From NCBI RefSeq assembly GCF_019711565.1, contig NZ_JAIGNN010000002.1, positions 806,001 to 870,000 of the forward strand: DNA of 64,000 nucleotides, written 5' to 3'. Each line of letters starts with the position of its first letter. The first letter of the stretch is position 1. The position numbers were made by a program, and so were the translations under genes. Origin of the DNA: Qipengyuania proteolytica (GTDB lineage Bacteria; Pseudomonadota; Alphaproteobacteria; Sphingomonadales; Sphingomonadaceae). Below the pieces are notes generated by a model, which was not told where the DNA came from, did not search any database, and worked only from the letters and a program-made list of their open reading frames with translations. Positions 1 through 64,000 of the stretch are shown in pieces.

Positions 1-644
1 GACACGACTGCGGCGCTCTGGCCGAACTCGTCGAAGGCCTTGCCGCCGTTTTCAAGCAGGGGGATCAGGTTGGTCGCATCGGAGGCGATGGCCTCCATGT
101 AGAACCGCATCTCGTCCGAACTGACGTTCGCCTTGACGAGGCTGTCGTAATACAGCTGCAGCGCGTCCTTGCCGCCCAGTCCTTTGAAGGCCTCGGCGGT
201 CACGCCCACCTTGGGGGCGATGTTTTCGAAGAAGTCGGCCATGCCGCCGCCGCCAGTGGCGCGGAAGTCGCCGACCTTGTCTTGCACGTCCTTGAAGATG
301 TCGCCGAGCTTGTCGGCCTCGATGCCGACCGTCTTCGCGCCGTAGGCGAGCCGCTGGAAATCTTCGAAGCCCTCGCCCGCGACCTGCGCAGCCACCTTCA
401 TCTCGCGGCTCGATTCGACCAGGTCCTTGGTCGTCTTGGCCAGCGCCACGCCGATCCCGGCGAGCGGGGCGGTGATCGCTGCCGACATCTTGATGCCGAT
501 CGACTGGATGCGCTTGCCGGTCTTCTCGAAGCTGCGGCGGGTCTGCTCGAACTGCTTGGCAGCCAGATCCGCGCCCTTCTCGAAGGCCGCTGTTTCCAGC
601 GAGAGATTGACCGCGAGGCGGGCGATCACGTCACCGAGTGCCAT
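1..644 (-). CDS. Phage tail tape measure protein, N-terminal part (cut by window edge)
   Basis: The minus-strand frame opens with ATG at 642-644 and stays open to the left edge, so only the first 214 or so residues are seen. It begins MALGDVIARLAVNLSLETAAFEKGA in type, followed by an alpha-helical, Ala/Lys/Glu-rich stretch typical of tape measure proteins, which set tail length and are threaded through the tail tube. Position supports the call: it directly follows the tail tube and tail-assembly-chaperone genes, as in lambdoid and HK97-like phages. The start overlaps the end of the upstream chaperone frame by 14 bases. The C-terminal part, where lytic or membrane segments usually lie, is outside the window. 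Confidence 0.85.
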   Translation of the reverse strand, partial: MALGDVIARLAVNLSLETAAFEKGADLAAKQFEQTRRSFEKTGKRIQSIGIKMSAAITAPLAGIGVALAKTTKDLVESSREMKVAAQVAGEGFEDFQRLAYGAKTVGIEADKLGDIFKDVQDKVGDFRATGGGGMADFFENIAPKVGVTAEAFKGLGGKDALQLYYDSLVKANVSSDEMRFYMEAIASDATNLIPLLENGGKAFDEFGQSAAVV

Positions 645-852
645 TCTGGTCTCCCTGCCTCTTGATCATGCGGTCGAACATGCGGCGCACGTCCAGCGCG
701 CCGCTTTCGGGCGTCTTCGGCTTTGCCGGTTTCAGATAGTCATCGAGCGACTTGAGCCGCTTCTCCCGGGCGAAGCGCTCGGCGCTCCACCCGATCATTG
801 TCGCCAGCTCGACGCTGGCCTTCATGCGCGCCCCGACGATCACCGCGAACAT
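631..852 (-). CDS. Second tail assembly chaperone frame (Phage_TAC_6-like), probably a -1 frameshift extension
   Basis: From its only available ATG this frame gives 73 residues. The frame is open without any ATG, GTG or TTG for a further 34 codons upstream, back to a GGGAAAC heptamer at 954-960. Those 34 codons encode the conserved-looking WEELWAQWCEAGLDPDDFW stretch with a following TPR, which resembles the core of small GTA/phage tail chaperones, so the ATG product would lack the start of the domain. I infer the main product is the C-terminal half of a frameshifted fusion with the upstream gene (about 212 residues), equivalent to lambda gpGT. Such chaperones hold the tape measure during tail-tube assembly. 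Independent translation from the internal ATG cannot be excluded. Confidence 0.75.
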   Translation of the reverse strand: MFAVIVGARMKASVELATMIGWSAERFAREKRLKSLDDYLKPAKPKTPESGALDVRRMFDRMIKRQGDQNGTR

Positions 853-884
853 GCGCGGCGTCGCCCGCCAGAAGTCGTCGGGAT

Positions 885-1268
885 CTAGCCCCGCTTCGCA
901 CCACTGCGCCCAGAGCTCTTCCCACGAGGGCGGGCGGCCTTGGGCGCTTTTGCGTTTCCCGGCTTGTCCTCCGGGAACGCGGCGGCGGAGGCCTGCTCCA
1001 GCGCCGCGCTAACCGCTTCGGGATCGGTCCGGATCATCTCCAGCACATCGGCGCGGGTGATCTCGGGATGGTGGCGCTGGAAGGCGGCCAGCGCGATGGC
1101 AGCGCTGGCCGACAGGAACCCTTCTCCCGCCATGGCCATGACTTTGGCCAGCGGCTTGCCTGTCGCCTCCTCGACCGTGAGCATCGCTTCCATGTCGAGG
1201 GCGAGGGTGAACTCGCGCCCGTCGCTTAGGACCAGCGCGACTTCACCCTTCAGCGGATTACGGGCCAT
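885..1268 (-). CDS. Tail assembly chaperone, GTA gp10-like
   Basis: This 127-residue protein resembles the gene-transfer-agent gp10 / tail tube associated chaperone family: a short beta N-terminus (GEVALVLSDGREFTLALD) followed by helices and a basic, disordered Ala/Lys/Arg C-terminus. It lies between the tail tube and tape measure genes, where phages of this type encode the tail chaperone G. Its ATG overlaps the stop of the tube gene (ATGA at 1266-1270), implying coupled translation. Codons 103-105 (Pro-Gly-Asn) contain the heptamer GGGAAAC in the phase needed for a -1 slip into the downstream chaperone frame. Terminating at the TAG at 885-887 would give the short form; slippage gives the long form. 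Confidence 0.85.
   Translation of the reverse strand: MARNPLKGEVALVLSDGREFTLALDMEAMLTVEEATGKPLAKVMAMAGEGFLSASAAIALAAFQRHHPEITRADVLEMIRTDPEAVSAALEQASAAAFPEDKPGNAKAPKAARPRGKSSGRSGAKRG
954..960 (-). other. Candidate programmed -1 ribosomal frameshift site GGGAAAC
   Basis: On the minus strand the bases read G GGA AAC in the zero frame of the upstream chaperone gene, the X XXY YYZ pattern of canonical -1 slippery sites. A tandem slip places the ribosome in the frame of the downstream chaperone, which is open to its stop at 631 and has no usable start codon before 852. The location, between tail tube and tape measure genes, is exactly where lambda and many long-tailed phages use such a shift. Confidence 0.75.
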
Positions 1269-1726
1269 CAGACAGGCGGCGTGTAGGCTGCGCCGGTCAC
1301 GGCACCGCTAACGGCCATGGTCACCGTGGCTTCCATCTTGCCGTCGGCGGTCACCTCGCCCTTGTCGTAGCCGGTGACGACCACCAGCGTGTCGTAGGTC
1401 CAGGCCAGCACGCCGGTCTCGGGGATGTTGAACCGCACGGCGCGCGCGTCGCCGCCCGACAGTGCATCCTCGATCGCCAGGTCGGTATCGGTGCCCGGGC
1501 GGAAGTTGAGCGTCACCTCGATCTCGCCACCGTCGATCATGCCGCTGGTATACTGACGGCGGCGGTTCGGCGACTTGAGATGCGTGGTCTCCACCCGCTC
1601 CGACGTGTCGCTCGGCAGCGAGAAGCTGACCACCTCCACCAGCTCGTAGAGGTTTGCGACCGTGTCGTCGCTGCTCAGCCAGACCTCGCCGGCATAGCCG
1701 GTCGAGGCTTCGGTATCTTCAGCCAT
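1268..1726 (-). CDS. Major tail tube protein
   Basis: A 152-residue, beta-rich protein that starts MAEDTEASTGYAGEV and contains the PSDTSERVETTHLKSP segment with NRRRQYTSGMIDGGEIEVTL, a pattern common to siphophage tail tube proteins (lambda gpV / TP901-1 MTP-like fold). These polymerise as hexamer rings to form the tail tube. Gene order (connector, gp10, terminator, tube, chaperones, tape measure) agrees. The stop overlaps the next gene's ATG by one base pair pattern ATGA, so translation is likely coupled. Confidence 0.85.
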   Translation of the reverse strand: MAEDTEASTGYAGEVWLSSDDTVANLYELVEVVSFSLPSDTSERVETTHLKSPNRRRQYTSGMIDGGEIEVTLNFRPGTDTDLAIEDALSGGDARAVRFNIPETGVLAWTYDTLVVVTGYDKGEVTADGKMEATVTMAVSGAVTGAAYTPPV

Positions 1727-1745
1727 CGATGTGCTCCTGTTCGAC

Positions 1746-2159
1746 CTATGCCAATCTGTGTTCGGTGAGCAGGTCGAGGCTCAACCGATGAACGAATCCC
1801 ACGCCGCTGACGTCTTCGCCGAGGTCGCGCGGCCCCTCTGCCTTGGTGCGGCCGAAGGCGATGCCACCGACCTCGTCGGACTCGGCCACCGCGGCGATCA
1901 CCGCCTCGGCCAGCGCCCGCGCCTGCCCGTAGCTCGAAGAGAAGACGTCCACCTGCACCCGCGTCTGCCGTGCGCCCTGGTAACCGCCCAGGTGCTCGGG
2001 CCGCGGATCGCTGATCGTCTGCATCCTGATGTAAGGCAGCCCCGAATCCTGCGGAACCTTCGTCCAGTGGATCCGCGCCTTCCCGCCGCTGACGAGCGCT
2101 GCAGCCAGCGTCGTGTCGCTTTCGAGACGCTTCGCCAGCGCGGTCTGCATGTCGGCCAC
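1746..2159 (-). CDS. Tail terminator / completion protein, DUF3168 family
   Basis: The 137-residue product has the DUF3168 pattern: a short N-terminal helix (MQTALAKRLESDTTLAAAL), the phrase WTKVPQDSGLPYIRMQ, and the VQVDVFSSSYGQARALAEAV strand-helix unit. This family caps the tail tube and joins it to the head connector in HK97-like phages and gene transfer agents. It lies one base downstream of the HK97 gp10-like gene and 20 bases before the tube gene, consistent with the usual head-tail joining order. Confidence 0.85.
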   Translation of the reverse strand: MADMQTALAKRLESDTTLAAALVSGGKARIHWTKVPQDSGLPYIRMQTISDPRPEHLGGYQGARQTRVQVDVFSSSYGQARALAEAVIAAVAESDEVGGIAFGRTKAEGPRDLGEDVSGVGFVHRLSLDLLTEHRLA

Positions 2160-2160
2160 G

Positions 2161-2628
2161 CTACTTTCCCTTCGCCGCCTTCTTGCGCGCCCGCGCCGCT
2201 GTCTTCGCCACTTCGTCGCGGATGACGTCGATCACCTCGTCGACCACCGCCTGCCCCTCGCTGTCCGCAGCGGGGCGCATGAACGGGTTGGCCGGCATGT
2301 TGACCGTGCCGAACTCCTGGAACGCGCCGACACCGCCCTGCTGCCGCCCGGTGGGGCCGGTCAGCATGTCGATGCCCGTCTGCCGCTCGAACTTGCGCGA
2401 ACCCGGTATCCTCCGCGCCCGCGCCTTCTTCGTCGTGATGCTGTCCCGCAAGTCGCCTTCGTCGACGGGAACCTTCGCCTTGGCCGCGTCCTCGATGCGC
2501 TTCATCGACTTCCGCAATCCGCGCATCACCGCGTTTTTACCCAGCGTCGTCCTGCCGCTCAGCTGCTCCAGTTCGACCAGCGCCTCCTCGACGCCGCCGA
2601 AGCCCTGAAGCTCGACTGTCGGTTTCAT
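2161..2628 (-). CDS. HK97 gp10-like head-tail/neck protein
   Basis: A 155-residue protein with the HK97 gp10 family hallmarks: a basic helical N-terminal half (KSMKRIEDAAKAKVPVDEGDLRDSI) and the conserved GAFQEFGTVNMPANPFMRPA loop in the second half, followed by a lysine-rich helical C-terminus. Members take part in completing the head-to-tail connection or tail tube. The gene lies between the connector genes and the DUF3168 gene, spaced by one base from the latter. Confidence 0.87.
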   Translation of the reverse strand: MKPTVELQGFGGVEEALVELEQLSGRTTLGKNAVMRGLRKSMKRIEDAAKAKVPVDEGDLRDSITTKKARARRIPGSRKFERQTGIDMLTGPTGRQQGGVGAFQEFGTVNMPANPFMRPAADSEGQAVVDEVIDVIRDEVAKTAARARKKAAKGK

Positions 2629-2632
2629 AGAG

Positions 2633-2794
2633 CTATTTGGAGCTCGATCCGTTCGTGACCTCGACGAGCTTGGCCTGGGCGAGATTCTTCGCCTCGCGCT
2701 CGGTCACCTCGTAGGTGTCGCCCTTCTTCTTTTTCCACGTCTTCCCGTGGGCGTTGTTGTGCTCGCGGATGGCCTTCACGGTAACTTTCTTCAT
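2633..2794 (-). CDS. Small phage protein, paralogue of the 3710-3907 product
   Basis: A 53-residue basic protein from ATG 2792-2794; this ATG overlaps the stop of the head-tail joining gene (ATGA). Its core, KKGDTYEVTEREAKNLAQAK followed by LVEV, matches KGETFEVNDHEGKELVERG followed by LVKKV in the 65-residue product at 3710-3907, so the two are diverged copies. Proteins of this kind (a single small beta-helix unit) are common beside phage connector genes; their function is not known to me. Possible roles are capsid/neck decoration or assembly accessory. Confidence 0.75.
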   Translation of the reverse strand: MKKVTVKAIREHNNAHGKTWKKKKGDTYEVTEREAKNLAQAKLVEVTNGSSSK

Positions 2795-3120
2795 CACGTT
2801 CTCCTGACCGCCGTCACCTCGATCTCGCCGCGGCACGGCGTATCGACGGCAATTCCTTCGATGTCCCATGCCGCGCCAGCGTGCGCGATTCTGTCTGTCA
2901 GCCGCAGCCCCTGTGTCACGGGGTTCGACAGCATGTTGAAGGTCGCGGCCTGCTGGCCCTGCTCCATCGCTGCCTGCCGCCGCTCGCTGCCTTGTCCGTA
3001 AAAGACCGCGGCCCACTCCTGCCCGATCGTGCCCCAGCTCTCGACGTCTTCGTTGTAGGCATCCTGCGTCACGGTCGCCCGCTCCAGCTTCACCAGCTGG
3101 TCGCGCCGTCCGATGCGCAT
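2794..3120 (-). CDS. Head-tail joining (adaptor/stopper) protein
   Basis: A 108-residue protein starting MRIGRRDQLVKLERATVTQD, with the Phage_H_T_join family pattern: N-terminal strands describing a small beta barrel, W in the middle (EWAAVFYGQGSERRQA) and TDRIAHAGAAWDIEGIA near the C-terminus. The family (SPP1 gp16, HK97 gp7-like) closes the head and docks the tail. I chose the ATG at 3118-3120 because it overlaps the preceding stop (ATGA) and matches the family start; the longer open frame upstream is non-coding in this phase. Confidence 0.85.
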   Translation of the reverse strand: MRIGRRDQLVKLERATVTQDAYNEDVESWGTIGQEWAAVFYGQGSERRQAAMEQGQQAATFNMLSNPVTQGLRLTDRIAHAGAAWDIEGIAVDTPCRGEIEVTAVRRT

Positions 3121-3686
3121 CAGATCGACACCTGCCGGAAAGACGAGCACAGCGAGGTGACACCCAGCGGAGCCTCGCCCGCCATGCCGGTGGAGACCAC
3201 CGCTTCGCGGTTCATGAACAGATGCGCCAGCATCATCCGCACCGCCTGCACCAAGGCCGACGGCGGTGAGGCAAACCCCGCATCGAATGTCACCTCGACC
3301 GCACCGCCGACACCCGTCGGCCAGCTCTTCCCGATGCCGGGACGCAACAGCCCGCTGGCCGTGAACCGGTAATCGGCCACGTCCTCGGTGACCTCGGCCC
3401 CGTCGCCGTCGAGATAGGTGATCCCGGTCACATCGGTCACCGGCCTCACCGCAAGGTCGAGCTGATCCGCCGGAAAGCTTTCCGCAGACCACGTCAGTCC
3501 GGTCACCGGCCCCAGCTTCACCCCGCACCAGCGCTCGACAAACTCGATCGCCGCATCCCGCAGCGCCGAGATCAGCGCATCCTCGCTGCCGTTCGTAACC
3601 CGCAGATGCGCCTTGCAATCATCGAGCGACAGGATGGCTTCCCCATACCCATCGGGCATGGGAACATGACCAAGCTCGAACCGCAT
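3120..3686 (-). CDS. Head-tail connector, HK97 gp6-like
   Basis: This 188-residue protein has the gp6-like connector architecture: an N-terminal helix beginning SLDDCKAHLRV with the following EDALISALRDAAIEFVERWCG, a central beta region (PVTDVTGITYLDGDGAEV), and a C-terminal helix PSALVQAVRMMLAHLFMNRE. gp6 proteins form a ring under the portal vertex to which the stopper and tail bind. It is downstream of the capsid gene and directly coupled (ATGA) to the joining protein. Confidence 0.87.
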   Translation of the reverse strand: MRFELGHVPMPDGYGEAILSLDDCKAHLRVTNGSEDALISALRDAAIEFVERWCGVKLGPVTGLTWSAESFPADQLDLAVRPVTDVTGITYLDGDGAEVTEDVADYRFTASGLLRPGIGKSWPTGVGGAVEVTFDAGFASPPSALVQAVRMMLAHLFMNREAVVSTGMAGEAPLGVTSLCSSFRQVSI

Positions 3687-3709
3687 GACGCCTCAGTCTC
3701 CGTGCGGCC

Positions 3710-3907
3710 TCAGGCCGACTTGTTCTCGGGCTTTTTAGCCACCTTGGCCTTCGGCTTCGGTGCGGCCTTCTCGGCGGGGACCTTCTTCACGAGGCCGCGC
3801 TCGACGAGCTCCTTGCCCTCGTGGTCGTTGACCTCGAAGGTCTCGCCCTTCTCCTTGCGCCCGCCCGCGGACGAAACACGGATAGTGTCCAGTGCCTTGA
3901 CTTTCAT
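3710..3907 (-). CDS. Small phage protein with lysine-rich tail, paralogue of 2633-2794
   Basis: A 65-residue basic protein beginning MKVKALDTIRVSSAGGR. Residues 17-43 resemble the 53-residue protein encoded at 2633-2794, while the C-terminal 20 residues are a Lys/Ala/Pro tail. It sits between the major capsid and gp6 connector genes. No enzyme motif is visible. The position and size allow a decoration or head-completion role, but that is a guess. Confidence 0.72.
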   Translation of the reverse strand: MKVKALDTIRVSSAGGRKEKGETFEVNDHEGKELVERGLVKKVPAEKAAPKPKAKVAKKPENKSA

Positions 3908-3995
3908 GGTCGTGCTCCTTTCCGGGGCGTCGCCGCAGCGGCGCCCGGGAAAAGAGGGGCGGCCCGAAGGCCGCCCGCTCCCATCGTCAGGTCGA

Positions 3996-5228
3996 TTAGC
4001 TCGTCAGGTCGGTGATGACCGACGCAAAGTCGCCCTTCACGAACGCTTCGGGGCGATAGACCGCGAGCGCCAAGCGCTCTTCGGCAAGGATGGTGACCAG
4101 GTTCTTCCGGAAGTTCTGATCGTCCTCGGTCGAGATTTCGACGCGGGCATCTTCGCGGTCGAAGATCTGTGCGCCCATGCCGAAACTGCCGACCAGGTAG
4201 TTGCCTGCGGTCATCGCCTGGGTGGCGACAACCGGAAGGCCCCAAAGGCGCGGCTGTGCCGAATCCTGCGGGTTGCCGATGAGATAATTCTCGTTGGCAT
4301 CCTTGGTGGTCTCGATGCCGAACCAGTCGATCGGGTTCAGCACCACGCCGTTTGCGGGGAGTTCCGCCAGCGCGGCCTGCAGCATTGCGACGCGGATGAC
4401 ATCGATCTTCGTCGGCGCGTCCACAATCGCGAGGTTGGCCGTCGGAGCCGAAGCCTGCGTGTAGATGCCGTTGAGGTCGGTGCCGGTGCCGCCGCCGTTC
4501 AGCAGCTGGTCTTCCTCGACCAGCTTCAGGCCGTAGCGCAGGCGACCGTCGATGTAGCTCTGCAGCGCAGGCACGTCGTCGAGGATCTGACGGGTGGCCA
4601 GCACCCAGTGCGCAATCGTGGTGACCGAAGTGGTCACGATGTCGAACTTGATCTCCGACTGCGGCTTGGCAGTGCCGCCGGTCTCGGTGTGGGTATCCGC
4701 CGAGTTTGTGAACCCGGTTTCCTTCGGATACTGGATCGAGCTGGTGCTCGTCCGGCCCTGCATCAGCAGGTCGCGGATGGTCAGGCGACGCTCGATGCCC
4801 GGCACCACCGACAGCCGGACCGGATCGATCAGGTCGCCGGCCGAGCCATCGGCATCGGTGGTCAGCGAGCTGATGATCGCCTTCACGTCCATGTCGACGC
4901 CGACGCGGCCCTTCGACCAGCCATTGTCGAGGAACGCCTTGACCTCGTCCGCTTCGACGAAGCGCTGGCCTGCGGTCTTGCGACCCTCGCCCGCGTCGTC
5001 CTTCTTGAACAGGGTCATCTTCTGCTCGAGCTCGTCCAGGCGAGCCTTCGCTTCATTGGCGGCCGTGATGGCCTCGTCGGCCTTCAGCTTCGCGCCTTCG
5101 CTAAGGCCCTCGCCCTTTTCGGCGCGGCCGATGGCGTCTTCGGCAACTGCCTTCAGCTCGTCGAAGCGGGCGTCGAACGCAGCTTTGGTTTCAGCGGCGA
5201 GCTCCGCCGCAGTCTTCTGTTCACTCAT
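3996..5228 (-). CDS. Major capsid protein, HK97 fold
   Basis: A 410-residue capsid subunit. The first roughly 100 residues are a charged coiled-coil scaffold (delta) domain that the adjacent prohead protease would remove, as in HK97 gp5. The remainder carries capsid features such as the GSAGDLIDPVRLSVVPGIER-type N-arm and E-loop region, IAHWVLATRQILDDVPALQS, and ANGVVLNPIDWFGIE in the A domain. Upstream protease, portal and terminase genes are in the standard order, all on the minus strand. Confidence 0.95.
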   Translation of the reverse strand: MSEQKTAAELAAETKAAFDARFDELKAVAEDAIGRAEKGEGLSEGAKLKADEAITAANEAKARLDELEQKMTLFKKDDAGEGRKTAGQRFVEADEVKAFLDNGWSKGRVGVDMDVKAIISSLTTDADGSAGDLIDPVRLSVVPGIERRLTIRDLLMQGRTSTSSIQYPKETGFTNSADTHTETGGTAKPQSEIKFDIVTTSVTTIAHWVLATRQILDDVPALQSYIDGRLRYGLKLVEEDQLLNGGGTGTDLNGIYTQASAPTANLAIVDAPTKIDVIRVAMLQAALAELPANGVVLNPIDWFGIETTKDANENYLIGNPQDSAQPRLWGLPVVATQAMTAGNYLVGSFGMGAQIFDREDARVEISTEDDQNFRKNLVTILAEERLALAVYRPEAFVKGDFASVITDLTS

Positions 5229-5255
5229 GATACTGGATCCCTATCTGGGGTGAGT

Positions 5256-5909
5256 TCAGGCGCGCAGCTGCGCGTCCATGGCCGACCAGAAGTCGACCGC
5301 GGGTTCACTGCCGGGCTCACCCCGGAGCAGAGGCGCGAGACCCTTGCCGGCGATTGCCGTGGCCTCGCTCTTCGAGAACCCTGCCTCCCGCAGGAAGCTC
5401 TCGAATTGCGGAAGCGAAGGCAGGCCGCCTTCGCGAATCTGTTTGACGTCCGTCACCGAGGCGTGACGGTTGGCGGGGAAATTGACGGGCGAGACTTCCC
5501 ATAGATCCAGCTTCTGCAGCAGCCGGACGTTGCGTCGCTTCGGGTCGTCCTTGCTCTCGACGACCTCGTATCCGATCGACAGGCCGCGCATCTGCTTCTT
5601 CATCAGTCCGCGATGGACGCGGCGCCCAAGCTCGTCCTCGAGGTCGATTTCACCCTTCAGCCACAGGCCCTTTTCATCCTCGACCATATCGGTCCAGCTT
5701 CCGATGGGCGGGTTGTACGTCTCGTGGTGCCACAGCATCAGCGGCATTGTTCCGGCCTTCCGGTGTGCCACGATGGAATCGGCAAATGCACCGCGGACGA
5801 TCACGTCGCCGTAGCTGTCCGGTTCGTCGTCGAAGGTGCTGCCATAACCCTCGATCACGCCTTGCGCGTCTGTCGCCTTGATTTCGAGGCTGAAGCTCTT
5901 GTGGTGCAT
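5256..5909 (-). CDS. Prohead maturation protease, HK97 family (S78)
   Basis: The 217-residue protein shows the HK97 prohead protease pattern: GVIEGYGSTFDDEPDSYGDV near the N-terminus, a catalytic-type His in PLMLWHHETYNPPIGSW, and the Ser in RGLSIGYEVVES, followed by LDLWEVSPVNFPAN. It cleaves the delta domain from the capsid protein during head maturation. The gene lies 27 bases upstream of the capsid gene and 3 bases downstream of the portal gene stop. Confidence 0.93.
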   Translation of the reverse strand: MHHKSFSLEIKATDAQGVIEGYGSTFDDEPDSYGDVIVRGAFADSIVAHRKAGTMPLMLWHHETYNPPIGSWTDMVEDEKGLWLKGEIDLEDELGRRVHRGLMKKQMRGLSIGYEVVESKDDPKRRNVRLLQKLDLWEVSPVNFPANRHASVTDVKQIREGGLPSLPQFESFLREAGFSKSEATAIAGKGLAPLLRGEPGSEPAVDFWSAMDAQLRA

Positions 5910-5912
5910 GTC

Positions 5913-7169
5913 CTAGCCTTCCTGCCCGGTCTCGCCGATCGGGGCGTTCTGCATCTGGATGCGGGGAACATCGCCGCCCGGGACCGGGGCCATGTTCTCC
6001 AGCGCGCGGACCTCGTTGATCGTCATCGCTCCCATCTGCGTCATTTCCTTGTAGAAGGATGCGCGCCCGGCACTGTCGCCGCGCAGCAGCCCTTCCAGGT
6101 TGAACTCGATCGTGATCCCTTCGCTGCGGTCCCGCGCGGTCAGAAGCTGCTTCATCAGCGCCTGCTCGATCCGCTTCAGCCGACGGCGCAGCGTGAACTT
6201 CTGGAAGCCGAGCACGTCGACTTCCTTGCCCGTGCCCCAGTTCGAGGCCTTGTCGCCGTACCCGACCATCGCGGGCGGTACTCCGAAAATACGGCAGATC
6301 TCTTCACCGCTGAACTTGCGGCTCTCCAGCATCTGCGCGTCTTCCGGCGTGATGTTGATCGCTTCCCACTTCAGCCCGTTGTCGAGCAGCATGGGGCGAC
6401 CAGCATTGATCGAGCCTGCGTACTTTTCCTGCAGCAGTGCCTCGACTTCGGCACGCTGCTCTTTGGTCAGTGCTGTGTCGGTCGACATCGTGCCAGACGG
6501 CCTCAGGCCATTACTGAACGTCGAACGCGCAGCCTGTTCTGCCGCAAGAGCGCCGCTAAAGGCGCTACCGCAAAGCGACAGGGTCGAAGCGCCGCCCAGT
6601 GCATTGCCCATCGGGCCGCGGATATGCAGCACGTCCTTCGCACCGCGAACGATGCGTCGGTTGCCCTCAGTCCACTCGTATTCGATCTGGCCGTCACCGG
6701 CGCGGCGCTTGGCCTTCACCAGGTCCGGCCGGATGGGGATTAGCGACAGCACGCTGCCGTCGCTTCGCCGGTCGATTTCCGCGAAGCCGTCGCCGCGCAG
6801 CTCGATGCCGGCGGCGATATATTCCCAGAAGTCCATCGCCGTCTGGTCGAAATTCGGGCTCTCGTGGAGCACGTAGTAAAGCGGGTGACCGCGGGCCACC
6901 TCGCGCACGCCGTTGACCGTGCGGTACACCATCAACGGCAGGCTCGCGATCGTCCCGGCGATCAGGTTCACGCACGCCCAGGTCGCCGTCAGCCCGATCG
7001 GATTCGAACGGTTCGATCCGCCCGCATCCTCGAACTGCGCCAGCGTAACCATGTTCGTGCGGAAGTTCGTTCCGTCGTGGCGGCTCGGCAGGCCAGTGAC
7101 GACGATGCTCTTGCCTTCCAGCGATGCGCCGTCACGCTCCAGGCCAAGCGCGCCCTTCCACCACTTCAT
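5913..7169 (-). CDS. Portal protein, HK97 family
   Basis: From ATG 7167-7169 the product is 418 residues, a normal length for HK97-type portals. It includes the family phrases ATWACVNLIAGTIASLPLMV, the MDFWEYIAAGIELRGDGFAEI segment (in two parts), and FSGEEICRIFGVPPAMVGYG. The portal forms the dodecameric ring at the packaging vertex. The open frame continues upstream, but this ATG overlaps the terminase stop (ATGA at 7166-7169), which fixes the likely start. Confidence 0.93.
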   Translation of the reverse strand: MKWWKGALGLERDGASLEGKSIVVTGLPSRHDGTNFRTNMVTLAQFEDAGGSNRSNPIGLTATWACVNLIAGTIASLPLMVYRTVNGVREVARGHPLYYVLHESPNFDQTAMDFWEYIAAGIELRGDGFAEIDRRSDGSVLSLIPIRPDLVKAKRRAGDGQIEYEWTEGNRRIVRGAKDVLHIRGPMGNALGGASTLSLCGSAFSGALAAEQAARSTFSNGLRPSGTMSTDTALTKEQRAEVEALLQEKYAGSINAGRPMLLDNGLKWEAINITPEDAQMLESRKFSGEEICRIFGVPPAMVGYGDKASNWGTGKEVDVLGFQKFTLRRRLKRIEQALMKQLLTARDRSEGITIEFNLEGLLRGDSAGRASFYKEMTQMGAMTINEVRALENMAPVPGGDVPRIQMQNAPIGETGQEG

Positions 7170-8893
7170 GCCGCGCGAAGCCCCGCGATCCAGTCTTCGG
7201 TCGAAACGCCGCCGCCGCCCGCAACCGGCCCCGCCTCGAGCAGCTGAACAGCATTGAGCGTGGCGATCAGCGGGTCGATCTTGCCCCCTGCCGCCTGCTT
7301 GCTGATGTACATGTTGCTGCCTCTCAGCTCGGCGCGCGCGTTGGACACGCACCACTGCATCATCCTCGACGGGGCATGCCGCAGCATCCCGTCGACGAGT
7401 TTGAATTCCACTGTCTTGATCGTGCCGGTCAGGCCCACGCCCTGTCGCACAGGAACGATCGAGCCGCCCCGCTTCGTCACGTCGTCATAGGTCTCGAAGC
7501 CCGCGGCGACGAGCGCATCGACCAGCGGCCCCATGCCCCAGGCATCGACGCCCACGGCACCGACGTCCGGCATCAGCCCGCTCCCGCGGATGTCCACCGT
7601 CTTGCGCGCGACCTGCTCGACGATCTCCTGACCCGTGTCGGTGAACGTCAGATCGCCGTCGGCCTCGAATCCCAGCAATACGCTGGCGATGTCCTTGCGC
7701 CTGTCGAGCACCACCCGCCGCGCCCAAGCATGGGACCAGGTCAGCCACACACCCGTGCCCCGCTCGCGTCCGCCGACGCCGAGACCGTAGAGGTCGTCCG
7801 CGCCGCCGCCGTCGAGCCCGACCACGACGACCTCGCAGCGATCGAGCAGATCGGCGAGATCGAGCGGATCTTCCTCGGCCGCATCCCAATAGTCCGCGGC
7901 CATCCACCGATCCCGCCGAAGCCTCAGACCGATTTCGACGTTCAAATGCTTGGCGAGGAAGATCTGCAGGCCCTCGCCGTCGCCCGACTGCTCCTTGCGC
8001 AGCTCGCCTTCAAGCCACTCCTTCGTGACCGACGAGCCCATGTGCGGGTTCGTGACGTAGAAGTTATCCGGCTCCAGGTACGCCTGGTCTTCCAGCATCG
8101 CCTCGGGGTACTCGTAGAGCACGCCCATCGATGTCGGATCTTCGATCTTCCCGTCGCGAACGTCGCGAAAATATTCCAGCTTCGCCTTGAATACGCCCGC
8201 TGGCGGCTCGTCTGAATGCGTCGTGATGTAGAGCACGAAGCCTTCCGGCCGGGCCGAGAGCCCGCCCGTCGCCTCGCGCAGCATCGCCGCGCTCTTCGGC
8301 TTCTTGCCGAACAGCCACAACTCCTCGACCAGCACCATGCCGGCCTTTTTGCCCGAGGCTGTGTCGCTATCCGCCGCGACCACCTTCAGCTCGGCCTTCA
8401 AGATCCGGTGCTGGATCAGGCGCTGGTGCTCCTTAACATGGAGCAGCTGCGCCAGTTCCTCGTCCGCTTCGACCATGCCCTTGGCCGGGTCGAAGCTGTT
8501 CTTCGCCACCTCGAGCGTCGGCGCGAGGATCAGCAGCTCGGCATGCGGACGCCAGTTCACGATCAGCGCCGTCAGCATGATGCCGGCGGCGATGGTCGAC
8601 TTGCCGTTTTTCTTGCTGATCAGGAGCATGAACTCCCGGATCAGTCTCTGCCCGGTCGCCGGATCCTCAGCGCCGAAGATCGCCGCCACCAGGTCGAGGA
8701 TATCGTCGTCGACGAGCTCGCCCAGCGTCGGGTGCCTGCCATTCGCCTTCTTCGGCAGGTCGACGACCTGCAGCGACTTGAACACCCGCAGCGCATCGTC
8801 CGCCTTCGCCGGGAAGAGCGGCGCGATCGGCACCAGGCTGTCGCCGGCGACGATCCGCTCTTCCCAGTCCTGGCAGGCAGTTGACCACTTCAT
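7166..8893 (-). CDS. Terminase large subunit (packaging ATPase/nuclease)
   Basis: A 575-residue TerL of the Terminase_1/3-like type. The Walker A variant SKKNGKST lies at about residues 93-100, Walker B MVLVEE at about 186-191, and a motif III-like LYITTHSD at about 221-228. The C-terminal nuclease domain starts near VVVGLDGGGADD (Asp 361). TerL pumps DNA into the prohead through the portal and cuts concatemers. Its stop is coupled to the portal ATG, and the small subunit lies 16 bases upstream. Confidence 0.94.
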   Translation of the reverse strand: MKWSTACQDWEERIVAGDSLVPIAPLFPAKADDALRVFKSLQVVDLPKKANGRHPTLGELVDDDILDLVAAIFGAEDPATGQRLIREFMLLISKKNGKSTIAAGIMLTALIVNWRPHAELLILAPTLEVAKNSFDPAKGMVEADEELAQLLHVKEHQRLIQHRILKAELKVVAADSDTASGKKAGMVLVEELWLFGKKPKSAAMLREATGGLSARPEGFVLYITTHSDEPPAGVFKAKLEYFRDVRDGKIEDPTSMGVLYEYPEAMLEDQAYLEPDNFYVTNPHMGSSVTKEWLEGELRKEQSGDGEGLQIFLAKHLNVEIGLRLRRDRWMAADYWDAAEEDPLDLADLLDRCEVVVVGLDGGGADDLYGLGVGGRERGTGVWLTWSHAWARRVVLDRRKDIASVLLGFEADGDLTFTDTGQEIVEQVARKTVDIRGSGLMPDVGAVGVDAWGMGPLVDALVAAGFETYDDVTKRGGSIVPVRQGVGLTGTIKTVEFKLVDGMLRHAPSRMMQWCVSNARAELRGSNMYISKQAAGGKIDPLIATLNAVQLLEAGPVAGGGGVSTEDWIAGLRAA

Positions 8894-8909
8894 GCGCGAA
8901 CCCGAAGGG

Positions 8910-9401
8910 TCAGTGTATATTGCTCGGAGCCGGGCGCGGCTCGAAGATGCCGGTCACCCCCTCCGCCGCCATCTGCCGCTCCTGCTTCTTGCCGATCGGC
9001 AGCGCCTTCGGCTTCGGTGCTTCGCTCGACCTGCGCGCCTTGACCGAACTGTTGATCGCGACGAGCTCGCCCTTCTCGACCTGATCGAGCAGCTTCTTCA
9101 TCGCGCCCACGTTGCCCTGCTGTGCCTGGTCGAACAGACTGGAGAGAACTTCCGCCTTCAGCTTGAGCCGCATCGCGTCGCGCTGCTGCACCTCTGAAAA
9201 ATAGTGCTTGCGCAAAGTCGGCTGCGTGATCCCCAGCGCCGCGGCCACATCCTTCACCTCGTGACCGAGAGCGAACAACAGGCTGACTTTGTTGGCATTT
9301 CGGGCCGTCCGCTCATGCGCGGGCCGCCCCTTCTTCGCGTCGCGGTAAATCACCGGGTCGCCGAACAGATCGACCTCCCCCGAATTTCCCGCTTCAGCCA
9401 A
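8910..9401 (-). CDS. Terminase small subunit (DNA recognition)
   Basis: The C-terminal 160 residues of this open frame hold a helix-turn-helix, VKDVAAALGITQPTLRKHYF, typical of terminase small subunits that recognise the packaging site. I favour a TTG start at 9399-9401 because GGAG lies 8 bases upstream and no good ATG follows. That gives 163 residues. The start lies in a run of eight A bases (plus strand 9400-9407), so a sequence error here would change the start call. The gene directly precedes the large subunit. Confidence 0.8.
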   Translation of the reverse strand: MAEAGNSGEVDLFGDPVIYRDAKKGRPAHERTARNANKVSLLFALGHEVKDVAAALGITQPTLRKHYFSEVQQRDAMRLKLKAEVLSSLFDQAQQGNVGAMKKLLDQVEKGELVAINSSVKARRSSEAPKPKALPIGKKQERQMAAEGVTGIFEPRPAPSNIH

Positions 9402-9430
9402 AAAAAATCTCCGAATGAGTAGGGCGGCGG

Positions 9431-9775
9431 TTACTGGGTCGCCGACCCTCCAGACTTTCGCCCTCCCCCCGCCGTCTCGGCCACCCGCTTCGCCCGAGCC
9501 TCCGCCGTCTTCGCATTGTGACACGCCTGGCAGAGCAGCTCGACGTTCGCCGGATCGAGGTCCGCACCCCCATCCCGCCGCTCGACCTTGTGGTCGCCGA
9601 TCAACCGATGGGTCGAGCCACACCGCTCGCACCATGCGCCGCGCTCGGCCTTGATCGCCTTCACCAGCGACCGCCACTCCGGCGAGGCATAGAACCGGTC
9701 CGCCACCTTCGGCAGCGCCCGCACCCGCGGCCCCAGCGTCGCCACCCGCGGCCCGAGCCCCTTCAGCCGCGCCAT
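9431..9775 (-). CDS. HNH endonuclease of the packaging module
   Basis: The 114-residue protein has the phage HNH arrangement: a zinc knuckle C49-x2-C52, the catalytic D61-H62, Asn 77, and a second knuckle C82-x2-C85 with H86-N87. HNH proteins beside the terminase genes (HK97 gp74 type) help terminase cut at cos sites during packaging. The start ATG at 9773-9775 was chosen over a long upstream open frame because the family begins shortly before the FYASPEWRSLVKAIK helix. Confidence 0.9.
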   Translation of the reverse strand: MARLKGLGPRVATLGPRVRALPKVADRFYASPEWRSLVKAIKAERGAWCERCGSTHRLIGDHKVERRDGGADLDPANVELLCQACHNAKTAEARAKRVAETAGGGRKSGGSATQ

Positions 9776-9806
9776 CGCAGATCGCCTCGCATCGTCATGT
9801 CGTGAG

Positions 9807-9958
9807 GACCAAGAGGCCCGGGTGCCGCCGCCTGGAAGCACACCGGGCCTGGTCGCATCCCCGGGAGGTACCCGCAGGGAGGGAGAGGAGCTTGGCCCGC
9901 CGGTGCTTCGGTGGGCGGGGGTAATCGCCCAGACACCAGCGCCAAGCCTATCCGCTGG
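9807..9958. other. Non-coding region with several nested hairpins upstream of the packaging genes
   Basis: No gene is supported from 9776 to 10101 (326 bases). Positions 9807-9824 and 9841-9854 form one stem (GACCA...GGCCCGGGTG against CACCGGGCC-TGGTC with bulges). GCTTGGC at 9890-9896 pairs with GCCAAGC at 9941-9947, enclosing CCCGCC/GGCGGG (9897-9902 with 9914-9919); CCAGC 9936-9940 can pair with GCTGG 9954-9958. Lying just upstream of HNH and terminase genes, this could be the cos/packaging site or a structured leader RNA; neither is proven. Confidence 0.45.
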
Positions 9959-9971
9959 ATACCCCCTCGCG

Positions 9972-10063
9972 TGCTGCACAATGAAGCGCGATATTTGCTG
10001 CACACTCGAAACTGTACATTGACAGCGCCGCGAGCCTCGCAATTCCGCGCCCCCTGCTGCACA
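9972..10063 (+). repeat. Three direct copies of TGCTGCACA
   Basis: TGCTGCACA occurs at 9972-9980, 9996-10004 and 10055-10063, all in the same orientation, between the leftward packaging operon and the rightward gene at 10102. Spacings are 24 and 59 bases. They look like binding sites for a regulator of one or both divergent transcription units, or terminase-binding repeats. A TTGACA hexamer at 10019-10024 could be the -35 box for the rightward gene, though its -10 partner is weak. Confidence 0.45.
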
Positions 10064-10101
10064 CTTCTCGCGATTTCGACACACCACAGGCCGCCGCTTC
10101 C

Positions 10102-11055
10102 ATGATCACCGACAGCATCACCACCTTCCGGCGACGGCTCTCCGCCTCGCTCGCCCCCGAAACCGGCGGCAAGCTGATCGAGGAGACGCCCGAGCTGGCC
10201 TCCGCGCGCAAGCAGCTGCTCTGGGTCTCCGCCGTCGTGTGGCTGCTGCTGCTGGCCCGCCCGGAGGATGGCCGCGCCGAGATCTCGCTCTTCACCAGCC
10301 TCGACCTGCCCTACCACCCGCTCCTGCTCGGCCTGCTAGGCTACCTTGGCTTTGCGGGATGGCAGTTCTACCACCAGCAATGGCGCTTTCGCCTTTCGGT
10401 CTCGAAGGTGAGCGAGGAGAACCCCGGCGCAGGCCATCTCGATCAAGCGATCTCCGATCTGGCCGAGAAGCACCCGAAGATTGTCGAGCAGATCGATCGC
10501 TACATGGGCATGCTCGATTCGGCGACGTCTATGTGCGAAACGAACGCGCGCCTTCGCCTCGTCGAAGAGCGGCTTCCCCCGATAATCGAACGCATAGAGC
10601 ACTGGCAGAAGCGCTACGATCCGACGACCAACGAGCGCAGCAACCCCGCCGGATCGATCCTCGACGAATTCTATGAGAACATCGCATCACTCCCCCACGT
10701 CTTGAATGTCCCGATTCCGGACGTGTCCGACCACGAAATCAGCACCACAAGACGCGCCATGCGGAAGCAGCAGGAGGCGATCCACGAAGACATCAGGGAG
10801 TTTGGCCTCCGCACCGACGACTTCTTCACGCTCAGCAACAACCTCAAGCGCCGCGATCGCGCGCATTACATGGCCTTGGGGACGCTCGTCCCCATCGCCT
10901 TCGCCGGGTTGGCATTCCTCTTCGCGGCCAACACCCTCATCGTCGCATGGACAGGCCCCGCCATGACCGCCCCAAAGCCGTTCTGCCCCGTGTGCCCGGT
11001 CGAGCACCCCGTCACGCCGCCAACACCCGAGCCCTGCGAGACGGCCACCCGTTGA
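10102..11055 (+). CDS. Prophage membrane protein of unknown function
   Basis: A 317-residue protein with three predicted membrane segments: two near the N-terminus (residues about 38-52 and 72-88) and one at about 262-285, separated by a long charged, helical middle domain. The tail is Pro/Cys-rich (PFCPVCPVEHP). I recognise no family. It is transcribed against the phage lytic genes and its last 44 bases overlap the convergent gene at 11012-11581. This isolated, oppositely oriented placement is typical of a cargo (moron) gene expressed from the lysogen. An alternative is a holin/spanin-like role, but no lysozyme gene is nearby. Confidence 0.7.
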   Translation: MITDSITTFRRRLSASLAPETGGKLIEETPELASARKQLLWVSAVVWLLLLARPEDGRAEISLFTSLDLPYHPLLLGLLGYLGFAGWQFYHQQWRFRLSVSKVSEENPGAGHLDQAISDLAEKHPKIVEQIDRYMGMLDSATSMCETNARLRLVEERLPPIIERIEHWQKRYDPTTNERSNPAGSILDEFYENIASLPHVLNVPIPDVSDHEISTTRRAMRKQQEAIHEDIREFGLRTDDFFTLSNNLKRRDRAHYMALGTLVPIAFAGLAFLFAANTLIVAWTGPAMTAPKPFCPVCPVEHPVTPPTPEPCETATR

Positions 11056-11581
11056 GCCCGCACACCACCGCGCCCAGCGCCATGCGATAGCGCAGCTTCA
11101 GCGCATTCGGCGTCCGCTCCCAGCGCACCCACGCCGCGATCGCCGTCCACGGCACACGGCCCTCGCCGCGAGCCAGCGCCTCGGTCGCCAGCCACACGGC
11201 CTTGCGCAGCTGCTCGTCCGCCACCAGCCCGACCCACGCCGTCACCCGGTCTCGCTCGTCCACCTCTGCGGACGACAGCGGCGTGCGCGGCTCGCGGCTC
11301 TCGACCTTGCGCACGGGCAGCTGCTTGCCGCTGTCGGTCTCGATCAGCGTTTCGGACCAGTCGCCCTTGATATCGCCCACCTCGCCCTGGGCGAGATGCC
11401 ACGGCCCGTCGCCGGCGAACGGCCACTTGCCCCCACCGGGCGAGCGACGCCACAGCGCATGCACCCGCACCATCGCCTCTTCCATGTCCTCGATGGTGGA
11501 AGGGACCTTGGAACCGCCCGTGGAAGTGTTTCGAGAACCCGCCAAACCCACTCTTTTTTCAAACTTTTCAATATATTCCAT
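11012..11581 (-). CDS. Phage protein, possibly DUF6362-like
   Basis: The 189-residue product has an N-terminal stretch MEEAMVRVHALWRRSPGGGK with the following WPF and a C-terminal helical part DERDRVTAWVGLVADEQLRK...LRYRMALGAVVCGLNGW. The layout resembles small alphaproteobacterial prophage proteins (DUF6362-type) with a helix-turn-helix-like C-terminus, but the match is from memory and weak. It could regulate late genes, as it lies upstream of the packaging operon. The start lies at the edge of the GGAAG repeat region. Confidence 0.6.
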   Translation of the reverse strand: MEYIEKFEKRVGLAGSRNTSTGGSKVPSTIEDMEEAMVRVHALWRRSPGGGKWPFAGDGPWHLAQGEVGDIKGDWSETLIETDSGKQLPVRKVESREPRTPLSSAEVDERDRVTAWVGLVADEQLRKAVWLATEALARGEGRVPWTAIAAWVRWERTPNALKLRYRMALGAVVCGLNGWPSRRARVLAA

Positions 11582-11790
11582 TCCATTCTTCCCCTTCGAA
11601 AGAGAGAGGTTGGAAGTGAAGGAAGCGAAATTGGGGTAAAGGGCGCCGCAAACCGCAATGCACTTTCTCGTGCGGAGTTACCCGAATTTCGCTTCCACGA
11701 CTTCCAAACGAAGGCAAGCACCTGAAAAGACGCAATTCTTTACTTCCATGTCCCACTTCCACGCCATCGACCCCCCGTGGAAGGCGGAAG
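11496..11790. repeat. GGAAG repeat cluster with a 29-bp inverted repeat
   Basis: Short GTGGAAG/TTGGAAG-type units recur in both orientations: plus-strand copies at 11496, 11508, 11520, 11610 and 11777, and reverse copies (CTTCCA) near 11692, 11700, 11743 and 11755. Within the cluster, 11610-11638 is an imperfect inverted copy of 11679-11707 (25 of 29 positions match), with 40 bases between the arms. The region separates the divergent genes starting at 11581 and 11748. It resembles an iteron-type replication origin or a multi-site operator. Confidence 0.6.
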
Positions 11791-12416
11791 TGTCTCGCGC
11801 GGGCGTGGCGGCCCATAAGTTCTTGCAATCACGGCTCGCATCGCATCTCATTCCCGCCATGAAAGAGCTGACCGAGACCTCGACGAACTTCGACTTGGAC
11901 GATCGTTTTCTTCGCTTTGCGAACTGGGCGCTCAACGCCGCTCACAGGCTTCATTCTTCGAAGCACGAACATGAGGCAGCGGAGCAATGGGACATCTTTT
12001 TGGAGATGTTTAACCGTGCGAGGCATGAAGTCTGGCGAAGGGCCGGAGACGGCGATCATCGCAACGCACCGGTTCGTCAGGCAATCATGCAAAGCGACGA
12101 AATTCAGTACTTGCATCGCGCTCGAAACAGCAATGCCCACCGAATGGATTTCAAGGTTGAGTTCGGCAGGTTCGCCGCCATCCTCGACACGAAGGGACGC
12201 CCCGCGCGAATAATGGTCGACAAGGAATCTACCCGGTACGAAGGGGTCGAGGGCCCTATCTCTGAGGTGGTCTGGGAGAGCCGCGCCTCCATTCGTTGCC
12301 TCGATGTCCAGGACGATCAAGGACGGCTGCACGCGCCGCCGACACAGGACGGTTACTTGCTCGCTCATACGGCGATCAAGAAGCTGGTCGAATTGGCTGA
12401 AGCGGTCGCGATCTAG
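11748..12416 (+). CDS. Unknown prophage cargo protein with a HEPN-like RX4H motif
   Basis: The frame is open from 11658; I prefer ATG 11748-11750 (222 residues) because the upstream part overlaps the inverted repeat. The middle of the protein is helical (DRFLRFANWALNAAHRL, AAEQWDIFLEMFNRARHEVW), followed by YLHRARNSNAHRMDF, where R-N-S-N-A-H fits the R-x4-6-H motif of HEPN-fold RNases. Codon GC is lower than in adjoining phage genes and it runs opposite to them, so it looks acquired. HEPN proteins often act in toxin-antitoxin or antiphage systems. The family call rests on one short motif and general helix content. Confidence 0.55.
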   Translation: MSHFHAIDPPWKAEVSRAGVAAHKFLQSRLASHLIPAMKELTETSTNFDLDDRFLRFANWALNAAHRLHSSKHEHEAAEQWDIFLEMFNRARHEVWRRAGDGDHRNAPVRQAIMQSDEIQYLHRARNSNAHRMDFKVEFGRFAAILDTKGRPARIMVDKESTRYEGVEGPISEVVWESRASIRCLDVQDDQGRLHAPPTQDGYLLAHTAIKKLVELAEAVAI

Positions 12417-12417
12417 C

Positions 12418-14295
12418 TCAGTCACCCGGCACCCAATCGCCCTTCCCTGTCGGGAAGCCCTCGTCCGCGGAACTCCACCCCGGATCACCCACAGGCGGCT
12501 CCGGCGGCCCGTCCCAGCGCCCCTCGCGGATCGCCTCGGCGTCCACCCCGTTGCGCAGCGCGATGCCGATCCACCACACGCCGTTGCTGGTCTTCTGCTC
12601 GAAGCCCTTGTCCAGCATCGCCGCCTTGAAGCCCTTGTTGGTCCAGCTCGCCGCGCCCGCCTCGTCGGCCCAGGCGGTATAGGTGTCGAACAGCGCCTTC
12701 GCCTTCACCCGGCACGCGCCGGCGGGCTCGTCCGGCCCGACCACGCAGGTGGCGGACAGGAACCGCCCGAGATCGTCCGACTGGTCGCGATAGGCCGCCG
12801 TGGCCCGCGTCACCGCGTCCGGCTCGATCAGCCCCGCCGCGCGCCAGTCGCACAGGCCTTCGAGCAACCGGTTCAGTATCCCGCTCGCCTCCCCGCGCAG
12901 GGTTTCCGGCAGGCTGCGATCCACCTCGGAAGCGTCGATCGTCACCGCCCAGGGCACCAGCTGCATGCGCCGCCAGATGCCGTCGCTCGTGTCCTTCACC
13001 TGCGGCTTGTGGTTGCCGCTGATGGTCATCTTGAAATCGGGCAGGAAGGTGAAGAAGCCCTTGTTCAGGTGCCGCGCGTCCACCGGGTCGCCGCCGGTCA
13101 CCATCTTGATCAGGCCTTCGTTCAGCCGCGCGTTCTTCTCCGGCTCGGACACCCGCAGGAACCGCACCCCGGGCAGGCGGGCGAGGTCGGGCGTCGCCTG
13201 GTCGCCGCGCCGCTTGATTCCGCTGTCGAGGAAGCTCTCGATCGGGATCGACCCGGCGTAATCGCCAGCCAGGTGCGCCACCGCCTCCACCCATGTGCCC
13301 TTGCCGTTGCGGCCGGAGCCATAGAAGAACGCCAGCTTCTGCTCGCCGATATCGCCCGTCAGGCTGAGGCCGCCCCACTGATGGATGAATCGCCGCATGG
13401 CGGCATCGGGCTGCACGCGGTCGATAAAGGCGTCATAGGTCGGGCAGGCGGCGGCCGGCGAATACTTCACCGGCGCCAGCTTGGTGATCAGGTCGGCGCG
13501 GTCGTGCGCGAAGCGCTTGACCTTCCAGCCATCCACCTTCCACTCGGATTTCCCCTCGGCGACCTCGTCGGACGAGCGGCGCACCTTGTTCCGCACGAGC
13601 CGCAGCGTGCCATTCAAGACGTTTATCGCCATCCGGTCCTGGTCGAGCTGCTCGGGCCGGATCGCGATATCGGGGAAGCTCTTGGCCAGCTTGGCGACCG
13701 AGGACAGCTTGCCGCTCGTCTCGCTCGCCTTGGCATGTGCGGCGATCGTGTCGCTCCACAGCTTGCGGCTCGATGTTGCCGTGCTGAAGGCGAAATCGCG
13801 CACCTCGCACAGTCCCAGCCACTCGGCGCGCTCGCCGTCGTCGTCGCCCTTAAGATAGGTGTCGAGCCCCTCGTCGCGCTTCACCGCCGCCCATTCGAGG
13901 AAGTTCTCGAGCCGCTGGCCATTGAGGTCGATCGGCGTCTCGCAGCCGAGGCTGGCGATCAGCGCCGATTCATTGCGGATCGCGCGGATCGTGTGGAACA
14001 CGCTCTGCATCACCTCGGCGGGCAGCGCGTCCTTTTCCTCGGACAGCAGCCGCCAGCGCCGCCCGTCCCACATGAACCAGCCCATGACGTCGCAGAAGCG
14101 GAAATCGGCCCCGTGCCGCACCCGCCACCGCTCGGCATTGCCCAGGTCGGTCAACGGCAGCCGCGCACAGGCAAGGTCGGTCTCGGGATCCGGCACCGCA
14201 CTGATCTTACGCGCCGGCTTAGTCCCCTCCCCGCCCGAGGGCGCAGGATCCTGCGGCGGCGGAGCGCCGCACGAAAGGCGATTGCGGGTGGTCAT
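12418..14295 (-). CDS. P4-type primase/SF3 helicase, phage replication
   Basis: A 625-residue protein of the D5/P4-alpha type. A D5-N region precedes the superfamily 3 helicase core with Walker A GSGRNGKGT at about residues 326-334, followed by SEPEKNARLNEGLIKMVTGG (Walker B/B' region) and the TISGNHKPQVKDTSDGIWRR sensor region. The C-terminus ends with a winged-helix-like domain. It would prime and unwind at the phage origin. The start ATG at 14293-14295 lacks a clear ribosome binding site; a 19-bp palindrome (14308-14326) lies 12 bases upstream and may regulate it. Confidence 0.9.
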   Translation of the reverse strand: MTTRNRLSCGAPPPQDPAPSGGEGTKPARKISAVPDPETDLACARLPLTDLGNAERWRVRHGADFRFCDVMGWFMWDGRRWRLLSEEKDALPAEVMQSVFHTIRAIRNESALIASLGCETPIDLNGQRLENFLEWAAVKRDEGLDTYLKGDDDGERAEWLGLCEVRDFAFSTATSSRKLWSDTIAAHAKASETSGKLSSVAKLAKSFPDIAIRPEQLDQDRMAINVLNGTLRLVRNKVRRSSDEVAEGKSEWKVDGWKVKRFAHDRADLITKLAPVKYSPAAACPTYDAFIDRVQPDAAMRRFIHQWGGLSLTGDIGEQKLAFFYGSGRNGKGTWVEAVAHLAGDYAGSIPIESFLDSGIKRRGDQATPDLARLPGVRFLRVSEPEKNARLNEGLIKMVTGGDPVDARHLNKGFFTFLPDFKMTISGNHKPQVKDTSDGIWRRMQLVPWAVTIDASEVDRSLPETLRGEASGILNRLLEGLCDWRAAGLIEPDAVTRATAAYRDQSDDLGRFLSATCVVGPDEPAGACRVKAKALFDTYTAWADEAGAASWTNKGFKAAMLDKGFEQKTSNGVWWIGIALRNGVDAEAIREGRWDGPPEPPVGDPGWSSADEGFPTGKGDWVPGD

Positions 14296-14307
14296 GAAAA
14301 ATGTTGC

Positions 14308-14326
14308 CCGAAAGTATTACTTTCGG
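14308..14326. promoter_or_regulatory. Perfect 19-bp palindrome between divergent genes
   Basis: CCGAAAGTA (14308-14316) and TACTTTCGG (14318-14326) are perfect inverted 9-mers around a single central T. The element lies between the leftward primase gene start (14295) and the rightward membrane-protein gene start (14340), so it is well placed to be an operator controlling both. No T-run follows, which argues against a terminator. Confidence 0.6.
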
Positions 14327-14339
14327 CCATGCAACTGGC

Positions 14340-14858
14340 ATGAACAAGATTGGCGAGACCTATTGGACCGACTGGCTTTTCGGTGTGACGATGCCGACCA
14401 GTGGATGGCTCGGGATACTTGGCTCTTTCGCTGGTGTTCTGGTCGCTTTCTCTCTCGGAGTTTGGTGGGCTCGTCGCCAAGAGAGAGGCAAGGATTTGCG
14501 AGCGCTTCGGTTTCTTGACGAGAATTTGCGCAATTGCCTCGAAAGGTTCGCGCCTTTCGAGGTTGAGTTTAGACCAGTCGCTGAACAGGACGATATCGAG
14601 CGAGCATTTGGCGCCCTGCACCAAACTGCCGCATGTGTGCGGTGGGCTGTGGCCCATCCAGAGCGCTTCGAACCCGCACTCTTCTTGCGCCTTTTGATGG
14701 TGGAGCAACGCTGCGTCGGAGCCACTAGGCTCGGACCGAGCGACTTCACGATTGCGCGCGATGGTGAAATCGAGGTCGATCGTCTGGAGGCATCTACTTA
14801 TCTCTGGAGAGAGATTCACGGCGTCGCGAGCGACATTCGGTACGTGCTGAGCGATTAA
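14340..14858 (+). CDS. Unknown prophage protein with one N-terminal membrane segment
   Basis: From ATG 14340-14342 the product is 172 residues: a membrane helix at about residues 18-41 (SGWLGILGSFAGVLVAFSLG) and a cytosolic domain rich in helices, with no recognised family. An earlier in-frame ATG at 14301 exists but lies within the palindrome. The gene interrupts the leftward replication operon, has lower GC than its neighbours, and ends two bases from the convergent stop at 14861. These features suggest an inserted cargo gene expressed on its own. Confidence 0.65.
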   Translation: MNKIGETYWTDWLFGVTMPTSGWLGILGSFAGVLVAFSLGVWWARRQERGKDLRALRFLDENLRNCLERFAPFEVEFRPVAEQDDIERAFGALHQTAACVRWAVAHPERFEPALFLRLLMVEQRCVGATRLGPSDFTIARDGEIEVDRLEASTYLWREIHGVASDIRYVLSD

Positions 14859-14860
14859 AG

Positions 14861-15478
14861 TCACGCCGCCCGCCTGACAGGCACCACCGGCCCCGTTTCC
14901 TTGACCCGCGGCAGATTGCCGATGCTCAGCAGCTTGCGCAGCCGCTCGCCCGCGCCGCGATCGCAGCGCAGCAGCACATGCTCGCCAAGGCCGCGCAGGC
15001 AGCGCAGCCCCTCGTCCCAATCGAGGATTACGATCCCGACGCCGCCCGCCCGCAGCCACGCCAGCGGCGTCGCGAACAGGCGCAGCTCGTGCGCGCGGCC
15101 GGTCTCGCAGGCCAGCCAGGCGTCGTAGCCCAGGCACCATCCCTGTCCCCAGCGCAGCGCCCACTGGTCCGGATCGTGCGTCGCCAGCGCGACGAGGTCC
15201 ACCAGCACGCCCTGCTCGCGCACCCCCAACAGCAACCGCGGATCAGGCCCCTCGGGCTCGAACCGCGCGCCATCGGCAGACAGCGCCACGCGCCCCGCCC
15301 CGATATCCCCCGCGCCGCACAGCTGCCCCAGCAGCCCCGCCGGAACGCCGAGCTCGAGAACCCGCGCCAGCGCCGCCGGCGAAAGCCGCGCCGCCTCCAG
15401 CTCCGCGCGCAGCGAGCATGCGACGAACCAGTCGTCCCGATCCCCCGCCATCGCGGCCTCGAGATAGGCCAGATTCAT
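14861..15478 (-). CDS. Phage protein of unknown function, replication operon
   Basis: A 205-residue protein starting MNLAYLEAAMAGDRDDWFVA. It is rich in Leu, Ala and Arg and contains GVGIVILDWDEGLRCLRGLG, which could be a strand-turn-helix unit, but I recognise no domain. Its ATG overlaps the stop of the upstream gene (ATGA at 15475-15478), so it is translated with the replication operon that begins near 19915. Function unknown. Confidence 0.7.
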   Translation of the reverse strand: MNLAYLEAAMAGDRDDWFVACSLRAELEAARLSPAALARVLELGVPAGLLGQLCGAGDIGAGRVALSADGARFEPEGPDPRLLLGVREQGVLVDLVALATHDPDQWALRWGQGWCLGYDAWLACETGRAHELRLFATPLAWLRAGGVGIVILDWDEGLRCLRGLGEHVLLRCDRGAGERLRKLLSIGNLPRVKETGPVVPVRRAA

Positions 15479-15741
15479 TTGCTTTCGCCCTCAAACGCCG
15501 GGCGCTCGGCATCCGCCGAGCTTGGCTTCGCGGAACTATCCGCGGCGGCCGGTCGGCCTTGCCTCGCTTCGCGTCGGGACAATGCCATCTTGCTATCGGG
15601 ATGCCGCGCGCAATAGGCGCTGCGCATCGCATCGAGCATGATGCCGAAACCGCGCTCGGACACTTCCTGATCCGACATCCCGGCAACCGAAGCCAGCGCC
15701 ACTCGGCGCAACCAAGGCTTGGCATTGTAGCTCACCGGCAC
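15475..15741 (-). CDS. Small phage protein whose C-terminus is encoded by a repeat element
   Basis: An 88-residue protein. Residues 1-60 look like a genuine small helical protein (ERGFGIMLDAMRSAYCARHP). The last 15 or so residues (ADAERPAFEGESK) are encoded by a stem-loop repeat shared with 19027-19075, read antisense here. The gene overlaps the DnaA-like gene upstream by 10 bases and the next gene by ATGA. Function unknown; the tail was probably added when the repeat inserted. Confidence 0.65.
   Translation of the reverse strand: MPVSYNAKPWLRRVALASVAGMSDQEVSERGFGIMLDAMRSAYCARHPDSKMALSRREARQGRPAAADSSAKPSSADAERPAFEGESK
15486..15533 (+). repeat. Palindromic repeat element, copy 1
   Basis: This roughly 48-base unit is nearly identical to the reverse complement of 19027-19075. 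Its core is the stem-loop GCTCGGC-ATCC-GCCGAGC; the other copy has GCGGGGC-ATCC-GCCCCGC. The two differences on one arm are matched by compensating differences on the other, so the stem is conserved. The flanks (the CTCAAACGCCGGGC side and the TTGGCTTC side) are identical. It resembles REP/RPE-type mobile palindromes that insert in genes and stay in frame. Confidence 0.7.
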
Positions 15742-16316
15742 ACCATCCCTTCGCGCGCCAGCGCTTCTGCCAGCGCCGCACTGCCTTGCCGCAAGCCGAT
15801 GTCCTGCCGCTCGGTCTCGATCATCCCTTCGGCCCCGCGCGTGGAGAAGTCGTTCTTCGGCAGCACGGTGCGCATCGGCTCGGCCACACGTCGCTCGAAC
15901 AAATGCCCGCTGTCCTTCCCGCGCGTGCGGATCCGCGCGGTCACCGCTTCCATGCGCGCGCGCACCTCGTCATTGACCTCGAGGCCCCCGCCAGACACGC
16001 CGAATCCTACGACCATCTGGTCGAGCAGCTCCGCGAACTTGGCATCGCGCCCACGCCGCGCCTCGGTATTGCGCACGCCATGGATCACCGTCGAATGGTC
16101 GCGCCCGCCGAACAGGCGCCCGATCATGGGATAGCTCATGTGCGGGAAGCACTGCCTGATCACCCACATCGCAGCGTGCCGGACCTGCGGCAATGGCCGC
16201 CGCCGCCCCCGCCCGACAACAGCGGCAGGCTCCACCATGAAGATCTCCGCCACCGCATCGCGCACCCGCCGCTGCGCGGTCGTCGGCGTCCAGTCCTCGA
16301 GCTTGTCCCCGGGCAT
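15732..16316 (-). CDS. Stand-alone DnaA domain IV-like DNA-binding protein
   Basis: The 194-residue protein contains the DnaA C-terminal (domain IV) DnaA-box-binding signature: LPQVRHAAMWVIRQCFPHMS and then IGRLFGGRDHSTVIHGVRN, at about residues 40-85. There is no AAA+ ATPase domain. The C-terminal 100 residues are unrelated to DnaA. A phage protein with only this domain could bind host DnaA boxes or a phage origin, to recruit or block initiation. It is coupled (ATGA) to the methyltransferase gene upstream. Confidence 0.85.
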   Translation of the reverse strand: MPGDKLEDWTPTTAQRRVRDAVAEIFMVEPAAVVGRGRRRPLPQVRHAAMWVIRQCFPHMSYPMIGRLFGGRDHSTVIHGVRNTEARRGRDAKFAELLDQMVVGFGVSGGGLEVNDEVRARMEAVTARIRTRGKDSGHLFERRVAEPMRTVLPKNDFSTRGAEGMIETERQDIGLRQGSAALAEALAREGMVCR

Positions 16317-17053
16317 CAGAGTCCCTTTCTTTCGACGACCAAGGACCGTCGTGAACCGGCAGGCGTTTGCGCTGCTCTGCCACTTTCAATCAGGCCGATG
16401 GCGTCCGCCGTGTGGTCTTGGCAGTCGTCGCCCGAGGGATAGTCGCCTGCCCGCTCGAGCTGCTTCCGGCAGGGGGCGATCCATTCAAAGGTCGTGTCGC
16501 AATCATCCCGGTCCCCCAACCACACCAGCCAGGCATAGGCAGTGGCGGTCGACCCTTCGGGGGCAAGGCAGCCCTTGTGGATCACGACGCGCTCGGTGAA
16601 CTGCAGAATGTGGGAGGGCGGGTTCTTCGAGAACAGCCGCTGGAACCGCCCGACGGATTCGAGAAACGCCGACCGCACCAGCATCGCGAAGCCGAATTCG
16701 CTGCTCTTCGCAGCTGCATCGATGAACTGCTCGGCCAACCGGAACGGCGGATTCGTGATCGTGTAGTGAACCCGCTCCTGCGGCCCGAAGAGATAGTCCC
16801 GCACCGGAAAGCCCGCGCCGTAATCGTGGACGTCGGACGCCTCGACGCTGGCGAAGTACTCGCGCAGCGGCGCGACCATGTGCCCGCGATTGGCCGCGGG
16901 TTCGCGGCAGGTGAATTGCTCGAGGTCCTCGCCGCGTGCCTTCAGCCATTCGCACAAGGCGCGGGTGGCCCACGGCGGCGTAGGGAAATCGTCCAGAGAA
17001 TCGTGCGGCTCGGCACGGCGCTGCATGACGGCGGTCGAACGGTTCTGCGCCAT
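16316..17053 (-). CDS. Phage SAM-dependent DNA methyltransferase (NPPF type)
   Basis: A 245-residue protein with the catalytic motif NPPF in ITNPPFRLAEQFIDAA, a SAM-binding region at CREPAANRGHMVAPLREYF, and the opening DDFPTPPWATRALCEW, common to a group of prophage N6-adenine or N4-cytosine methyltransferases. It could protect phage DNA from restriction or mark replication sites; no partner restriction enzyme is seen. The ATG at 17051-17053 overlaps the ParB-like gene stop, so it belongs to the same coupled operon. Confidence 0.82.
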   Translation of the reverse strand: MAQNRSTAVMQRRAEPHDSLDDFPTPPWATRALCEWLKARGEDLEQFTCREPAANRGHMVAPLREYFASVEASDVHDYGAGFPVRDYLFGPQERVHYTITNPPFRLAEQFIDAAAKSSEFGFAMLVRSAFLESVGRFQRLFSKNPPSHILQFTERVVIHKGCLAPEGSTATAYAWLVWLGDRDDCDTTFEWIAPCRKQLERAGDYPSGDDCQDHTADAIGLIESGRAAQTPAGSRRSLVVERKGL

Positions 17054-18114
17054 CACGCCGCACTCCTCGTCCGCAGCGAACACCAGCGGCTCTTGCAGCC
17101 TTCCGCCTCGGCCAGCGTCACGCGCATCTCGCACTGGTCGCACCAGGCCTTGCCATCGCCACCTGCTGCCACGGGCCGGTCGGTCACGAAGTTCAAGGCC
17201 CCGCGCGGGTCTGCCGCGCGCCCCTCGATCGGCCCGGGTGAAGGTGTCTGCGCCACCAGCACGCGCTCGGCATTCAGGCCCGCCACACGCACCAGTGACG
17301 GCGTGCCGGTTGTCGCTTCCCAGGCGCGGGCCAGCGCCAGCGCGCTCGCCGCGCCATATTTCAGGTTCGGATTGTCGATCTTCGCCGCCATGATGATGCT
17401 GCGCCACGACACCTGGCTGCGCTCGCCAAGCAATTGGGCCATGACGCCCAGCTCGGCCCCTTCCCCCTGCGCCGCCCGCAGGGCCACGATGCCGGGGAAG
17501 ATCGTGCCGGCATACCGTAGCTTCTCGCCCTTGAACGCGCGCGCCAGCACCCGCAGCGCGTCGCGCGTGGCGGCTTCGCCATGCTTGCGCCAGGCGCTCT
17601 CGATCCCGCCGATGTTGGACACCATGCCCGGCTTCCAGCTGATGTAGTTCTGGTGCGGCGCGACCGACAATCCGGCATCCTCGAGCGCGCGCAAGATCGC
17701 GCAGGCCTCGGGATCCTCGCTCGCCACGGCGGCCTTGAACACGTCCAGCTTGCTAAGCGGGCGACGCTGCTGGTTGAGGTGGACGAAGCTCGCCGCCTCG
17801 TCTGCCGCACTCGCATATTCCACCACCACGCAGGGCAGCTGCATGATGTCGCGCCGCAGCTTCGCCGCCTCGAGCCGGTGCTGCCCGTCGATGACGAACA
17901 GCTGGCCATCGCGCCGCGAAACCACCAGCGGGAGGCACAGGTCCCAGTTCCAATGCTGGGCGATCTTGCGGATCAACGCCTGGCTGGCCTCGCCCGCGAT
18001 ATCGCGCTGGTAACTGGCATCGATCGCGAGCTCGGCCGGGGCCATGAACTGCAGCACCGGCATCCGCCCCAGCGGCGGATTGCACTTCAGGCGAGAGGTT
18101 GCCGCCCGCGCCAT
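17053..18114 (-). CDS. ParB/Srx-like nuclease-domain protein
   Basis: A 353-residue protein whose N-terminal third has the ParB-like fold with VIDGQHRLEAAKLRRDIMQL, preceded by a strand ending LPLVVSRRDGQLF. The C-terminus carries four cysteines (CDQCEMRV and CKSRWC) that may bind zinc. Proteins like this in prophages are assigned to DNA metabolism or replication; activity is not proven. The start was set at ATG 18112-18114, overlapping the upstream stop. Confidence 0.82.
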   Translation of the reverse strand: MARAATSRLKCNPPLGRMPVLQFMAPAELAIDASYQRDIAGEASQALIRKIAQHWNWDLCLPLVVSRRDGQLFVIDGQHRLEAAKLRRDIMQLPCVVVEYASAADEAASFVHLNQQRRPLSKLDVFKAAVASEDPEACAILRALEDAGLSVAPHQNYISWKPGMVSNIGGIESAWRKHGEAATRDALRVLARAFKGEKLRYAGTIFPGIVALRAAQGEGAELGVMAQLLGERSQVSWRSIIMAAKIDNPNLKYGAASALALARAWEATTGTPSLVRVAGLNAERVLVAQTPSPGPIEGRAADPRGALNFVTDRPVAAGGDGKAWCDQCEMRVTLAEAEGCKSRWCSLRTRSAA

Positions 18115-18377
18115 CAGGGGTTCTCCTCCGCCATCGTGCGGTGGCCGGTGAAGGGATAATCCTCGCTGCACGCGACCGCCCGCGTGGCGGCCACTTCGGC
18201 CTCGCCCTCGTGCAGCCCGCCGCCGACCTCGTCGATCAGGATGTCGAGCTGCCGCGTCAGCACCTTCGCATCGTCCGCGAACTCGGGCGACTTCGCGGCC
18301 ACCAGCACGCAATTCGCCCGTCGCCGCTTCATGTAGGCGAGCAGGTCGGCCCGCTCCTCTTCGGCTGAGCGGTTCAT
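18114..18377 (-). CDS. Small phage protein, unknown
   Basis: An 87-residue acidic/basic helical protein starting MNRSAEEERADLLAYMKRRR, with EFADDAKVLTRQLDILIDEV in the middle. No motif is recognised. Both ends have ATGA overlaps with its neighbours (18374-18377 and 18112-18116), which is the best evidence that it is a real gene of the coupled operon. Confidence 0.72.
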   Translation of the reverse strand: MNRSAEEERADLLAYMKRRRANCVLVAAKSPEFADDAKVLTRQLDILIDEVGGGLHEGEAEVAATRAVACSEDYPFTGHRTMAEENP

Positions 18378-18949
18378 TCGGATGCCCCTTTGGTGCTCTT
18401 CCCCTGCCCCTGTCCGGGGGCGAGGATGGTGACCACGCGCGGGGCGTTGCGCCCGTTGCCCGACACCGCGATCTTCTTCTCGGCCTTCAGCCGGTCGAAC
18501 AAATACTGCGCCCGCCGCCGCCCGCGCCCGCCGCCGGGCAGGCCCAGCTCGCGCGCGGCTTTGGTCAGGCTCGGGCACACAGCACCCCGCACCGCGCAGC
18601 GCCGCAGGATCTTGAGCAGGGCCCGCATCTGGGTGCGCGTTTCGGTCAGCGAGGCATTCCGCTCCGCCATCGTGCACACTGCATCCCCGACCTTCCGCGC
18701 CAGGTAATCGAAACAATGCGCCCGCGCGCTGCGCCGCTGGCTCAGCTCCACCTTCCCCTCGCCCTGCCACTTTAGCGCCAGCGCCTTGGCCGGATGCTCG
18801 GCCAGCGCTGGCCCGGTAGCATAAACGATCGCATGCCCCGCCTCGGCCCCCGCCAGCCAGGCGCGCATCTGCGCCGGTTCGGCATAGGTCGTCAGCGGCC
18901 CGATGCTGAAGCCGGGCGCGGCGTCGGTCGTGAGCGCAGCGGCATTCAT
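18374..18949 (-). CDS. Phage protein with helix-turn-helix-like C-terminus
   Basis: From ATG 18947-18949 the protein is 191 residues. The middle contains the helical stretch ETRTQMRALLKILRRCAVRG, then CPSLTKAARELGLPGGGRGRRRAQYLFDRLKAEKKI, which reads as a winged-helix DNA-binding unit. The N-terminal part (MRAWLAGAEAGHAIVYATGPA) is unrecognised. It could be an operon-encoded replication or regulatory protein. The start overlaps the small ORF at 18946-19092 (ATGA), so I prefer it over the longer frame that runs upstream. Confidence 0.72.
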   Translation of the reverse strand: MNAAALTTDAAPGFSIGPLTTYAEPAQMRAWLAGAEAGHAIVYATGPALAEHPAKALALKWQGEGKVELSQRRSARAHCFDYLARKVGDAVCTMAERNASLTETRTQMRALLKILRRCAVRGAVCPSLTKAARELGLPGGGRGRRRAQYLFDRLKAEKKIAVSGNGRNAPRVVTILAPGQGQGKSTKGASE

Positions 18950-19092
18950 GCGCGCCACCAGCAATAATCGCCAACCCCCGGCGAACGACCAGTTCGCCGC
19001 AAGCGCGACCGCGCGCCCGAGCCTTTGCGAGGAAGCCAAGCGGGGCGGATGCCCCGCGCCCGGCGTTTGAGGGCGTCAACGAGGACTCCCAT
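18946..19092 (-). CDS. Tiny coupled ORF derived largely from a repeat element
   Basis: A 48-residue Arg-rich frame (MGVLVDALKRRARGIRPAW...) with ATGA overlaps at both ends: its ATG overlaps the stop of the gene at 19092-19574, and its TGA overlaps the ATG of the gene ending at 18949. About a third of it is the palindromic repeat 19027-19075. The perfect coupling suggests the frame is translated, perhaps simply to keep ribosomes moving along the operon. No function can be assigned. Confidence 0.5.
   Translation of the reverse strand: MGVLVDALKRRARGIRPAWLPRKGSGARSRLRRTGRSPGVGDYCWWRA
19027..19075 (-). repeat. Palindromic repeat element, copy 2
   Basis: Reverse complement of the unit at 15486-15533, with the stem GCGGGGC-ATCC-GCCCCGC. 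Against copy 1, two bases on each arm have changed together so that pairing is kept, while the loop ATCC and flanks are unchanged. It lies in frame within the tiny ORF 18946-19092. See copy 1 for interpretation. Confidence 0.7.
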
Positions 19093-19574
19093 CAGTTCAC
19101 CGCCCGCACGTTCGGCGCGTCCTCGAAGCTCATCCGGTTGATCGTCCGCAAATTGACCAGCTTCTCGATCGCCTGCTCGATCTCTATGTCGAGCGCCTGC
19201 GCATCGGCGTGGTCGAACTTCCCGTCGGCGGCGCGGTCGCGATAGGTGGTGGGGATGTCGCCCACCTCGGCCATCGCGTCGATCAGCGCGCCGCTGCGTG
19301 CGTCCTCGCTCTCGACGCCCTCGGGCAGGCGGATGGTGACGAAGCCCAGCTCGGCGGCATAGCGGTGCAGCAGCGCCGGGCGCTTGCCCTCGATGATCGC
19401 CGCCTGGTCGAGCCGGAAGGCACAGTCCAGCGGCGGCATGTCGGGGACGGATCGGTTGCGCCAGTTCGCGGCGGTGGAGGCGCTGCGCTCGGCCGTGGCC
19501 CCCGCCCCTTCCTTGCCGCCCGCCTGCTCGACCGCGTCGATGCACGCCAGCTTCATGCGCGAGAACCAGCCCAT
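19092..19574 (-). CDS. Early phage protein, possibly regulatory
   Basis: The 160-residue product (ATG 19572-19574, coupled by ATGA to the Cro-like gene) contains LDCAFRLDQAAIIEGKRPAL and the acidic EQAIEKLVNLRTINRMSFED. It stands where lambdoid phages have cII or an early replication regulator, but I see no clear helix-turn-helix. Function unknown. A GTG three bases upstream is an alternative start. Confidence 0.7.
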   Translation of the reverse strand: MGWFSRMKLACIDAVEQAGGKEGAGATAERSASTAANWRNRSVPDMPPLDCAFRLDQAAIIEGKRPALLHRYAAELGFVTIRLPEGVESEDARSGALIDAMAEVGDIPTTYRDRAADGKFDHADAQALDIEIEQAIEKLVNLRTINRMSFEDAPNVRAVN

Positions 19575-19915
19575 CACGCTGCCTCGCTGCTGATCTGGGT
19601 GTCCTTTTGCCCGCCATCGACAGTGGGCGGCAGCACATCGGCGGCGCTAACACCACACACATGGGCCAGCGCCTTCGCCTCTTCCGCCACCGTCCCGTCC
19701 GGCCAGTTCGCCGGATCGGCGAGGAAGCGCGCGAACTTCTCGAGCGTGTCAGTACTCGGCCCGCGGCGCATCGTAGGCAGGGTGTCAAAGAACTTGCCGT
19801 CGTAGCCGATGGCTTTCGACAGGCGCGAAAGCGGCACCTCCTTGCCCTCTGCGGCCGCGTGCGCGGTGCACCAGATTTGGGCGGCTTCAGCCAGTCTGGT
19901 CTTGAGATCGATCAC
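19574..19915 (-). CDS. Cro-like early regulator
   Basis: The frame is open from 19972, but upstream codons cover the operator. GTG 19913-19915 has GGAG six bases before it and gives 113 residues. The segment VPLSRLSKAIGYDGKFFDTL followed by GPSTDTLEKFARFL reads as an XRE-type helix-turn-helix plus following helix. It is the first gene leftward from the CI operator region, the position of Cro, and heads the coupled replication operon. Confidence 0.72.
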   Translation of the reverse strand: MIDLKTRLAEAAQIWCTAHAAAEGKEVPLSRLSKAIGYDGKFFDTLPTMRRGPSTDTLEKFARFLADPANWPDGTVAEEAKALAHVCGVSAADVLPPTVDGGQKDTQISSEAA

Positions 19916-19943
19916 TGGAGGCTCCGATGTTGCTCGGCGCCGA

Positions 19944-20022
19944 TATAGGGGGAAATAGCCCCCTATCGTCAAGGGGAAATATTCCCGCTGGTGGATTTTT
20001 CTCCGCAGGGGATAATTCCCCC
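19944..20022. promoter_or_regulatory. CI/Cro operator-promoter region with three GGGGA/TCCCC sites
   Basis: Three palindromes: ATAGGGGG/CCCCCTAT arms at 19945-19966 (six-base centre), GGGGAAATATTCCC at 19973-19986, and GGGGATAATTCCCC at 20008-20021. For the leftward promoter, TTGACG (minus strand, 19967-19972) and CTATAT (19943-19948) enclose the first site, so a bound repressor would block it. For the rightward repressor gene, GATAAT at 20011-20016 lies only 7 bases before the ATG, suggesting a leaderless message as with lambda cI from PRM. Confidence 0.75.
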
Positions 20023-20760
20023 ATGCCGAAACCCGCAGAAATCCTCATCGAAAGGATCGATGAGCGCCTGTCCGATTTGGGGAAGACCCGATACTGGCTT
20101 TCGAAGGAAGTCACCGACGGCAGCGGCACGACGGTCATTCGCGACATCGATCGCAGGAAGTCGATGCCGGCCGCAGACAGGCTCGAACGTATCGCCGAGG
20201 CACTCGACACGACGACCGACTGGTTGCTCGGCAGCAGCACCAACCCTGCACCCGTCCGCAGCGAAGTCACTGTCTCCGACAAGCGCATCGACTGGCGCGG
20301 CCCGCCGATGGCCGAACCCGGCATCCCGCTCGTCGGCACCGGCGATTGCGCCACGATCGCGCTCGAGGATGCGACCGGCCGCATGGTCGAGATCGAGCGA
20401 TCGAGCTTCGACCCCGACTATCACCAGCGCATGCTCGCGCGCCCACCCGCCCTGCGCGGCGCGCGCGACCTCTACGCGATCTATTTCCACGGCGAGAGCA
20501 TGGAGCCGCGCTTCGAAGCGGGGGAGATCGGCATCGTCGATCCCCAGCGCCCCGTGCGCGCCGGCGATTACGTGCTGGTCCAGCTCAATGGCGGCGACAG
20601 CGACGAGGTGGTCAGCGTGCTGGTCAAGCGCCTGGTTCGCCAGAACGCGCAGGAGATCCTGCTCGAACAGTTCAACCCGCCGGTGACCTTCGCCGTGCCG
20701 AAAAGCCGCGTGTCACGCGTCCACCGGATCCTCCAGCAGACCGACCTGCTCTTCGGTTAG
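20023..20760 (+). CDS. CI-type phage repressor, XRE helix-turn-helix plus S24 peptidase
   Basis: From ATG 20023-20025 the product is 245 residues. Residues 5-65 form an XRE-like DNA-binding domain (ERIDERLSDLGKTRYWLSKE). The C-terminal LexA/S24 domain has the catalytic Ser 159 in FHGESMEPRF and Lys 202 in SVLVKRLV. Such repressors keep the prophage silent and self-cleave when RecA is activated by DNA damage. An upstream ATG at 19927 lies within the operators and is less likely. The stop overlaps the convergent exonuclease stop by four bases. Confidence 0.92.
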   Translation: MPKPAEILIERIDERLSDLGKTRYWLSKEVTDGSGTTVIRDIDRRKSMPAADRLERIAEALDTTTDWLLGSSTNPAPVRSEVTVSDKRIDWRGPPMAEPGIPLVGTGDCATIALEDATGRMVEIERSSFDPDYHQRMLARPPALRGARDLYAIYFHGESMEPRFEAGEIGIVDPQRPVRAGDYVLVQLNGGDSDEVVSVLVKRLVRQNAQEILLEQFNPPVTFAVPKSRVSRVHRILQQTDLLFG

Positions 20761-21377
20761 ACCTGCTTCGCCAGCGTGCTGCTCGCTGCAGAATAGACAA
20801 GCATCGCCCTCTCGCAATCCGGCAATGCGCGATGTTCGCTCCGAACCTGCACACCGGCCTGTTCGCAAAGCGCGCTCAGTCGATAGCTGTCCCGCCCCGG
20901 CCATGCTCTGCGTGCCAGCTTGAGAGCGCAAGTCACACGGTTCCGGAACGTCTCCTGCTCACATCTGGCACAGGCCGATTTGAGGAATGCGACGTCGAAA
21001 TCTGCATTGTAAGCGACGAGCGGCAGGTCTTCGACGAACTCCCGGAAAGCTGAGAGGGCCTCACCCAGCGGCAGTCCATCTGCATTCACCATCGCCCGAT
21101 TGATCCCGGTCAGCTCGGTTATCCGCGACGATATGCGGCCTTGCGGCACGACCAAGGTCGCGAAGGTCAGGTGCTCGCTTGCGTCACGCTCGACCTTGAT
21201 CGCCCCGATCTCGATGATTTCGTGCTTTTCTGGATCAAGCCCCGTCGTCTCGAGATCGAATACCACGAAGCGATCGGGGAGCATGGAGATATCTGCGCCC
21301 TTCGGCGCTGGCCCCTTGCCTTTCCGCAGCCACCACCACGCAAGACCGCCAACAGCGAGAACGAGCAGCAGCTCCAT
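20757..21377 (-). CDS. Membrane-anchored DEDDh 3'-5' exonuclease (DnaQ-like)
   Basis: A 206-residue protein with an N-terminal membrane helix (MELLLVLAVGGLAWWWLRKG) followed by an exonuclease domain: Exo I FVVFDLETTGLDPEKHEIIE, Exo II LVAYNADFDVAFL, and Exo III with SEHRALPDCERAMLV. The catalytic Asp/Glu/His set is present. It is similar to DNA polymerase III epsilon-type exonucleases but is anchored. It is expressed leftward from between the repressor and the integrase operon, so it is probably a lysogen-expressed cargo gene, perhaps acting on incoming DNA. That role is inferred. Confidence 0.87.
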   Translation of the reverse strand: MELLLVLAVGGLAWWWLRKGKGPAPKGADISMLPDRFVVFDLETTGLDPEKHEIIEIGAIKVERDASEHLTFATLVVPQGRISSRITELTGINRAMVNADGLPLGEALSAFREFVEDLPLVAYNADFDVAFLKSACARCEQETFRNRVTCALKLARRAWPGRDSYRLSALCEQAGVQVRSEHRALPDCERAMLVYSAASSTLAKQV

Positions 21378-21380
21378 CGC

Positions 21381-21704
21381 CTATTCGAGCCCGAACTGCG
21401 ACTTCTGGATCAGCTTGCCGTTCTGGAACATGGCATTGGCATTGCCCATCGGGCCGCTCTCGCCTTCCCACTGCACCATCACTGTCCGCGTGCCGGCCAT
21501 CTCGTTTTCGGAAATCACCTCGCCTGCCGACCCGACGATTCCAGTCACCTCTTCCTGCGACATGCCCGCCTGGATCGCATCGAATTCAGCCTTGCTGATA
21601 CCAGGATCGTTGCCGCCTGCGCCGGCGTCGGCGCTCGAACCCGCACCATCCGGGGCGCCGCAGGATGCGAGGGCCAGTGCCGGCAAGACAACGAAGAAGC
21701 GCAT
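21381..21704 (-). CDS. Small lipoprotein, BLIP/SmpA-like fold
   Basis: A 107-residue protein with a lipoprotein signal (MRFFVVLPALALASCGAP; Cys at position 15) and a domain ISKAEFDAIQAGMSQEEVTGIVG...TVMVQWEGESG, which fits the small BLIP/OmlA-like (DUF3862-type) fold. It is followed after three bases by the membrane exonuclease gene, so the two form one leftward unit. The ATG at 21702-21704 has GGGAGA ten bases upstream. Likely exported to the envelope; role unknown. Confidence 0.82.
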   Translation of the reverse strand: MRFFVVLPALALASCGAPDGAGSSADAGAGGNDPGISKAEFDAIQAGMSQEEVTGIVGSAGEVISENEMAGTRTVMVQWEGESGPMGNANAMFQNGKLIQKSQFGLE

Positions 21705-21766
21705 GAATTCTCTCCCAAAATGACCTGATCGACAGTGCCGTTCAGCGCCGCCCACCACAAGCTGCG

Positions 21767-21806
21767 ATATTTCCCCCTTGACTAAGGGGATATTTCCCCC
21801 TTATTT
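21767..21806 (+). promoter_or_regulatory. Repressor-type operator and promoter for the integrase operon
   Basis: TTGACT (21778-21783) and TTATTT (21801-21806) are spaced by 17 bases. The spacer and its edge carry AAGGGGATATTTCCCCCTT (21784-21802), with GGGGA-N4-TCCCC spacing identical to the site at 20008-20021. A further half-site, ATATTTCCCCC, is at 21767-21777 and repeats at 21790-21800. I infer that CI represses this promoter, which reads into the genes from 21834 to 25054. Confidence 0.72.
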
Positions 21807-21833
21807 CCCGATGCCATCGCAACGGAGATACCC

Positions 21834-22085
21834 ATGCTTCAGCAACCCGCAGACTTCCCGCACAACGGATCGCAGGCCTTCCTTGCCGGGACGGCCGATC
21901 CGGTGACGATCATCCGCCGCAATGCCGATGGCAGCGCGCTCGTCCGCCGCGACCCCAAACCCCACCAGCGCCGCAACCGCGACGCCAGCGGCAACACCAC
22001 CGTCCCCTTCGCCGACCTTCACGAGACCGAGGCTGCGGCCATGGCCCCCGCGACCAAGCGCCGCCGGAAGAAGGGAGCGAAGTGA
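21834..22085 (+). CDS. Small early phage protein, unknown
   Basis: An 83-residue protein starting MLQQPADFPHNGSQAFLAGT, ending in a basic KRRRKKGAK tail. GGAG lies 7 bases before the ATG. It is the first gene after the repressor-controlled promoter. No domain is recognised; the charged tail could bind nucleic acid. Confidence 0.68.
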   Translation: MLQQPADFPHNGSQAFLAGTADPVTIIRRNADGSALVRRDPKPHQRRNRDASGNTTVPFADLHETEAAAMAPATKRRRKKGAK

Positions 22086-22366
22086 TGGAGAAGCACGACA
22101 ACAGCGGGCCGCGCGCCGTGAACGCTGGCAATGCAGAGCTTCACCACAGCAAGGCTGGCATCATCAGCCGCGCATTCATGCGAGCGCTCGCCGAAGCCGA
22201 GCAGCAAACCGAGGTCGATATCAACTCGGACGACATGCTGAGCATTGGCTCCTTCGATTTCGGCCCGACCTTCCAGACGACTACTGGCGAAGCTTTCATC
22301 ACTTGCTTGTTCGACGAGCTCCGCACTTTGGGCGTCAAGCTCGATTTCTCGGCGGTCAGCGAATGA
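22085..22366 (+). CDS. Small early phage protein, unknown
   Basis: A 93-residue protein from ATG 22085-22087 (TGATG overlap with the gene before). It contains SKAGIISRAFMRALAEAEQQ and a C-terminal TGEAFITCLFDELRTLGVKL. No motif is recognised. Its GC is lower than in the next genes. The stop overlaps the next ATG (ATGA at 22363-22366), which supports coupled translation. Confidence 0.68.
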   Translation: MEKHDNSGPRAVNAGNAELHHSKAGIISRAFMRALAEAEQQTEVDINSDDMLSIGSFDFGPTFQTTTGEAFITCLFDELRTLGVKLDFSAVSE

Positions 22367-22782
22367 GCTACCTCACCCGCATCGCCCTTGCCGAGCTGCA
22401 CCAGCGCAAGGCCTCGGTCGACGAAGCCGTCCGCATGCGCCGCTTCGATCGCGAGGCGGGCGAGCGCCTGCTCGCCTGCTGGCTCTCGATCGCGCTCGCC
22501 GCCGGTGCCGCGCCGCGCGAATGCTTCGCCCTGGTCGAGCACTGGCAGGAGGACAACGAGTATTCCGACAGCGCCGCCCGCGCCGTGCTGTTGTCGGACG
22601 GCCCGCGCCGCCACGAATACCTCGCCGAACTCGCCCGCGCCCGCAACCTCGCGGCAGGGAAAGCGAGAGCCAACCCGACCAACCGCGCGCTGCAAACCCG
22701 CCACGCCGACCTCGAATGCCTCGCCATCCTCCTCGGCGCCCCCAGCGAACCCGAGAGCATCGCACAAAGGCTGGCCGCGTGA
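22363..22782 (+). CDS. Phage protein of unknown function, integrase operon
   Basis: A 139-residue helical protein starting MSYLTRIALAELHQRKASVD, rich in Ala, Arg and Glu. Overlaps with both neighbours (ATGA before, GTGA after) make translation in this frame likely among the several open frames here. No family is recognised. Confidence 0.65.
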   Translation: MSYLTRIALAELHQRKASVDEAVRMRRFDREAGERLLACWLSIALAAGAAPRECFALVEHWQEDNEYSDSAARAVLLSDGPRRHEYLAELARARNLAAGKARANPTNRALQTRHADLECLAILLGAPSEPESIAQRLAA

Positions 22783-23069
22783 CCATCCTCCCCACCCTCG
22801 TCCTGCTGGCCATCGCCGCCGCAGCCACCCTCACCCTCGCCGACAGCGCCTGCCGCTGGTGGTCGGCTTTCAAAGGACTGCCAAGCATGAGCTACGACCA
22901 CTACCGCCCCGACCCGAGCCTGCGCCTGCTGAAGCACGGCCCGCTCGTCCCGATGGCGGACGAGGCGATCGCAGCCGACCGCCGCAAGACCCGCCTTCTC
23001 GCCGCCACCAGCGCCGCCCTGATCGCCCTCGCCCTCACCGGCGCGCTGGTCGTCGCGAACAGCATCTGA
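22779..23069 (+). CDS. Small membrane protein, two predicted helices
   Basis: From GTG 22779-22781 (overlapping the previous stop) the product is 96 residues: a membrane helix at the N-terminus (ILPTLVLLAIAAAATLTLAD), a short polar middle, and a second helix at the C-terminus (LLAATSAALIALALTGALVV). Both ends would face the same side. Function unknown; size and topology would also fit a holin-like protein, but there is no lysis enzyme beside it. Confidence 0.6.
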   Translation: MTILPTLVLLAIAAAATLTLADSACRWWSAFKGLPSMSYDHYRPDPSLRLLKHGPLVPMADEAIAADRRKTRLLAATSAALIALALTGALVVANSI

Positions 23070-23320
23070 TGAGCCGCGCCGGCAAACGACACACGCGCAC
23101 GTGCGGCCTGACTCCGAAGGAAGCGGAGGTGCTCGACCTCTGGGACAACGGCTTCAGCACACGGCAGATCGCCGAGCGTACCGGGCGAAAGCTCAAGGAA
23201 GTCTCGAAACTGGTCATGATGTACCACGCGGGTGGCGACGGCGGCGAAGCCAACAATTCGATCAGGAACGGTTCGCGCTGCCTGCTCGACGCGCTGCGCC
23301 GCGAAGGCTTCGCAGCCTGA
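23069..23320 (+). CDS. Small helix-turn-helix protein (sigma-4/LuxR-like)
   Basis: An 83-residue protein whose first half, LTPKEAEVLDLWDNGFSTRQ followed by IAERTGRKLKEVSKLV, is a clear LuxR/sigma70 region 4-type helix-turn-helix. It starts at ATG 23069-23071, overlapping the previous stop. Being one gene before the integrase in the same operon, it is a candidate recombination directionality factor or a regulator of the operon; this is inference only. Confidence 0.7.
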   Translation: MSRAGKRHTRTCGLTPKEAEVLDLWDNGFSTRQIAERTGRKLKEVSKLVMMYHAGGDGGEANNSIRNGSRCLLDALRREGFAA

Positions 23321-23499
23321 TGGCCACCCGCGCCGCCCCTTCCGTGCGTCCTCCCGCACCCGGCGCGGCCATCGACTTCGCGCGTGCCCTTGCGCGCGCC
23401 CACGTTGCGCGGGACATTGCCGCCACCGGCGCCGATTCGGCCGCCGGTGCCGCCACGAAAGCCGCCCATGCGCACGCTGATCTACGCCCGCTACTCTAG
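23320..23499 (+). CDS. Small Ala-rich ORF overlapping the integrase start
   Basis: A 59-residue Ala/Arg-rich frame with its ATG overlapping the previous stop (TGATG at 23318-23322) and its end overlapping the integrase gene by 32 bases. The coupling argues for translation, which could deliver ribosomes to the integrase start. The composition is low-complexity and no domain is visible, so it may not have a function of its own. Confidence 0.45.
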   Translation: MATRAAPSVRPPAPGAAIDFARALARAHVARDIAATGADSAAGAATKAAHAHADLRPLL

Positions 23500-25054
23500 C
23501 CAGCTGCAGAACCCGCGCTCGATCGCCGCGCAGGCCGCCGCCTGCCGCGCGCGGGCCGAGCAGGAAGGCTGGGAAATCGTCGGCGAATATTCCGATGCCG
23601 CGATCAGCGGCGCCGCCGGGATAGACGATGCCCAGCGCCCCGGCCTCGCCGCCATGCTCGCGCGGATCGAGGCGCTGCGCGGCACCCCCGCCGCCGTCCA
23701 GCAGGTCCTGACCGAAAGCACCGACCGCATCGCCCGCCACCAGGGCGACGCCTTCGCCGTGCGCGAGCTGCTCGAGCATGCCGGCGCCCGCCTCTTCACC
23801 CTGATGGACGGCGAGGTCGACGAGATCACCGGCACCATCAAGGGCCTGCTCGACGCGCGCATGCGCAAGGATCTCGCCGCCCGCGTGCGCCGCGGCCACA
23901 AGGGCAACATCGCCGAAGGCCGCGCAGCCTCGGGGGTGGCTTACGGCTATCGCAAGGTTGCCAGGCTCGACGAGAAGGGCGAGCTCGTCCGCGGCCTGCG
24001 CGAAGTGGACGAGGAGACCGCCGCGATCGTGCGCCGGATCTTCACCGAATACGATGCCGGCAGCAGCCCGCGCGCCATCGCGAACGGCTTGAATGCCGAT
24101 GGCATCCCCGCCCCGCGCGGTGCGATCTGGCGGCCCAGCACGATCATCGGCCACCGCAAATGCGCCTTCGGCGTACTCGCCAACCCGATCTACATCGGCC
24201 GCCTGCAATATGGCCGCTCGAAAAGCGTCCGCGACCCGCGCACCCGCGCGCGCAGCACCGCGCCGGGGGATGGGCCGGTGGTGGAGGGCGAGGCCCCGCA
24301 CCTGCGCATCATCGAACAGGACTTGTGGGACCGCGTGCAGGCGCAGATCGAGGAGCGCGCGACCGGCCCCGCCCAGCGCCAGCGCCGGCCGAAACACCTG
24401 CTGTCGGGCTTGGGCGAATGCGGCACCTGCGGCGGCAACTGGATCGTGGTGGCGACCGGATATTTCGGCTGCAGCACCTTCGCCGGCGGCGGCAAAGGCG
24501 CCTGCACCAACAACCGGATGATCAAGGCCGAGGATTACGAGCGCCGCGTGCTGGCCGAACTGAAGGCCGAGCTGCTCGACCCCGATGTCGTTGCCGCCTA
24601 CCTCGACGAATATGGCAAGGAGCACGCGCGGGTGCGCCGCGAGGCAGCCCAGAACCACGCCCTGCTCGATCGCCGCGCCGCCAAGGCCGAGGCAAAGGTC
24701 GCCCGCCTCGTCGCCGCCATCGCCGACGGCGGCGGCGAATTCGCCGAAATCAGGGAAGCGCTCGCAGCAGCAAAGGCCGAGGCCGAGACCATCGCAAGGG
24801 AACGCCGCGCGCTCGACGCCATCCCCACGATCGCACTGCATCCCGGCCTCTCCCGCCAGTACCGCGCAGCAGTCGAAAACCTCGAACGCGAACTGGCCGA
24901 CGAGACGACAAAGGCGCAAGCGGCCCCCAAACTGCGCGCCCTAATCGCGAAGATCGTCCTCTCGCCCAAGCCACCCCCGGCCAAGCGCGGCGTCGTCCTG
25001 GAAGTGATCCGCCACATCGAAGAAACCCTGACCGCCCTCCAGCGCCAGGCCTAA
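23468..25054 (+). CDS. Large serine integrase
   Basis: From ATG 23468-23470 the protein is 528 residues. The resolvase domain opens RTLIYARYSSQLQNPRSIAA with the catalytic serine at about position 10, and includes TESTDRIARHQGDAF. A recombinase domain follows (AYGYRKVARLDEKGELVRGL), then a zinc ribbon (CGTCGGNW... CSTFAGGGKGAC) and a long charged coiled-coil region. This is the architecture of large serine phage integrases, which join attP and attB without host factors. The stop is about 20 bases from the junction with host DNA. An upstream in-frame ATG at 23384 is possible but less family-like. Confidence 0.93.
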   Translation: MRTLIYARYSSQLQNPRSIAAQAAACRARAEQEGWEIVGEYSDAAISGAAGIDDAQRPGLAAMLARIEALRGTPAAVQQVLTESTDRIARHQGDAFAVRELLEHAGARLFTLMDGEVDEITGTIKGLLDARMRKDLAARVRRGHKGNIAEGRAASGVAYGYRKVARLDEKGELVRGLREVDEETAAIVRRIFTEYDAGSSPRAIANGLNADGIPAPRGAIWRPSTIIGHRKCAFGVLANPIYIGRLQYGRSKSVRDPRTRARSTAPGDGPVVEGEAPHLRIIEQDLWDRVQAQIEERATGPAQRQRRPKHLLSGLGECGTCGGNWIVVATGYFGCSTFAGGGKGACTNNRMIKAEDYERRVLAELKAELLDPDVVAAYLDEYGKEHARVRREAAQNHALLDRRAAKAEAKVARLVAAIADGGGEFAEIREALAAAKAEAETIARERRALDAIPTIALHPGLSRQYRAAVENLERELADETTKAQAAPKLRALIAKIVLSPKPPPAKRGVVLEVIRHIEETLTALQRQA

Positions 25055-25075
25055 ACTCTGGTAACGCACAATGCA
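25055..25075. other. Right prophage attachment junction (attR), inferred
   Basis: The integrase stop is at 25052-25054. The minus-strand glycosyltransferase frame keeps family sequence (SHYSDEFAEMH) down to about 25071 and then turns into unrelated residues that read antisense through the integrase gene. The crossover of a serine integrase therefore falls at about 25055-25075. The matching left junction lies outside the window. Confidence 0.65.
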
Positions 25076-25721
25076 TTTCGGCAAATTCGTCCGAATAGTG
25101 ACTGCCGACCAGCCGCGAATCGGATTGCGGGAGGGCTAGCACGGGGAGCTGTACGAAATCCGCCGTGTCGAGCGCATGGTCCAGCAGCGGCAGCGCGGCG
25201 GGATCGACCATATCCTCCGCATCGTGGAGCAGGACCATGCGCGCCTCCCTGCCCGAGCGCCGCTCGTCCTCGCGAAGCGCCGCATAGAGCCGGTTCAGGC
25301 AATCGGCCTTGCTGGTCGGCCCATCGACGCCGTGGATCACGAGACGCACCCGTGCATCCCCGCGCGCTGCGGCCATGGCCGAGGCCAGCGTCTGCGGGTC
25401 GTTGCGATAGCAACCGACGTAGACCCGCAGCTTCGAAAACCGCCACACCGACAGCATGTGGTGGATCGTCGGCCCGATGACTGCCGATTCCTGCCACGCC
25501 GGGATGAAGACTGCCGCAGGACCGGCGAGCTCGCGGGCGGCAAGATCGTCGTCTCGAGCCTCGGGTGTCCGGATGCGTCGCCCCAGTCTCTGCCAGATGT
25601 AAACAAGATCGATGGCGAACTCGTCGAGCACGCCGATCGCGAAAAAGGCTGCCGTGAACAGCAAAAGCTCGCGATGCACGAGCAGAAACCACTCGCCGGC
25701 AGTGAATGCGACTGTGTGCAA
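25071..25721 (-). pseudogene. 5' part of an NfrB-like family 2 glycosyltransferase gene, split by the prophage
   Basis: Membrane segment HRELLLFTAAFFAIGVLDEF, then FIPAWQESAVIGPTIHHML, YVGCYRNDPQTLASAMAAA, GPTSKADCLNRLYAAL, LHDAEDMVDPAALPL and DFVQLPVLALPQSDSRLVGS are typical of NfrB-like glycosyltransferases, with the DxD-type HDAED motif. The intact family is far longer, and here it stops at the prophage junction. TTG 25719-25721 (AAGGGG upstream) is my preferred start; ATG 25788-25790 is alternative. The 3' part should lie beyond the left end of the prophage. Excision would restore the gene. Confidence 0.8.
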
Positions 25722-25804
25722 CCCCGTTATCCCCTTGCCGGACTTGTAACGAAACGACAGGCCCCTTGCAACGTGTCGCGGATTGCTCAAAGAGCGCTCG
25801 CAAG

Positions 25805-27031
25805 ATGACCGAACGCCCCTCAGCCTTTCGCCTCGTTTTCGCCCCCGTTCGCGCGCTCTTCGTCAGCGACGCATCGGCCGGCGTCCTCCTCATCCTGGTA
25901 GCGGCAGCGGCGATGCTGGCGGCAAATTCGCCGTTCCACGAGGAATATGACTCGCTCTTTCATGGCGCGCTGTTCTCCGCAGAGACCTTCAAGCTCAACA
26001 CGCTGCATTTGTGGATCAACGATGCCCTGATGGCGGTGTTCTTCTTCGTCGTCGGACTGGAGGTTAAGCGCGAGTGGATCGAAGGGCAGCTGTCCTCGCC
26101 GGCCCAGCGCCGCCTGCCCGTGCTGGCAGCGATTGCTGGCATGGCCTTCCCGGCGCTGATCTACGTGTTCTTCGTCAAGGCCGAAGCGTCCCCGGAACTA
26201 CTGCGGGGCTGGGCCATCCCGGCGGCCACCGACATCGCCTTCGCGATGGGCGTGCTTGGGCTGCTGGGCAATCGCGTTCCCGCTTCGTTGCGGCTTTTCC
26301 TCCTGACTGTGGCCATCGTCGACGACATCGGCGCGGTGCTGGTGATCGCGGTGTTCTACACGGCGAACCTGAAGCTCGGCTATCTGGCGGCTGCCGCGGT
26401 GGTGACCGGAATCATGTATGCAATGAACCGGTTAAAGGTTGCCCAATACTGGCCGTACATCCTGCTTGCCGTCGTCCTGTGGTATTTCGTGCTCAATTCC
26501 GGCGTGCATGCCACGATCGCCGGGGTGGTTGCGGCGCTGACGATCCCGATGGTGGGTCCGGACGACGAAACCATGGTGGAACGGATGGAACATGCACTCG
26601 CCCCGTGGAGTGCCTATCTCATCGTACCGGTCTTCGGTTTCGCGAATGCGGGGGTCGATTTCTCGACCATGGGCCTCGACGGCGTCCTGGCGCCGCTCCC
26701 CCTGGCAATCGCTGCAGGCCTGTTCCTCGGCAAGCAGATCGGGATTTTCGCCGCCATCTGGGGCGCGGAAAAGAGCGGTTTCGCGCTGCGTCCGGACCAG
26801 GCCACTTGGCCAGAGGTATGGGGCGTGTCGATCCTGTGCGGGATCGGCTTCACCATGTCGCTGTTCATCGGCGAACTGGCTTTCCCCGGCTCGCGCGAGC
26901 TGATCGACGAAGCGAAGATCGGAACTCTGCTCGGCTCGCTCATTTCGGCGATAGTTGGCTTCACGATCCTGCGTATGACGACGACGCACCCGGACGATCC
27001 GTGCTCGCCCTATGTGGACAAGCAGGGCTGA
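25805..27031 (+). CDS. nhaA: Na+/H+ antiporter NhaA
   Basis: A 408-residue inner-membrane protein with the NhaA signatures: HLWINDALMAVFFFVVGLEV, the AATDIAFAMGVLGLLG segment, and the paired aspartates in TVAIVDDIGAVLVIAVF, which bind and carry sodium and protons. It exchanges Na+ for H+ and serves pH and salt tolerance. The start MTERPSAFRLVF at 25805 was chosen because the frame before it is the divergent glycosyltransferase promoter region. It ends one base before the convergent glyoxalase gene stop. Confidence 0.95.
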   Translation: MTERPSAFRLVFAPVRALFVSDASAGVLLILVAAAAMLAANSPFHEEYDSLFHGALFSAETFKLNTLHLWINDALMAVFFFVVGLEVKREWIEGQLSSPAQRRLPVLAAIAGMAFPALIYVFFVKAEASPELLRGWAIPAATDIAFAMGVLGLLGNRVPASLRLFLLTVAIVDDIGAVLVIAVFYTANLKLGYLAAAAVVTGIMYAMNRLKVAQYWPYILLAVVLWYFVLNSGVHATIAGVVAALTIPMVGPDDETMVERMEHALAPWSAYLIVPVFGFANAGVDFSTMGLDGVLAPLPLAIAAGLFLGKQIGIFAAIWGAEKSGFALRPDQATWPEVWGVSILCGIGFTMSLFIGELAFPGSRELIDEAKIGTLLGSLISAIVGFTILRMTTTHPDDPCSPYVDKQG

Positions 27032-27032
27032 C

Positions 27033-27470
27033 CTACCAGCTGCCGGTATTCTCCATGGTGGCCCAGGGTTCCTGCGGCTCGAGATAGCCGTCCTGCAACA
27101 GCTCGATCGAGATGCCGTCGGGCGTGCGGACGAAGGCCATGTGCCCGTCGCGCGGTGGACGATTGATGACGTGGCCGGCGTCGGCGATCCGCTGGCAGGT
27201 GTCGTAGATATTCTCCACCCGATAGGCGAGATGCCCGAAATTGCGGCCGCCGCCGTAGGCTTCCGGCGCGCTCCCGTCCTCAGGTGGCCAGTTGTAGGTC
27301 AGCTCAATCTCCGCAGCGCCTTCCTGCCCGGGCGCCGCGAGGAACACGAGCGTGAAACGCCCTTTCTCGTTATCGAAGCGGCGGACTTCCTTTAAACCGA
27401 TCAGCTCGAAGAAGGCGACCGTGGCATCGATGTCGCTGACGCGGATCATGGTGTGAAGATATTTCGGCAC
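27033..27470 (-). CDS. gloA: Lactoylglutathione lyase (glyoxalase I)
   Basis: From GTG 27468-27470 (GGAG eight bases upstream) the product is 145 residues: PKYLHTMIRVSDIDATVAFF, FTLVFLAAPG...EIELTYNW, GHLAYRVENIYDTCQRI and DPDGISIEL-like TPDGISIELLQDG. Metal-binding His and Glu residues of the glyoxalase/VOC fold are present (H, E of IELTYNW, H of FGHLAYRV, E of ISIELLQ). It converts the methylglyoxal-glutathione adduct to lactoylglutathione. A longer frame with an ATG at 27495 exists but is less family-like. Confidence 0.92.
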   Translation of the reverse strand: MPKYLHTMIRVSDIDATVAFFELIGLKEVRRFDNEKGRFTLVFLAAPGQEGAAEIELTYNWPPEDGSAPEAYGGGRNFGHLAYRVENIYDTCQRIADAGHVINRPPRDGHMAFVRTPDGISIELLQDGYLEPQEPWATMENTGSW

Positions 27471-27744
27471 TGGAACTCCGTTCGACTGAATGAGCACTGG
27501 GCTCTAGCATGATAAACGAAGGCCCGCGCGCTGCGCAAACGCGCGAAACGCGGCGTGGCCGCGCTATCTTGTCGGATGTTCCAGATCGGCCACGGTCGGG
27601 TGAGGGAGAGGTCGGCGAGGAAAGTGTGGGCCGTAGACCGCGCTATAGCAGGTCGTTCGCCCCGGCGTCGCCCGGATCTGCCAGACGCCTCCAACATGCG
27701 GAGTTGGGGACGGGCCATCACCCGCCCCCAGCCCGGCTGGTCAA

Positions 27745-28503
27745 TCAGAAGCTGGCGGAAAGCGTCGCCACGATCGCATCGTCGGTGAAGCCATCGATCG
27801 AGGGACCTTCGACGCCGACGTAGGCCACGCCGGCTTCGAAATTGCCATGCGACACGCTGGCGCCGATCGACCAGTCGAGACCGGTGTCGTCGGCGGTTCC
27901 GGCGAGCAGCGGCGGCGCCAGAACGCCGTCGGTGTAACCGAGGTGGCCGGTCAGCGTGACCGGCGTGCTCGGCAGGCTGAAGCCAAGATCGGTGTAGAGA
28001 TAGAGGTTGTCCTCGCCGCCGAGCGAATCCTGCTTCCAGGCATAGGCTGCGCCGACCGTGGCTTCTGCCGGACCGAGGTTGAAGCCGACGGACGCGTAGG
28101 GCTCCCAATAGTCCGTATCGAGGCCGAGGTCCTCGGTCGGATAGAGATAGTAGAGAATACCGACGTCGACGCTGACGGCATCGGTCAGCTGGCCACCCCA
28201 GCCGCCGTAGAGGTCGACTTCGAGGTCACCATAGGCCGGGCCGCCCTTGATCGAAGAGGCCCACGTCCCGACGTAGAAGCCGCTGTCATGCGACACGTCG
28301 AAGCCGCCTTGCAGCGCGGGATCGCCGCCCGACAGCGATACGCCGCGGAAGCGATAGTCGGTGGTCAGGGCCACATTGGCCGAGACGGAAACGCCTTCGA
28401 TGCCCTCTTCGGGCGCTTCGTCCTGCGCGAGGACGGGCGTGGCGGAAATCAGGCCCGCGGTCGCGAGCGAAACGGCCATGAGGCCGCGAAAGGACGTCAG
28501 CAT
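27745..28503 (-). CDS. TorF-family outer-membrane porin (Gcw_chp)
   Basis: A 252-residue protein with a signal peptide (cleaved after VLAQ) and the TorF pattern: VSANVALTTDYRFRGVSLSG, GFDVSHDSGFYVGTWASSIK, and EVDLYGGWGG..., ending in a beta-strand with terminal Phe (VATLSASF), the usual outer-membrane insertion signal. Members are proposed outer-membrane channels in proteobacteria; substrate unknown. The 274 bases downstream (27471-27744) hold no gene; a GC-rich hairpin near 27705-27730 may be its terminator. Confidence 0.9.
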   Translation of the reverse strand: MLTSFRGLMAVSLATAGLISATPVLAQDEAPEEGIEGVSVSANVALTTDYRFRGVSLSGGDPALQGGFDVSHDSGFYVGTWASSIKGGPAYGDLEVDLYGGWGGQLTDAVSVDVGILYYLYPTEDLGLDTDYWEPYASVGFNLGPAEATVGAAYAWKQDSLGGEDNLYLYTDLGFSLPSTPVTLTGHLGYTDGVLAPPLLAGTADDTGLDWSIGASVSHGNFEAGVAYVGVEGPSIDGFTDDAIVATLSASF

Positions 28504-28779
28504 TACAAACTCCTGTGCGAGTGTCGCTTCGTCCCACCTGCGAATCCGTCGGGGCCTCTTGTGACGGCTCCTCGTCCGGATACGGCAACATTAGTGCCTT
28601 GATCGGCGGGTCGACGCAAGATTGGCACAGCAAAGTTTTTGCAGATGCGTCAAAAGCTGTGGCCTTTTCGCAACTGCACAATGGCGTTTTCAGCGAAGGT
28701 TGTCGCCGGAGGCGCTAGGCCCTATCTGACGCCGCACCCGCGCCGCCCTGGCCGCACATATCGAGTCACCAGAGCCACG

Positions 28780-29583
28780 ATGCTTCGTTCGCTTCGCCAA
28801 CTGTTCAAGGAACGCCCTGCCGATCGGCGCGTCGCAAGCGTGCCCGAGGGCGAGCGCTATTATGTCATCGGCGACATCCACGGGCGGCTCGACCTGTTCG
28901 AGGCGCTGATCGAGGCGATCGAGGCGGACGATGCGGCGCTTGGTGCAGCGTCCACCACAGTGGTCCTCCTCGGCGACCTGATCGATCGCGGCCCCGCGAG
29001 TGCGGGCGTGATCGAGCGGGCCCGGGACTGGGGCGAGACCCGCAAGGTCCGCTATCTCGCCGGCAATCACGAGGAAATGTTCCTCGAAAGCTTCAACGAC
29101 AAGGAAATGCTCCGCCACTTCGTCAAGCACGGCGGGCGCGAGACGATCCTCAGCTACGGTATCAAGCGCAAGCAGTATAACGAGCTGACGATCAAGGAAT
29201 TGCAGGCCGAGCTCGTCAACATCGTGCCTGCCGCTCACCGCCGGTTTCTCGAAAGCTTCGAGGACATGATCGTCGCCGGCGATTACGTCTTCGTGCATGC
29301 CGGCCTCAACCCGAAGCGGTCACTGGAAGACCAGAAGCGCGGCGACCTGCTGTGGATTCGCGAACGCTTCCTCAAGCACACCGAGCCGTTTAGCCATGTG
29401 GTCGTTCACGGCCACACCATTTTCGAAGGGATCGAGCGGACCGATCACCGCATCGGCATCGATACCGGTGCGTTCCGCACCGGGCGCCTCAGTGCTCTCG
29501 TGCTCGAAGGCGACACCAGGCGCACGATCCAGGCCGTCGAAACCGACGGCAGCGTCCGCGTCGAAACGGCGACGCTCGACTGA
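28780..29583 (+). CDS. Metallophosphatase, serine/threonine phosphatase-like
   Basis: A 267-residue calcineurin-like phosphatase with the metal-site motifs in order: GDIHGRLD, LLGDLIDRGP, LAGNHEEM, HAGLNP and VHGHT. This is the PrpE/ApaH-like bacterial group that hydrolyses phosphoproteins or dinucleoside polyphosphates. The frame extends upstream, but ATG 28780 starts the family sequence. The 276 bases before it (28504-28779) separate it from the divergent porin and show no further gene. Confidence 0.9.
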   Translation: MLRSLRQLFKERPADRRVASVPEGERYYVIGDIHGRLDLFEALIEAIEADDAALGAASTTVVLLGDLIDRGPASAGVIERARDWGETRKVRYLAGNHEEMFLESFNDKEMLRHFVKHGGRETILSYGIKRKQYNELTIKELQAELVNIVPAAHRRFLESFEDMIVAGDYVFVHAGLNPKRSLEDQKRGDLLWIRERFLKHTEPFSHVVVHGHTIFEGIERTDHRIGIDTGAFRTGRLSALVLEGDTRRTIQAVETDGSVRVETATLD

Positions 29584-29624
29584 CGGGCTTCAGGCGCCGG
29601 GCCGATCCCGGCGCCTGCCCGTCC

Positions 29625-31679
29625 TCATTTCGCGCGCAGTTCCTTCACCAGCGCGGGCGCCGGATAAATCTTCTCCAGCGCTTCCTGCACCGCATCGGTC
29701 GATACCACAACCGTGCGGTTGAGCGTGCCGTCGTAGCCGTAGTTACCGCCCAGCGAGTGGATGTTGCCGTCGAAGGCCGCGCCGATGACCGTGCCTGAGC
29801 GATCGATTACGGGCGAGCCCGAGTTGCCGCCGATTATGTCGTTGGTGGTGACGAAGTCGAACGCTGCAGCCTTGTCGATCTTCGCTTCGTTTGCTGCGAA
29901 CCCCTTGGCCACGTCGAACGGCGGCGCGCCTGTCGCGCGCTCGAACGTGCCGCCCATGGTGGTCATGATCGGCACCTGCTGGCCGCGCTCTTCCCAGCCC
30001 TTCACTTGCCCGTAACTGATGCGCAGCGTGAAGGTCGCGTCGGGATAGAGGCTTTCGCCATACGCTGCGAAACGCGCATCGGCGAGCTGGCCACCGGCGA
30101 TCGCGAGCGGACCCGAATAGCTTTCGTTCACCGCATCGCGCAGGGCGCGCTGCCGGTCGGCTAGTTGCAGGGCGTACCGGATCATCGGATCGTCGGAGGC
30201 CTCGACCGCGGCTTGCCCCCCGTCCCACAGCGCCTTGCGCACAGCCGGATCGGCCAGCTTGGTGCCGGTGACCAGTCGTTCGGCCAGCCCCTCGGGGCTC
30301 TCCTTGCCCAGCAGCAGGCGGCTGTCCGGATCGTCGACACCCAGATACTCGCGCGCCTTCGACAGGCTCCAGCCCATCATCAGTTCGTCAAGCCAGGGAT
30401 AGACCGGGCGTTCGTCGAGCAGGCGCTTCTCGGTCAGCGGGAGCGCGCTGTCGGTAAAGCCGGGCAGGCGCTCGCCATTGGGCTTCGCGCGTTCCTGCGC
30501 CGCAAATACCAGCGTCGAGGCATAACCGAACAGGTCGCCGGACGGGGTGAGGAAGCGAGACGGCAAGTAGAGCGCGCGATAGGCATCGACCGCTTCATCC
30601 ACCGCGCTCCAAGGATCGCCGGTTTCGGCTCTGCCTGCGCTCTTCGCACGCAGATCCGTTTCGGCTGCAGCGAGCTTGGCAGTAAAGGCGGGATCGTTCA
30701 GCGCCTTTGTCCGGCCGATGTAGACCTTGAGGCCGTTCTCGATCCCGTTAAGCGTATCGAGGCCTTCGCGCTCCTTCTCCGGGCTCTCCTCCATCGCGGT
30801 GATCAGGCGTCCGCGCAGCTCGGACAGCGTCGTCAGCGTGACCGGCAGGCGAACCTCGCGTTCGAAGTCGAGTTGGCTTTGCGTATAGAGGCGGCTGGTC
30901 GAACCGGGATTTCCGACCACGAAGGTGACTTCGCCTTCCTTCGGGGCGCGGGGATTCCATTTCAGGTGGCCCGGAGTGGATACCGGCTTGCCGTCCTCGT
31001 ACGCGCGCAGGAAACTGGCATCGAGCGAGTAACGCGGGAAGTTGAAGTTGTCGGGATCGCCGCCGAAGGTCGAGGCGCGGTCCTCGGGCGACCAGGCAAG
31101 GCGCACGTCCGAATATTTGCGGTAGGTGTAGAGCTTGTACTGGCCACCGCCGAACAGGGTGACCACCTGACAGCGGGTGGTAGCTGTATCGGTGCAATTG
31201 GCAGATTCGATTTCAGCGATCCTGGCGTCGCGTGCCTTGGTCAGCGCTTCACCCGCAAGCCCTGCGAAGGCGCTCTTAACGTCATCGGTCACGTCGGTTA
31301 TCGCGGTGACCACCTCCGCCTGTTGCCCCGGACATTTCAGTTCGAGATCGCGGCGGTCGGCGACATAGCCCTTGTCGAGATAGTCCATCTCGGCAGTCGA
31401 ATTGTCGTAGAGACAGCTGGCGACGCAGTGGTGATTGGTGAGAATCAGACCGTCGGGGGAGACGAAGCTGGCCGAACAGCCACCGGTCAGGCGCACCGCG
31501 GCGGCCTGCACCTTGTCGAGCCACGCCTGGTCGGGCGCCCAGCCATAGGCCTGTTCCATGCGTTCGGCCGGGAAATTGTCGAACGTCCACATGCCCTCGT
31601 CGGCACGGGCTGCGGTGGCGGGAAGCGCGAGCGCGAGGGCAAGCAGGGATGCGCCCAGCGGGCGGCGACGGATGGTCAT
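29625..31679 (-). CDS. S46 family dipeptidyl peptidase, periplasmic
   Basis: A 684-residue serine peptidase with a signal peptide (to AARADE). The S46 pattern includes EGMWTFDNFPAERM, the catalytic His in ILTNHHCVASC, VTFVVGNPGSTSRLYT, and the catalytic Ser in DIIGGNSGSPVIDRSG near the C-terminus. S46 enzymes (DPP7/DPP11) release dipeptides from N-termini in the periplasm. The ATG 31677-31679 has GAGGA upstream; longer open frame from 31883 enters the RNase P gene and is rejected. Confidence 0.92.
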   Translation of the reverse strand: MTIRRRPLGASLLALALALPATAARADEGMWTFDNFPAERMEQAYGWAPDQAWLDKVQAAAVRLTGGCSASFVSPDGLILTNHHCVASCLYDNSTAEMDYLDKGYVADRRDLELKCPGQQAEVVTAITDVTDDVKSAFAGLAGEALTKARDARIAEIESANCTDTATTRCQVVTLFGGGQYKLYTYRKYSDVRLAWSPEDRASTFGGDPDNFNFPRYSLDASFLRAYEDGKPVSTPGHLKWNPRAPKEGEVTFVVGNPGSTSRLYTQSQLDFEREVRLPVTLTTLSELRGRLITAMEESPEKEREGLDTLNGIENGLKVYIGRTKALNDPAFTAKLAAAETDLRAKSAGRAETGDPWSAVDEAVDAYRALYLPSRFLTPSGDLFGYASTLVFAAQERAKPNGERLPGFTDSALPLTEKRLLDERPVYPWLDELMMGWSLSKAREYLGVDDPDSRLLLGKESPEGLAERLVTGTKLADPAVRKALWDGGQAAVEASDDPMIRYALQLADRQRALRDAVNESYSGPLAIAGGQLADARFAAYGESLYPDATFTLRISYGQVKGWEERGQQVPIMTTMGGTFERATGAPPFDVAKGFAANEAKIDKAAAFDFVTTNDIIGGNSGSPVIDRSGTVIGAAFDGNIHSLGGNYGYDGTLNRTVVVSTDAVQEALEKIYPAPALVKELRAK

Positions 31680-31781
31680 GATGGCAGTCCTCTCGATGCA
31701 CGAATGCGATGCCGCGCAATCGGCGGATTCGCCCATCATGTCCAGAGCTTGCGGACGAACCGGCGATGCGGGTCGAGGAGT

Positions 31782-32197
<416 letters not shown>

Positions 32198-32350
32198 TGC
32201 AGATAGGCGCATGGAGCGGTTTCGCCAAGGATAAGCTGTGCGTCATATGCGGTCAGTCTGTCGCTCGGCACATTGTCGCAAAGGGTGGCGACGCTAATGT
32301 AATCGCCGCCTCGCCAAGGATCGGGGCGTTCAAGGGAAGGGTTCGCATCT

Positions 32351-32665
32351 GTGAAAATCATCCGCCTCGTCGGCGCGCTGGCGCTCGGCACGATAATCGT
32401 TCTGCCTGTGGCTGCTTCTGCCGACGATCCCAACGACCCTGCAATGAGAACGAAAGCGGCGCGGGAACGTGACGCGGCTGAAATCCGTCGCCTCAACCGC
32501 GAGCAGTTGCGGCATGTCCGCGCCCGCGATGCTCAATATGCAAAGGGTTGGGCAGCGACCCGCGCGTCATCGGCTGCCCGGCAGGATTACGAGCGGGCGA
32601 TGGCAGAGTGGCGACGCGCCGTCCGCCTGTGCCGGGAAGGCCGTCACGAATACTGCGCGCGCTAG
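32351..32665 (+). CDS. Small secreted protein, unknown
   Basis: A 104-residue protein from a GTG start with a signal peptide (MKIIRLVGALALGTIIVLPV, cleaved near AASADD), then a charged helical part rich in Arg, Glu and Ala, ending with two cysteines (RLCREGRHEYCAR). Small periplasmic proteins of this sort are common in sphingomonads. No family is recognised. The 150 bases upstream hold the promoter-side region of rnpB on the other strand. Confidence 0.7.
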   Translation: MKIIRLVGALALGTIIVLPVAASADDPNDPAMRTKAARERDAAEIRRLNREQLRHVRARDAQYAKGWAATRASSAARQDYERAMAEWRRAVRLCREGRHEYCAR

Positions 32666-32677
32666 GATACTTCGCGA

Positions 32678-33382
32678 TCAGCGATGCGCACCCCGGTCCC
32701 TGTCCAGCAGCAACTGGAACAGGATCGCGCGCACCTCGCCGTCGACTTCGCCGTCGATCTTGTGCGGGCGCCAGCGGCGCTGGAAGGCTTCGACCGCCTT
32801 ATGGCCGTCTGTGATGTCGTAACCGAAGCGTTCGAGCGCGAGGTAGAAAGCGCCGTCATTGTCGAACGGGTCGCCCAGCTCGATCTTCGGAGTCGGCAGG
32901 CAAAGGCCATATTCTGCGAGGCGCTCCCACGGGAACAGTTCGCCGGGATCGATCTTGCGCTGCGGGGCGATGTCAGAATGGCCAAGGACGTTGGCGCGCG
33001 GGATATCGTGCGTTCTCATGATCCGCGCGAGCAGTGGCACCAGTGCCTCGAACTGCGCCTCGCTAAAGTCGCGGTAGCCGTGCAAATGGCCCGGGTGGTC
33101 GAGCTCGATCCCGATGCTGACCGAGTTGATGTCCTTGTGCCCGCGCCAGTAGGACACACCCGCGTGCCAGGCACGCTTTTCTTCCGGCACAAGCCGCGTG
33201 ACCGTGCCGTCCTCGGCAATCAGATAATGTGCGCTGACCTTGGCGTCGGGATCGCACATCCGTTCGAGCGCGGCCTCGGGACCGAGCATTTCGGTATAGT
33301 GGAGCACGACGATCTCGATCGGCATCGTGCGCTCGTCGAAATTGGGCGACAGGCGCTCGGCATGGACGAGCTCATCCGTCAT
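32678..33382 (-). CDS. N-acetylmuramoyl-L-alanine amidase, AmpD/AmiD type
   Basis: From ATG 33380-33382 the protein is 234 residues, with zinc-binding His in IEIVVLHYTEMLG, and His/Asp-Lys in VLGHSDIAPQRKIDPG. It has the AmiD-like layout: catalytic domain followed by a C-terminal peptidoglycan-binding helical domain (AVEAFQRRWRPHKIDG). It cuts the bond between muramic acid and the stem peptide in cell wall recycling. No signal peptide is obvious, which favours a cytoplasmic recycling role. Confidence 0.9.
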   Translation of the reverse strand: MTDELVHAERLSPNFDERTMPIEIVVLHYTEMLGPEAALERMCDPDAKVSAHYLIAEDGTVTRLVPEEKRAWHAGVSYWRGHKDINSVSIGIELDHPGHLHGYRDFSEAQFEALVPLLARIMRTHDIPRANVLGHSDIAPQRKIDPGELFPWERLAEYGLCLPTPKIELGDPFDNDGAFYLALERFGYDITDGHKAVEAFQRRWRPHKIDGEVDGEVRAILFQLLLDRDRGAHR

Positions 33383-33422
33383 GTAATGGTCCGATCGGCC
33401 CGAGCTTGCCGAAGCGCCTCGC

Positions 33423-34082
33423 TCACCCGATGAGGCCCTCGCCTTGCGGCATGACCGCGCCGAGCAGCAACGCGTCGGCCGTGCGCTGGTACTGAATGCC
33501 ACCGCCATTCTGCTCGGCGAGGAGGTGGAGCATGTGCGCGGCCGCTGTCCGGCTGGACAGTTCCGACCGGCCGAGAGTACCGTCGAGTGCCTTTCCGATC
33601 GTCTCGTCGAAAGCGATCTTCGGGCCCGAAGCGCGCACGACGATCTCGCTTGCCCCATCGCGCTCTTCGGCACCGATGTCGAGCGAACCGCCCCGCACCA
33701 GCGCATCGATGGCGATCTGGGCGAAATTGAGCAGCACCTTCACTGCCGGCTTGCCGAGCGAATTGTCTGCCAGCGCCCAGTTGATCTGAATGTTGGGCTT
33801 GTCCGCCACCAGCGCCTGGATGAGGGCCTTGGGCTCCTCCACATCCACACGGTCGCCGAACCCGCCGGCGGCGCCGAAGGCCAGGCGGAAGAATTTCAGC
33901 TTGGTGGTGGAAATCGCCGCGCTCTGTTCGAGCAGTTGCATGACGTTGGCGCGCATTTCAGGGTCGGTTTCGAGCGCCATGAGCTCGAGACCGTTGGAAA
34001 GTGCCCCCACGGGGCTGAGCATGTCGTGGCACAGCCGCGAGCAGAGCATGGCGGCAAGGTCGATCGATTGGCGGTCGTCCAT
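33423..34082 (-). CDS. chpT: Histidine phosphotransferase ChpT
   Basis: A 219-residue protein with the ChpT (HPTransfase) signature LAAMLCSRLCHDMLSPVGAL, phosphorylated His 19, and a degenerate HATPase-like C-terminal half (VLLNFAQIAIDALVRGGSLD). In Caulobacter ChpT passes phosphate from CckA to CtrA and CpdR and so controls the cell cycle. It is followed on the same strand by the amidase gene after 40 bases; CtrA is not in the window. Confidence 0.9.
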   Translation of the reverse strand: MDDRQSIDLAAMLCSRLCHDMLSPVGALSNGLELMALETDPEMRANVMQLLEQSAAISTTKLKFFRLAFGAAGGFGDRVDVEEPKALIQALVADKPNIQINWALADNSLGKPAVKVLLNFAQIAIDALVRGGSLDIGAEERDGASEIVVRASGPKIAFDETIGKALDGTLGRSELSSRTAAAHMLHLLAEQNGGGIQYQRTADALLLGAVMPQGEGLIG

Positions 34083-34116
34083 CGGGATCCCGGTAACTGA
34101 ATGTTGAGTATGCGTC

Positions 34117-34512
34117 TTAGCGAGGCGTCGCCACATAGGGAAGCGGATCGAATCCCGCATCCCCGAAACGCCAGAATGACACTCGACCCGCCGCGACGAT
34201 CGCCCAGACCATCCCGTCGCGCGCCGCCATAGCGGCATCCGTGGCTGAGGGTTCGGACCGACCATTGGGGTGCGAGTGGTAATAGCCCACGACCTGCGGC
34301 CCTCCCTTGCGCGCCACGCGGTGGGCATCGATCAGAACCTGCGGGTCGATCTCGAACTGTGTGGCGGGTTGGGGATGGACGTTGGCGGCGGGTTCGCTGG
34401 CGGAGATCGTCCGGTCGGTGCCAAGCAGGATACCGCAACACTCTAGAGGGTGCGCACGGGTCGCTGCCGCCAGCAGGCTGTCGATCACCGCGCTTGAGAC
34501 TTCAAGTGTCAT
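34117..34512 (-). CDS. JAB1/MPN (M67) metallopeptidase
   Basis: A 131-residue protein with the JAMM zinc motif VGYYHSHPNGRSEPSATD (His-x-His, Ser, Asp) and the upstream Glu in HPLECCGILLG. Bacterial members of the Mov34/M67 group remove small sulfur-carrier or ubiquitin-like tags, or act in desampylation; a partner is not visible here. It lies 34 bases upstream of chpT and may be co-transcribed. Confidence 0.88.
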   Translation of the reverse strand: MTLEVSSAVIDSLLAAATRAHPLECCGILLGTDRTISASEPAANVHPQPATQFEIDPQVLIDAHRVARKGGPQVVGYYHSHPNGRSEPSATDAAMAARDGMVWAIVAAGRVSFWRFGDAGFDPLPYVATPR

Positions 34513-34528
34513 AGCGCATGGCCCTAGC

Positions 34529-35473
34529 ATGGCCGAGAGCGAAATCATCACCGGAACGCTTGCTGCGGGGGGCCGGCTCGACAAGGCGCTGGCTGAAGCA
34601 TGCGGGCTATCGCGCGAGCGGGTGAAGGCGCTCATCGCCGCTGGGGCGGTCGAGGTGGACGGCAAGGTGGCGACGTCGGCCTCTGCAAAGCTCTCGGGCG
34701 GCCCGAGATATTCGCTTACGCTCCCCCCGCCCGAACCGCTTGCCGCAGAGCCGCAGGACATTCCGCTCGAAATCGTGTTCGAGGACGAACACCTGCTGGT
34801 GGTGAACAAGCCCGCGGGGATGGTCGTCCACCCAGCTGCGGGCAATCCCGACGGGACGCTGGTCAACGCCTTGCTGCATCACTGCGCAGGACAGCTCTCG
34901 GGGATCAATGGGGTAGCGCGCCCTGGCATCGTTCATCGGATCGACAAGGACACGTCGGGCCTGCTCGTAGTGGCGAAGTCCGATGCGGCGCACGAAGGGC
35001 TGGCGAAGCAGTTCGCCGATCATTCGATCACCCGCCGTTACCTCGCAGTGTGCGCTGGCCAGCCAAGCCCCCCTGCCGGCACGGTATCGGGTCGCATCGG
35101 CCGGTCGGACAAGGATCGCAAGAAGATGGCCGTGCTCCCGGACGACAGCTCTCGCGGAAAGCACGCGGTAACCCATTACGAAACCCTGCAACACCTCGAT
35201 CACGCTGCGCTGATCGAATGCCGCCTTGAGACCGGGCGCACGCACCAGGTCCGCGTTCACTGTGCGTCAATCGGTCATCCGCTATTGGGGGATCCTGTCT
35301 ATGGACGCACTCCCAAGGCCCTCAAGGCCCTTCTCGACGAGCTGGATTTCCGCCGCCAGGCGCTCCACGCCGCACGACTCGGATTCATCCATCCGGTCAG
35401 CGGCGAACCCTTGGATTTCCGCGCCGAATTGCCCGCCGACATGCGGGAACTCATCGACGAAACCGCTCGTTGA
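34529..35473 (+). CDS. rluD: 23S rRNA pseudouridine synthase, RluD-type
   Basis: A 314-residue protein: N-terminal S4 RNA-binding domain (RLDKALAEACGLSRERVKAL) and the catalytic signature GIVHRIDKDTSGLLVVAKSD, whose Asp is the nucleophile, then LETGRTHQVRVHCASIGHPL. RluD-type enzymes form pseudouridines in helix 69 of 23S rRNA. The exact site (RluC, RluD or RluA class) is inferred from length and S4 domain. ATG 34529 lies 16 bases from the divergent M67 gene start. Confidence 0.9.
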   Translation: MAESEIITGTLAAGGRLDKALAEACGLSRERVKALIAAGAVEVDGKVATSASAKLSGGPRYSLTLPPPEPLAAEPQDIPLEIVFEDEHLLVVNKPAGMVVHPAAGNPDGTLVNALLHHCAGQLSGINGVARPGIVHRIDKDTSGLLVVAKSDAAHEGLAKQFADHSITRRYLAVCAGQPSPPAGTVSGRIGRSDKDRKKMAVLPDDSSRGKHAVTHYETLQHLDHAALIECRLETGRTHQVRVHCASIGHPLLGDPVYGRTPKALKALLDELDFRRQALHAARLGFIHPVSGEPLDFRAELPADMRELIDETAR

Positions 35474-35595
35474 AATCGATGAAACGCAGTGCAAATCCGG
35501 GCAGTTTTTGCTATATGTAACCGCAGTGGCCCGAAGACCGGATGCCCATCAGGGGTCCGGGTGCAGAGGTCGACGCTAGAAAGGTCAGGGTTTAA

Positions 35596-36501
35596 GTGAG
35601 CAATACCAAGGCAATGAGCGTTCCGGCGCTCGGCGGTGAGCAGAGCCTCAACCGCTATCTCTCCGAAATCAAGAAATTCCCGGTGCTGACGCAGGAGCAG
35701 GAATACATGCTCGCGAAGCGCTACGAGGAGCATGAGGATCCCGAAGCTGCAGCGCAGCTTGTAACCTCGCACCTGCGGCTCGTGGCGAAGATCGCCATGG
35801 GGTACCGCGGCTATGGCCTGCCTGTTTCGGACCTCATATCCGAAGGCAATGTCGGTCTGATGCAGGGCGTCAAGAAGTTCGAAGCCGATCGCGGTTTCCG
35901 TCTCGCCACCTATGCCATGTGGTGGATCAAGGCCTCGATCCAGGAATACATCCTGCGATCATGGAGCCTCGTGAAGATGGGCACCACCGCTGCGCAGAAG
36001 AAGCTGTTCTTCAACCTGCGGCGGATGAAGAAGAACCTCGACGCTTACGAGGACACTGATCTCCATCCGGACGATGTCGCCAAGATCGCAACCGACCTCG
36101 GCGTGCCCGAGCAGGAAGTGATCAACATGAACCGTCGCATGCTGATGGGCGGCGACGGTTCACTGAACGTGCCGATGCGCAACGGCGAAGACGGCTCGGG
36201 CGAATGGCAGGATTGGCTCAAGGACGATGGGCCGCTGCAGGACGAACTCGTCGCCGACGCGCAGGAAAGCGAAGTGCGTCACGAGATGCTGGTCGAGGCG
36301 ATGGACAGCCTCAACGAGCGTGAAAAGCACATCCTGACCGAGCGGCGCCTGACGGAAAATCCCCAGACGCTGGAAGAGCTGTCGCAGGTTTACGACGTCA
36401 GCCGCGAACGCATCCGCCAGATCGAAGTGCGGGCTTTCGAAAAGCTGCAGAAGGCCATGCAGCGCATTGCCGGCGAAAGGCTGTTGCCGGGCATCGCCTG
36501 A
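35596..36501 (+). CDS. rpoH: Heat-shock RNA polymerase sigma factor RpoH (sigma-32)
   Basis: A 301-residue sigma factor with the RpoH order: NRYLSEIKKFPVLTQEQEYM, SHLRLVAKIAMGYRGYGLPV, region 2.4 RLATYAMWWIKASIQEYILR, the RpoH box SLVKMGTTAAQKKLFFNLRR, and a region 4 helix-turn-helix ending TLEELSQVYDVSRERIRQIE. It directs transcription of heat-shock genes. I use GTG 35596 with AGGTCAGGG upstream; an in-frame ATG at 35614 is possible. A TGCTATATG box at 35510-35518 may be its promoter. Confidence 0.96.
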   Translation: MSNTKAMSVPALGGEQSLNRYLSEIKKFPVLTQEQEYMLAKRYEEHEDPEAAAQLVTSHLRLVAKIAMGYRGYGLPVSDLISEGNVGLMQGVKKFEADRGFRLATYAMWWIKASIQEYILRSWSLVKMGTTAAQKKLFFNLRRMKKNLDAYEDTDLHPDDVAKIATDLGVPEQEVINMNRRMLMGGDGSLNVPMRNGEDGSGEWQDWLKDDGPLQDELVADAQESEVRHEMLVEAMDSLNEREKHILTERRLTENPQTLEELSQVYDVSRERIRQIEVRAFEKLQKAMQRIAGERLLPGIA

Positions 36502-36572
36502 CCGGCAGCAAAATCACCAGACATGCGGCGCTCCGGCTGGTCCGGGGTGCCGCTTTTGATTAGGACGCACAG

Positions 36573-37241
36573 ATGCGCTGGCTGGTCCGCTTTCTGTTCA
36601 AGGTCATGATCGGCTTCCTGGGCCTCAGCCTGACGCTGGTGCTGCTGTTCAAATTCGTGCCGGTACCTGTGACCGCAACCATGGTGATGGACGGGAACGG
36701 CATCACCAAGGACTGGGAATCGCTCTCAAACATTGATCGCAACATGGTCCGCGCGGTGATTGCGGCAGAGGACGGCAAGTTCTGCAGCCATGACGGGTTC
36801 GACCGCGAAGCGATCGAGCAGGCGATCGAGCAGAATGCCCGAGGCGGGCGCATTCGCGGTGGTTCGACGATCAGCCAGCAAACCGCAAAGAATGTCTTCC
36901 TGTGGCAGGACGGGGGCTATTTCCGCAAGGGGCTGGAGGCTTATTTCACCGTCCTGATCGAACAGATCTGGGGCAAGCGACGGATCATGGAAGTGTACCT
37001 CAACGTCGCGGAAACGGGCATCGGTACCTATGGAGCGGAAGCCGGCGCGCAGCGGTATTTCGGCAAGTCCGCCGCCAGCCTGACGCCCACCGAAGCGGCG
37101 CGCATGGCCGTCGCCCTGCCCCTCCCCAAGGAACGGTCGGTAAAGAACCCCGGCGGCTGGCTGCGCCGCCACGGCAACAGCATCGCCGCCCGCGTAGGGG
37201 TGGTCCGCCGCGACGAACTCGACGCCTGCATTTACGAATAG
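36573..37241 (+). CDS. mtgA: Monofunctional peptidoglycan glycosyltransferase MtgA
   Basis: A 222-residue protein with an N-terminal membrane anchor (FLFKVMIGFLGLSLTLVLLF) and a GT51 domain: VIAAEDGKFCSHDGFD (catalytic Glu), RGGSTISQQTAKNVFLW, and IMEVYLNVAETGIGTYG. It polymerises glycan strands from lipid II at the division site. Length fits the family. It follows rpoH on the same strand by 71 bases. Confidence 0.95.
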   Translation: MRWLVRFLFKVMIGFLGLSLTLVLLFKFVPVPVTATMVMDGNGITKDWESLSNIDRNMVRAVIAAEDGKFCSHDGFDREAIEQAIEQNARGGRIRGGSTISQQTAKNVFLWQDGGYFRKGLEAYFTVLIEQIWGKRRIMEVYLNVAETGIGTYGAEAGAQRYFGKSAASLTPTEAARMAVALPLPKERSVKNPGGWLRRHGNSIAARVGVVRRDELDACIYE

Positions 37242-37283
37242 CGCGGCGCTTTCAGGGACTTGCGCCCCTCCCGTTAAGTTGTA

Positions 37284-37298
37284 TGTTATACTGTAACA
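37284..37298. promoter_or_regulatory. TGTTA-N5-TAACA palindrome in a low-GC gap
   Basis: TGTTATACTGTAACA has perfect 5-base arms and lies in the unusually AT-rich stretch 37270-37340 between mtgA and the metal exporter gene. It is placed as an operator for the exporter; a metal sensor is one possibility, but no regulator gene is adjacent. Confidence 0.4.
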
Positions 37299-37410
37299 CA
37301 GAATGATATTCCATATCTAACTGTTTTGGAACGATTTTTCTTGTCCAGTGTAGATCGACTGCCCTAATCGACGGGCACCACACGGCAGGCTGGAGCGGAC
37401 GAGCGGATCG

Positions 37411-38328
37411 ATGGGGCACGCGCACGCACATCATCGGGCAGACGACCATGGCCACGGCCATGCCCACGCCCCGGCCGATTTCGGCCGTGCCTTCCTGATC
37501 GGGATCCTCCTCAATACCGGCTTCGTCATCGTCGAGGCGGTCTATGGCTGGATCTCGGGCTCGATGGCGCTGGTGGCCGATGCCGGGCACAATCTGTCCG
37601 ATGTCCTCGCCCTGCTGCTAGCCTGGGGCGCGAGCATCGCCGCCAAGCGCCCGCCGAACGAGCGCTTCACCTACGGCTACAAGAGCTCGACTATCCTCGC
37701 CGCACTCGCCAATGCCGCGCTGCTGCTGGTCGCGATCGGCGCAATTGCCTTCGAGACCGCGCATCGCTTTGCCGAACCGATTGCGGTCGAGGGCAAGACG
37801 ATGGTGATCGTCGCCGGCATCGGCATTGTGATCAACACCGCCACCGCGCTGCTCTTTCTCAAAGGGCGGCATGACGACCTCAATATCCGTGGCGCTTTCC
37901 TGCATATGGCGGCCGATGCACTCGTCAGCCTAGGCGTCGTGCTCGCCGGCATCGCGATCCTTGTGACGGGTGCCAGCTGGATCGATCCGGTAGTCAGCCT
38001 CGTGATCGTCGCCGTCATCGCCTGGGGAACCTGGGGCTTGCTCAAGGACAGCGTGGCGATGAGCCTGCTCGCCGTGCCGAAGGGCGTTTCCGAAAAGGCC
38101 GTACGCGGCTATCTGTCGGGCCTCCCCGGTGTCGCCGCGGTGCACGATCTGCATATCTGGGCGATGAGCACCACCGAAACCGCGCTGACCGCGCATCTCG
38201 TCATCCCGGAGGGCCATCCCGGCGACGGCTTCCTGCGCGAGATCGCGCACGAGCTCGACCATCACCACCGCATCGGCCACGTCACCATCCAGATCGAGCG
38301 CACGCGCGCTTGCGAAAGCGGGTGCTGA
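37411..38328 (+). CDS. Cation diffusion facilitator, zinc/cobalt/cadmium exporter
   Basis: A 305-residue CDF transporter with a His-rich start (HAHAHHRADDHGHGHAHAPA), the NTGFVIVEAVYGWISGSMAL helix, the metal site SDVLALLLAWGASIAAKRPP preceded by DAGHN, and a matching HMAADALVSLGVVLAG helix. The C-terminal domain (VAAVHDLHIWAMSTTETALT) binds metal in the cytosol. It resembles CzcD/ZitB, which export Zn2+, Co2+ or Cd2+ for protons. Its stop overlaps the ECF sigma start (TGATG). Confidence 0.94.
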   Translation: MGHAHAHHRADDHGHGHAHAPADFGRAFLIGILLNTGFVIVEAVYGWISGSMALVADAGHNLSDVLALLLAWGASIAAKRPPNERFTYGYKSSTILAALANAALLLVAIGAIAFETAHRFAEPIAVEGKTMVIVAGIGIVINTATALLFLKGRHDDLNIRGAFLHMAADALVSLGVVLAGIAILVTGASWIDPVVSLVIVAVIAWGTWGLLKDSVAMSLLAVPKGVSEKAVRGYLSGLPGVAAVHDLHIWAMSTTETALTAHLVIPEGHPGDGFLREIAHELDHHHRIGHVTIQIERTRACESGC

Positions 38329-38897
38329 TGCAGCGCGCGAGCGAGGAAGCCCGCGCCAAGCTGCGATCCGCCATGCACCGTCTTGCAGTCGGGGAACGCG
38401 CTGCTCTCGAGGAGATATACCGCGCCACATCGGCGAAACTATTCGGCATCTGCCTCCGTATCTTGGGTGACGAGAAGGAAGCAGAGGACGCATTGCAGGA
38501 CGTCTACCTCACCCTGTGGCGACGCGCGGATCGCTACGACCCGGAGCGCGCCAGCCCGATCGCCTGGCTGGCGACTTTCGCGCGCAACCGCGCGGTCGAC
38601 CGGCTGCGCACGGGCAAGGTGCGCCGCGGTTCGGTGTCCGTGGCTGACGCCGAGCCGCTCGCCGACACCCAGCCATTGGCCGAAGCCATGCTGATCGATG
38701 CCGAGCGCGAGGCCCGGGTCCACACCTGCCTCGACACGCTGGATGAAACCCCGCGCGATGCGATCCGGACCGCTTTCTTCGAAGGCAGGACCTATGCCGA
38801 ACTGGCCGAGGCGCAGAAGGTGCCACTGGGCACGATGAAAAGCTGGATCCGCCGCGGTCTGGCCAAGCTCAAGGCCTGTATGGAGGCGGGCGAATGA
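38328..38897 (+). CDS. ECF-family RNA polymerase sigma factor
   Basis: A 189-residue sigma factor with region 2 (LFGICLRILGDEKEAEDALQ, LTLWRRADRYDPERASPIAW, RNRAVDRLR) and region 4 (DETPRDAIRTAFFEGRTYAE, QKVPLGTMKSWIRRGLAKLK). It resembles the SigK-type ECF group whose anti-sigma partner is RskA-like, encoded next. The start at ATG 38328 overlaps the exporter stop. The gene stop overlaps the anti-sigma ATG. Confidence 0.92.
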   Translation: MQRASEEARAKLRSAMHRLAVGERAALEEIYRATSAKLFGICLRILGDEKEAEDALQDVYLTLWRRADRYDPERASPIAWLATFARNRAVDRLRTGKVRRGSVSVADAEPLADTQPLAEAMLIDAEREARVHTCLDTLDETPRDAIRTAFFEGRTYAELAEAQKVPLGTMKSWIRRGLAKLKACMEAGE

Positions 38898-39601
38898 CCG
38901 AAGACAAACGTCCCGACCCAGTTCTGGCGGCCGAATATGCGCTCGGCCTGCTCGAGGGTGACGAGCTGCTGGCCGCGCGCGCCCGCGAAGGCAGCGATCC
39001 GGCGTTCGCGGCAGAAGTAGCGCAGTGGCAGGATCGCCTCTCGCCGCTGGCAGACGAGATCGATCCGCGCTGGCCGCGCGACGAAGTCTGGCAGCGGATC
39101 GTGGCCGCTCTGGGAACCGAGCCGGCAGTCGCCGAGGTGATCGCGCTGCGCCGCAAGGTCAGGCGCTGGCAGTGGATCGGGGGCGCCGCTGTTGCAGCTT
39201 CCGTGGCGATCGCCGTGTTCTCGGCCACATTCCTTACAATGCCCACGACTCCCGCGCCGCAAAGCCCTCCGCTCGCAGCTGTCATGCCCATCGAAGGGAC
39301 TCCGCTGCGGATCGACTTCACCTATCTGCCCGACCGGGAGAGCCTCCTCGTGACTGCGGTGGGTCTCACCGCCGATGGCGTCCACGACCACGAAATATGG
39401 CTGGTGCCGCAACAAGGAGAGCTGATTTCGCTCGGGCTTGTCACCCCCGGCGTCGTCACCGCGCATAGCGTGCCGGAAGACATCGGTCGCCAGATCGCAG
39501 GGGGCTCGCAGCTTTTGCTCACCCGCGAACCGCTCGGCGGCAAGCCGCCTGCGCAGGTGGCCGGACCCGTCGTGGCAGAGGCACGGTTCACGGCGATCTG
39601 A
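38894..39601 (+). CDS. Anti-sigma factor, RskA-like (transmembrane)
   Basis: A 235-residue protein: a cytosolic zinc-less anti-sigma domain (LAAEYALGLLEGDELLAARA, ALAD...DEVWQRIVAAL), one membrane helix (WIGGAAVAASVAIAVFSATF), and a periplasmic RskA domain (TVSLVPQ-like EIWLVPQQGELISLGLV). It should hold the ECF sigma at the membrane until a signal. The four-base overlap (ATGA) with the sigma gene supports the pair. The signal is unknown. Confidence 0.88.
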   Translation: MTEDKRPDPVLAAEYALGLLEGDELLAARAREGSDPAFAAEVAQWQDRLSPLADEIDPRWPRDEVWQRIVAALGTEPAVAEVIALRRKVRRWQWIGGAAVAASVAIAVFSATFLTMPTTPAPQSPPLAAVMPIEGTPLRIDFTYLPDRESLLVTAVGLTADGVHDHEIWLVPQQGELISLGLVTPGVVTAHSVPEDIGRQIAGGSQLLLTREPLGGKPPAQVAGPVVAEARFTAI

Positions 39602-39620
39602 GATTTTTTCACGATCGCGG

Positions 39621-39650
39621 TGCATCCATCGCTCCGGGTCGCCCGTAACT
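39621..39650 (+). promoter_or_regulatory. Candidate ECF sigma-dependent promoter of the fasciclin gene
   Basis: TGCATCC at 39621-39627 and CGTAACT at 39644-39650 are spaced by 16 bases, with start of transcription expected about 40 bases before the fasciclin ATG. The shape (short -35 and CGT-type -10) fits ECF promoters, and the gene follows the sigma/anti-sigma pair. I propose the pair controls it; no second copy is available for comparison. Confidence 0.4.
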
Positions 39651-39692
39651 CCCACACAAGCTGGACGGGGCTTGAAGTCAAAGGAGTTACAG

Positions 39693-40262
39693 ATGACCAT
39701 TTCGAAGAAACTCAAGGCCGCTGCCCTCGCCTCGATCGCTGCGACGGGTGCTTTCGCTCTCGCCACCGCTTCGCCGGCGCTGGCCGATCATCACGGGATG
39801 AAGGCCGAAAAGGCGCAGCCCAACATCGTCGAGGCCGCGGTCGGCACCGGCGTCCACACTACCCTGGTCGCAGCCGTTCAGGCGGCCGATCTGGTCGACA
39901 CCCTGTCAAGCCCCGGCCCGTTCACCGTGTTCGCGCCCACCGACGACGCCTTTGCCGCGCTGCCTGCCGGCACGGTCGACACGTTGCTGCAGCCCGCGAA
40001 CAAGGACCAGTTGACCAATATCCTCACCTACCACGTGGTCGCGGGCCGCATTCCGGCGGCACAACTTACGCAGGCGATCCGCAAGGCCGGCGGCAGCTAC
40101 GAATTCGAAACCGTGGCGGGCGAAACGCTGACGGCGAGCTTCTCCGGCGACAATATCGTTGTCACCGACGGCGCAGGCCGGACCAGCACCGTCACCATGG
40201 CCGATGTGAAGACCACCAACGGCGTGATCCACGTCACCGACGGCGTGTTCCTGCCGGGCTGA
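39693..40262 (+). CDS. Secreted fasciclin (FAS1) domain protein
   Basis: A 189-residue protein with a signal peptide (cleaved near SPALADH) and a single FAS1 domain: NIVEAAVGTGVHTTLVAAVQ, the H1 motif PFTVFAPTDDAFAALPAGTV, LTNILTYHVVAGR, and TTNGVIHVTDGVFLPG. FAS1 proteins act in adhesion or cell-surface contacts. AAGGAG precedes the ATG. The strong terminator at 40322-40361 ends the unit. Confidence 0.92.
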   Translation: MTISKKLKAAALASIAATGAFALATASPALADHHGMKAEKAQPNIVEAAVGTGVHTTLVAAVQAADLVDTLSSPGPFTVFAPTDDAFAALPAGTVDTLLQPANKDQLTNILTYHVVAGRIPAAQLTQAIRKAGGSYEFETVAGETLTASFSGDNIVVTDGAGRTSTVTMADVKTTNGVIHVTDGVFLPG

Positions 40263-40321
40263 TCAACAACTTCCCCAAGGGTGCCGCGAATGTACCCCCA
40301 TTGCGACGCGGCACCATACGG

Positions 40322-40361
40322 CCCCGTCCGGCGCTTCACCCAAGGCCGGACGGGGTTTTTT
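40322..40361 (+). terminator. Rho-independent terminator after the fasciclin gene
   Basis: CCCCGTCCGGC (40322-40332) pairs perfectly with GCCGGACGGGG (40345-40355) and is followed by six T residues (40356-40361). The T-run is only on the plus strand, so it serves the sigma-fasciclin unit and not the convergent receptor gene. Confidence 0.9.
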
Positions 40362-40374
40362 CGTTCGGTCGCGA

Positions 40375-42846
40375 TCAGCCGCCGAAGTCGTACGTCATCC
40401 GCAGGCCGATGGTGCGCGGCGCAAGCACGAATTCGCCGAATGTGCGCTGATAGACCGGATCGCCGTTGATATCGGCGAGCACCTGGTTGTAATCCGGGTT
40501 CCCGCGGACACCGCCGACGGCGTATTTGTTGAACACATTGTCGGCATAGAGCGTCAGGCTCCAGCTGTCGGACTTCGCCGAAACCGCCACATTGTGGATC
40601 GAGAAGCCGGGGATCTTGTAGCCATTGCCCCGGTTGCCCGCGGTGCGCAGCACGTTCGACTGAGCGGTGAAGCCGTAGCTTAAGCCGAGATCGATCGTGT
40701 CGGTAACCGGCGTTTCGTACTTTGCGAAGAACGAGCCCTTGTGCTTCGGCGAGCCCGGCAGGCGGTCGCCCGCCTTCCCGTCGAGGCGGTCCTCATTGCC
40801 ACTCGGGTCCAGCGGCGCGCTGAAGCCGGGCGGGACGAAGTACGCGATCAGGTCGATTGCATCCTTCGTGAAGGTCGGGTCGGTGTAGGCATAGCTGCCG
40901 CTGAACTGCAGGCCGCGGATCGGCTCCCACGATGCGGCGAGTTCGAAGCCCTTCGATTCCGCGCCAGCCCCGTTGACGGTGATCGGCTGGCTGCCGTTGA
41001 CCGTGGCCGAAGACACCTGCGGCCCATTCCACTTGATGTAGTAGAGCGCGCCGTTGAGCGTGATCGTGCGGTCGGCCAGCTGGCTCTTGAAGCCGAGTTC
41101 GTAATTGTTGGTCGTATCCGGGAAATACTGAAACTCGTTCGGCAGGGCGCAAACGATCTGTGTATTGGGCAGCGGGTTCGGGCACAGGGCGACGCCATTG
41201 GCGCTGCCGATGCGGAACCCTTCCGAATAGGTCGCATAGACCAGCACATCGTCGGTCACGTCGAAGGAGGTGTTGAGCTTGAAGAGGAAGCCGTCGTCCT
41301 GCTGGCCCACGTCCTGGAAATCGAGCACGATCGAATCGGGATCGTCCCCGTCGAACACCGTCCGGAACAGCGGGATATCGACCGCCGAACTCGCCTGGAA
41401 ATCATAGTCGTAATAGCGGATGCCGCCGGTCACCGACCAGCGGTCGGTGATGTCGAAGGTCAGCTCGCCGTAGAAACCGAGTTCCTCCAGCTTCTGCTCG
41501 TCGACCGAGAAATATTCGAGGCTGTCGGGCCGCAGCTGGATGCCGCCGAATTCGTCGACCGCGAACTGGTCGAAGCCGGGGGTGAATTCCTTGCTGAAGC
41601 CGGAGAAGCGGAAGTTCTGGTAGAACCCGCCGACGATCCACTGGAACGGACCGCCGTGCTGCGACACCAGCCGCACTTCCTGCGTGAAGGCGCGGATGTC
41701 GCTGTCCTCCAGCGTGAAGGAGGTGAAGTTGGGGAAAGCTTCATAGCTGTATTCGAGCGCAATCAGCAGGTCGGTCTGGTCCCGCTGACCGGTCTCGTCC
41801 TCCGTAGCCCAGCCGGTGGCGCTGGTCAGCTGTGCGAAGCCGAGATCGGCGGTCGCTTCCACCGAGAACAGCTGGGTCTTGCGATCGTTCGGCTCGGGAA
41901 CACGCATGGCCGATTCGTACTTGCCGAGCTCGACCGGGAGGGTCGTGATCGCGCGGTTCGACAGCTGCCGACCGCCGGTTTCCTGGTCCTGCAGCGTATA
42001 GGCGAGTTCGACATCGAACCAGTCGGTCGGGGCAGCGCGCAGGACCGCGCGCGCGGTCAGCGTCTGTTCGTCATTCACGTCCTTCAGGCCATTGAAATTC
42101 GACGCATCGCCAAACCCGTCGGGGTTCGAAACACCGACATTGGCGACGGCGTACGGATAATCGATGAAGCCCTTGTCATCGAGATAGTCCAGCGACCCGC
42201 GAAAGGCGAGCTTGCCCGGAACGATAGGCACGTTGAGCGTCGCCCCGGTATCGTGGCTAATCCCGTCGCCATCCTTGATCGTGTAGAGGTCGGCGCGGAC
42301 GCTGCCCGAGAAACTGTCGAGATCGGCCTTGTTGGGGATGTAGCGGATGGCACCGCCCAGCGTGCCAGATCCATACAGGGTGCCCTGCGGCCCGATGAGG
42401 AATTCGACGCGCTGCACATCCTTCAGGCGCAGGTCCACCAGCAGCGGGACTTCACCGAGGTATGTCCCGACCGTGCCGCCATTGCCGCCGCCATCGTTTG
42501 AACCGAGCGGATCGGCGCTGAGGCCGCGGAAAACGACCAGCGAATTGTTGCGCGCGCCGTTGTCGACGAAGAAAACGCCCGGCACCAGGCGCGAGGCCTC
42601 GCGCAGGTTGAACGCACCCTGCTCCACAAGGTCTTCGGCAGTCACGGCGGAAATGTTGAAGGGAACGTCCTGCACCGATTCTTCGCGCCGTGTTGCGGTC
42701 ACGATGATGACATTCTCATCGGTCGCCTGGCTGGCCGAGGCCGTGTCGGCGTCCTGCGCCAGCGCGGGTGCGGCATAGGCGGTGGCAATCATGCTGCTGC
42801 TCAGCAGCGCAGCGCGGGCGATGTGGCCGGTTGTTCTCGTTTTCAT
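40375..42846 (-). CDS. TonB-dependent outer-membrane receptor
   Basis: An 823-residue protein with signal peptide, a TonB-box-like NVIIVTATRREESVQDVPFN, a plug domain (LVPGVFFVDNGARNNSLVVF, GTLGGAIRYIPNKAD) and a long beta-barrel ending in MTYDFGG with a C-terminal aromatic pattern. It imports an unknown substrate by the TonB energy system; it is of the type that resembles FyuA/pesticin or catecholate-like receptors in sphingomonads. The gene is divergent from the sulfotransferase, with paired palindromes in between. Confidence 0.9.
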   Translation of the reverse strand: MKTRTTGHIARAALLSSSMIATAYAAPALAQDADTASASQATDENVIIVTATRREESVQDVPFNISAVTAEDLVEQGAFNLREASRLVPGVFFVDNGARNNSLVVFRGLSADPLGSNDGGGNGGTVGTYLGEVPLLVDLRLKDVQRVEFLIGPQGTLYGSGTLGGAIRYIPNKADLDSFSGSVRADLYTIKDGDGISHDTGATLNVPIVPGKLAFRGSLDYLDDKGFIDYPYAVANVGVSNPDGFGDASNFNGLKDVNDEQTLTARAVLRAAPTDWFDVELAYTLQDQETGGRQLSNRAITTLPVELGKYESAMRVPEPNDRKTQLFSVEATADLGFAQLTSATGWATEDETGQRDQTDLLIALEYSYEAFPNFTSFTLEDSDIRAFTQEVRLVSQHGGPFQWIVGGFYQNFRFSGFSKEFTPGFDQFAVDEFGGIQLRPDSLEYFSVDEQKLEELGFYGELTFDITDRWSVTGGIRYYDYDFQASSAVDIPLFRTVFDGDDPDSIVLDFQDVGQQDDGFLFKLNTSFDVTDDVLVYATYSEGFRIGSANGVALCPNPLPNTQIVCALPNEFQYFPDTTNNYELGFKSQLADRTITLNGALYYIKWNGPQVSSATVNGSQPITVNGAGAESKGFELAASWEPIRGLQFSGSYAYTDPTFTKDAIDLIAYFVPPGFSAPLDPSGNEDRLDGKAGDRLPGSPKHKGSFFAKYETPVTDTIDLGLSYGFTAQSNVLRTAGNRGNGYKIPGFSIHNVAVSAKSDSWSLTLYADNVFNKYAVGGVRGNPDYNQVLADINGDPVYQRTFGEFVLAPRTIGLRMTYDFGG

Positions 42847-42889
42847 ATCTTACTACCTCATGCTTGGGCGGTTCGCAGATCCGCCCCTA

Positions 42890-43037
42890 TGTTGCATGGC
42901 AACACACGCCGGGATTCAGACGGGTTCGGCGTAATTTGTCAACGCCACGACAGGATGAACCGACATTTTCGATCTTCAAAGTGCACGAAAGCAACTGTTC
43001 GCCGGGAATTTCCATGCCGCTCATGTTGCAGCGCAAC
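42890..43037. promoter_or_regulatory. Two GTTGC-N3-GCAAC palindromes between divergent genes
   Basis: TGTTGC-ATG-GCAACA at 42890-42904 and GTTGC-AGC-GCAAC at 43025-43037 share the same half-site and spacing. The first is 44 bases before the receptor start, the second is 27 bases before the sulfotransferase start. They look like operators for one regulator of both genes; the regulator is not in the window. Confidence 0.55.
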
Positions 43038-43063
43038 GTGCAATCAAGGAAGACCCGACTGCC

Positions 43064-44524
43064 GTGGAGGCCGTGCTGGTAATGGCGGCGATCGCGGTAG
43101 AACATGGCAATGGTCCGGGCGCTGAGCGGCTGTGTGCGGTGGCGGCGGGCACTGGCCATCGCAGTTGCTGGCTGGCGGTGCTCGAAGCGCGGGTGGCGTT
43201 GCTCAAGCAGGACCAGGACCGCGCCCGCGAAAGGGCATTGGCGGCGAGCGCGCTGGGTACGGACGATCCGCATATCGCCAACCAGCTCGGTGTGGCGCTT
43301 TCCCGGACCGGCCGGCATGCCGAAGCTGTCGGGCCCTTCCGGCAGGCGGTCGACGGGGTGCCGGACAACACCGATTACCGCTATAATCTTGCTGTGGCGC
43401 TGCAATTTGCGGGGGATCTGGCAGCGGCCGAATACGAGTTTCGCGATCTGGTCGCCCGCGATCCGCTCCACGCCAAGGGCTGGGTCGCGCTGGTGCAGCT
43501 CGCGCGGGAGCCGGAGCCGGACTGGGACGCGCGGCTGGAAACCCTGTTCGCTGCGAGCAAGGATATCGAGACACGGCTGACGATCGGTCACGCCCTTGCA
43601 CGGCTGGCGGAGGGACGCGGAGAGTGGGACGCTTCGCTTGCCTGGCTGGACCGGGCCAAGGCCGCAAAGGCGCGTGAAGTGAGGCACGACAGGGTTTTCG
43701 CCGAAGCCTTGGCCGCATCTGCCATCGCTGCGGCACGGGCGGGCGACTTTGCAGCCGAGCCGCGGGGTGACGAGCGGCCTGTCTTCATCGTCGGAATGCC
43801 GCGCAGCGGGACCACACTGGTCGAACGGATTTTATCCTCGCATCCCGAAGTGCGTTCGGTCGGCGAACTCTCCGACTTCGCGATCCTCCTAAAACGCGCG
43901 CTCAGGACGCCGGGACAGCTGGTGCTCGAACCGGCGCTGCTGGATGTAGCTGCCGAGGCGAGCAGCCTGCTCGCCGTCGGCGATACCTATCTCGAGCGCG
44001 TTGGACGACTGGCAGGGGGCGCTCCCCATTTCATCGACAAGATGCCGTTCAATGCCTTTTTCGCCCCCGCCATCCTTCGCGCCCTGCCCGGGGCAAGGGT
44101 CATATGCCTGCGCCGATCGCCCTTCGACGTGCTGTTCGCCAACTACCGTCAGCTCTTCGCGACCGGGTTCAGCTATTACAGCTATGCCTACGACTTCGGC
44201 GACACCGCGCATTTCGTCGCCGGGTTCGAGCGGATGGCGGACGCTTTTGCCGCAAGCCTGCCTCCCGCCCGCTTCCTTCCGGTGCGGTACGAGGATGTCG
44301 TTGCCGACCAGCGCGGCCAGACCGAGCGGCTACTCGATTTCTGCGGGCTCGTGTGGGACGATGCCTGCATGGACTTTCATCGCAACGCCGAGCCTGTCGC
44401 GACGGCAAGCGCCGTGCAGGTCCGCTCGCCCATCTACGCCAGTTCGGTCGAGAAATGGCGTCGCTATGGCGAAGGGGCCGAAAGGGCGATCGCCGCGTTG
44501 GCCCTATACGGACTGAAGCCCTGA
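43064..44524 (+). CDS. TPR-containing sulfotransferase
   Basis: A 486-residue protein. The first 180 or so residues are TPR-like helical repeats (QLGVALSRTGRHAEAVGPFR, NLAVALQFAGDLAAAEYEFR). The C-terminal sulfotransferase domain has the PAPS 5' phosphosulfate loop FIVGMPRSGTTLVERILSSH and the PAPS 3' region around ICLRRSPFDVLFANYRQLF. Such proteins commonly neighbour TonB receptors in sphingomonads. The GTG at 43064 is a weak start; ATG 43082 is an alternative. The substrate is unknown. Confidence 0.9.
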   Translation: MEAVLVMAAIAVEHGNGPGAERLCAVAAGTGHRSCWLAVLEARVALLKQDQDRARERALAASALGTDDPHIANQLGVALSRTGRHAEAVGPFRQAVDGVPDNTDYRYNLAVALQFAGDLAAAEYEFRDLVARDPLHAKGWVALVQLAREPEPDWDARLETLFAASKDIETRLTIGHALARLAEGRGEWDASLAWLDRAKAAKAREVRHDRVFAEALAASAIAAARAGDFAAEPRGDERPVFIVGMPRSGTTLVERILSSHPEVRSVGELSDFAILLKRALRTPGQLVLEPALLDVAAEASSLLAVGDTYLERVGRLAGGAPHFIDKMPFNAFFAPAILRALPGARVICLRRSPFDVLFANYRQLFATGFSYYSYAYDFGDTAHFVAGFERMADAFAASLPPARFLPVRYEDVVADQRGQTERLLDFCGLVWDDACMDFHRNAEPVATASAVQVRSPIYASSVEKWRRYGEGAERAIAALALYGLKP

Positions 44525-44547
44525 CCACCTTGTGGTCAGGGCTTCAG
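44513..44547. terminator. Perfect 16-bp hairpin between convergent genes
   Basis: Arms CTGAAGCCCTGACCAC (44513-44528) and GTGGTCAGGGCTTCAG (44532-44547) pair perfectly around the three-base loop CTT. It spans the sulfotransferase stop codon and lies 40 bases from the convergent clpX stop. There is no long T-run, so it may end transcription poorly from either side or act as an mRNA 3' stabiliser. Confidence 0.6.
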
Positions 44548-44587
44548 AAATTTGGACAAATCGAAAAGAAGGCCGGGAGCCGCCGCC

Positions 44588-45856
<1,269 letters not shown>

Positions 45857-46044
45857 ATCCTAACGTCTTCCCCGCCCCCCATTCGGAAGATTCCCGACTG
45901 TAGGCGCGCGAGGATTTGGGTCAATATAGTAGGTACGGTCTTCCCCTTGCCACAAGCTGAAGCGGCAAGGTTGCCGGAATCCTACGGTAATAATGCAACA
46001 GTCCCGCGCGGGAACAGGTCCCGCGCCGAACGTAGGCTGCAATT

Positions 46045-46740
46045 TTACTCGGGTGCACCGCCCGAACCGTCGGCCTCGCCGCCCTCGTTTTCGGGGCGGG
46101 TTTCGAACACCTTGTCGACGAGCCCGAACTTCATCGCCTCGTCCGCTTCAAGGAAGGTGTCGCGATCCATCGCCTTTTCGATCTCGTCGAGGCTGCGGCC
46201 CGTGTACTTCACATAGAGGTCGTTCATCCGTTTGCGGATGCGCAGGATCTCGCGGGCCTGGATTTCGATATCCGAGGCCATGCCGCGCGCCCCGCCCGAA
46301 GGCTGGTGGACCATGATGCGCGCGTTGGGGAGCGCAATGCGCATGCCCGGCTCGCCCGCGGCGAGAAGGAAGCTGCCCATGCTGGCGGCTTGCCCCATGC
46401 ACACCGTCGACACGCGCGGCTTGATGTACTGCATGGTGTCGTGAATCGCCATGCCGGCGGTCACCACGCCGCCCGGCGAATTGATGTACATGCTGATCGG
46501 CTTGGAGGGATTCTCGCTCTCCAGAAAGAGCAGCTGCGCCGTGATCAGCGAGGCCATGCCGTCTTCCACCTGCCCGGTGACGAAAACGATGCGCTCGCGC
46601 AGCAGGCGGCTGAAGATGTCGAAGCTGCGTTCGCCGCGACTGGTCTGTTCGACCACCACCGGCACGAGGGCACCCGTCACGGGATCGCGGGTGAACTGGC
46701 CTTGGGTGGAGTAGGCGTCGCCGCCGAACAGGTCGATCAT
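46045..46740 (-). CDS. clpP: ClpP, serine peptidase of ClpXP
   Basis: A 231-residue protease subunit with catalytic Ser in [16 protein letters not shown], His in [12 protein letters not shown], and the Asp downstream in the family position. It follows the usual N-terminal [17 protein letters not shown]. It forms the 14-mer chamber. A start at ATG 46738-46740 is family-like. The 188 bases up to clpX hold no gene. Confidence 0.97.
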
Positions 46741-46770
46741 GGATATTCCTCTTCTCGGATCAATCGGACG

Positions 46771-46802
46771 CCTATGTCGCGAGTACCCCGGCGATGTTCA
46801 AG
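46771..46802 (-). promoter_or_regulatory. Candidate heat-shock promoter of clpP
   Basis: On the minus strand CTTGAAC (46796-46802) is followed after 16 bases by CGACATAGG (46771-46779). CTTGAA is the alphaproteobacterial RpoH -35 box; the -10 box is only approximate. The predicted start of transcription is about 25 bases before the clpP ATG. Consistent with rpoH at 35596. Confidence 0.4.
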
Positions 46803-47026
46803 GGGCTTAACCCTTCAAAGCAGAGGATATGTCGCTGCGAGTCAATCGATGGGCCTGAAAACGGTTGCAGCCTGCAATCCATGTCGCTCGTCGCCGCGAA
46901 CCAGCCGTTCACGGATCAGGCGGACTCATTTGTCGGCTGGAAAGCAGCTGTGGTCGATGTCTGTCTGGCGCTCATGCCTACAAACGTAGACGTAGATTCC
47001 CGCACCACGAGGGGAGCCCTGATTCA

Positions 47027-49120
47027 ATGCGTTACGCCCGCGCCGTTACCGCTGCAAATGTCCTTGCCATGCTCATGCTCGCACCAGCACCGCTGCTTGC
47101 CGCGGATGCGGATGACGATGTTCCGGTCGCCGGAGAAAGGGATTCGCCGACCCAGGGAGCGCAGGTGTTCGAACCGGTCTACTTCGAACGCTATGCGCCT
47201 CGCAACGCGCTCGACATGCTCGCCCAGGTGCCCGGCTTCGTCATCGACGGCGGCGACAACAATTCGCGCGGTCTCGGACAAGCGACGGCCAATGTGCTGG
47301 TCAACGGCCAGCGCTTTTCGAGCAAGTCCGAAAGCGTTCGCGACCAGCTCAGCCGCATTCCTTCGGGCGATGTGGTCCGCATCGAAATCGTCGACGGCAC
47401 AACCCTCGACATCCCGGGCCTCAACGGGCAGGTTGCCAATATCGTCGTCAACACGACGGGTGCGTCCGGACAGTTCCGCTGGACCACCGGCTTCCGGCCC
47501 CACAACACCGAAGCGCAACTCTACGGCGGCGAGATTTCGCTGACGGGGAAGGAGGGTGCTCTCGATTACACAGTCTCCCTGAGTAACGAGAACAACCGCT
47601 TCGGGGCGGACGGTCCCGTCGAGCTGCGCGATGGCGCAGGCAATCTGATCGAGACGCAGGCCACCAAGTTTTCGGGCAAGTTCGACAACCCGCGCCTCTC
47701 GACCAACTTCACCTATACGATCTCGCCCGAAAGCGTCGCCCATCTCAACCTGCGTTATGGCGAGGATTTCTTCGCCGAGCGGATCACCGAATTCGCACAG
47801 CCGGTCACAGGTCCCGATCGCGACCGGCTGGTCCGCAACAGCGAGGACGGCCCGAACTACGAGATCGGCGGCGACATCGAATTCCCTTTCGGTCCTGGCA
47901 AGCTGAAGCTGATCGGCCTCGAACGCTTCGAACGCGACAATTTCGAGAGCGTGTTGATCGACAGCTTTTCCGACGCATCGCCCGATACCGGCTTCCGCTT
48001 CCGTCAGACCAATGGTGCGGGCGAGCGGATCGGCCGCTTCGAATATGGCTGGAACATGTTCAAGGCCGACTGGCAGTTGTCGGGCGAGGCTGCATTCAAC
48101 CGGCTCGACCGTAGCTCGTCGCTCGAAGTTCTCGACGATGACGGCGATTTCGTCGGCATCCCCTTCCCTTCCGGCAATGGCGGCGTCACCGAAGACCGCT
48201 ACGAGGGCATTCTCAGCTTCAGCAAGCAGCTGACGCCCAAGCTTTCCCTGCAGGCGACGGCGGGTGCCGAATACTCGAAAATCCAGCAGACCGGATCGGC
48301 AGCGAATTCCCGCGTCTTCAAGCGGCCCAAGGGCTCGCTCTCGCTCGCATGGAAACCTGCCAGCGATTTCGATATATCGGTCGAGCTGCGCCGCCGCGTG
48401 GGCCAGCTGAGCTTCGGCAATTTCCTTGCCAGCGTAAACCTCGACGACAACAACCAGAACGGCGGCAACAACGAGCTGGTGCCCGACCAGAGCTGGAACA
48501 TCGAGGCCGAGGTCAACAAGAGCTTCGGCGCATGGGGCTCTGCCAAGCTGCAGGTCCGCCAGGCTTGGTTCGAGGACTTCGTCGACTTCTTCCCCTTGGC
48601 CGACGGCGGCGAGGCACGCGGCAATATCGGGGATGCGAAGCGCCTGCATGTCGAGCTTTCGGGTACGATGAAGTTCGACCCGATCGGCTGGAAAGGCGCC
48701 CAGCTCAACTTCGCCGCGGTCCAGCGATGGATGGACGTCACCGATCCGTTTACAGGCGAGAACCGTGCCTTCTCATACGACCTCTACAACAAGCTGGAGG
48801 CGGATTTCCGCCACGACATACCGGGTAGCAGCTGGGCCTATGGTGCGAGCCTGTTCACTTTCAGCCCGGTCGAATATTCGCGCCGCTACGAAGAAGGCCG
48901 GTTCTGGGAAGGACCGAGCTTCGTCGACGTCTTCATCGAGCATAAGGACATCCTCGGGATGACAGGCCGCCTGCGGGTCGGCAACGTCCTTGGCGCGCGG
49001 AACAAGGGGGGGCGCACAGTCTACGACGATTCGCGGCCCGATGGAGATGTGCTGTTCACCGAAGTTTCGGATCGCCGCATCGGGCCGATCGTGCGCTTCA
49101 CGCTGAGCGGGAACTTCTGA
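47027..49120 (+). CDS. TonB-dependent receptor-like outer-membrane protein
   Basis: A 697-residue protein with signal peptide (AAD...), a plug domain (YAPRNALDMLAQVPGFVIDG, GQRFSSKSESVRDQLSRIPS, VRIEIVDGTTLDIPGLNGQV) and a beta-barrel ending VRFTLSGNF. The plug and barrel fit the type found in sphingomonads near hydrolases. I place the start at ATG 47027 with GGGGAG ten bases upstream, though the frame is open before it. The 286 bases from clpP (46741-47026) hold only promoter sequence. Confidence 0.85.
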   Translation: MRYARAVTAANVLAMLMLAPAPLLAADADDDVPVAGERDSPTQGAQVFEPVYFERYAPRNALDMLAQVPGFVIDGGDNNSRGLGQATANVLVNGQRFSSKSESVRDQLSRIPSGDVVRIEIVDGTTLDIPGLNGQVANIVVNTTGASGQFRWTTGFRPHNTEAQLYGGEISLTGKEGALDYTVSLSNENNRFGADGPVELRDGAGNLIETQATKFSGKFDNPRLSTNFTYTISPESVAHLNLRYGEDFFAERITEFAQPVTGPDRDRLVRNSEDGPNYEIGGDIEFPFGPGKLKLIGLERFERDNFESVLIDSFSDASPDTGFRFRQTNGAGERIGRFEYGWNMFKADWQLSGEAAFNRLDRSSSLEVLDDDGDFVGIPFPSGNGGVTEDRYEGILSFSKQLTPKLSLQATAGAEYSKIQQTGSAANSRVFKRPKGSLSLAWKPASDFDISVELRRRVGQLSFGNFLASVNLDDNNQNGGNNELVPDQSWNIEAEVNKSFGAWGSAKLQVRQAWFEDFVDFFPLADGGEARGNIGDAKRLHVELSGTMKFDPIGWKGAQLNFAAVQRWMDVTDPFTGENRAFSYDLYNKLEADFRHDIPGSSWAYGASLFTFSPVEYSRRYEEGRFWEGPSFVDVFIEHKDILGMTGRLRVGNVLGARNKGGRTVYDDSRPDGDVLFTEVSDRRIGPIVRFTLSGNF

Positions 49121-49162
49121 GCCCGCTTGCATTGCCGAGATCCGGTGGCAGGGTGCGGTGCC

Positions 49163-50686
49163 ATGAAGCACATCACCCTGCCGCTCGCCCTCCTCGCAAC
49201 CGCGTCGCCGCTGGCCGCACAGGAGGCGACGCCGCCCGATGCTTCTGCCGGGATCGATGCGCTGGACGCGCTCTCGTCCGAGGAGGCGGCCAATGCCTAT
49301 CTGCGCCGCATCGCCCAGCTCGACGACATGGGCCCGCAGCTGAACGCGGTGATCGCGATCAATCCCGCCGCTCCGCTCGAAGCGCGCGCGGCGCAGGCCG
49401 CAGCGCTTCCCCTGATGGGCCGCAGCGTGCTGGTGAAGGACAATATCGAGACGCGCGAACTGCCGACCACGGCCGGCAGCCTGGCACTCGCGGGCAACAA
49501 CACCGGCCGCGACGCGCCCCTGATCGCCCGCATGCGCGCCGCCGGAGGCGTGGTCCTAGGCAAGACAAATCTGTCCGAATGGGCCAACATCCGCGACGAC
49601 AACTCGACCAGCGGCTGGAGCGCAGTCGGGGGATTGACCCGCAACCCGCATGCAATCGACCGCAACACCTGCGGCTCGTCATCGGGCAGCGGGGCGGCGG
49701 TGGCCGCCGGGCTTGCCTGGGCCGCAATCGGGACCGAGACGGATGGATCGATCACCTGCCCGGCCAGCGTCAACGGCATCGTCGGCTTCAAGCCGACCGT
49801 CGGCATGGTCAGCCGCACGCATGTCGTGCCGATCAGCCATTCGCAGGACACGGCAGGCCCGATGGCAAACAGCGTCTTCGATGCCGCGCTCCTGCTCGGT
49901 GCGATCGCGGGGTCCGACCCTGCCGATGCTGCGACCGCGGAGGCCGACACCCATGTCACCGATTTCACCGCCGGGCTGGCCGACTATTCGCTGCAAGGCG
50001 TGCGGATCGGCGTGCTCGTCAAACAAATCGGCAATCGCAACGACGTGCGCGACGTCTTCGCGGTCGCGTTGGCCGACCTGCGACGTGCAGGAGCCGAACT
50101 GATCGAGATCGAGTACGAGCCTCAGGGAGAGATGTACGACGGCGAATTGACGGTGCTGCTCTACGAGTTGCGGACCGACATGGACGCCTATCTCGCGAGC
50201 CTGCCCGGCGAGGGCGGCCCGCGCGAATTAGCGGATCTTGTCGCCTTCAACACCGAGAATGCCGCGAGCGAGATGCGCTGGTTCGGCCAATCGTTGTTCG
50301 AGCAGGCGCTCGCCACCAGAAGTCGCGAGGACTACGAGGCGGCCCGGGCTACGTCGCTCAGGCTGGCGGGCGCCGAAGGCATCGATCGCCTCCTGACGGA
50401 AAACAACGTCAGCTTTCTCGTCGTCCCGACGCGCGGCCCGGCCTGGACGAGCGACCTCGTCAATGGCGACAATTACAACGGCAGCATCGGCGCGGGGTCG
50501 CTCGCGGCCATCGCCGGTTACCCGCATCTCACGGTTCCCATGGGAGCTGTAGAGGGCCTGCCTGTCGGGGTAAGCTTCATGGGCGGGACGTGGAGCGACC
50601 ATGAGGTGCTCAAGCTTGGCGCTGCCTATGAACGGGCCCGCAGCGCAGCAATTCCGCAGCCCGACTTCGAACGCTGGGAGCCTTAG
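49163..50686 (+). CDS. Amidase, secreted (amidase signature family)
   Basis: A 507-residue enzyme with a signal peptide and the Ser-cisSer-Lys triad: Lys 92 in VLVKDNIETR, and the Ser residues in CGSSSGSGAAVAAGLAWAAI and GTETDGSITCPAS. The family hydrolyses amides or nitriles-derived amides; the substrate is unknown. It follows the outer-membrane receptor by 42 bases, so they may be one unit that imports and cleaves a substrate. Confidence 0.9.
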   Translation: MKHITLPLALLATASPLAAQEATPPDASAGIDALDALSSEEAANAYLRRIAQLDDMGPQLNAVIAINPAAPLEARAAQAAALPLMGRSVLVKDNIETRELPTTAGSLALAGNNTGRDAPLIARMRAAGGVVLGKTNLSEWANIRDDNSTSGWSAVGGLTRNPHAIDRNTCGSSSGSGAAVAAGLAWAAIGTETDGSITCPASVNGIVGFKPTVGMVSRTHVVPISHSQDTAGPMANSVFDAALLLGAIAGSDPADAATAEADTHVTDFTAGLADYSLQGVRIGVLVKQIGNRNDVRDVFAVALADLRRAGAELIEIEYEPQGEMYDGELTVLLYELRTDMDAYLASLPGEGGPRELADLVAFNTENAASEMRWFGQSLFEQALATRSREDYEAARATSLRLAGAEGIDRLLTENNVSFLVVPTRGPAWTSDLVNGDNYNGSIGAGSLAAIAGYPHLTVPMGAVEGLPVGVSFMGGTWSDHEVLKLGAAYERARSAAIPQPDFERWEP

Positions 50687-50710
50687 TGCGGCCGGAGCGT
50701 CTAATACGCC

Positions 50711-52069
50711 ATGGATTTCGACCCCCGCATATTCATGTTCATCATTTTCGGGCTCGGACTGGTCCTGGCGGTCGGGTTGGAACGCCGGCTGGCTGATCAC
50801 TGGCTGTCGCTGCCCCTCGTTTACGTGGCTGCCGGATGGGCAGTCTGCCAGCTTCCGCTCGGTCTGCCACACTTCAATCCTGCCAGCGACGGGTTCGATG
50901 CGATTACTCTCGAATACGTGACGGAGTTTATTGTCATCGCTTCGCTGATGGCAGCCGGCATCGCGATTGACAGGCCGGTGAGCTGGAAAAACTGGCGTCA
51001 GATCTGGCCCCTTCTCGTGATCGCAATGCCAGTGACCATCGCCGCGGTCGCTCTGCTTGGCTGGTGGGCGCTGGGCCTGGCACCGGCCAGCGCGATCCTG
51101 CTGGGCGCGGCGTTGGCGCCCACCGACCCGGTCCTTGCACGCAGTGTGCAAGTCGGGCCGCCGGGGGAAAACAAGCGTCATGACGTCCGCTTCAGTCTGA
51201 CGGTCGAAGCGGGGCTCAATGATGGCCTCGCCTTCCCGTTCACCTATCTCGCCATTGCCGCTGTCGGCATGACGGCGCTTGGTGGCTGGACGGTACAGTG
51301 GTTTGCCCTTGATCTCGTCTGGCGCATCCTCGCAGGATGCGCAGTCGGTTGGGCGGTCGGCCGCGCCGGCGCATGGTACGTTTTCGAGCGTGAGGCCGAT
51401 TCGCCGATCGAAGACATCGACGAAGAAAGTGAAGGGTCCGGGCGTCCGATCTACTCGACGAGCGAAGGTCTGGTCGTGCTTGGCACGCTGCTGCTCGCAT
51501 ACGGACTTGCCGAGGTCGTCGAGGGATACGGCTTCCTCGCGGTGTTCGTGGGTGCAGTGACGGCGCGGCAGCGGGAAAATCGCAGTCGCTACCACAAGAT
51601 CAGCCACCATTTCATCGACCAGATCGAGCAGATCGTGCTTGTCGCGGTACTGTTCGGATTTGGCGCAATGCTGGCTAGCGGCGTTCTCGATGCGCTCACC
51701 CTGCCCGCCGCGCTGCTGGGCTGTGCGTTGGTTTTCGTCATTCGGCCCCTAGCCGGGCTGGCTGCCGAAAGCCTGAGTTTTCTACCGCTGCCTGGAAAGC
51801 TTGCCGTGGCGTTCCTCGGCGTGCGCGGAATGGGGTCGATCTATTACCTCGCCTATGGTCAGAACCACGCTGATTTCGCCCAGCTCGATCTCCTCTGGGC
51901 GACCGCGAGCTTCACGATTCTGCTCTCGATCGTGGTTCACGGCATCGTCGCCGGCCCGATCATCAGCGCCGTCGAAAGGCGCAAGGCCCATATCCACACG
52001 GGGCAGGAAGCCGAAATGCTCTCACACTCGCCGGGACTGGCGATCAAGCGGACTGCCAAGCCCGAATAA
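50711..52069 (+). CDS. CPA1-type cation:proton antiporter (NhaP-like)
   Basis: A 452-residue membrane protein with 12 or so helices. It has the CPA1 signature GAALAPTDPVLARSVQVG and EAGLNDGLAFPFTYLAI, where the acidic residues bind and exchange Na+ or K+ for H+. It ends in a charged tail (KRTAKPE). The 24-base spacing from the amidase suggests a shared transcript. It adds to nhaA at 25805 as a second type of antiporter in the window. Confidence 0.9.
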   Translation: MDFDPRIFMFIIFGLGLVLAVGLERRLADHWLSLPLVYVAAGWAVCQLPLGLPHFNPASDGFDAITLEYVTEFIVIASLMAAGIAIDRPVSWKNWRQIWPLLVIAMPVTIAAVALLGWWALGLAPASAILLGAALAPTDPVLARSVQVGPPGENKRHDVRFSLTVEAGLNDGLAFPFTYLAIAAVGMTALGGWTVQWFALDLVWRILAGCAVGWAVGRAGAWYVFEREADSPIEDIDEESEGSGRPIYSTSEGLVVLGTLLLAYGLAEVVEGYGFLAVFVGAVTARQRENRSRYHKISHHFIDQIEQIVLVAVLFGFGAMLASGVLDALTLPAALLGCALVFVIRPLAGLAAESLSFLPLPGKLAVAFLGVRGMGSIYYLAYGQNHADFAQLDLLWATASFTILLSIVVHGIVAGPIISAVERRKAHIHTGQEAEMLSHSPGLAIKRTAKPE

Positions 52070-52070
52070 A

Positions 52071-52105
52071 CGAAAGGGCGACAGGATCGCTCCTGCCGCC
52101 CTTCG
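52071..52105. terminator. Hairpin between convergent antiporter and tig genes
   Basis: CGAAAGGGCGACAGGA (52071-52086) pairs with TCCTGCCGCCCTTCG (52091-52105) with one bulge and one mismatch. It lies just after the antiporter stop and 25 bases from the tig stop. No T-run is present, so termination strength is uncertain; it may serve both strands. Confidence 0.5.
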
Positions 52106-52129
52106 CAATATCACGGAAGTAGCGTTCGC

Positions 52130-53683
52130 TTACTTCTTGGCCGGCGCCTTCTTGGCGGCCGGCTTTTTAGCAGCAGCCTTCTTGGCCGCGGGCTTTTCGC
52201 CATCGGCCTTCTTCTCGTCCGCTTTCTTGGCAGCAGCTTTCTTGGCCGGAGCCTTTTTCGCAGCGGGCTTCTCGTCCTTGTCCTCAGCCTTCTTGGCAGG
52301 CGCCTTCTTCTTCGGCGCGGCCTTCTTCTTGGCCGGCTTCGCTTCGGCTTCGGTTTCTTCCGCCTCGATCGCGGCTTCGAGTTCCTCGCGCGTCACTTCA
52401 CGGTCGGTAATCTCAGCCTTGTCGAACAGGAAGTCGACGACCTTGTCTTCATAGAGCGGCGCACGCAGCTGGGCGGCAGCCATCGGTTCGCTGCGGACGT
52501 ATTCGATGAACCGCTCGCGGTCTTCGGCGCGGTACTGCTGGGCAGCCTGCTGGATCAGCATCTGCATCTCGTTCGCATTGACCTCGACGCCGTTCTTCTG
52601 GCCGATTTCCGAGAGCAGCAGGCCGAGGCGCACGCGGCGTTCGGCGATCGAACGGTAGTCGTCCTTCTCGTCCTCGATTTCCTTCAGCATGGCTTCGGGG
52701 TCTTCTGAACGAGCGGCTTCCTGCTGGAGCTGCGCCCAGATCTGGTCGAACTCGGCATCGACCATGCCCTGCGGCACGGCAAAATCGTGACCCGCGGCGA
52801 GCTTGTCGAGCAGCTGGCGCTTCATCTGCGTGCGGGTGAGGCCGGCAGTTTCCTGCTCGAGCTGGCCGCGGATGAGTTCCTTGAGCTTGTCGATGCTCTC
52901 GAGGCCGAGGTTCTTGGCAAACTCGTCGTCGGCCTTGGTTTCGGTCGGGACCTTCACCTGCTGGACCGTGATGGCGAACTGCGCATCCTTGCCGGCGAGG
53001 TGCTCGGCCGGGTAGTCGGCGGGGAAGGTGACGGTGATCGTCTTCTCGTCGCCCGTCTTCACGCCCGTCAGCTGTTCCTCAAAGCCGGGGATGAACTGGC
53101 CGGACCCGATCACCAGCGGGGTGTTCTCGGCCTTCCCGCCTTCGAATTCGACTCCGTCGATGCTGCCGACGAAATCGATGATCAGCTGGTCGCCGTCGGC
53201 AGCCTTCTTCGTCTTGGCCGCATCCTTGTAGCTCTTGTTCTGGTCCGCGATGCGCTGGACGGCTTCGTCCACCGCCTCGTCGCTCACCGGCACGGTCAGG
53301 CGCTCGAGCATGAGGTCCTTGATTTCGGGGGCCTCGACTTCAGGCAGAACTTCGAGCTCGACCGTGAGGCTGGCATCCTTGCCTTCTTCGTAGCCTTCGC
53401 CGAATTCGACCTTCGGCTGCATTGCCGGGCGTAGCTTGTTCTCGGTCATCACCTTGTCGACCGATTCGCGGATCATGTCATTGACCGCCTGCGCATGGAG
53501 CTGTTCGCCGTGCATCTTGCGCACGAGGTTCGCAGGCACCTTGCCCGGGCGGAAACCCGGCATGCGTACCTGCGGGGCGATCTTCTTCACTTCGCTGCCG
53601 ATGCGCGCATCGATGTCCTTCGCCGGGATAGTGACGGCATAGGCGCGCTTCAGGCCTTCATTGGCGGTTTCTTTGATCTGCAT
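52130..53683 (-). CDS. tig: Trigger factor with a histone H1-like C-terminal tail
   Basis: A 517-residue ribosome-associated chaperone. Ribosome-binding domain with the signature PGFRPGKVPANLV; PPIase domain (residues about 155-250, DGDQLIIDFVGSIDG..., PAEHLAGKDAQFAITVQQVK); C-terminal domain to residue about 430. After that comes an unusual tail of about 80 residues rich in Lys/Ala (AAKKAAAKK type), low-complexity and histone H1-like. The usual family length is about 430-450. Start at ATG 53681-53683. Confidence 0.94.
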   Translation of the reverse strand: MQIKETANEGLKRAYAVTIPAKDIDARIGSEVKKIAPQVRMPGFRPGKVPANLVRKMHGEQLHAQAVNDMIRESVDKVMTENKLRPAMQPKVEFGEGYEEGKDASLTVELEVLPEVEAPEIKDLMLERLTVPVSDEAVDEAVQRIADQNKSYKDAAKTKKAADGDQLIIDFVGSIDGVEFEGGKAENTPLVIGSGQFIPGFEEQLTGVKTGDEKTITVTFPADYPAEHLAGKDAQFAITVQQVKVPTETKADDEFAKNLGLESIDKLKELIRGQLEQETAGLTRTQMKRQLLDKLAAGHDFAVPQGMVDAEFDQIWAQLQQEAARSEDPEAMLKEIEDEKDDYRSIAERRVRLGLLLSEIGQKNGVEVNANEMQMLIQQAAQQYRAEDRERFIEYVRSEPMAAAQLRAPLYEDKVVDFLFDKAEITDREVTREELEAAIEAEETEAEAKPAKKKAAPKKKAPAKKAEDKDEKPAAKKAPAKKAAAKKADEKKADGEKPAAKKAAAKKPAAKKAPAKK

Positions 53684-53744
53684 GGGTGAAACTCGTGACT
53701 TTCCGTAAACGATAAAGGTGCGAGGGCTGACGCCGTGGCGGCAC

Positions 53745-53829
53745 TGGTGCGGGCGAAGGGACTCGAACCCCCACATCTTTCGATACTGGTACCTAAAACC
53801 AGCGCGTCTACCAGTTCCGCCACGCCCGC
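53745..53829 (-). tRNA. tRNA-Leu, anticodon TAG
   Basis: On the minus strand the 5' acceptor GCGGGCG (53823-53829) pairs with CGCCCGC (53749-53755), followed by A and an encoded CCA (53745-53748). The anticodon stem CTGGT/ACCAG holds the loop TTTAGGT with anticodon TAG, decoding CTA and related Leu codons. A variable arm and T-loop GTTCGAG complete it. Length is 85 bases with CCA. Confidence 0.95.
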
Positions 53830-53986
53830 TAACCCGAACGAAGCTGCGCGAAAGGCGCTAACCCTCGCGTGTAGGCGCGTGCCTCTAGAGGGATGCGCGG
53901 CCAAGCGCAAGCGCGGCATTGGCACAGGAACAGGACCGGTCGCCGAGGCGTTTGTTACTTGCGCCAGCCGCCGAGGAGAATGCCTG

Positions 53987-54163
53987 ATGGCAAGCCAACC
54001 CGACCCGTCGCCCGATATCGATCCGACCGCTCCCGACGAGCTGCCCCCGGCAAGCCCGCCTAACGAGAGCCCGATGGAAGAGCCGCCGGGGTTCGAGCCG
54101 CCCGCGCCCGATTTCGACGATCCGGGGCAGCATCCGCCGGAGACCCCGCCGCCCGCCGATTGA
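53987..54163 (+). CDS. Small proline-rich acidic protein, unknown
   Basis: A 58-residue protein starting MASQPDPSPDIDPTAPDELP, almost entirely Pro, Asp, Glu and Ser, so likely disordered. GAGGAG precedes the ATG by 9 bases. Similar small proline-rich genes occur in sphingomonads but function is unknown to me. It could be a linker or chaperone client; no strong proof beyond the start signal. Confidence 0.6.
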   Translation: MASQPDPSPDIDPTAPDELPPASPPNESPMEEPPGFEPPAPDFDDPGQHPPETPPPAD

Positions 54164-54202
54164 TCTTGCCGCGCAGGCCAAGCCGCTTTATCGGCGCGCG
54201 CC

Positions 54203-54487
54203 ATGAGCGACGAAACCAAGACAGACATCCCGCCCGACCACCTTTCGGTCAATCCGAAGAGCGAGCATTTCGATATGGAAGTGCTGAAGCGCGGCGTGGG
54301 CATCCGCTTCAAGGGCAAGCAGCGCACGGATATCGAGGAGTATTCGATTTCCGAAGGTTGGGTGCGCGTTCAGGCGGGCAAGACCGTCGATCGCAAGGGC
54401 AATCCCCTGACGCTCAAGCTGACCGGTCCGGTCGAAGCCTGGTACGAAGATCTGGGCGAGGACGCGCCGGTCGCCAAGGCCGGTTGA
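54203..54487 (+). CDS. DUF3297 family protein
   Basis: A 94-residue protein with the DUF3297 pattern PPDHLSVNPKSEHFDMEVLK followed by RGVGIRFKGKQRTDIEEYSI and EGWVRVQAGK. The family is small, widely conserved in alphaproteobacteria and of unknown function. The stop is one base before the convergent CHAP gene stop. Confidence 0.9.
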   Translation: MSDETKTDIPPDHLSVNPKSEHFDMEVLKRGVGIRFKGKQRTDIEEYSISEGWVRVQAGKTVDRKGNPLTLKLTGPVEAWYEDLGEDAPVAKAG

Positions 54488-55081
54488 TTACCGGAATTCG
54501 GCAAAGGCGCTGAGGAAGCGCTTCGAGGTCTGCTTGCGGACCGGCTCTTCGGTGCGGGCGATAACGGTGCGCGGCTGCGAGCGGCCATCGCCGTAGATGA
54601 AACCGTCTACCGGCCAGACGGTCGTCCCGACCCGGCCCAGCGGGGCATACCAGACCTGGACCTCGCTCCAGTCGTTGGCCTGCGAGACGTCGACGGCAAG
54701 CACGTCTTTCTCGATCTGTCCGCGCCGTCCGTCGATCGGAGACCAGTTCGCATGGTCCAGCAGCACGCGGCGCGAATCGAGCACCGTGCTGACCGCCGCC
54801 ACATGGCCGAGGCGCATGCCCCGATGCGGGCGGAAAGCCATCACCGCTCCGGGGCGCGGTGCGTTCCCGGTGGCGTAGCGGCCCTGTGCCTGCTCCCACC
54901 AGGTGTGCGCATCGCCGTAAATCTGGATGCCGCTGACCTGCCGCGCATAGGGAACGCACTGGAGGTAGGGCTCGAGCTCGTTCGCAGAACGCGTCGGGTC
55001 GATGCTGAAGTCCTGCACCTCGTCGGCGAGCGCCGGGGTTGCGAAGGCGAACAGGGCGAGTGTGGCGATGACGCTCTTCAT
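54488..55081 (-). CDS. Secreted CHAP-domain peptidoglycan amidase/endopeptidase
   Basis: A 197-residue protein with signal peptide (cleaved after ALADE) and a CHAP domain: catalytic Cys in LQCVPYARQVSGIQIYGDAH, His in LGHVAAVSTVLDS, and a later Asn/Glu (DHANWSP). CHAP enzymes cut peptidoglycan cross-links or amide bonds. Acting in the periplasm, it may assist in cell separation. Confidence 0.88.
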   Translation of the reverse strand: MKSVIATLALFAFATPALADEVQDFSIDPTRSANELEPYLQCVPYARQVSGIQIYGDAHTWWEQAQGRYATGNAPRPGAVMAFRPHRGMRLGHVAAVSTVLDSRRVLLDHANWSPIDGRRGQIEKDVLAVDVSQANDWSEVQVWYAPLGRVGTTVWPVDGFIYGDGRSQPRTVIARTEEPVRKQTSKRFLSAFAEFR

Positions 55082-55202
55082 GGATGATCGAGCTAGCGCG
55101 TTAACCTTGCCGTGAGGCTGCGCGGCTTGGTTAACGGCGCGTTAGGCCTCTTTCCCATCACGCTTGCAAAGCGCCGCGCAAAGCGCCACTTGGCGCCCCA
55201 TC

Positions 55203-56609
55203 ATGCGCATCTCCTCTAAGAAGCCGACGGTGATCATCATCGGCCGCCCCAACGTGGGCAAGTCGACGCTGTTCAATCGGCTCGTCGGCAAGCGGCTCGC
55301 CCTCGTCGACGACCAGCCCGGCGTCACGCGCGACCGCCGCTTCGGCGATGCGGAGATCGCCGGCCTCGAATTCCAGATCGTCGACACCGCCGGTTGGGAA
55401 GACGAGGGCGCCGAAAGCCTGCCCGGCCGCATGCGCAAGCAGACCGAGGTCAGCCTTGAAGGCGCCGACGCCGCGCTGTTCGTGTTCGATTCGCGCCTCG
55501 GCCTGACCCCGCTCGACGAAGAGATCGCCCGCTGGCTGCGCAGCCAGAAGGTGCCGGTCGTGCTCGTCGCCAACAAGGCGGAGGGGCGGCAGGGCGATGC
55601 CGGCATCTTCGAAAGCTTCAGTCTCGGGTTCGGCGAACCGGCTGCGATCAGCGCCGAGCATGGCGAGGGCATTGCCGACTTGTTCGACCATCTCTGGCCG
55701 ATCATCGGTGCCAAGGCGGAAGAGGCGGGCGCTGATGAGCAAGACGCGTTCGACGAGGAAGACGAGGAAGCACTCCTCAAGGGACCGCTAAAGCTTGCCA
55801 TCGTCGGTCGGCCGAATGCCGGGAAGTCGACGCTTATTAACCGGATGCTGGGCGAAGACCGCCTGCTCACCGGTCCCGAGGCCGGAATCACGCGCGATTC
55901 GATCGCGATCGACTGGGAATGGACCGATCCGAAGAGCGGCGAAGCCCGCGAAATCCGGCTGATCGACACGGCCGGGATGCGCAAGAAGGCGCAAGTGATC
56001 GACAAGCTGGAAAAGCTGTCGGTCGCCGATGCCCGTCGCGCGGTCGATTTTGCCGAGGTCGTCGTGCTGCTGCTCGACGCGACGCGCGGGCTCGAGGCGC
56101 AGGACCTCAAGATCGCCAACCTCGTGCTCGAGGAAGGGCGCGCGCTGATGATCGCGATCAACAAGTGGGATGTGGCGGAAAACGCCAGTTCGCTGTTCAA
56201 CGGCATTCGCGAGGCGCTCAACGAAGGGCTCGCACAGGTTCGCGGCCTGCCCTTGTTCGCGGTCAGCGCGAAAACCGGCAAGGGCATCGACCAGATGCTG
56301 ACCGCCGCCTTCGAACTGCGCGAGGCGTGGAGCCGCCGCGTGCCGACCGCCGCGCTCAACCGCTGGTTCGACGACGCGCTGGAAGCCAATCCGCCACCCG
56401 CTCCCAAGGGCAAGCGGATCAAGCTGCGCTATATCACGCAGGCGAGTACGCGCCCGCCGCGCTTCGTGGTGTTCGGGACACGCCTCGACATGTTGCCGAA
56501 AAGCTATGAGCGCTATCTCGTCAACAGCATTCGCGACAAGCTGGGGTTCGAGGCTGTGCCGGTGCGCGTCGTCCTCAAGACACCGAAGAATCCCTACCAG
56601 AAGGATTGA
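55203..56609 (+). CDS. der: Der (EngA) GTPase, ribosome assembly
   Basis: A 468-residue protein with two GTPase domains in tandem: G1 GRPNVGKSTLFN at about residues 12-23 and G1 GRPNAGKSTLIN at about 203-214, each with DTAGW/DTAGM (G3) and NKA/NKWD (G4), followed by a KH-like C-terminal domain. Der is needed for 50S assembly. ATG 55203 starts the family sequence; an upstream in-frame ATG at 55164 would add 13 residues. Confidence 0.96.
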   Translation: MRISSKKPTVIIIGRPNVGKSTLFNRLVGKRLALVDDQPGVTRDRRFGDAEIAGLEFQIVDTAGWEDEGAESLPGRMRKQTEVSLEGADAALFVFDSRLGLTPLDEEIARWLRSQKVPVVLVANKAEGRQGDAGIFESFSLGFGEPAAISAEHGEGIADLFDHLWPIIGAKAEEAGADEQDAFDEEDEEALLKGPLKLAIVGRPNAGKSTLINRMLGEDRLLTGPEAGITRDSIAIDWEWTDPKSGEAREIRLIDTAGMRKKAQVIDKLEKLSVADARRAVDFAEVVVLLLDATRGLEAQDLKIANLVLEEGRALMIAINKWDVAENASSLFNGIREALNEGLAQVRGLPLFAVSAKTGKGIDQMLTAAFELREAWSRRVPTAALNRWFDDALEANPPPAPKGKRIKLRYITQASTRPPRFVVFGTRLDMLPKSYERYLVNSIRDKLGFEAVPVRVVLKTPKNPYQKD

Positions 56610-56615
56610 ACGCGC

Positions 56616-57107
56616 ATGCTGCTCGAGAGTCTTGCAGCCCTGCCCGGTCTCGAGTTGATCGAACGGACCAGTTCGACTGCGCGCGTGCAGCATGTGGTCC
56701 AGCTGAGCCTGGCCCCGGCCTTCCTGCTCGCAGGCATTGGCGCCGTCATGAACGTGATGACCAACCGCCTGATCTGGGTTGCCAACAAGATCGAGCGGAT
56801 CATGGCCGCGGATGAGGAGGGCCGCGCGGGCACGCTGCTCGAAGAGCTGCCGGCGCTGGAAAAGCGCCGCATTCTGGCGCAGCGCGCGGTGATGCTGAGC
56901 ACGGCGGCGGCGCTTACCATCAGCATCGTGATCGTGTTGCTGTTCGTCAGCGCCTTCGTGCGCGCCCCGCTGGGGACGCTGGTCGCCTTTGCGTGGATCG
57001 TGACCATGGGGCTGCTGGTTGCCGGTCTCGGATCCTTCCTGCTCGAGACGAGAACCGCCGCCCGGCGCAATCGCGAGCGGATGCGCCGCCACCTGCCGCG
57101 CGACTGA
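56616..57107 (+). CDS. DUF2721 membrane protein
   Basis: A 163-residue protein with two to three membrane helices (VVQLSLAPAFLLAGIGAVMN, LSTAAALTISIVIVLLFVSA and TLVAFAWIVTMGLLVAGLGS) and the DUF2721 pattern. Function unknown. It lies six bases after der and is probably co-transcribed. Confidence 0.88.
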   Translation: MLLESLAALPGLELIERTSSTARVQHVVQLSLAPAFLLAGIGAVMNVMTNRLIWVANKIERIMAADEEGRAGTLLEELPALEKRRILAQRAVMLSTAAALTISIVIVLLFVSAFVRAPLGTLVAFAWIVTMGLLVAGLGSFLLETRTAARRNRERMRRHLPRD

Positions 57108-57224
57108 TCGCAGGTTTGGGGCCGGTCGGGGCCGGCCCGACGCTACGGAACGACCGGTTCGCGGCTGTTATCGAAGGTTCATCCCCGCACCCGCAACGTC
57201 CTCTGGCGAAAGAGGAGAAGCAGT

Positions 57225-57431
57225 GTGAACCGCATCAGACTGTCAATTCAGCCCGAGCATGGGCGTGACGCCGACCGGCTGGAAATCGAGGCACCGGATA
57301 CGACAACGGCCTTGCTGATCGCCGACATCAATGTCCATGACGGGTTCGCCGAACTGTGGGACGGCAAACGGCTGCTCGGCCGTGTTATCAAGCACGGTGG
57401 AGCCTACGCGACTTTCTGGGAAATCGCCTAG
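57225..57431 (+). CDS. Small conserved-looking protein, unknown
   Basis: A 68-residue protein from GTG 57225 (GAGGAG upstream), MNRIRLSIQPEHGRDADRLE with a compact beta-like pattern and ending GGAYATFWEIA. No family is recognised. Its end overlaps the convergent bacterioferritin stop by four bases. Confidence 0.65.
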   Translation: MNRIRLSIQPEHGRDADRLEIEAPDTTTALLIADINVHDGFAELWDGKRLLGRVIKHGGAYATFWEIA

Positions 57432-57919
57432 CCGGCCTCGCCCTCGCCCGCCGGCTTGCTATTGAGCTGGACATAGTTTTCCAGCCCCATGCGCGCGATC
57501 ATGTCGAACTGGGTTTCGAGGAAGTCGACGTGCTCTTCCTCGCTTTCAAGAATGCGTTCGAAAATCTCCCGGGTGGTATAGTCGCGCACCGTTTCGCAAT
57601 GGGCGATCGCGTCTTTGAGCAGCGGGATCGCTTCCATTTCGACCGCGAGATCGGCCTTGAGGATTTCCTCGACGGTCTCGCCCACTTTGAGCTTGTGGAT
57701 CGCCTGGAAATTCGGGAGGCCATTGAGGAACAGGATCCGCTCGGCAAGCACATCGGCATGCTTCATCTCATCGATCGATTCGTGGCGCTCGTATTCGGCC
57801 AGCCTGGTCACGCCCCAATCGGCCAGGACCCGGTAGTGCAGCCAGTATTGGTTGATCGCGGTCAGTTCGTTGGTGAGCGCCTTGTTGAGGAACTCGATGA
57901 CCTTGGAATCGCCTTGCAC
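57428..57919 (-). CDS. bfr: Bacterioferritin
   Basis: A 163-residue ferritin from GTG 57917-57919 (GGAG upstream; family start MQGDSKVIEFLNKALTNELT). Ferroxidase residues are in NELTAINQYWLH, RHESIDEMKHADVLAERIL and ESEEEHVDFLETQ; Met in DEMKHAD binds haem. It stores iron as ferric mineral in a 24-mer shell. It sits downstream of bfd on the same strand. Confidence 0.94.
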   Translation of the reverse strand: MQGDSKVIEFLNKALTNELTAINQYWLHYRVLADWGVTRLAEYERHESIDEMKHADVLAERILFLNGLPNFQAIHKLKVGETVEEILKADLAVEMEAIPLLKDAIAHCETVRDYTTREIFERILESEEEHVDFLETQFDMIARMGLENYVQLNSKPAGEGEAG

Positions 57920-58042
57920 GGCCGCTCTCCTGCTGCTGGATCGATCGGACGTTATGCGTGGACAACGTCCGGCTTGGCAAGGGATTGCGCGCAGAAAACG
58001 GCAGAATTCCGCCAGTTGCAAGCGATTGTCAGTAGCGGAAGA

Positions 58043-58231
58043 TCAGGCTGCGGCGGGTACGAAACCGAGTTCGCGCTCTTCAAGCAGGATGCTTTCCGCT
58101 TCGTCGAGGCAGGTACCGCAAGCCGGGCGTTTGCCAAGCGCCGCATAGCACGCTTCCGCATCGCCCGAGACATGCCGCGCCGCACGGCGCAGTTCGCTCT
58201 CGCGGATGGCGTTGCAGATGCAAACGTACAT
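58043..58231 (-). CDS. bfd: Bacterioferritin-associated ferredoxin (2Fe-2S)
   Basis: A 62-residue protein: MYVCICNAIRESEL with C4 and C6, and CGTC (about residues 38-41) completing the 2Fe-2S ligands, with helical middle (RRAARHVSGDAEACYAALGK). Bfd reduces bacterioferritin to release iron. It precedes bfr by 123 bases, and two Fur-like boxes lie just upstream. Confidence 0.92.
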   Translation of the reverse strand: MYVCICNAIRESELRRAARHVSGDAEACYAALGKRPACGTCLDEAESILLEERELGFVPAAA

Positions 58232-58245
58232 GTCCGGGCTTCTCC

Positions 58246-58289
58246 TGCGAGTGATTCGCAAGAGCAGATGTAATGCGAGTCATTCGCAA
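58246..58289. promoter_or_regulatory. Tandem Fur-like boxes upstream of bfd
   Basis: TGCGAGTGATTCGCAA (58246-58261) and TGCGAGTCATTCGCAA (58274-58289) are near-identical palindromes (TGCGA-N5-TCGCA) 28 bases apart, located 15-58 bases before the bfd ATG. Shape and position fit iron regulation by Fur or Irr. A promoter for bfd should lie between or beside them. Confidence 0.65.
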
Positions 58290-58308
58290 TAGCAAGGCTG
58301 GCGTGGAG

Positions 58309-59598
58309 TTATCGCCGCAAGGGGAACAGGCGCCAGTAGGTCAGGCAGCGCCACAGCCATTCGAGCGGTCCGAAACGGAAGCGCTCGAGCCACGGCCGCG
58401 ACCAGAAAAGCATGACCCCGCAGGTCGCGAAAGCAACGCCATAAAGCTCCGTCCGGCCCAGCTTGCCGAACAGCCCGCCGGCCCAGCCGTGGAACACCAG
58501 CATCATCAGGATCGAAGTGCCGAGGTAATTGGTGAAGGCCGCGCGTCCTGCTGCCGACACCCGCTCCGCCAGCGCGCCGCGCACGCCCTGCCCCCACAGC
58601 GACAGCAGCGCTGCCAGACCCAGGATCGCGAAGAGCCGCGGCACCATCGACCAGCCCATCATCGCCGCCAGCGTGCCGTAATAGGTGAGACCGCCGTCCT
58701 TCGCCCACAGCGCGATCGGCACGGTGAGCACGGTGCCGAACAGCAGCAGACCCCACCCCCACGATCGTTGGCGCCCCGAATCGAGACCACCGTCGAACAG
58801 GCCGTAGCGATACGCCGCCATGCCGACGAGGATCAGAGGCAGCGTTTCGAACCAGAACAGCAGGAGCCAGGTCGGCAGTTCGGACGCATGTTCGGTGAGA
58901 TTGTGAAGGACCCATCCGCTGTAGTCGCCAGCCGAGATCAGCCGGGTCTCGAGACGTCCGTCGGCGAGCTCGTCCTGCTTGCCGGCTTCCAGCTCGTCGG
59001 CAAGTTCGGCGAAGGCTGCGCGCCCGCCGAGTTCGCCATCGGCCACCAGCGGCAGGAAACCGACCACACCGGTGTAGAGAAAAGCCCCGCCGACATAGGA
59101 CAGCAGGCCGAGGATCAGCATGTTTCGCCGCGACAGGCCCAGGAACAGCAGCGCGGCGAGGCCAGCACAGGCGTAGAGAAACAGGATGTCTCCGCGCCAG
59201 ATGAAAAGGAAATGGACGATACCGAAGAGGCCCAGCCAGAACAGGCGCCGCACCTGCAGCCATACGCCCTGCCCCCGCGCCGCAGCCCGCTCGAGGAATA
59301 GCACCATCCCCGCACCGAACAGCAGCGTGAACAGCCCCCGCATCTTGCCGTCGATCAGGACGAACTGCGCCACCCACATCCAGTCTTCCGCCCTGCTATG
59401 CGGCACGGTGAAAGCGGCGGGATAGAGATAGGCGGTCGCAGGCTGGCCGAACGAGATGATATTGGCCAGCAATATGCCCATCACCGCGATGCCGCGGATG
59501 AAGTCGAGACTGCCTATCCGGCTGTCGGCAGAGGCGGCGATGGGCGCCGCCGCTGCAGGCTCACCTTCACGGGACACGGCGATTTCGTTTTGAGACAT
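58309..59598 (-). CDS. DUF418 membrane protein (YeiB-like)
   Basis: A 429-residue protein with about ten membrane helices and the DUF418 domain at the C-terminus (SWGWGLLLFGTVLTVPIAL..., TNYLGTSILMMLVFHGWAGG). Starts with SLDFIRGIAVMGILLANI, an acyltransferase-3/heparan-N-acetyltransferase-like N-terminus. Proposed acyl transfer at the membrane, not proven. It is opposite to bfd's direction neighbour and has no close partner. Confidence 0.87.
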   Translation of the reverse strand: MSQNEIAVSREGEPAAAAPIAASADSRIGSLDFIRGIAVMGILLANIISFGQPATAYLYPAAFTVPHSRAEDWMWVAQFVLIDGKMRGLFTLLFGAGMVLFLERAAARGQGVWLQVRRLFWLGLFGIVHFLFIWRGDILFLYACAGLAALLFLGLSRRNMLILGLLSYVGGAFLYTGVVGFLPLVADGELGGRAAFAELADELEAGKQDELADGRLETRLISAGDYSGWVLHNLTEHASELPTWLLLFWFETLPLILVGMAAYRYGLFDGGLDSGRQRSWGWGLLLFGTVLTVPIALWAKDGGLTYYGTLAAMMGWSMVPRLFAILGLAALLSLWGQGVRGALAERVSAAGRAAFTNYLGTSILMMLVFHGWAGGLFGKLGRTELYGVAFATCGVMLFWSRPWLERFRFGPLEWLWRCLTYWRLFPLRR

Positions 59599-59657
59599 AC
59601 GACCTCTTTGCGGCCCGCCGGACTAGCACGGCCGCGCGCATTGCCAAGCCGCTGCCG

Positions 59658-60752
59658 CTATTTCGTGACGAGGCAGTCCTGCCCGCCGCGCTTGAGCGAG
59701 GTGCAGGCGGCCCGGGCTTCTGCCTCGCTGGAATAGCCACCCGCCAGCAAGCGCGTCAGCCTGCCGGACGGTATCGTGACCTTCTCCTTGCCGGAGAGTT
59801 CGCTGCGGGCGGAAAGCTTGGCCCAAAGCCGGTCGGCATTGCCGGCTACGCCGAATGCACCGAGTTGCAACTTCCACGGCCCGCCGCTGCTTGCCGCAGG
59901 GCGAAGGCTGGTTTGGGTTCGTACCGATGATGCCGGGACTGACACGACCACGTCAGGTGCAGAGGCCTCTTGCGGCTGCGCACGAGCGACCACCACCGGC
60001 CCCGCCCCCCGCGGCACGGTGTAGTCAGCACCCGGTGCAGCAGACCGCTCCTGAGCCACTGCCCGCGATACCGCCGCAGGTGGTGGAGGAGGCGGAGCGG
60101 TGCGTGAAGTCGCGGGGGGAGCGTCCGATACGAGCGCAAGATCGGCGGCCGCGAGCTCGCGCGCTCGCGCGGCCTCGGCTTCTCCTTTGAGACGGGCGGC
60201 GAGCGCTTGCGCCGCCTGACGCTGGTCCAGCGGGATATAGTCGTCCATCTGCGCCAGCGCAGCCTTCGCCTGCGGGAGCCCGGTGCCATTGGCGAGCGTC
60301 AGCAGCGCGTAGGCGCGCTCCCAGTCCTTCTCCACCAGCTCGCCGTTGAAATGCGCGATCCCCATCAGATATTGCGCCCGCGGATCGCCGCGCGATGAGG
60401 CAGCTTCGATATAAGGCATCGCCCGCTCCCGCTGACCGTTCTGGAACAGCAGCAGGCCGTAATTGTCGGCCGCCCTCAGATGCCCCTGTGCGGCAGCCTG
60501 CGCGTAGAGCATTTCGGCCCGCACAAGGTCAGTCTTCACACCCCGGCCCAGACGATAGGCCTGCGCCAGGTTGAATTGCGCGTCGGCGTCGCCCGCCTGC
60601 GCGGGGCCGTTCCATTCGCGCACCGCCGCGGCATAGTCGCCCTCGCCCCACGCGTCGACGCCCGCCTTCACGTCGGCCTGCGCGGGGGCCGACGCACCAA
60701 GCATGCAGAGCCAGCCTGCGACCATCAGAGTGCATTTCTTGGTACCGACCAC
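59658..60752 (-). CDS. Sel1-repeat and SPOR-domain protein
   Basis: A 364-residue protein with a signal peptide (cleaved near QADVK), Sel1-like repeats (EGDYAAAVREWNGPAQAGDA, QFNLAQAYRLGRGVKTDLVR, AERMPYIEAASSRGDPRAQY), a Pro/Ala linker and a C-terminal SPOR domain (WKLQLGAFGVAGNADRLWAK, KVTIPSGRLTRLLAGGYSSE). SPOR domains bind denuded glycan at the septum. It is divergent from the ParA gene across a 225-base gap. Confidence 0.88.
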   Translation of the reverse strand: MVGTKKCTLMVAGWLCMLGASAPAQADVKAGVDAWGEGDYAAAVREWNGPAQAGDADAQFNLAQAYRLGRGVKTDLVRAEMLYAQAAAQGHLRAADNYGLLLFQNGQRERAMPYIEAASSRGDPRAQYLMGIAHFNGELVEKDWERAYALLTLANGTGLPQAKAALAQMDDYIPLDQRQAAQALAARLKGEAEAARARELAAADLALVSDAPPATSRTAPPPPPPAAVSRAVAQERSAAPGADYTVPRGAGPVVVARAQPQEASAPDVVVSVPASSVRTQTSLRPAASSGGPWKLQLGAFGVAGNADRLWAKLSARSELSGKEKVTIPSGRLTRLLAGGYSSEAEARAACTSLKRGGQDCLVTK

Positions 60753-60881
60753 AGTCCCCGTCTCCCGTCACTGACGCGGCCGGCACGCCCGACCGCCAGC
60801 ATCCTATAGTAAATCGCCGGTTAGCAAAGCCTTGCCGATGATCTGCTGAACCCCGGGCGAACCAAAACGCAGCCAAGTTAA

Positions 60882-60894
60882 CCCTAAATTAGGG
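60882..60894. promoter_or_regulatory. CCCTAA-A-TTAGGG palindrome in the ParA promoter region
   Basis: A perfect 13-base palindrome (6-base arms around A) at 60882-60894, inside TTAACCCTAAATTAG, which also resembles a CtrA site (TTAA-N7-TTAA) with one mismatch. It lies about 85 bases before the ParA start and 130 before the divergent SPOR gene. Could be bound by the ribbon-helix-helix protein encoded at 61719 or by CtrA. Confidence 0.4.
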
Positions 60895-60977
60895 GTAGTC
60901 TGCGATTTCCTGTTTCGAACGGTCGCAAATTGCGCGGCCAACGGATGGAATACAGGCTCAAACCAGGGGGAATAGCC

Positions 60978-61694
60978 TTGCGTGTACTGGCACTGGCATC
61001 GCAGAAGGGCGGATCGGGTAAAACCACGCTCTCCGGACATCTCGCCGTACAGGCCCAGCGCGCCGGCGCCGGGCCCGTCGTCCTGATCGATATCGACCCG
61101 CAGGGCTCGCTTGCGGATTGGTGGAACGAGCGCGAGGACGAATATCCCGCTTTCGCCCAGACCACCGTAGCACGTCTCGCCAACGACCTCGCCATCCTGC
61201 GCCAGCAGGGGTTCAAGCTGGCCGTGCTCGACACGCCGCCGGCGATCACCATGGCGATCCAGTCGGTCATTTCGGTTGCCGAACTGATCGTCGTCCCGAC
61301 CCGCCCCAGCCCGCACGATCTGCGCGCCGTGGGTGCTACGGTCGACCTGTGCGAACGCGCCGGCAAGCCGCTGGTCTTCGTGGTCAATGCTGCGACGCCG
61401 AAGGCCAAGATCACATCGGAAGCCGCCGTCGCGCTGTCGCAGCACGGCACGGTCGCCCCGATCACCCTGCACCACCGCACCGACTTCGCCGCCTCGATGA
61501 TCGACGGCCGCACGGTCATGGAAGTGGACCCCGAAAGCCGCTCGGCCGCCGAGGTTACCGCGCTGTGGAAATACATCGCCGACCGTCTGGAGAAGAACTT
61601 CCGCCGCACCGTCTTCGCCGCACCGAACACGCAGAGCGCGGTTCCCGGTGCCCATCGCCCCGCTGGTGGCTTCGGCCGCCGGGTGGCACAGTAA
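60978..61694 (+). CDS. ParA/MinD-family ATPase
   Basis: From TTG 60978-60980 (GGGGGAA upstream) the protein is 238 residues, opening directly into the deviant Walker A KGGSGKTTLSGHLAVQAQRA. It includes VLIDIDPQGSLADWW and VLDTPPAITMAIQ (Walker A' and B), and TRPSPHDLRAVGATVDLCER. ParA ATPases place DNA or protein cargo by patterns on the nucleoid or membrane. It lies 24 bases before a ribbon-helix-helix gene. An upstream ATG at 60948 is possible but not family-like. Confidence 0.9.
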   Translation: MRVLALASQKGGSGKTTLSGHLAVQAQRAGAGPVVLIDIDPQGSLADWWNEREDEYPAFAQTTVARLANDLAILRQQGFKLAVLDTPPAITMAIQSVISVAELIVVPTRPSPHDLRAVGATVDLCERAGKPLVFVVNAATPKAKITSEAAVALSQHGTVAPITLHHRTDFAASMIDGRTVMEVDPESRSAAEVTALWKYIADRLEKNFRRTVFAAPNTQSAVPGAHRPAGGFGRRVAQ

Positions 61695-61718
61695 GAGCTC
61701 TAGGGCGGAGACTGCCGG

Positions 61719-62225
61719 ATGTCTGACGCCAATTTCGCCTCGCTCACCCCGACGCTCCTCGCGCGCAAGGGCGGCGCCAAGCCCGCCATGCGCCCGCAGT
61801 CCGGGATTCCCGGTCCGATCGACGGCAAGGAAGCCGCCGCCAACCTGGAAGACCTCGGCTGGAACGACATGGGTGACGACACACCTGCCGAAAAGGTCGT
61901 GGCGATCGCGCCGCGTGCCGCAAACGAAAGCGGCGCCCACGTGGCACCGAACCAGGTTCGCGAATCGCTGAGCAGGATCGCCGCCAAGCTCGATCAGCCG
62001 GTCGAGGACAAGAAGCCGGTCGTCCGCAAGGCGGCGTCGGCGCGCGGCAAGCGTGCAGCTTTCACGCTGCGGCTCGATCACGAACGCCACCTGATGCTGC
62101 GTCTTGCCTGCACAGTTCGCGGTCGCAGCGCCCAGCAGTTGGTGACCGACGCGCTCGACGGCCTCCTGGCGGAGATGCCGGAGATCGCGAGCCTCGCTGC
62201 CCAGGTGCAGCAAAACGAAAAGTAA
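61719..62225 (+). CDS. Ribbon-helix-helix-like partner protein of the ParA gene
   Basis: A 168-residue protein: an N-terminal disordered part (PQSGIPGPIDGKEAAANLED), then a C-terminal AFTLRLDHERHLMLRLACTV with RGRSAQQLVTDALDGLL, a ribbon-helix-helix fold at about residues 112-150. Like ParG/CopG partners, it may bind DNA and modulate the ParA protein. It follows the ParA gene by 24 bases. Confidence 0.82.
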   Translation: MSDANFASLTPTLLARKGGAKPAMRPQSGIPGPIDGKEAAANLEDLGWNDMGDDTPAEKVVAIAPRAANESGAHVAPNQVRESLSRIAAKLDQPVEDKKPVVRKAASARGKRAAFTLRLDHERHLMLRLACTVRGRSAQQLVTDALDGLLAEMPEIASLAAQVQQNEK

Positions 62226-62255
62226 GTTCGAAGACGTGGGATCGCCTTCAGGGGA

Positions 62256-63596
62256 ATGGAAATGAGCACCGAGAGCAAAGCCAAGACCACCCGGTTCGTC
62301 CGGCTCGCCGTTACCACGGCGCTGGCAACCACGGCGCTTGCCGGCTGCACCGGCAAGGTCGCGCCCTCGCACGCCTATTCGGCATCGCAGGCTGAGACCG
62401 CGCTGAAGAAGGGCAAGGACAGCAAGGCGATCCAGCAGGCCGAAGCGGCCGTGCTGGCGGCGCCGCGCGATGCCTATACCCGTACGCTGCTCGGCAACGC
62501 CTATCTCGAGGCCGGTCGGTTCACCTCGGCTGCCACCACCTTCGGCGAAGCGATCGAGCTCGGCGATACCGCGCCGCGCACCATCATCAGCTACTCGCTC
62601 GCGCTGACTGCAATGGGCGACCGGGACGGCGCGATCCGCGTTTTGCGGGCGCATGAAGCGGCGATCGACGCGGCCGACTTCGGCCTCGCCCTCGCCCTCG
62701 CCGGCCAGCCGCAGCAGGGTGTCCACGTCCTCAGCAACGCGCTGAAGGGCGGCCAGAATACCGCGAAGGTCCGCCAGAACCTCGCCTACGCTTTCGCTCT
62801 CTCGGGCGATTGGAGCAACGCCCGCCTGCTCGCATCGCAGGACGTACCCGGCGACCAGCTTGGCGAGCGCATGAGCGAGTGGGCCAGGTTGGCCCAGGCA
62901 GACGAGCCGACCGTTCGCGTCGCGAGCCTGCTCGGTGTCGATGCGGTGGCCGATCCCGGTCAGCCCGCGATGCTCGCGCTCGTCAATCACCCGGCAAATG
63001 GCCAGCTGGCGCTCGAAGCGTCGCAGCAGGTCGATCAGGTAGCCGAGGCACCGCACAGCGACTTCGCCATGGCGAGCGAGCTTCCGCCGGTCGTCGCTGC
63101 ACCGGTCGCACAGGATGCGGGTGAAGCCGCTTTCGCCGAAGCCGGTCTCGAAACCTACGGCGAGCAGCGCTTCGTCGCTGCCGAAGTGGCCCAGCCCGCC
63201 CCGGCACCGGTCGCCGCCAAGGTTGCCGCACCGCGTGTCGCAGCCCTCGCTCCGGCCGGCAAGCCCACCCTTGCCGCCCCCAGCGTCATGGCATCGGGCG
63301 ACTACAACATCCAGCTCGGCTCGTTCTTCTCGATGTCCGACGCACAGGCCGCATGGAAGATCTTCCAGAGCCGCTATCCCGAACTGGCCGATGCCGAAAA
63401 GGTCATCACCAAGGCGCGGGTCAACGGCAAGATCTACTACCGTGTGGCGGCGGCAGGCTATGCCAAGGCTTCGGCGCAGTCGATGTGCCGCACCGTCAAG
63501 GCCGGCGGCCACGGCTGCATTGCCTACGCCGCTTCCAACCCCCTTCCCGGCGCCCTCAATGTTGTGGGTAACGAGGTACGGGTCGCAGCGCGGTAA
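62256..63596 (+). CDS. SPOR-domain lipoprotein with tetratricopeptide repeats
   Basis: A 446-residue protein. The signal peptide ends in a lipobox (TTALAGCTGK; Cys about residue 30). TPR-like helices (SKAIQQAEAAVLAAPRDAYT, LGNAYLEAGRFTSAATTFGE) lead to a long Ala/Pro/Val linker, and a C-terminal SPOR domain (YNIQLGSFFSMSDAQAAWKI, KARVNGKIYYRVAAAGYAKA). It is expressed with ParA and the ribbon-helix-helix gene (30-base gap). Likely outer-membrane-anchored and septal. It ends with the terminator at 63623-63656. Confidence 0.88.
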   Translation: MEMSTESKAKTTRFVRLAVTTALATTALAGCTGKVAPSHAYSASQAETALKKGKDSKAIQQAEAAVLAAPRDAYTRTLLGNAYLEAGRFTSAATTFGEAIELGDTAPRTIISYSLALTAMGDRDGAIRVLRAHEAAIDAADFGLALALAGQPQQGVHVLSNALKGGQNTAKVRQNLAYAFALSGDWSNARLLASQDVPGDQLGERMSEWARLAQADEPTVRVASLLGVDAVADPGQPAMLALVNHPANGQLALEASQQVDQVAEAPHSDFAMASELPPVVAAPVAQDAGEAAFAEAGLETYGEQRFVAAEVAQPAPAPVAAKVAAPRVAALAPAGKPTLAAPSVMASGDYNIQLGSFFSMSDAQAAWKIFQSRYPELADAEKVITKARVNGKIYYRVAAAGYAKASAQSMCRTVKAGGHGCIAYAASNPLPGALNVVGNEVRVAAR

Positions 63597-63622
63597 CATC
63601 CGCACTCCATCCAGACTTCGCC

Positions 63623-63656
63623 AGCCCCGTCCGGAGCGATCCGGGCGGGGCTTTTT
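63623..63656 (+). terminator. Rho-independent terminator of the ParA unit
   Basis: AGCCCCGTCCGGA (63623-63635) pairs with TCCGGGCGGGGCT (63640-63652) with one G-T pair, followed by a run of T (63652-63656). It closes the ParA/RHH/SPOR transcript. The convergent dihydroorotase-like gene ends 7 bases later. Confidence 0.88.
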
Positions 63657-63662
63657 CCTGCC

Positions 63663-64000
63663 CTAGAGGTCGATCGCGACGCCGCCTTTGTAGAGCGCGG
63701 TGACCCGGCCCTGCGTGGGTTGCCCATCGAAGGGCGTATTGCCGGCGGTGGCCGCCATCTTCGCGCTCTGGATGACCCAGGGCTTGTCCGGATCGATCAG
63801 GGCGATGTCCGCCTCTGTGCCCGGTTCCAGAACACCGGCCTCGACACCCAGCAGACGGGCGGGCGTCGCCGCCACGAGATCGAACGCACGCGGCAGGTCG
63901 ATTACCTCGTCGCGCACCAGCGAGAGCACCATGGCGAGCAGCGTCTCGGCACCCGCCATGCCCGGTTCGGCATCGGCGAAGGGCAGGCGCTTGTCCTCGG
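63663..64000 (-). CDS. Dihydroorotase-like amidohydrolase, C-terminal part (cut by window edge)
   Basis: The last 112 residues of an amidohydrolase-superfamily protein. Phrases EDKRLPFADAEPGMAGAETL, SLVRDEVIDLPRAFDLVAAT, PARLLGVEAGVLEPGTEADI and ALIDPDKPWV are typical of class-I dihydroorotase (PyrC), which makes dihydroorotate in pyrimidine synthesis. The metal-binding N-terminal part is beyond the right edge, so activity cannot be confirmed. Confidence 0.82.
   Translation of the reverse strand, partial: EDKRLPFADAEPGMAGAETLLAMVLSLVRDEVIDLPRAFDLVAATPARLLGVEAGVLEPGTEADIALIDPDKPWVIQSAKMAATAGNTPFDGQPTQGRVTALYKGGVAIDL

Follow-up and report, generated by a model that had tools for sequence, protein, structure and literature searches.

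How is a tail assembly chaperone domain made when the frame that encodes it has no start codon in front of it? This question is posed by a locus on the minus strand of the window, the whole 64,000-nucleotide stretch of Qipengyuania proteolytica DNA analysed here. A 127-residue upstream (G-like) tail assembly chaperone is encoded there in the zero frame at 885..1268, with its stop codon, TAG, at 887-885. It follows the gene for the major tail tube protein (1268..1726, minus strand; PF16461 Phage_TTP_12, 57.2 bits against a cut-off of 26.1; phrog_158 major tail protein) and precedes that for the tape measure protein, which has its ATG at 644 and occupies 1..644 of the minus strand (phrog_2854 tape measure, E 4e-68 for the in-window part). 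The tape measure ORF overlaps the end of the -1 frame and runs past the window edge to a total of 688 aa. The Pfam and PHROG matches bear out an earlier reading of the letters alone, which had placed the chaperone pair between tail tube and tape measure genes. Judged by their translations rather than by a family search, the genes beyond the window look like more tail, fibre-like and lysozyme-like ones, and together with head genes they make the surrounding region look like a siphovirus prophage.

On the minus strand, positions 962-954, taken in the phase of the 127-aa ORF (885-1268), read CCG GGA AAC, so that 960-954 is read as the slippery heptamer G GGA AAC (954..960). The -1 frame is open from stop to stop, 1008 to 631. 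Its earliest ATG, GTG or TTG is the ATG at 852 (850..852, minus strand), and up to the conserved Trp it contains no ATG, GTG, TTG, CTG, ATT, ATC or ATA. The segment of this frame from the heptamer on (631..960, minus strand) carries a TAC_6 domain with no start of its own ahead of the domain. The sequence-only reading had claimed the phase of the heptamer, the frame open to 631 and the lack of starts before 852, and all three held when we read the strand. By coordinate arithmetic, 105 zero-frame codons followed by 107 -1-frame codons from the slip would yield a putative 212-residue (GT-like) frameshift product spanning 631..1268, as pieced together from its parts.

We consider it very probable that ribosomes at this locus, which lies in a siphovirus-like prophage, undergo a programmed -1 frameshift of the lambda G/GT type. 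Most ribosomes would terminate at 885 to give the TAC_11-like chaperone, and some would slip back one base at G_GGA_AAC to give the 212-residue fusion with the TAC_6 domain. The slippage itself, its rate and the roles of both proteins are what we infer; the frames, the heptamer, the startless second frame and their conservation lend support to the proposal, made in the sequence-only reading, that a programmed -1 frameshift joins two tail chaperone frames.

Against PF11836 (Phage_TAC_11/GTA-gp10), the upstream chaperone scored 17.5 bits, under the curated cut-off of 27.8, and is here called TAC_11-like only. It matched the phrog_2115 tail protein (E 9e-9), and its predicted fold had weak-to-moderate matches among predicted viral proteins, several of them named tail assembly chaperone (best E 0.008); comparison with the PDB by fold and by sequence profile gave no match worth naming. 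The -1 segment belongs to PF09550 (Phage_TAC_6; 25.5 bits, over the curated cut-off of 23.4); it had no match among plasmid records, and a nucleotide search of phage records likewise gave no match. When 42 sequences were aligned, the 36 residues preceding the window’s first Met contained every one of the four invariant columns and five of the seven nearly invariant ones, and some of these columns lie past the zero-frame stop, where the -1 frame alone is coding. AlphaFold2 run on the -1 segment predicted helices at residues 13-22 and 27-32, in a block with pLDDT of about 95, ahead of the first possible Met at residue 37. The codons before ATG 852 had been described as domain-like from their residues, a description that the invariant columns and predicted helices uphold, and the segment that a start at 852 would skip looks to be translated.

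These observations bear on the possibility that the two frames are separate genes, the TAC_6 protein being made from its own standard or near-cognate start or by reinitiation at ATG 852. Both predicted helices and the four invariant residues would be missing from a protein begun at ATG 852, which argues against this reading, and we regard it as improbable. Start codons among relatives speak to it more broadly. We assembled loci from IMG/VR (the best 80 of 104 relatives), species genomes (8), phage records (5) and near relatives (7), so that 101 loci entered with the window included. In two (L157 and L188) the chosen frame gave no match to the domain, leaving 99; L148 and L179 were dropped because the upstream gene was not recognised, five of the seven unassigned loci being kept by inspection, and the remaining 97 formed 63 clusters at 75% identity, one of them the window’s. 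Among the 99 domain-bearing loci, a recognised upstream homologue lay at -1 in 92, and no locus had one at +1; for the seven others no upstream frame was assigned, with L148 leaning towards +1 (E 0.005).

Of the 63 non-redundant loci, 61 were free of ATG, GTG and TTG over the 90 bases leading up to the first conserved Trp, 56 over the whole open frame up to that Trp, and 53 up to the FW motif. None of seven possible start codons occurred within those 90 bases in 46 of the 63, and 52 of 53 heptamer-bearing loci had no start between heptamer and Trp. Both the 61 and the 46 weigh against separate genes. Over the full open frame ahead of the Trp, seven of the 63 loci have a start, which in five lies over 90 bases upstream. 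In the overlapped part, starts made up 2 of 1904 codons, versus 84 of 6859 when the -1 frame was read through the remainder of the gene (Fisher p 5e-7), and from the zero-frame stop to the FW motif they made up 10 of 595, versus 321 of 5131 after the motif (p 4e-7). The scarcity is partly a property of the -1 frame, since its own background predicts that 47.9 of 63 loci would be startless over the 90 bases up to and including the Trp, compared with the 61 observed.

The heptamer was likewise conserved. An in-frame X_XXY_YYZ heptamer was present in the overlap of 53 of the 63 loci. The expectation under synonymous shuffling, with the first protein unchanged and the -1 frame kept open, was 18.9, and in 200,000 draws the count never came to 53. 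Heptamers numbered 69 per 1311 overlap codons versus 12 per 5357 codons elsewhere in the same genes. The commonest were AAACCCT (24 occurrences), GGGAAAC (17) and GGGAAAG (7), with GGGAAAC also found in the window’s nearest relatives, such as L105, L107, L108 and L110. Comparison of sequences confirmed that the heptamer and open -1 frame of the window exceed chance. The expectation that homologues would share a slippery heptamer and a startless second frame was therefore largely borne out, with 53 of 63 carrying a heptamer and 10 lacking a canonical one, and with a start within 90 bases of the Trp in two of 63 and anywhere before it in seven.

Several loci depart from the common form. Five of them (L012, L013, L014, L022 and L023) have neither a start at or before the Trp nor a canonical heptamer, and have C CCT C near the site; where others have A AAC CCT, this could be a one-tRNA slip on a single proline codon. 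Four more (L163, L172, L177 and L183) have neither start at or before the Trp nor canonical heptamer. Homopolymeric CCCCCCG or CCCCCCA occupies the expected place in L168, L170 and L191, the last from Brevundimonas intermedia.

This conservation also bears on two other explanations. The -1 frame might be a decayed or mis-sequenced remnant whose fusion is never made, and the prophage copy in the window is indeed the single copy in the genome; however, the -1 relation and the open frame recur in 63 of 63 clusters and the heptamer in 53, and the domain is conserved over the 42 aligned sequences. Conservation contradicts a remnant, and we give that reading next to no credence. Transcriptional slippage, rather than ribosomal frameshifting, would join the frames into the same fusion, and longer runs do occur at a few loci (AAAAAAG, CCCCCCG). 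Against it, the heptamers G GGA AAC and A AAC CCT contain no run longer than three, and heptamers are enriched in the zero-frame phase, the sole phase counted; we judge transcriptional slippage very unlikely.

In dnaX-like frameshifting, slippage is stimulated by a Shine-Dalgarno element upstream of the heptamer. The window has a Shine-Dalgarno-like GGAGG at 968..972 on the minus strand, 7 nt 5' of the heptamer, as a possible stimulator; its anti-SD duplex is predicted at -9.5 kcal/mol, which taken alone is not significant (fraction of shuffles as low, 0.275). For a set of five common heptamers, found at 49 loci, anti-SD pairing ahead of the site was stronger than in synonymous shuffles (-6.60 versus -5.60 kcal/mol, p 0.002), and its energy was -7 or lower in 24. 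The encoded residues account for much of this signal, as the shuffles already stand at -5.60 compared with about -3.2 elsewhere in the genes. An upstream Shine-Dalgarno-like element as stimulator is suggestive. A stretch of this kind upstream of many heptamers would also suit separate genes. No conserved downstream RNA stem was found in eight sequences (z -1.19 to +0.91), and among 11 consensus pairs two were changed on both sides, with a covariation term of -0.14, in an alignment whose row L106 starts six bases late. A GCGCCC/GGGCGC hairpin in the window was set aside, its stability being not above that of shuffles and its covariation with relatives not useful.

Joining of two frames in this way is the known mechanism of tail assembly chaperones. 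In lambda, the chaperone genes lie between the tail tube and tape measure genes, and the slip site is GGGAAAG. A conserved -1 frameshift of tail assembly genes was reportedly described by Xu, Hendrix and Duda in 2004. The window pair resembles lambda G/GT in its overlapping frames, its -1 shift and its position between those genes, whereas its protein families are other ones (TAC_11-like and TAC_6) and its heptamer is GGGAAAC, not GGGAAAG. By analogy with lambda, binding of the tape measure protein would fall to the short form and recruitment of tail tube subunits to the TAC_6 extension.

Passages of PMC5009743 describe low-level -1 frameshifting in lambda where the frames overlap near the end of the first chaperone gene, with a fusion that links tape measure and tail tube; they also give G_GGA_AAC as the g-t shift site of the haloarchaeal virus HCTV-1 and describe G_GGA_AAG as highly shift-prone in E. 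coli. For HK97-like tail assembly chaperone genes, which going by an excerpt of PMC3711429 have gene kind and mechanism in common with the window pair, two tested by reporter showed 6% and 7% frameshifting. An excerpt on Rhodobacter capsulatus phages (PMC8601537) presents frameshifting as usual in tail assembly chaperone genes, in most of the phages studied. For the g10/g10.1 (TAC_11/TAC_6) pair, we found no report of a frameshift in the titles, abstracts and searched passages of open-access papers. Of the five phage records among our loci, four annotate two separate CDS and one carries no annotation. Two CDS in four annotated records could be taken in favour of separate genes; they also mean that such fusions may be widely missed.

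The pair is also found in gene transfer agents (GTAs). Part of PMC11409702 identifies g10 and g10.5 of RcGTA as tail chaperones 1 and 2, with g10 in family pfam11836, and the RcGTA genes resemble the window pair in g10 domain family and in gene order. The word ‘frameshift’ is absent from the main text of PMC11409702 and from the main texts on the RcGTA structure (PMC7296036), the Caulobacter GTA (PMC9632790) and the GTA classifier (PMC6821227); for a GTA-like Wolbachia element, a passage of PMC10299305 proposes a +1 frameshift in a hydrolase gene. The host genome itself holds an RcGTA-like cluster (TAC_11 at 74.6 bits, DUF2460, BR0599 and Rcc01698_C). GTA_TIM was searched for in the host genome and not found, so the cluster was identified by the other GTA genes. 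There (L051), the ATG of the second chaperone gene overlaps the stop of the first, as ATGA. Split GTA g10/g10.1 pairs have the second start at the stop of the first gene, a feature that the window pair lacks. That GTA-type relatives have separate genes with ATGA-type overlaps is a point for separate genes in the window. In the host’s GTA-like cluster we also observed, at locus L223 (G000:C1:231000-250000; 9444-11750 and 12971-15142), a DUF2460 gene fused to a non-contractile tail sheath TIM barrel. The Rcc01698-like protein of L223 is without GTA_TIM, which is present in that of L222, L224 and L225.

In the host’s order, 237 of 396 genomes had a TAC_6 match. The surveyed loci were picked by profile score, do not sample GTAs and prophages at random, and were for the most part not checked as either; read so, the 30 top-scoring loci of the order comprised 22 split pairs, three of another kind, one without start or slip and four with the upstream gene unrecognised, with none frameshift-like. 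Two of the 30 (L084 and L102) have a heptamer beside a GTG start. A class-wide survey of 45 loci gave 15 split, 15 frameshift-like, six other, three neither and six unrecognised. A tree of 156 concatenated domain alignments requires at least five changes between frameshift and split states; we claim no direction for them because the tree was a quick one with many weak branches. When loci were labelled automatically, 11 without a recognised upstream gene were passed over, and the label given to L215 (no slip) conflicts with the CCCTTTC seen there. The sequence-only reading had held that a fused form would be noteworthy given the separate genes of GTA-type systems. GTA-type pairs are indeed often split, but the fused form is the usual one among window-type loci, and GTA-type pairs appear not always to be split.

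This last point comes from a second candidate slip site. CCCTTT(C/T/G) occurs in the g10 frame, nine bases before the domain Trp, at 16 of 74 loci (8 of the 45 class loci and 8 of 29 additional loci), and in 12 of the 16 there is a tandem CCCTTTCCCT, with both frames reading Pro-Phe-Pro. When loci were selected blind to the site, 21 of the 74 had a frame in -1 relation whose end lies 10-40 bases past the Trp. In L061, one of these 21, g10 is in another frame; the other 20 comprise the 16 CCCTTT loci, three with another heptamer (L043, L072 and L073) and one with none (L039). None of the 16 shows a start in the 60 bases leading up to the Trp; in L028, one of these, a GTG stands 120 bases ahead of it. 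At 13 of the 16 a start codon follows the Trp by 9-12 bases, at the g10 stop, and reinitiation there could give a shorter protein; L034, L216 and L217 have no start up to 21 bases after the Trp. The FPW motif, which the -1 frame would supply at CCCTTT loci, is kept near the g10.1 start in split relatives. GTA_TIM and Rcc01698_C confirmed GTA clusters at two of the 16, L222 and L224, as well as at L225, a split relative of the same family. At L041, L044, L052, L215 and L218 the codon at the g10 stop is a TTG, inside the TAC_6 domain and beside CCCTTTCCCT, where reinitiation is possible.

We lean slightly towards the view that some GTAs keep a programmed -1 g10/g10.1 frameshift at CCCTTT(C/T/G), a site unlike that of the prophage. 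Others, even within one bacterial family, are split by an ATG or GTG at the g10 stop, and on this view the change from frameshift to coupled genes would be a recurring step in phage domestication. With the frameshift proposed for the window, chaperone frameshifting of the lambda type would reach the TAC_11/TAC_6 pair in prophages of alphaproteobacteria. With a prophage and a GTA cluster side by side, the host may provide a natural comparison of chaperone ratio and tail length when a frameshift yields to coupled genes.
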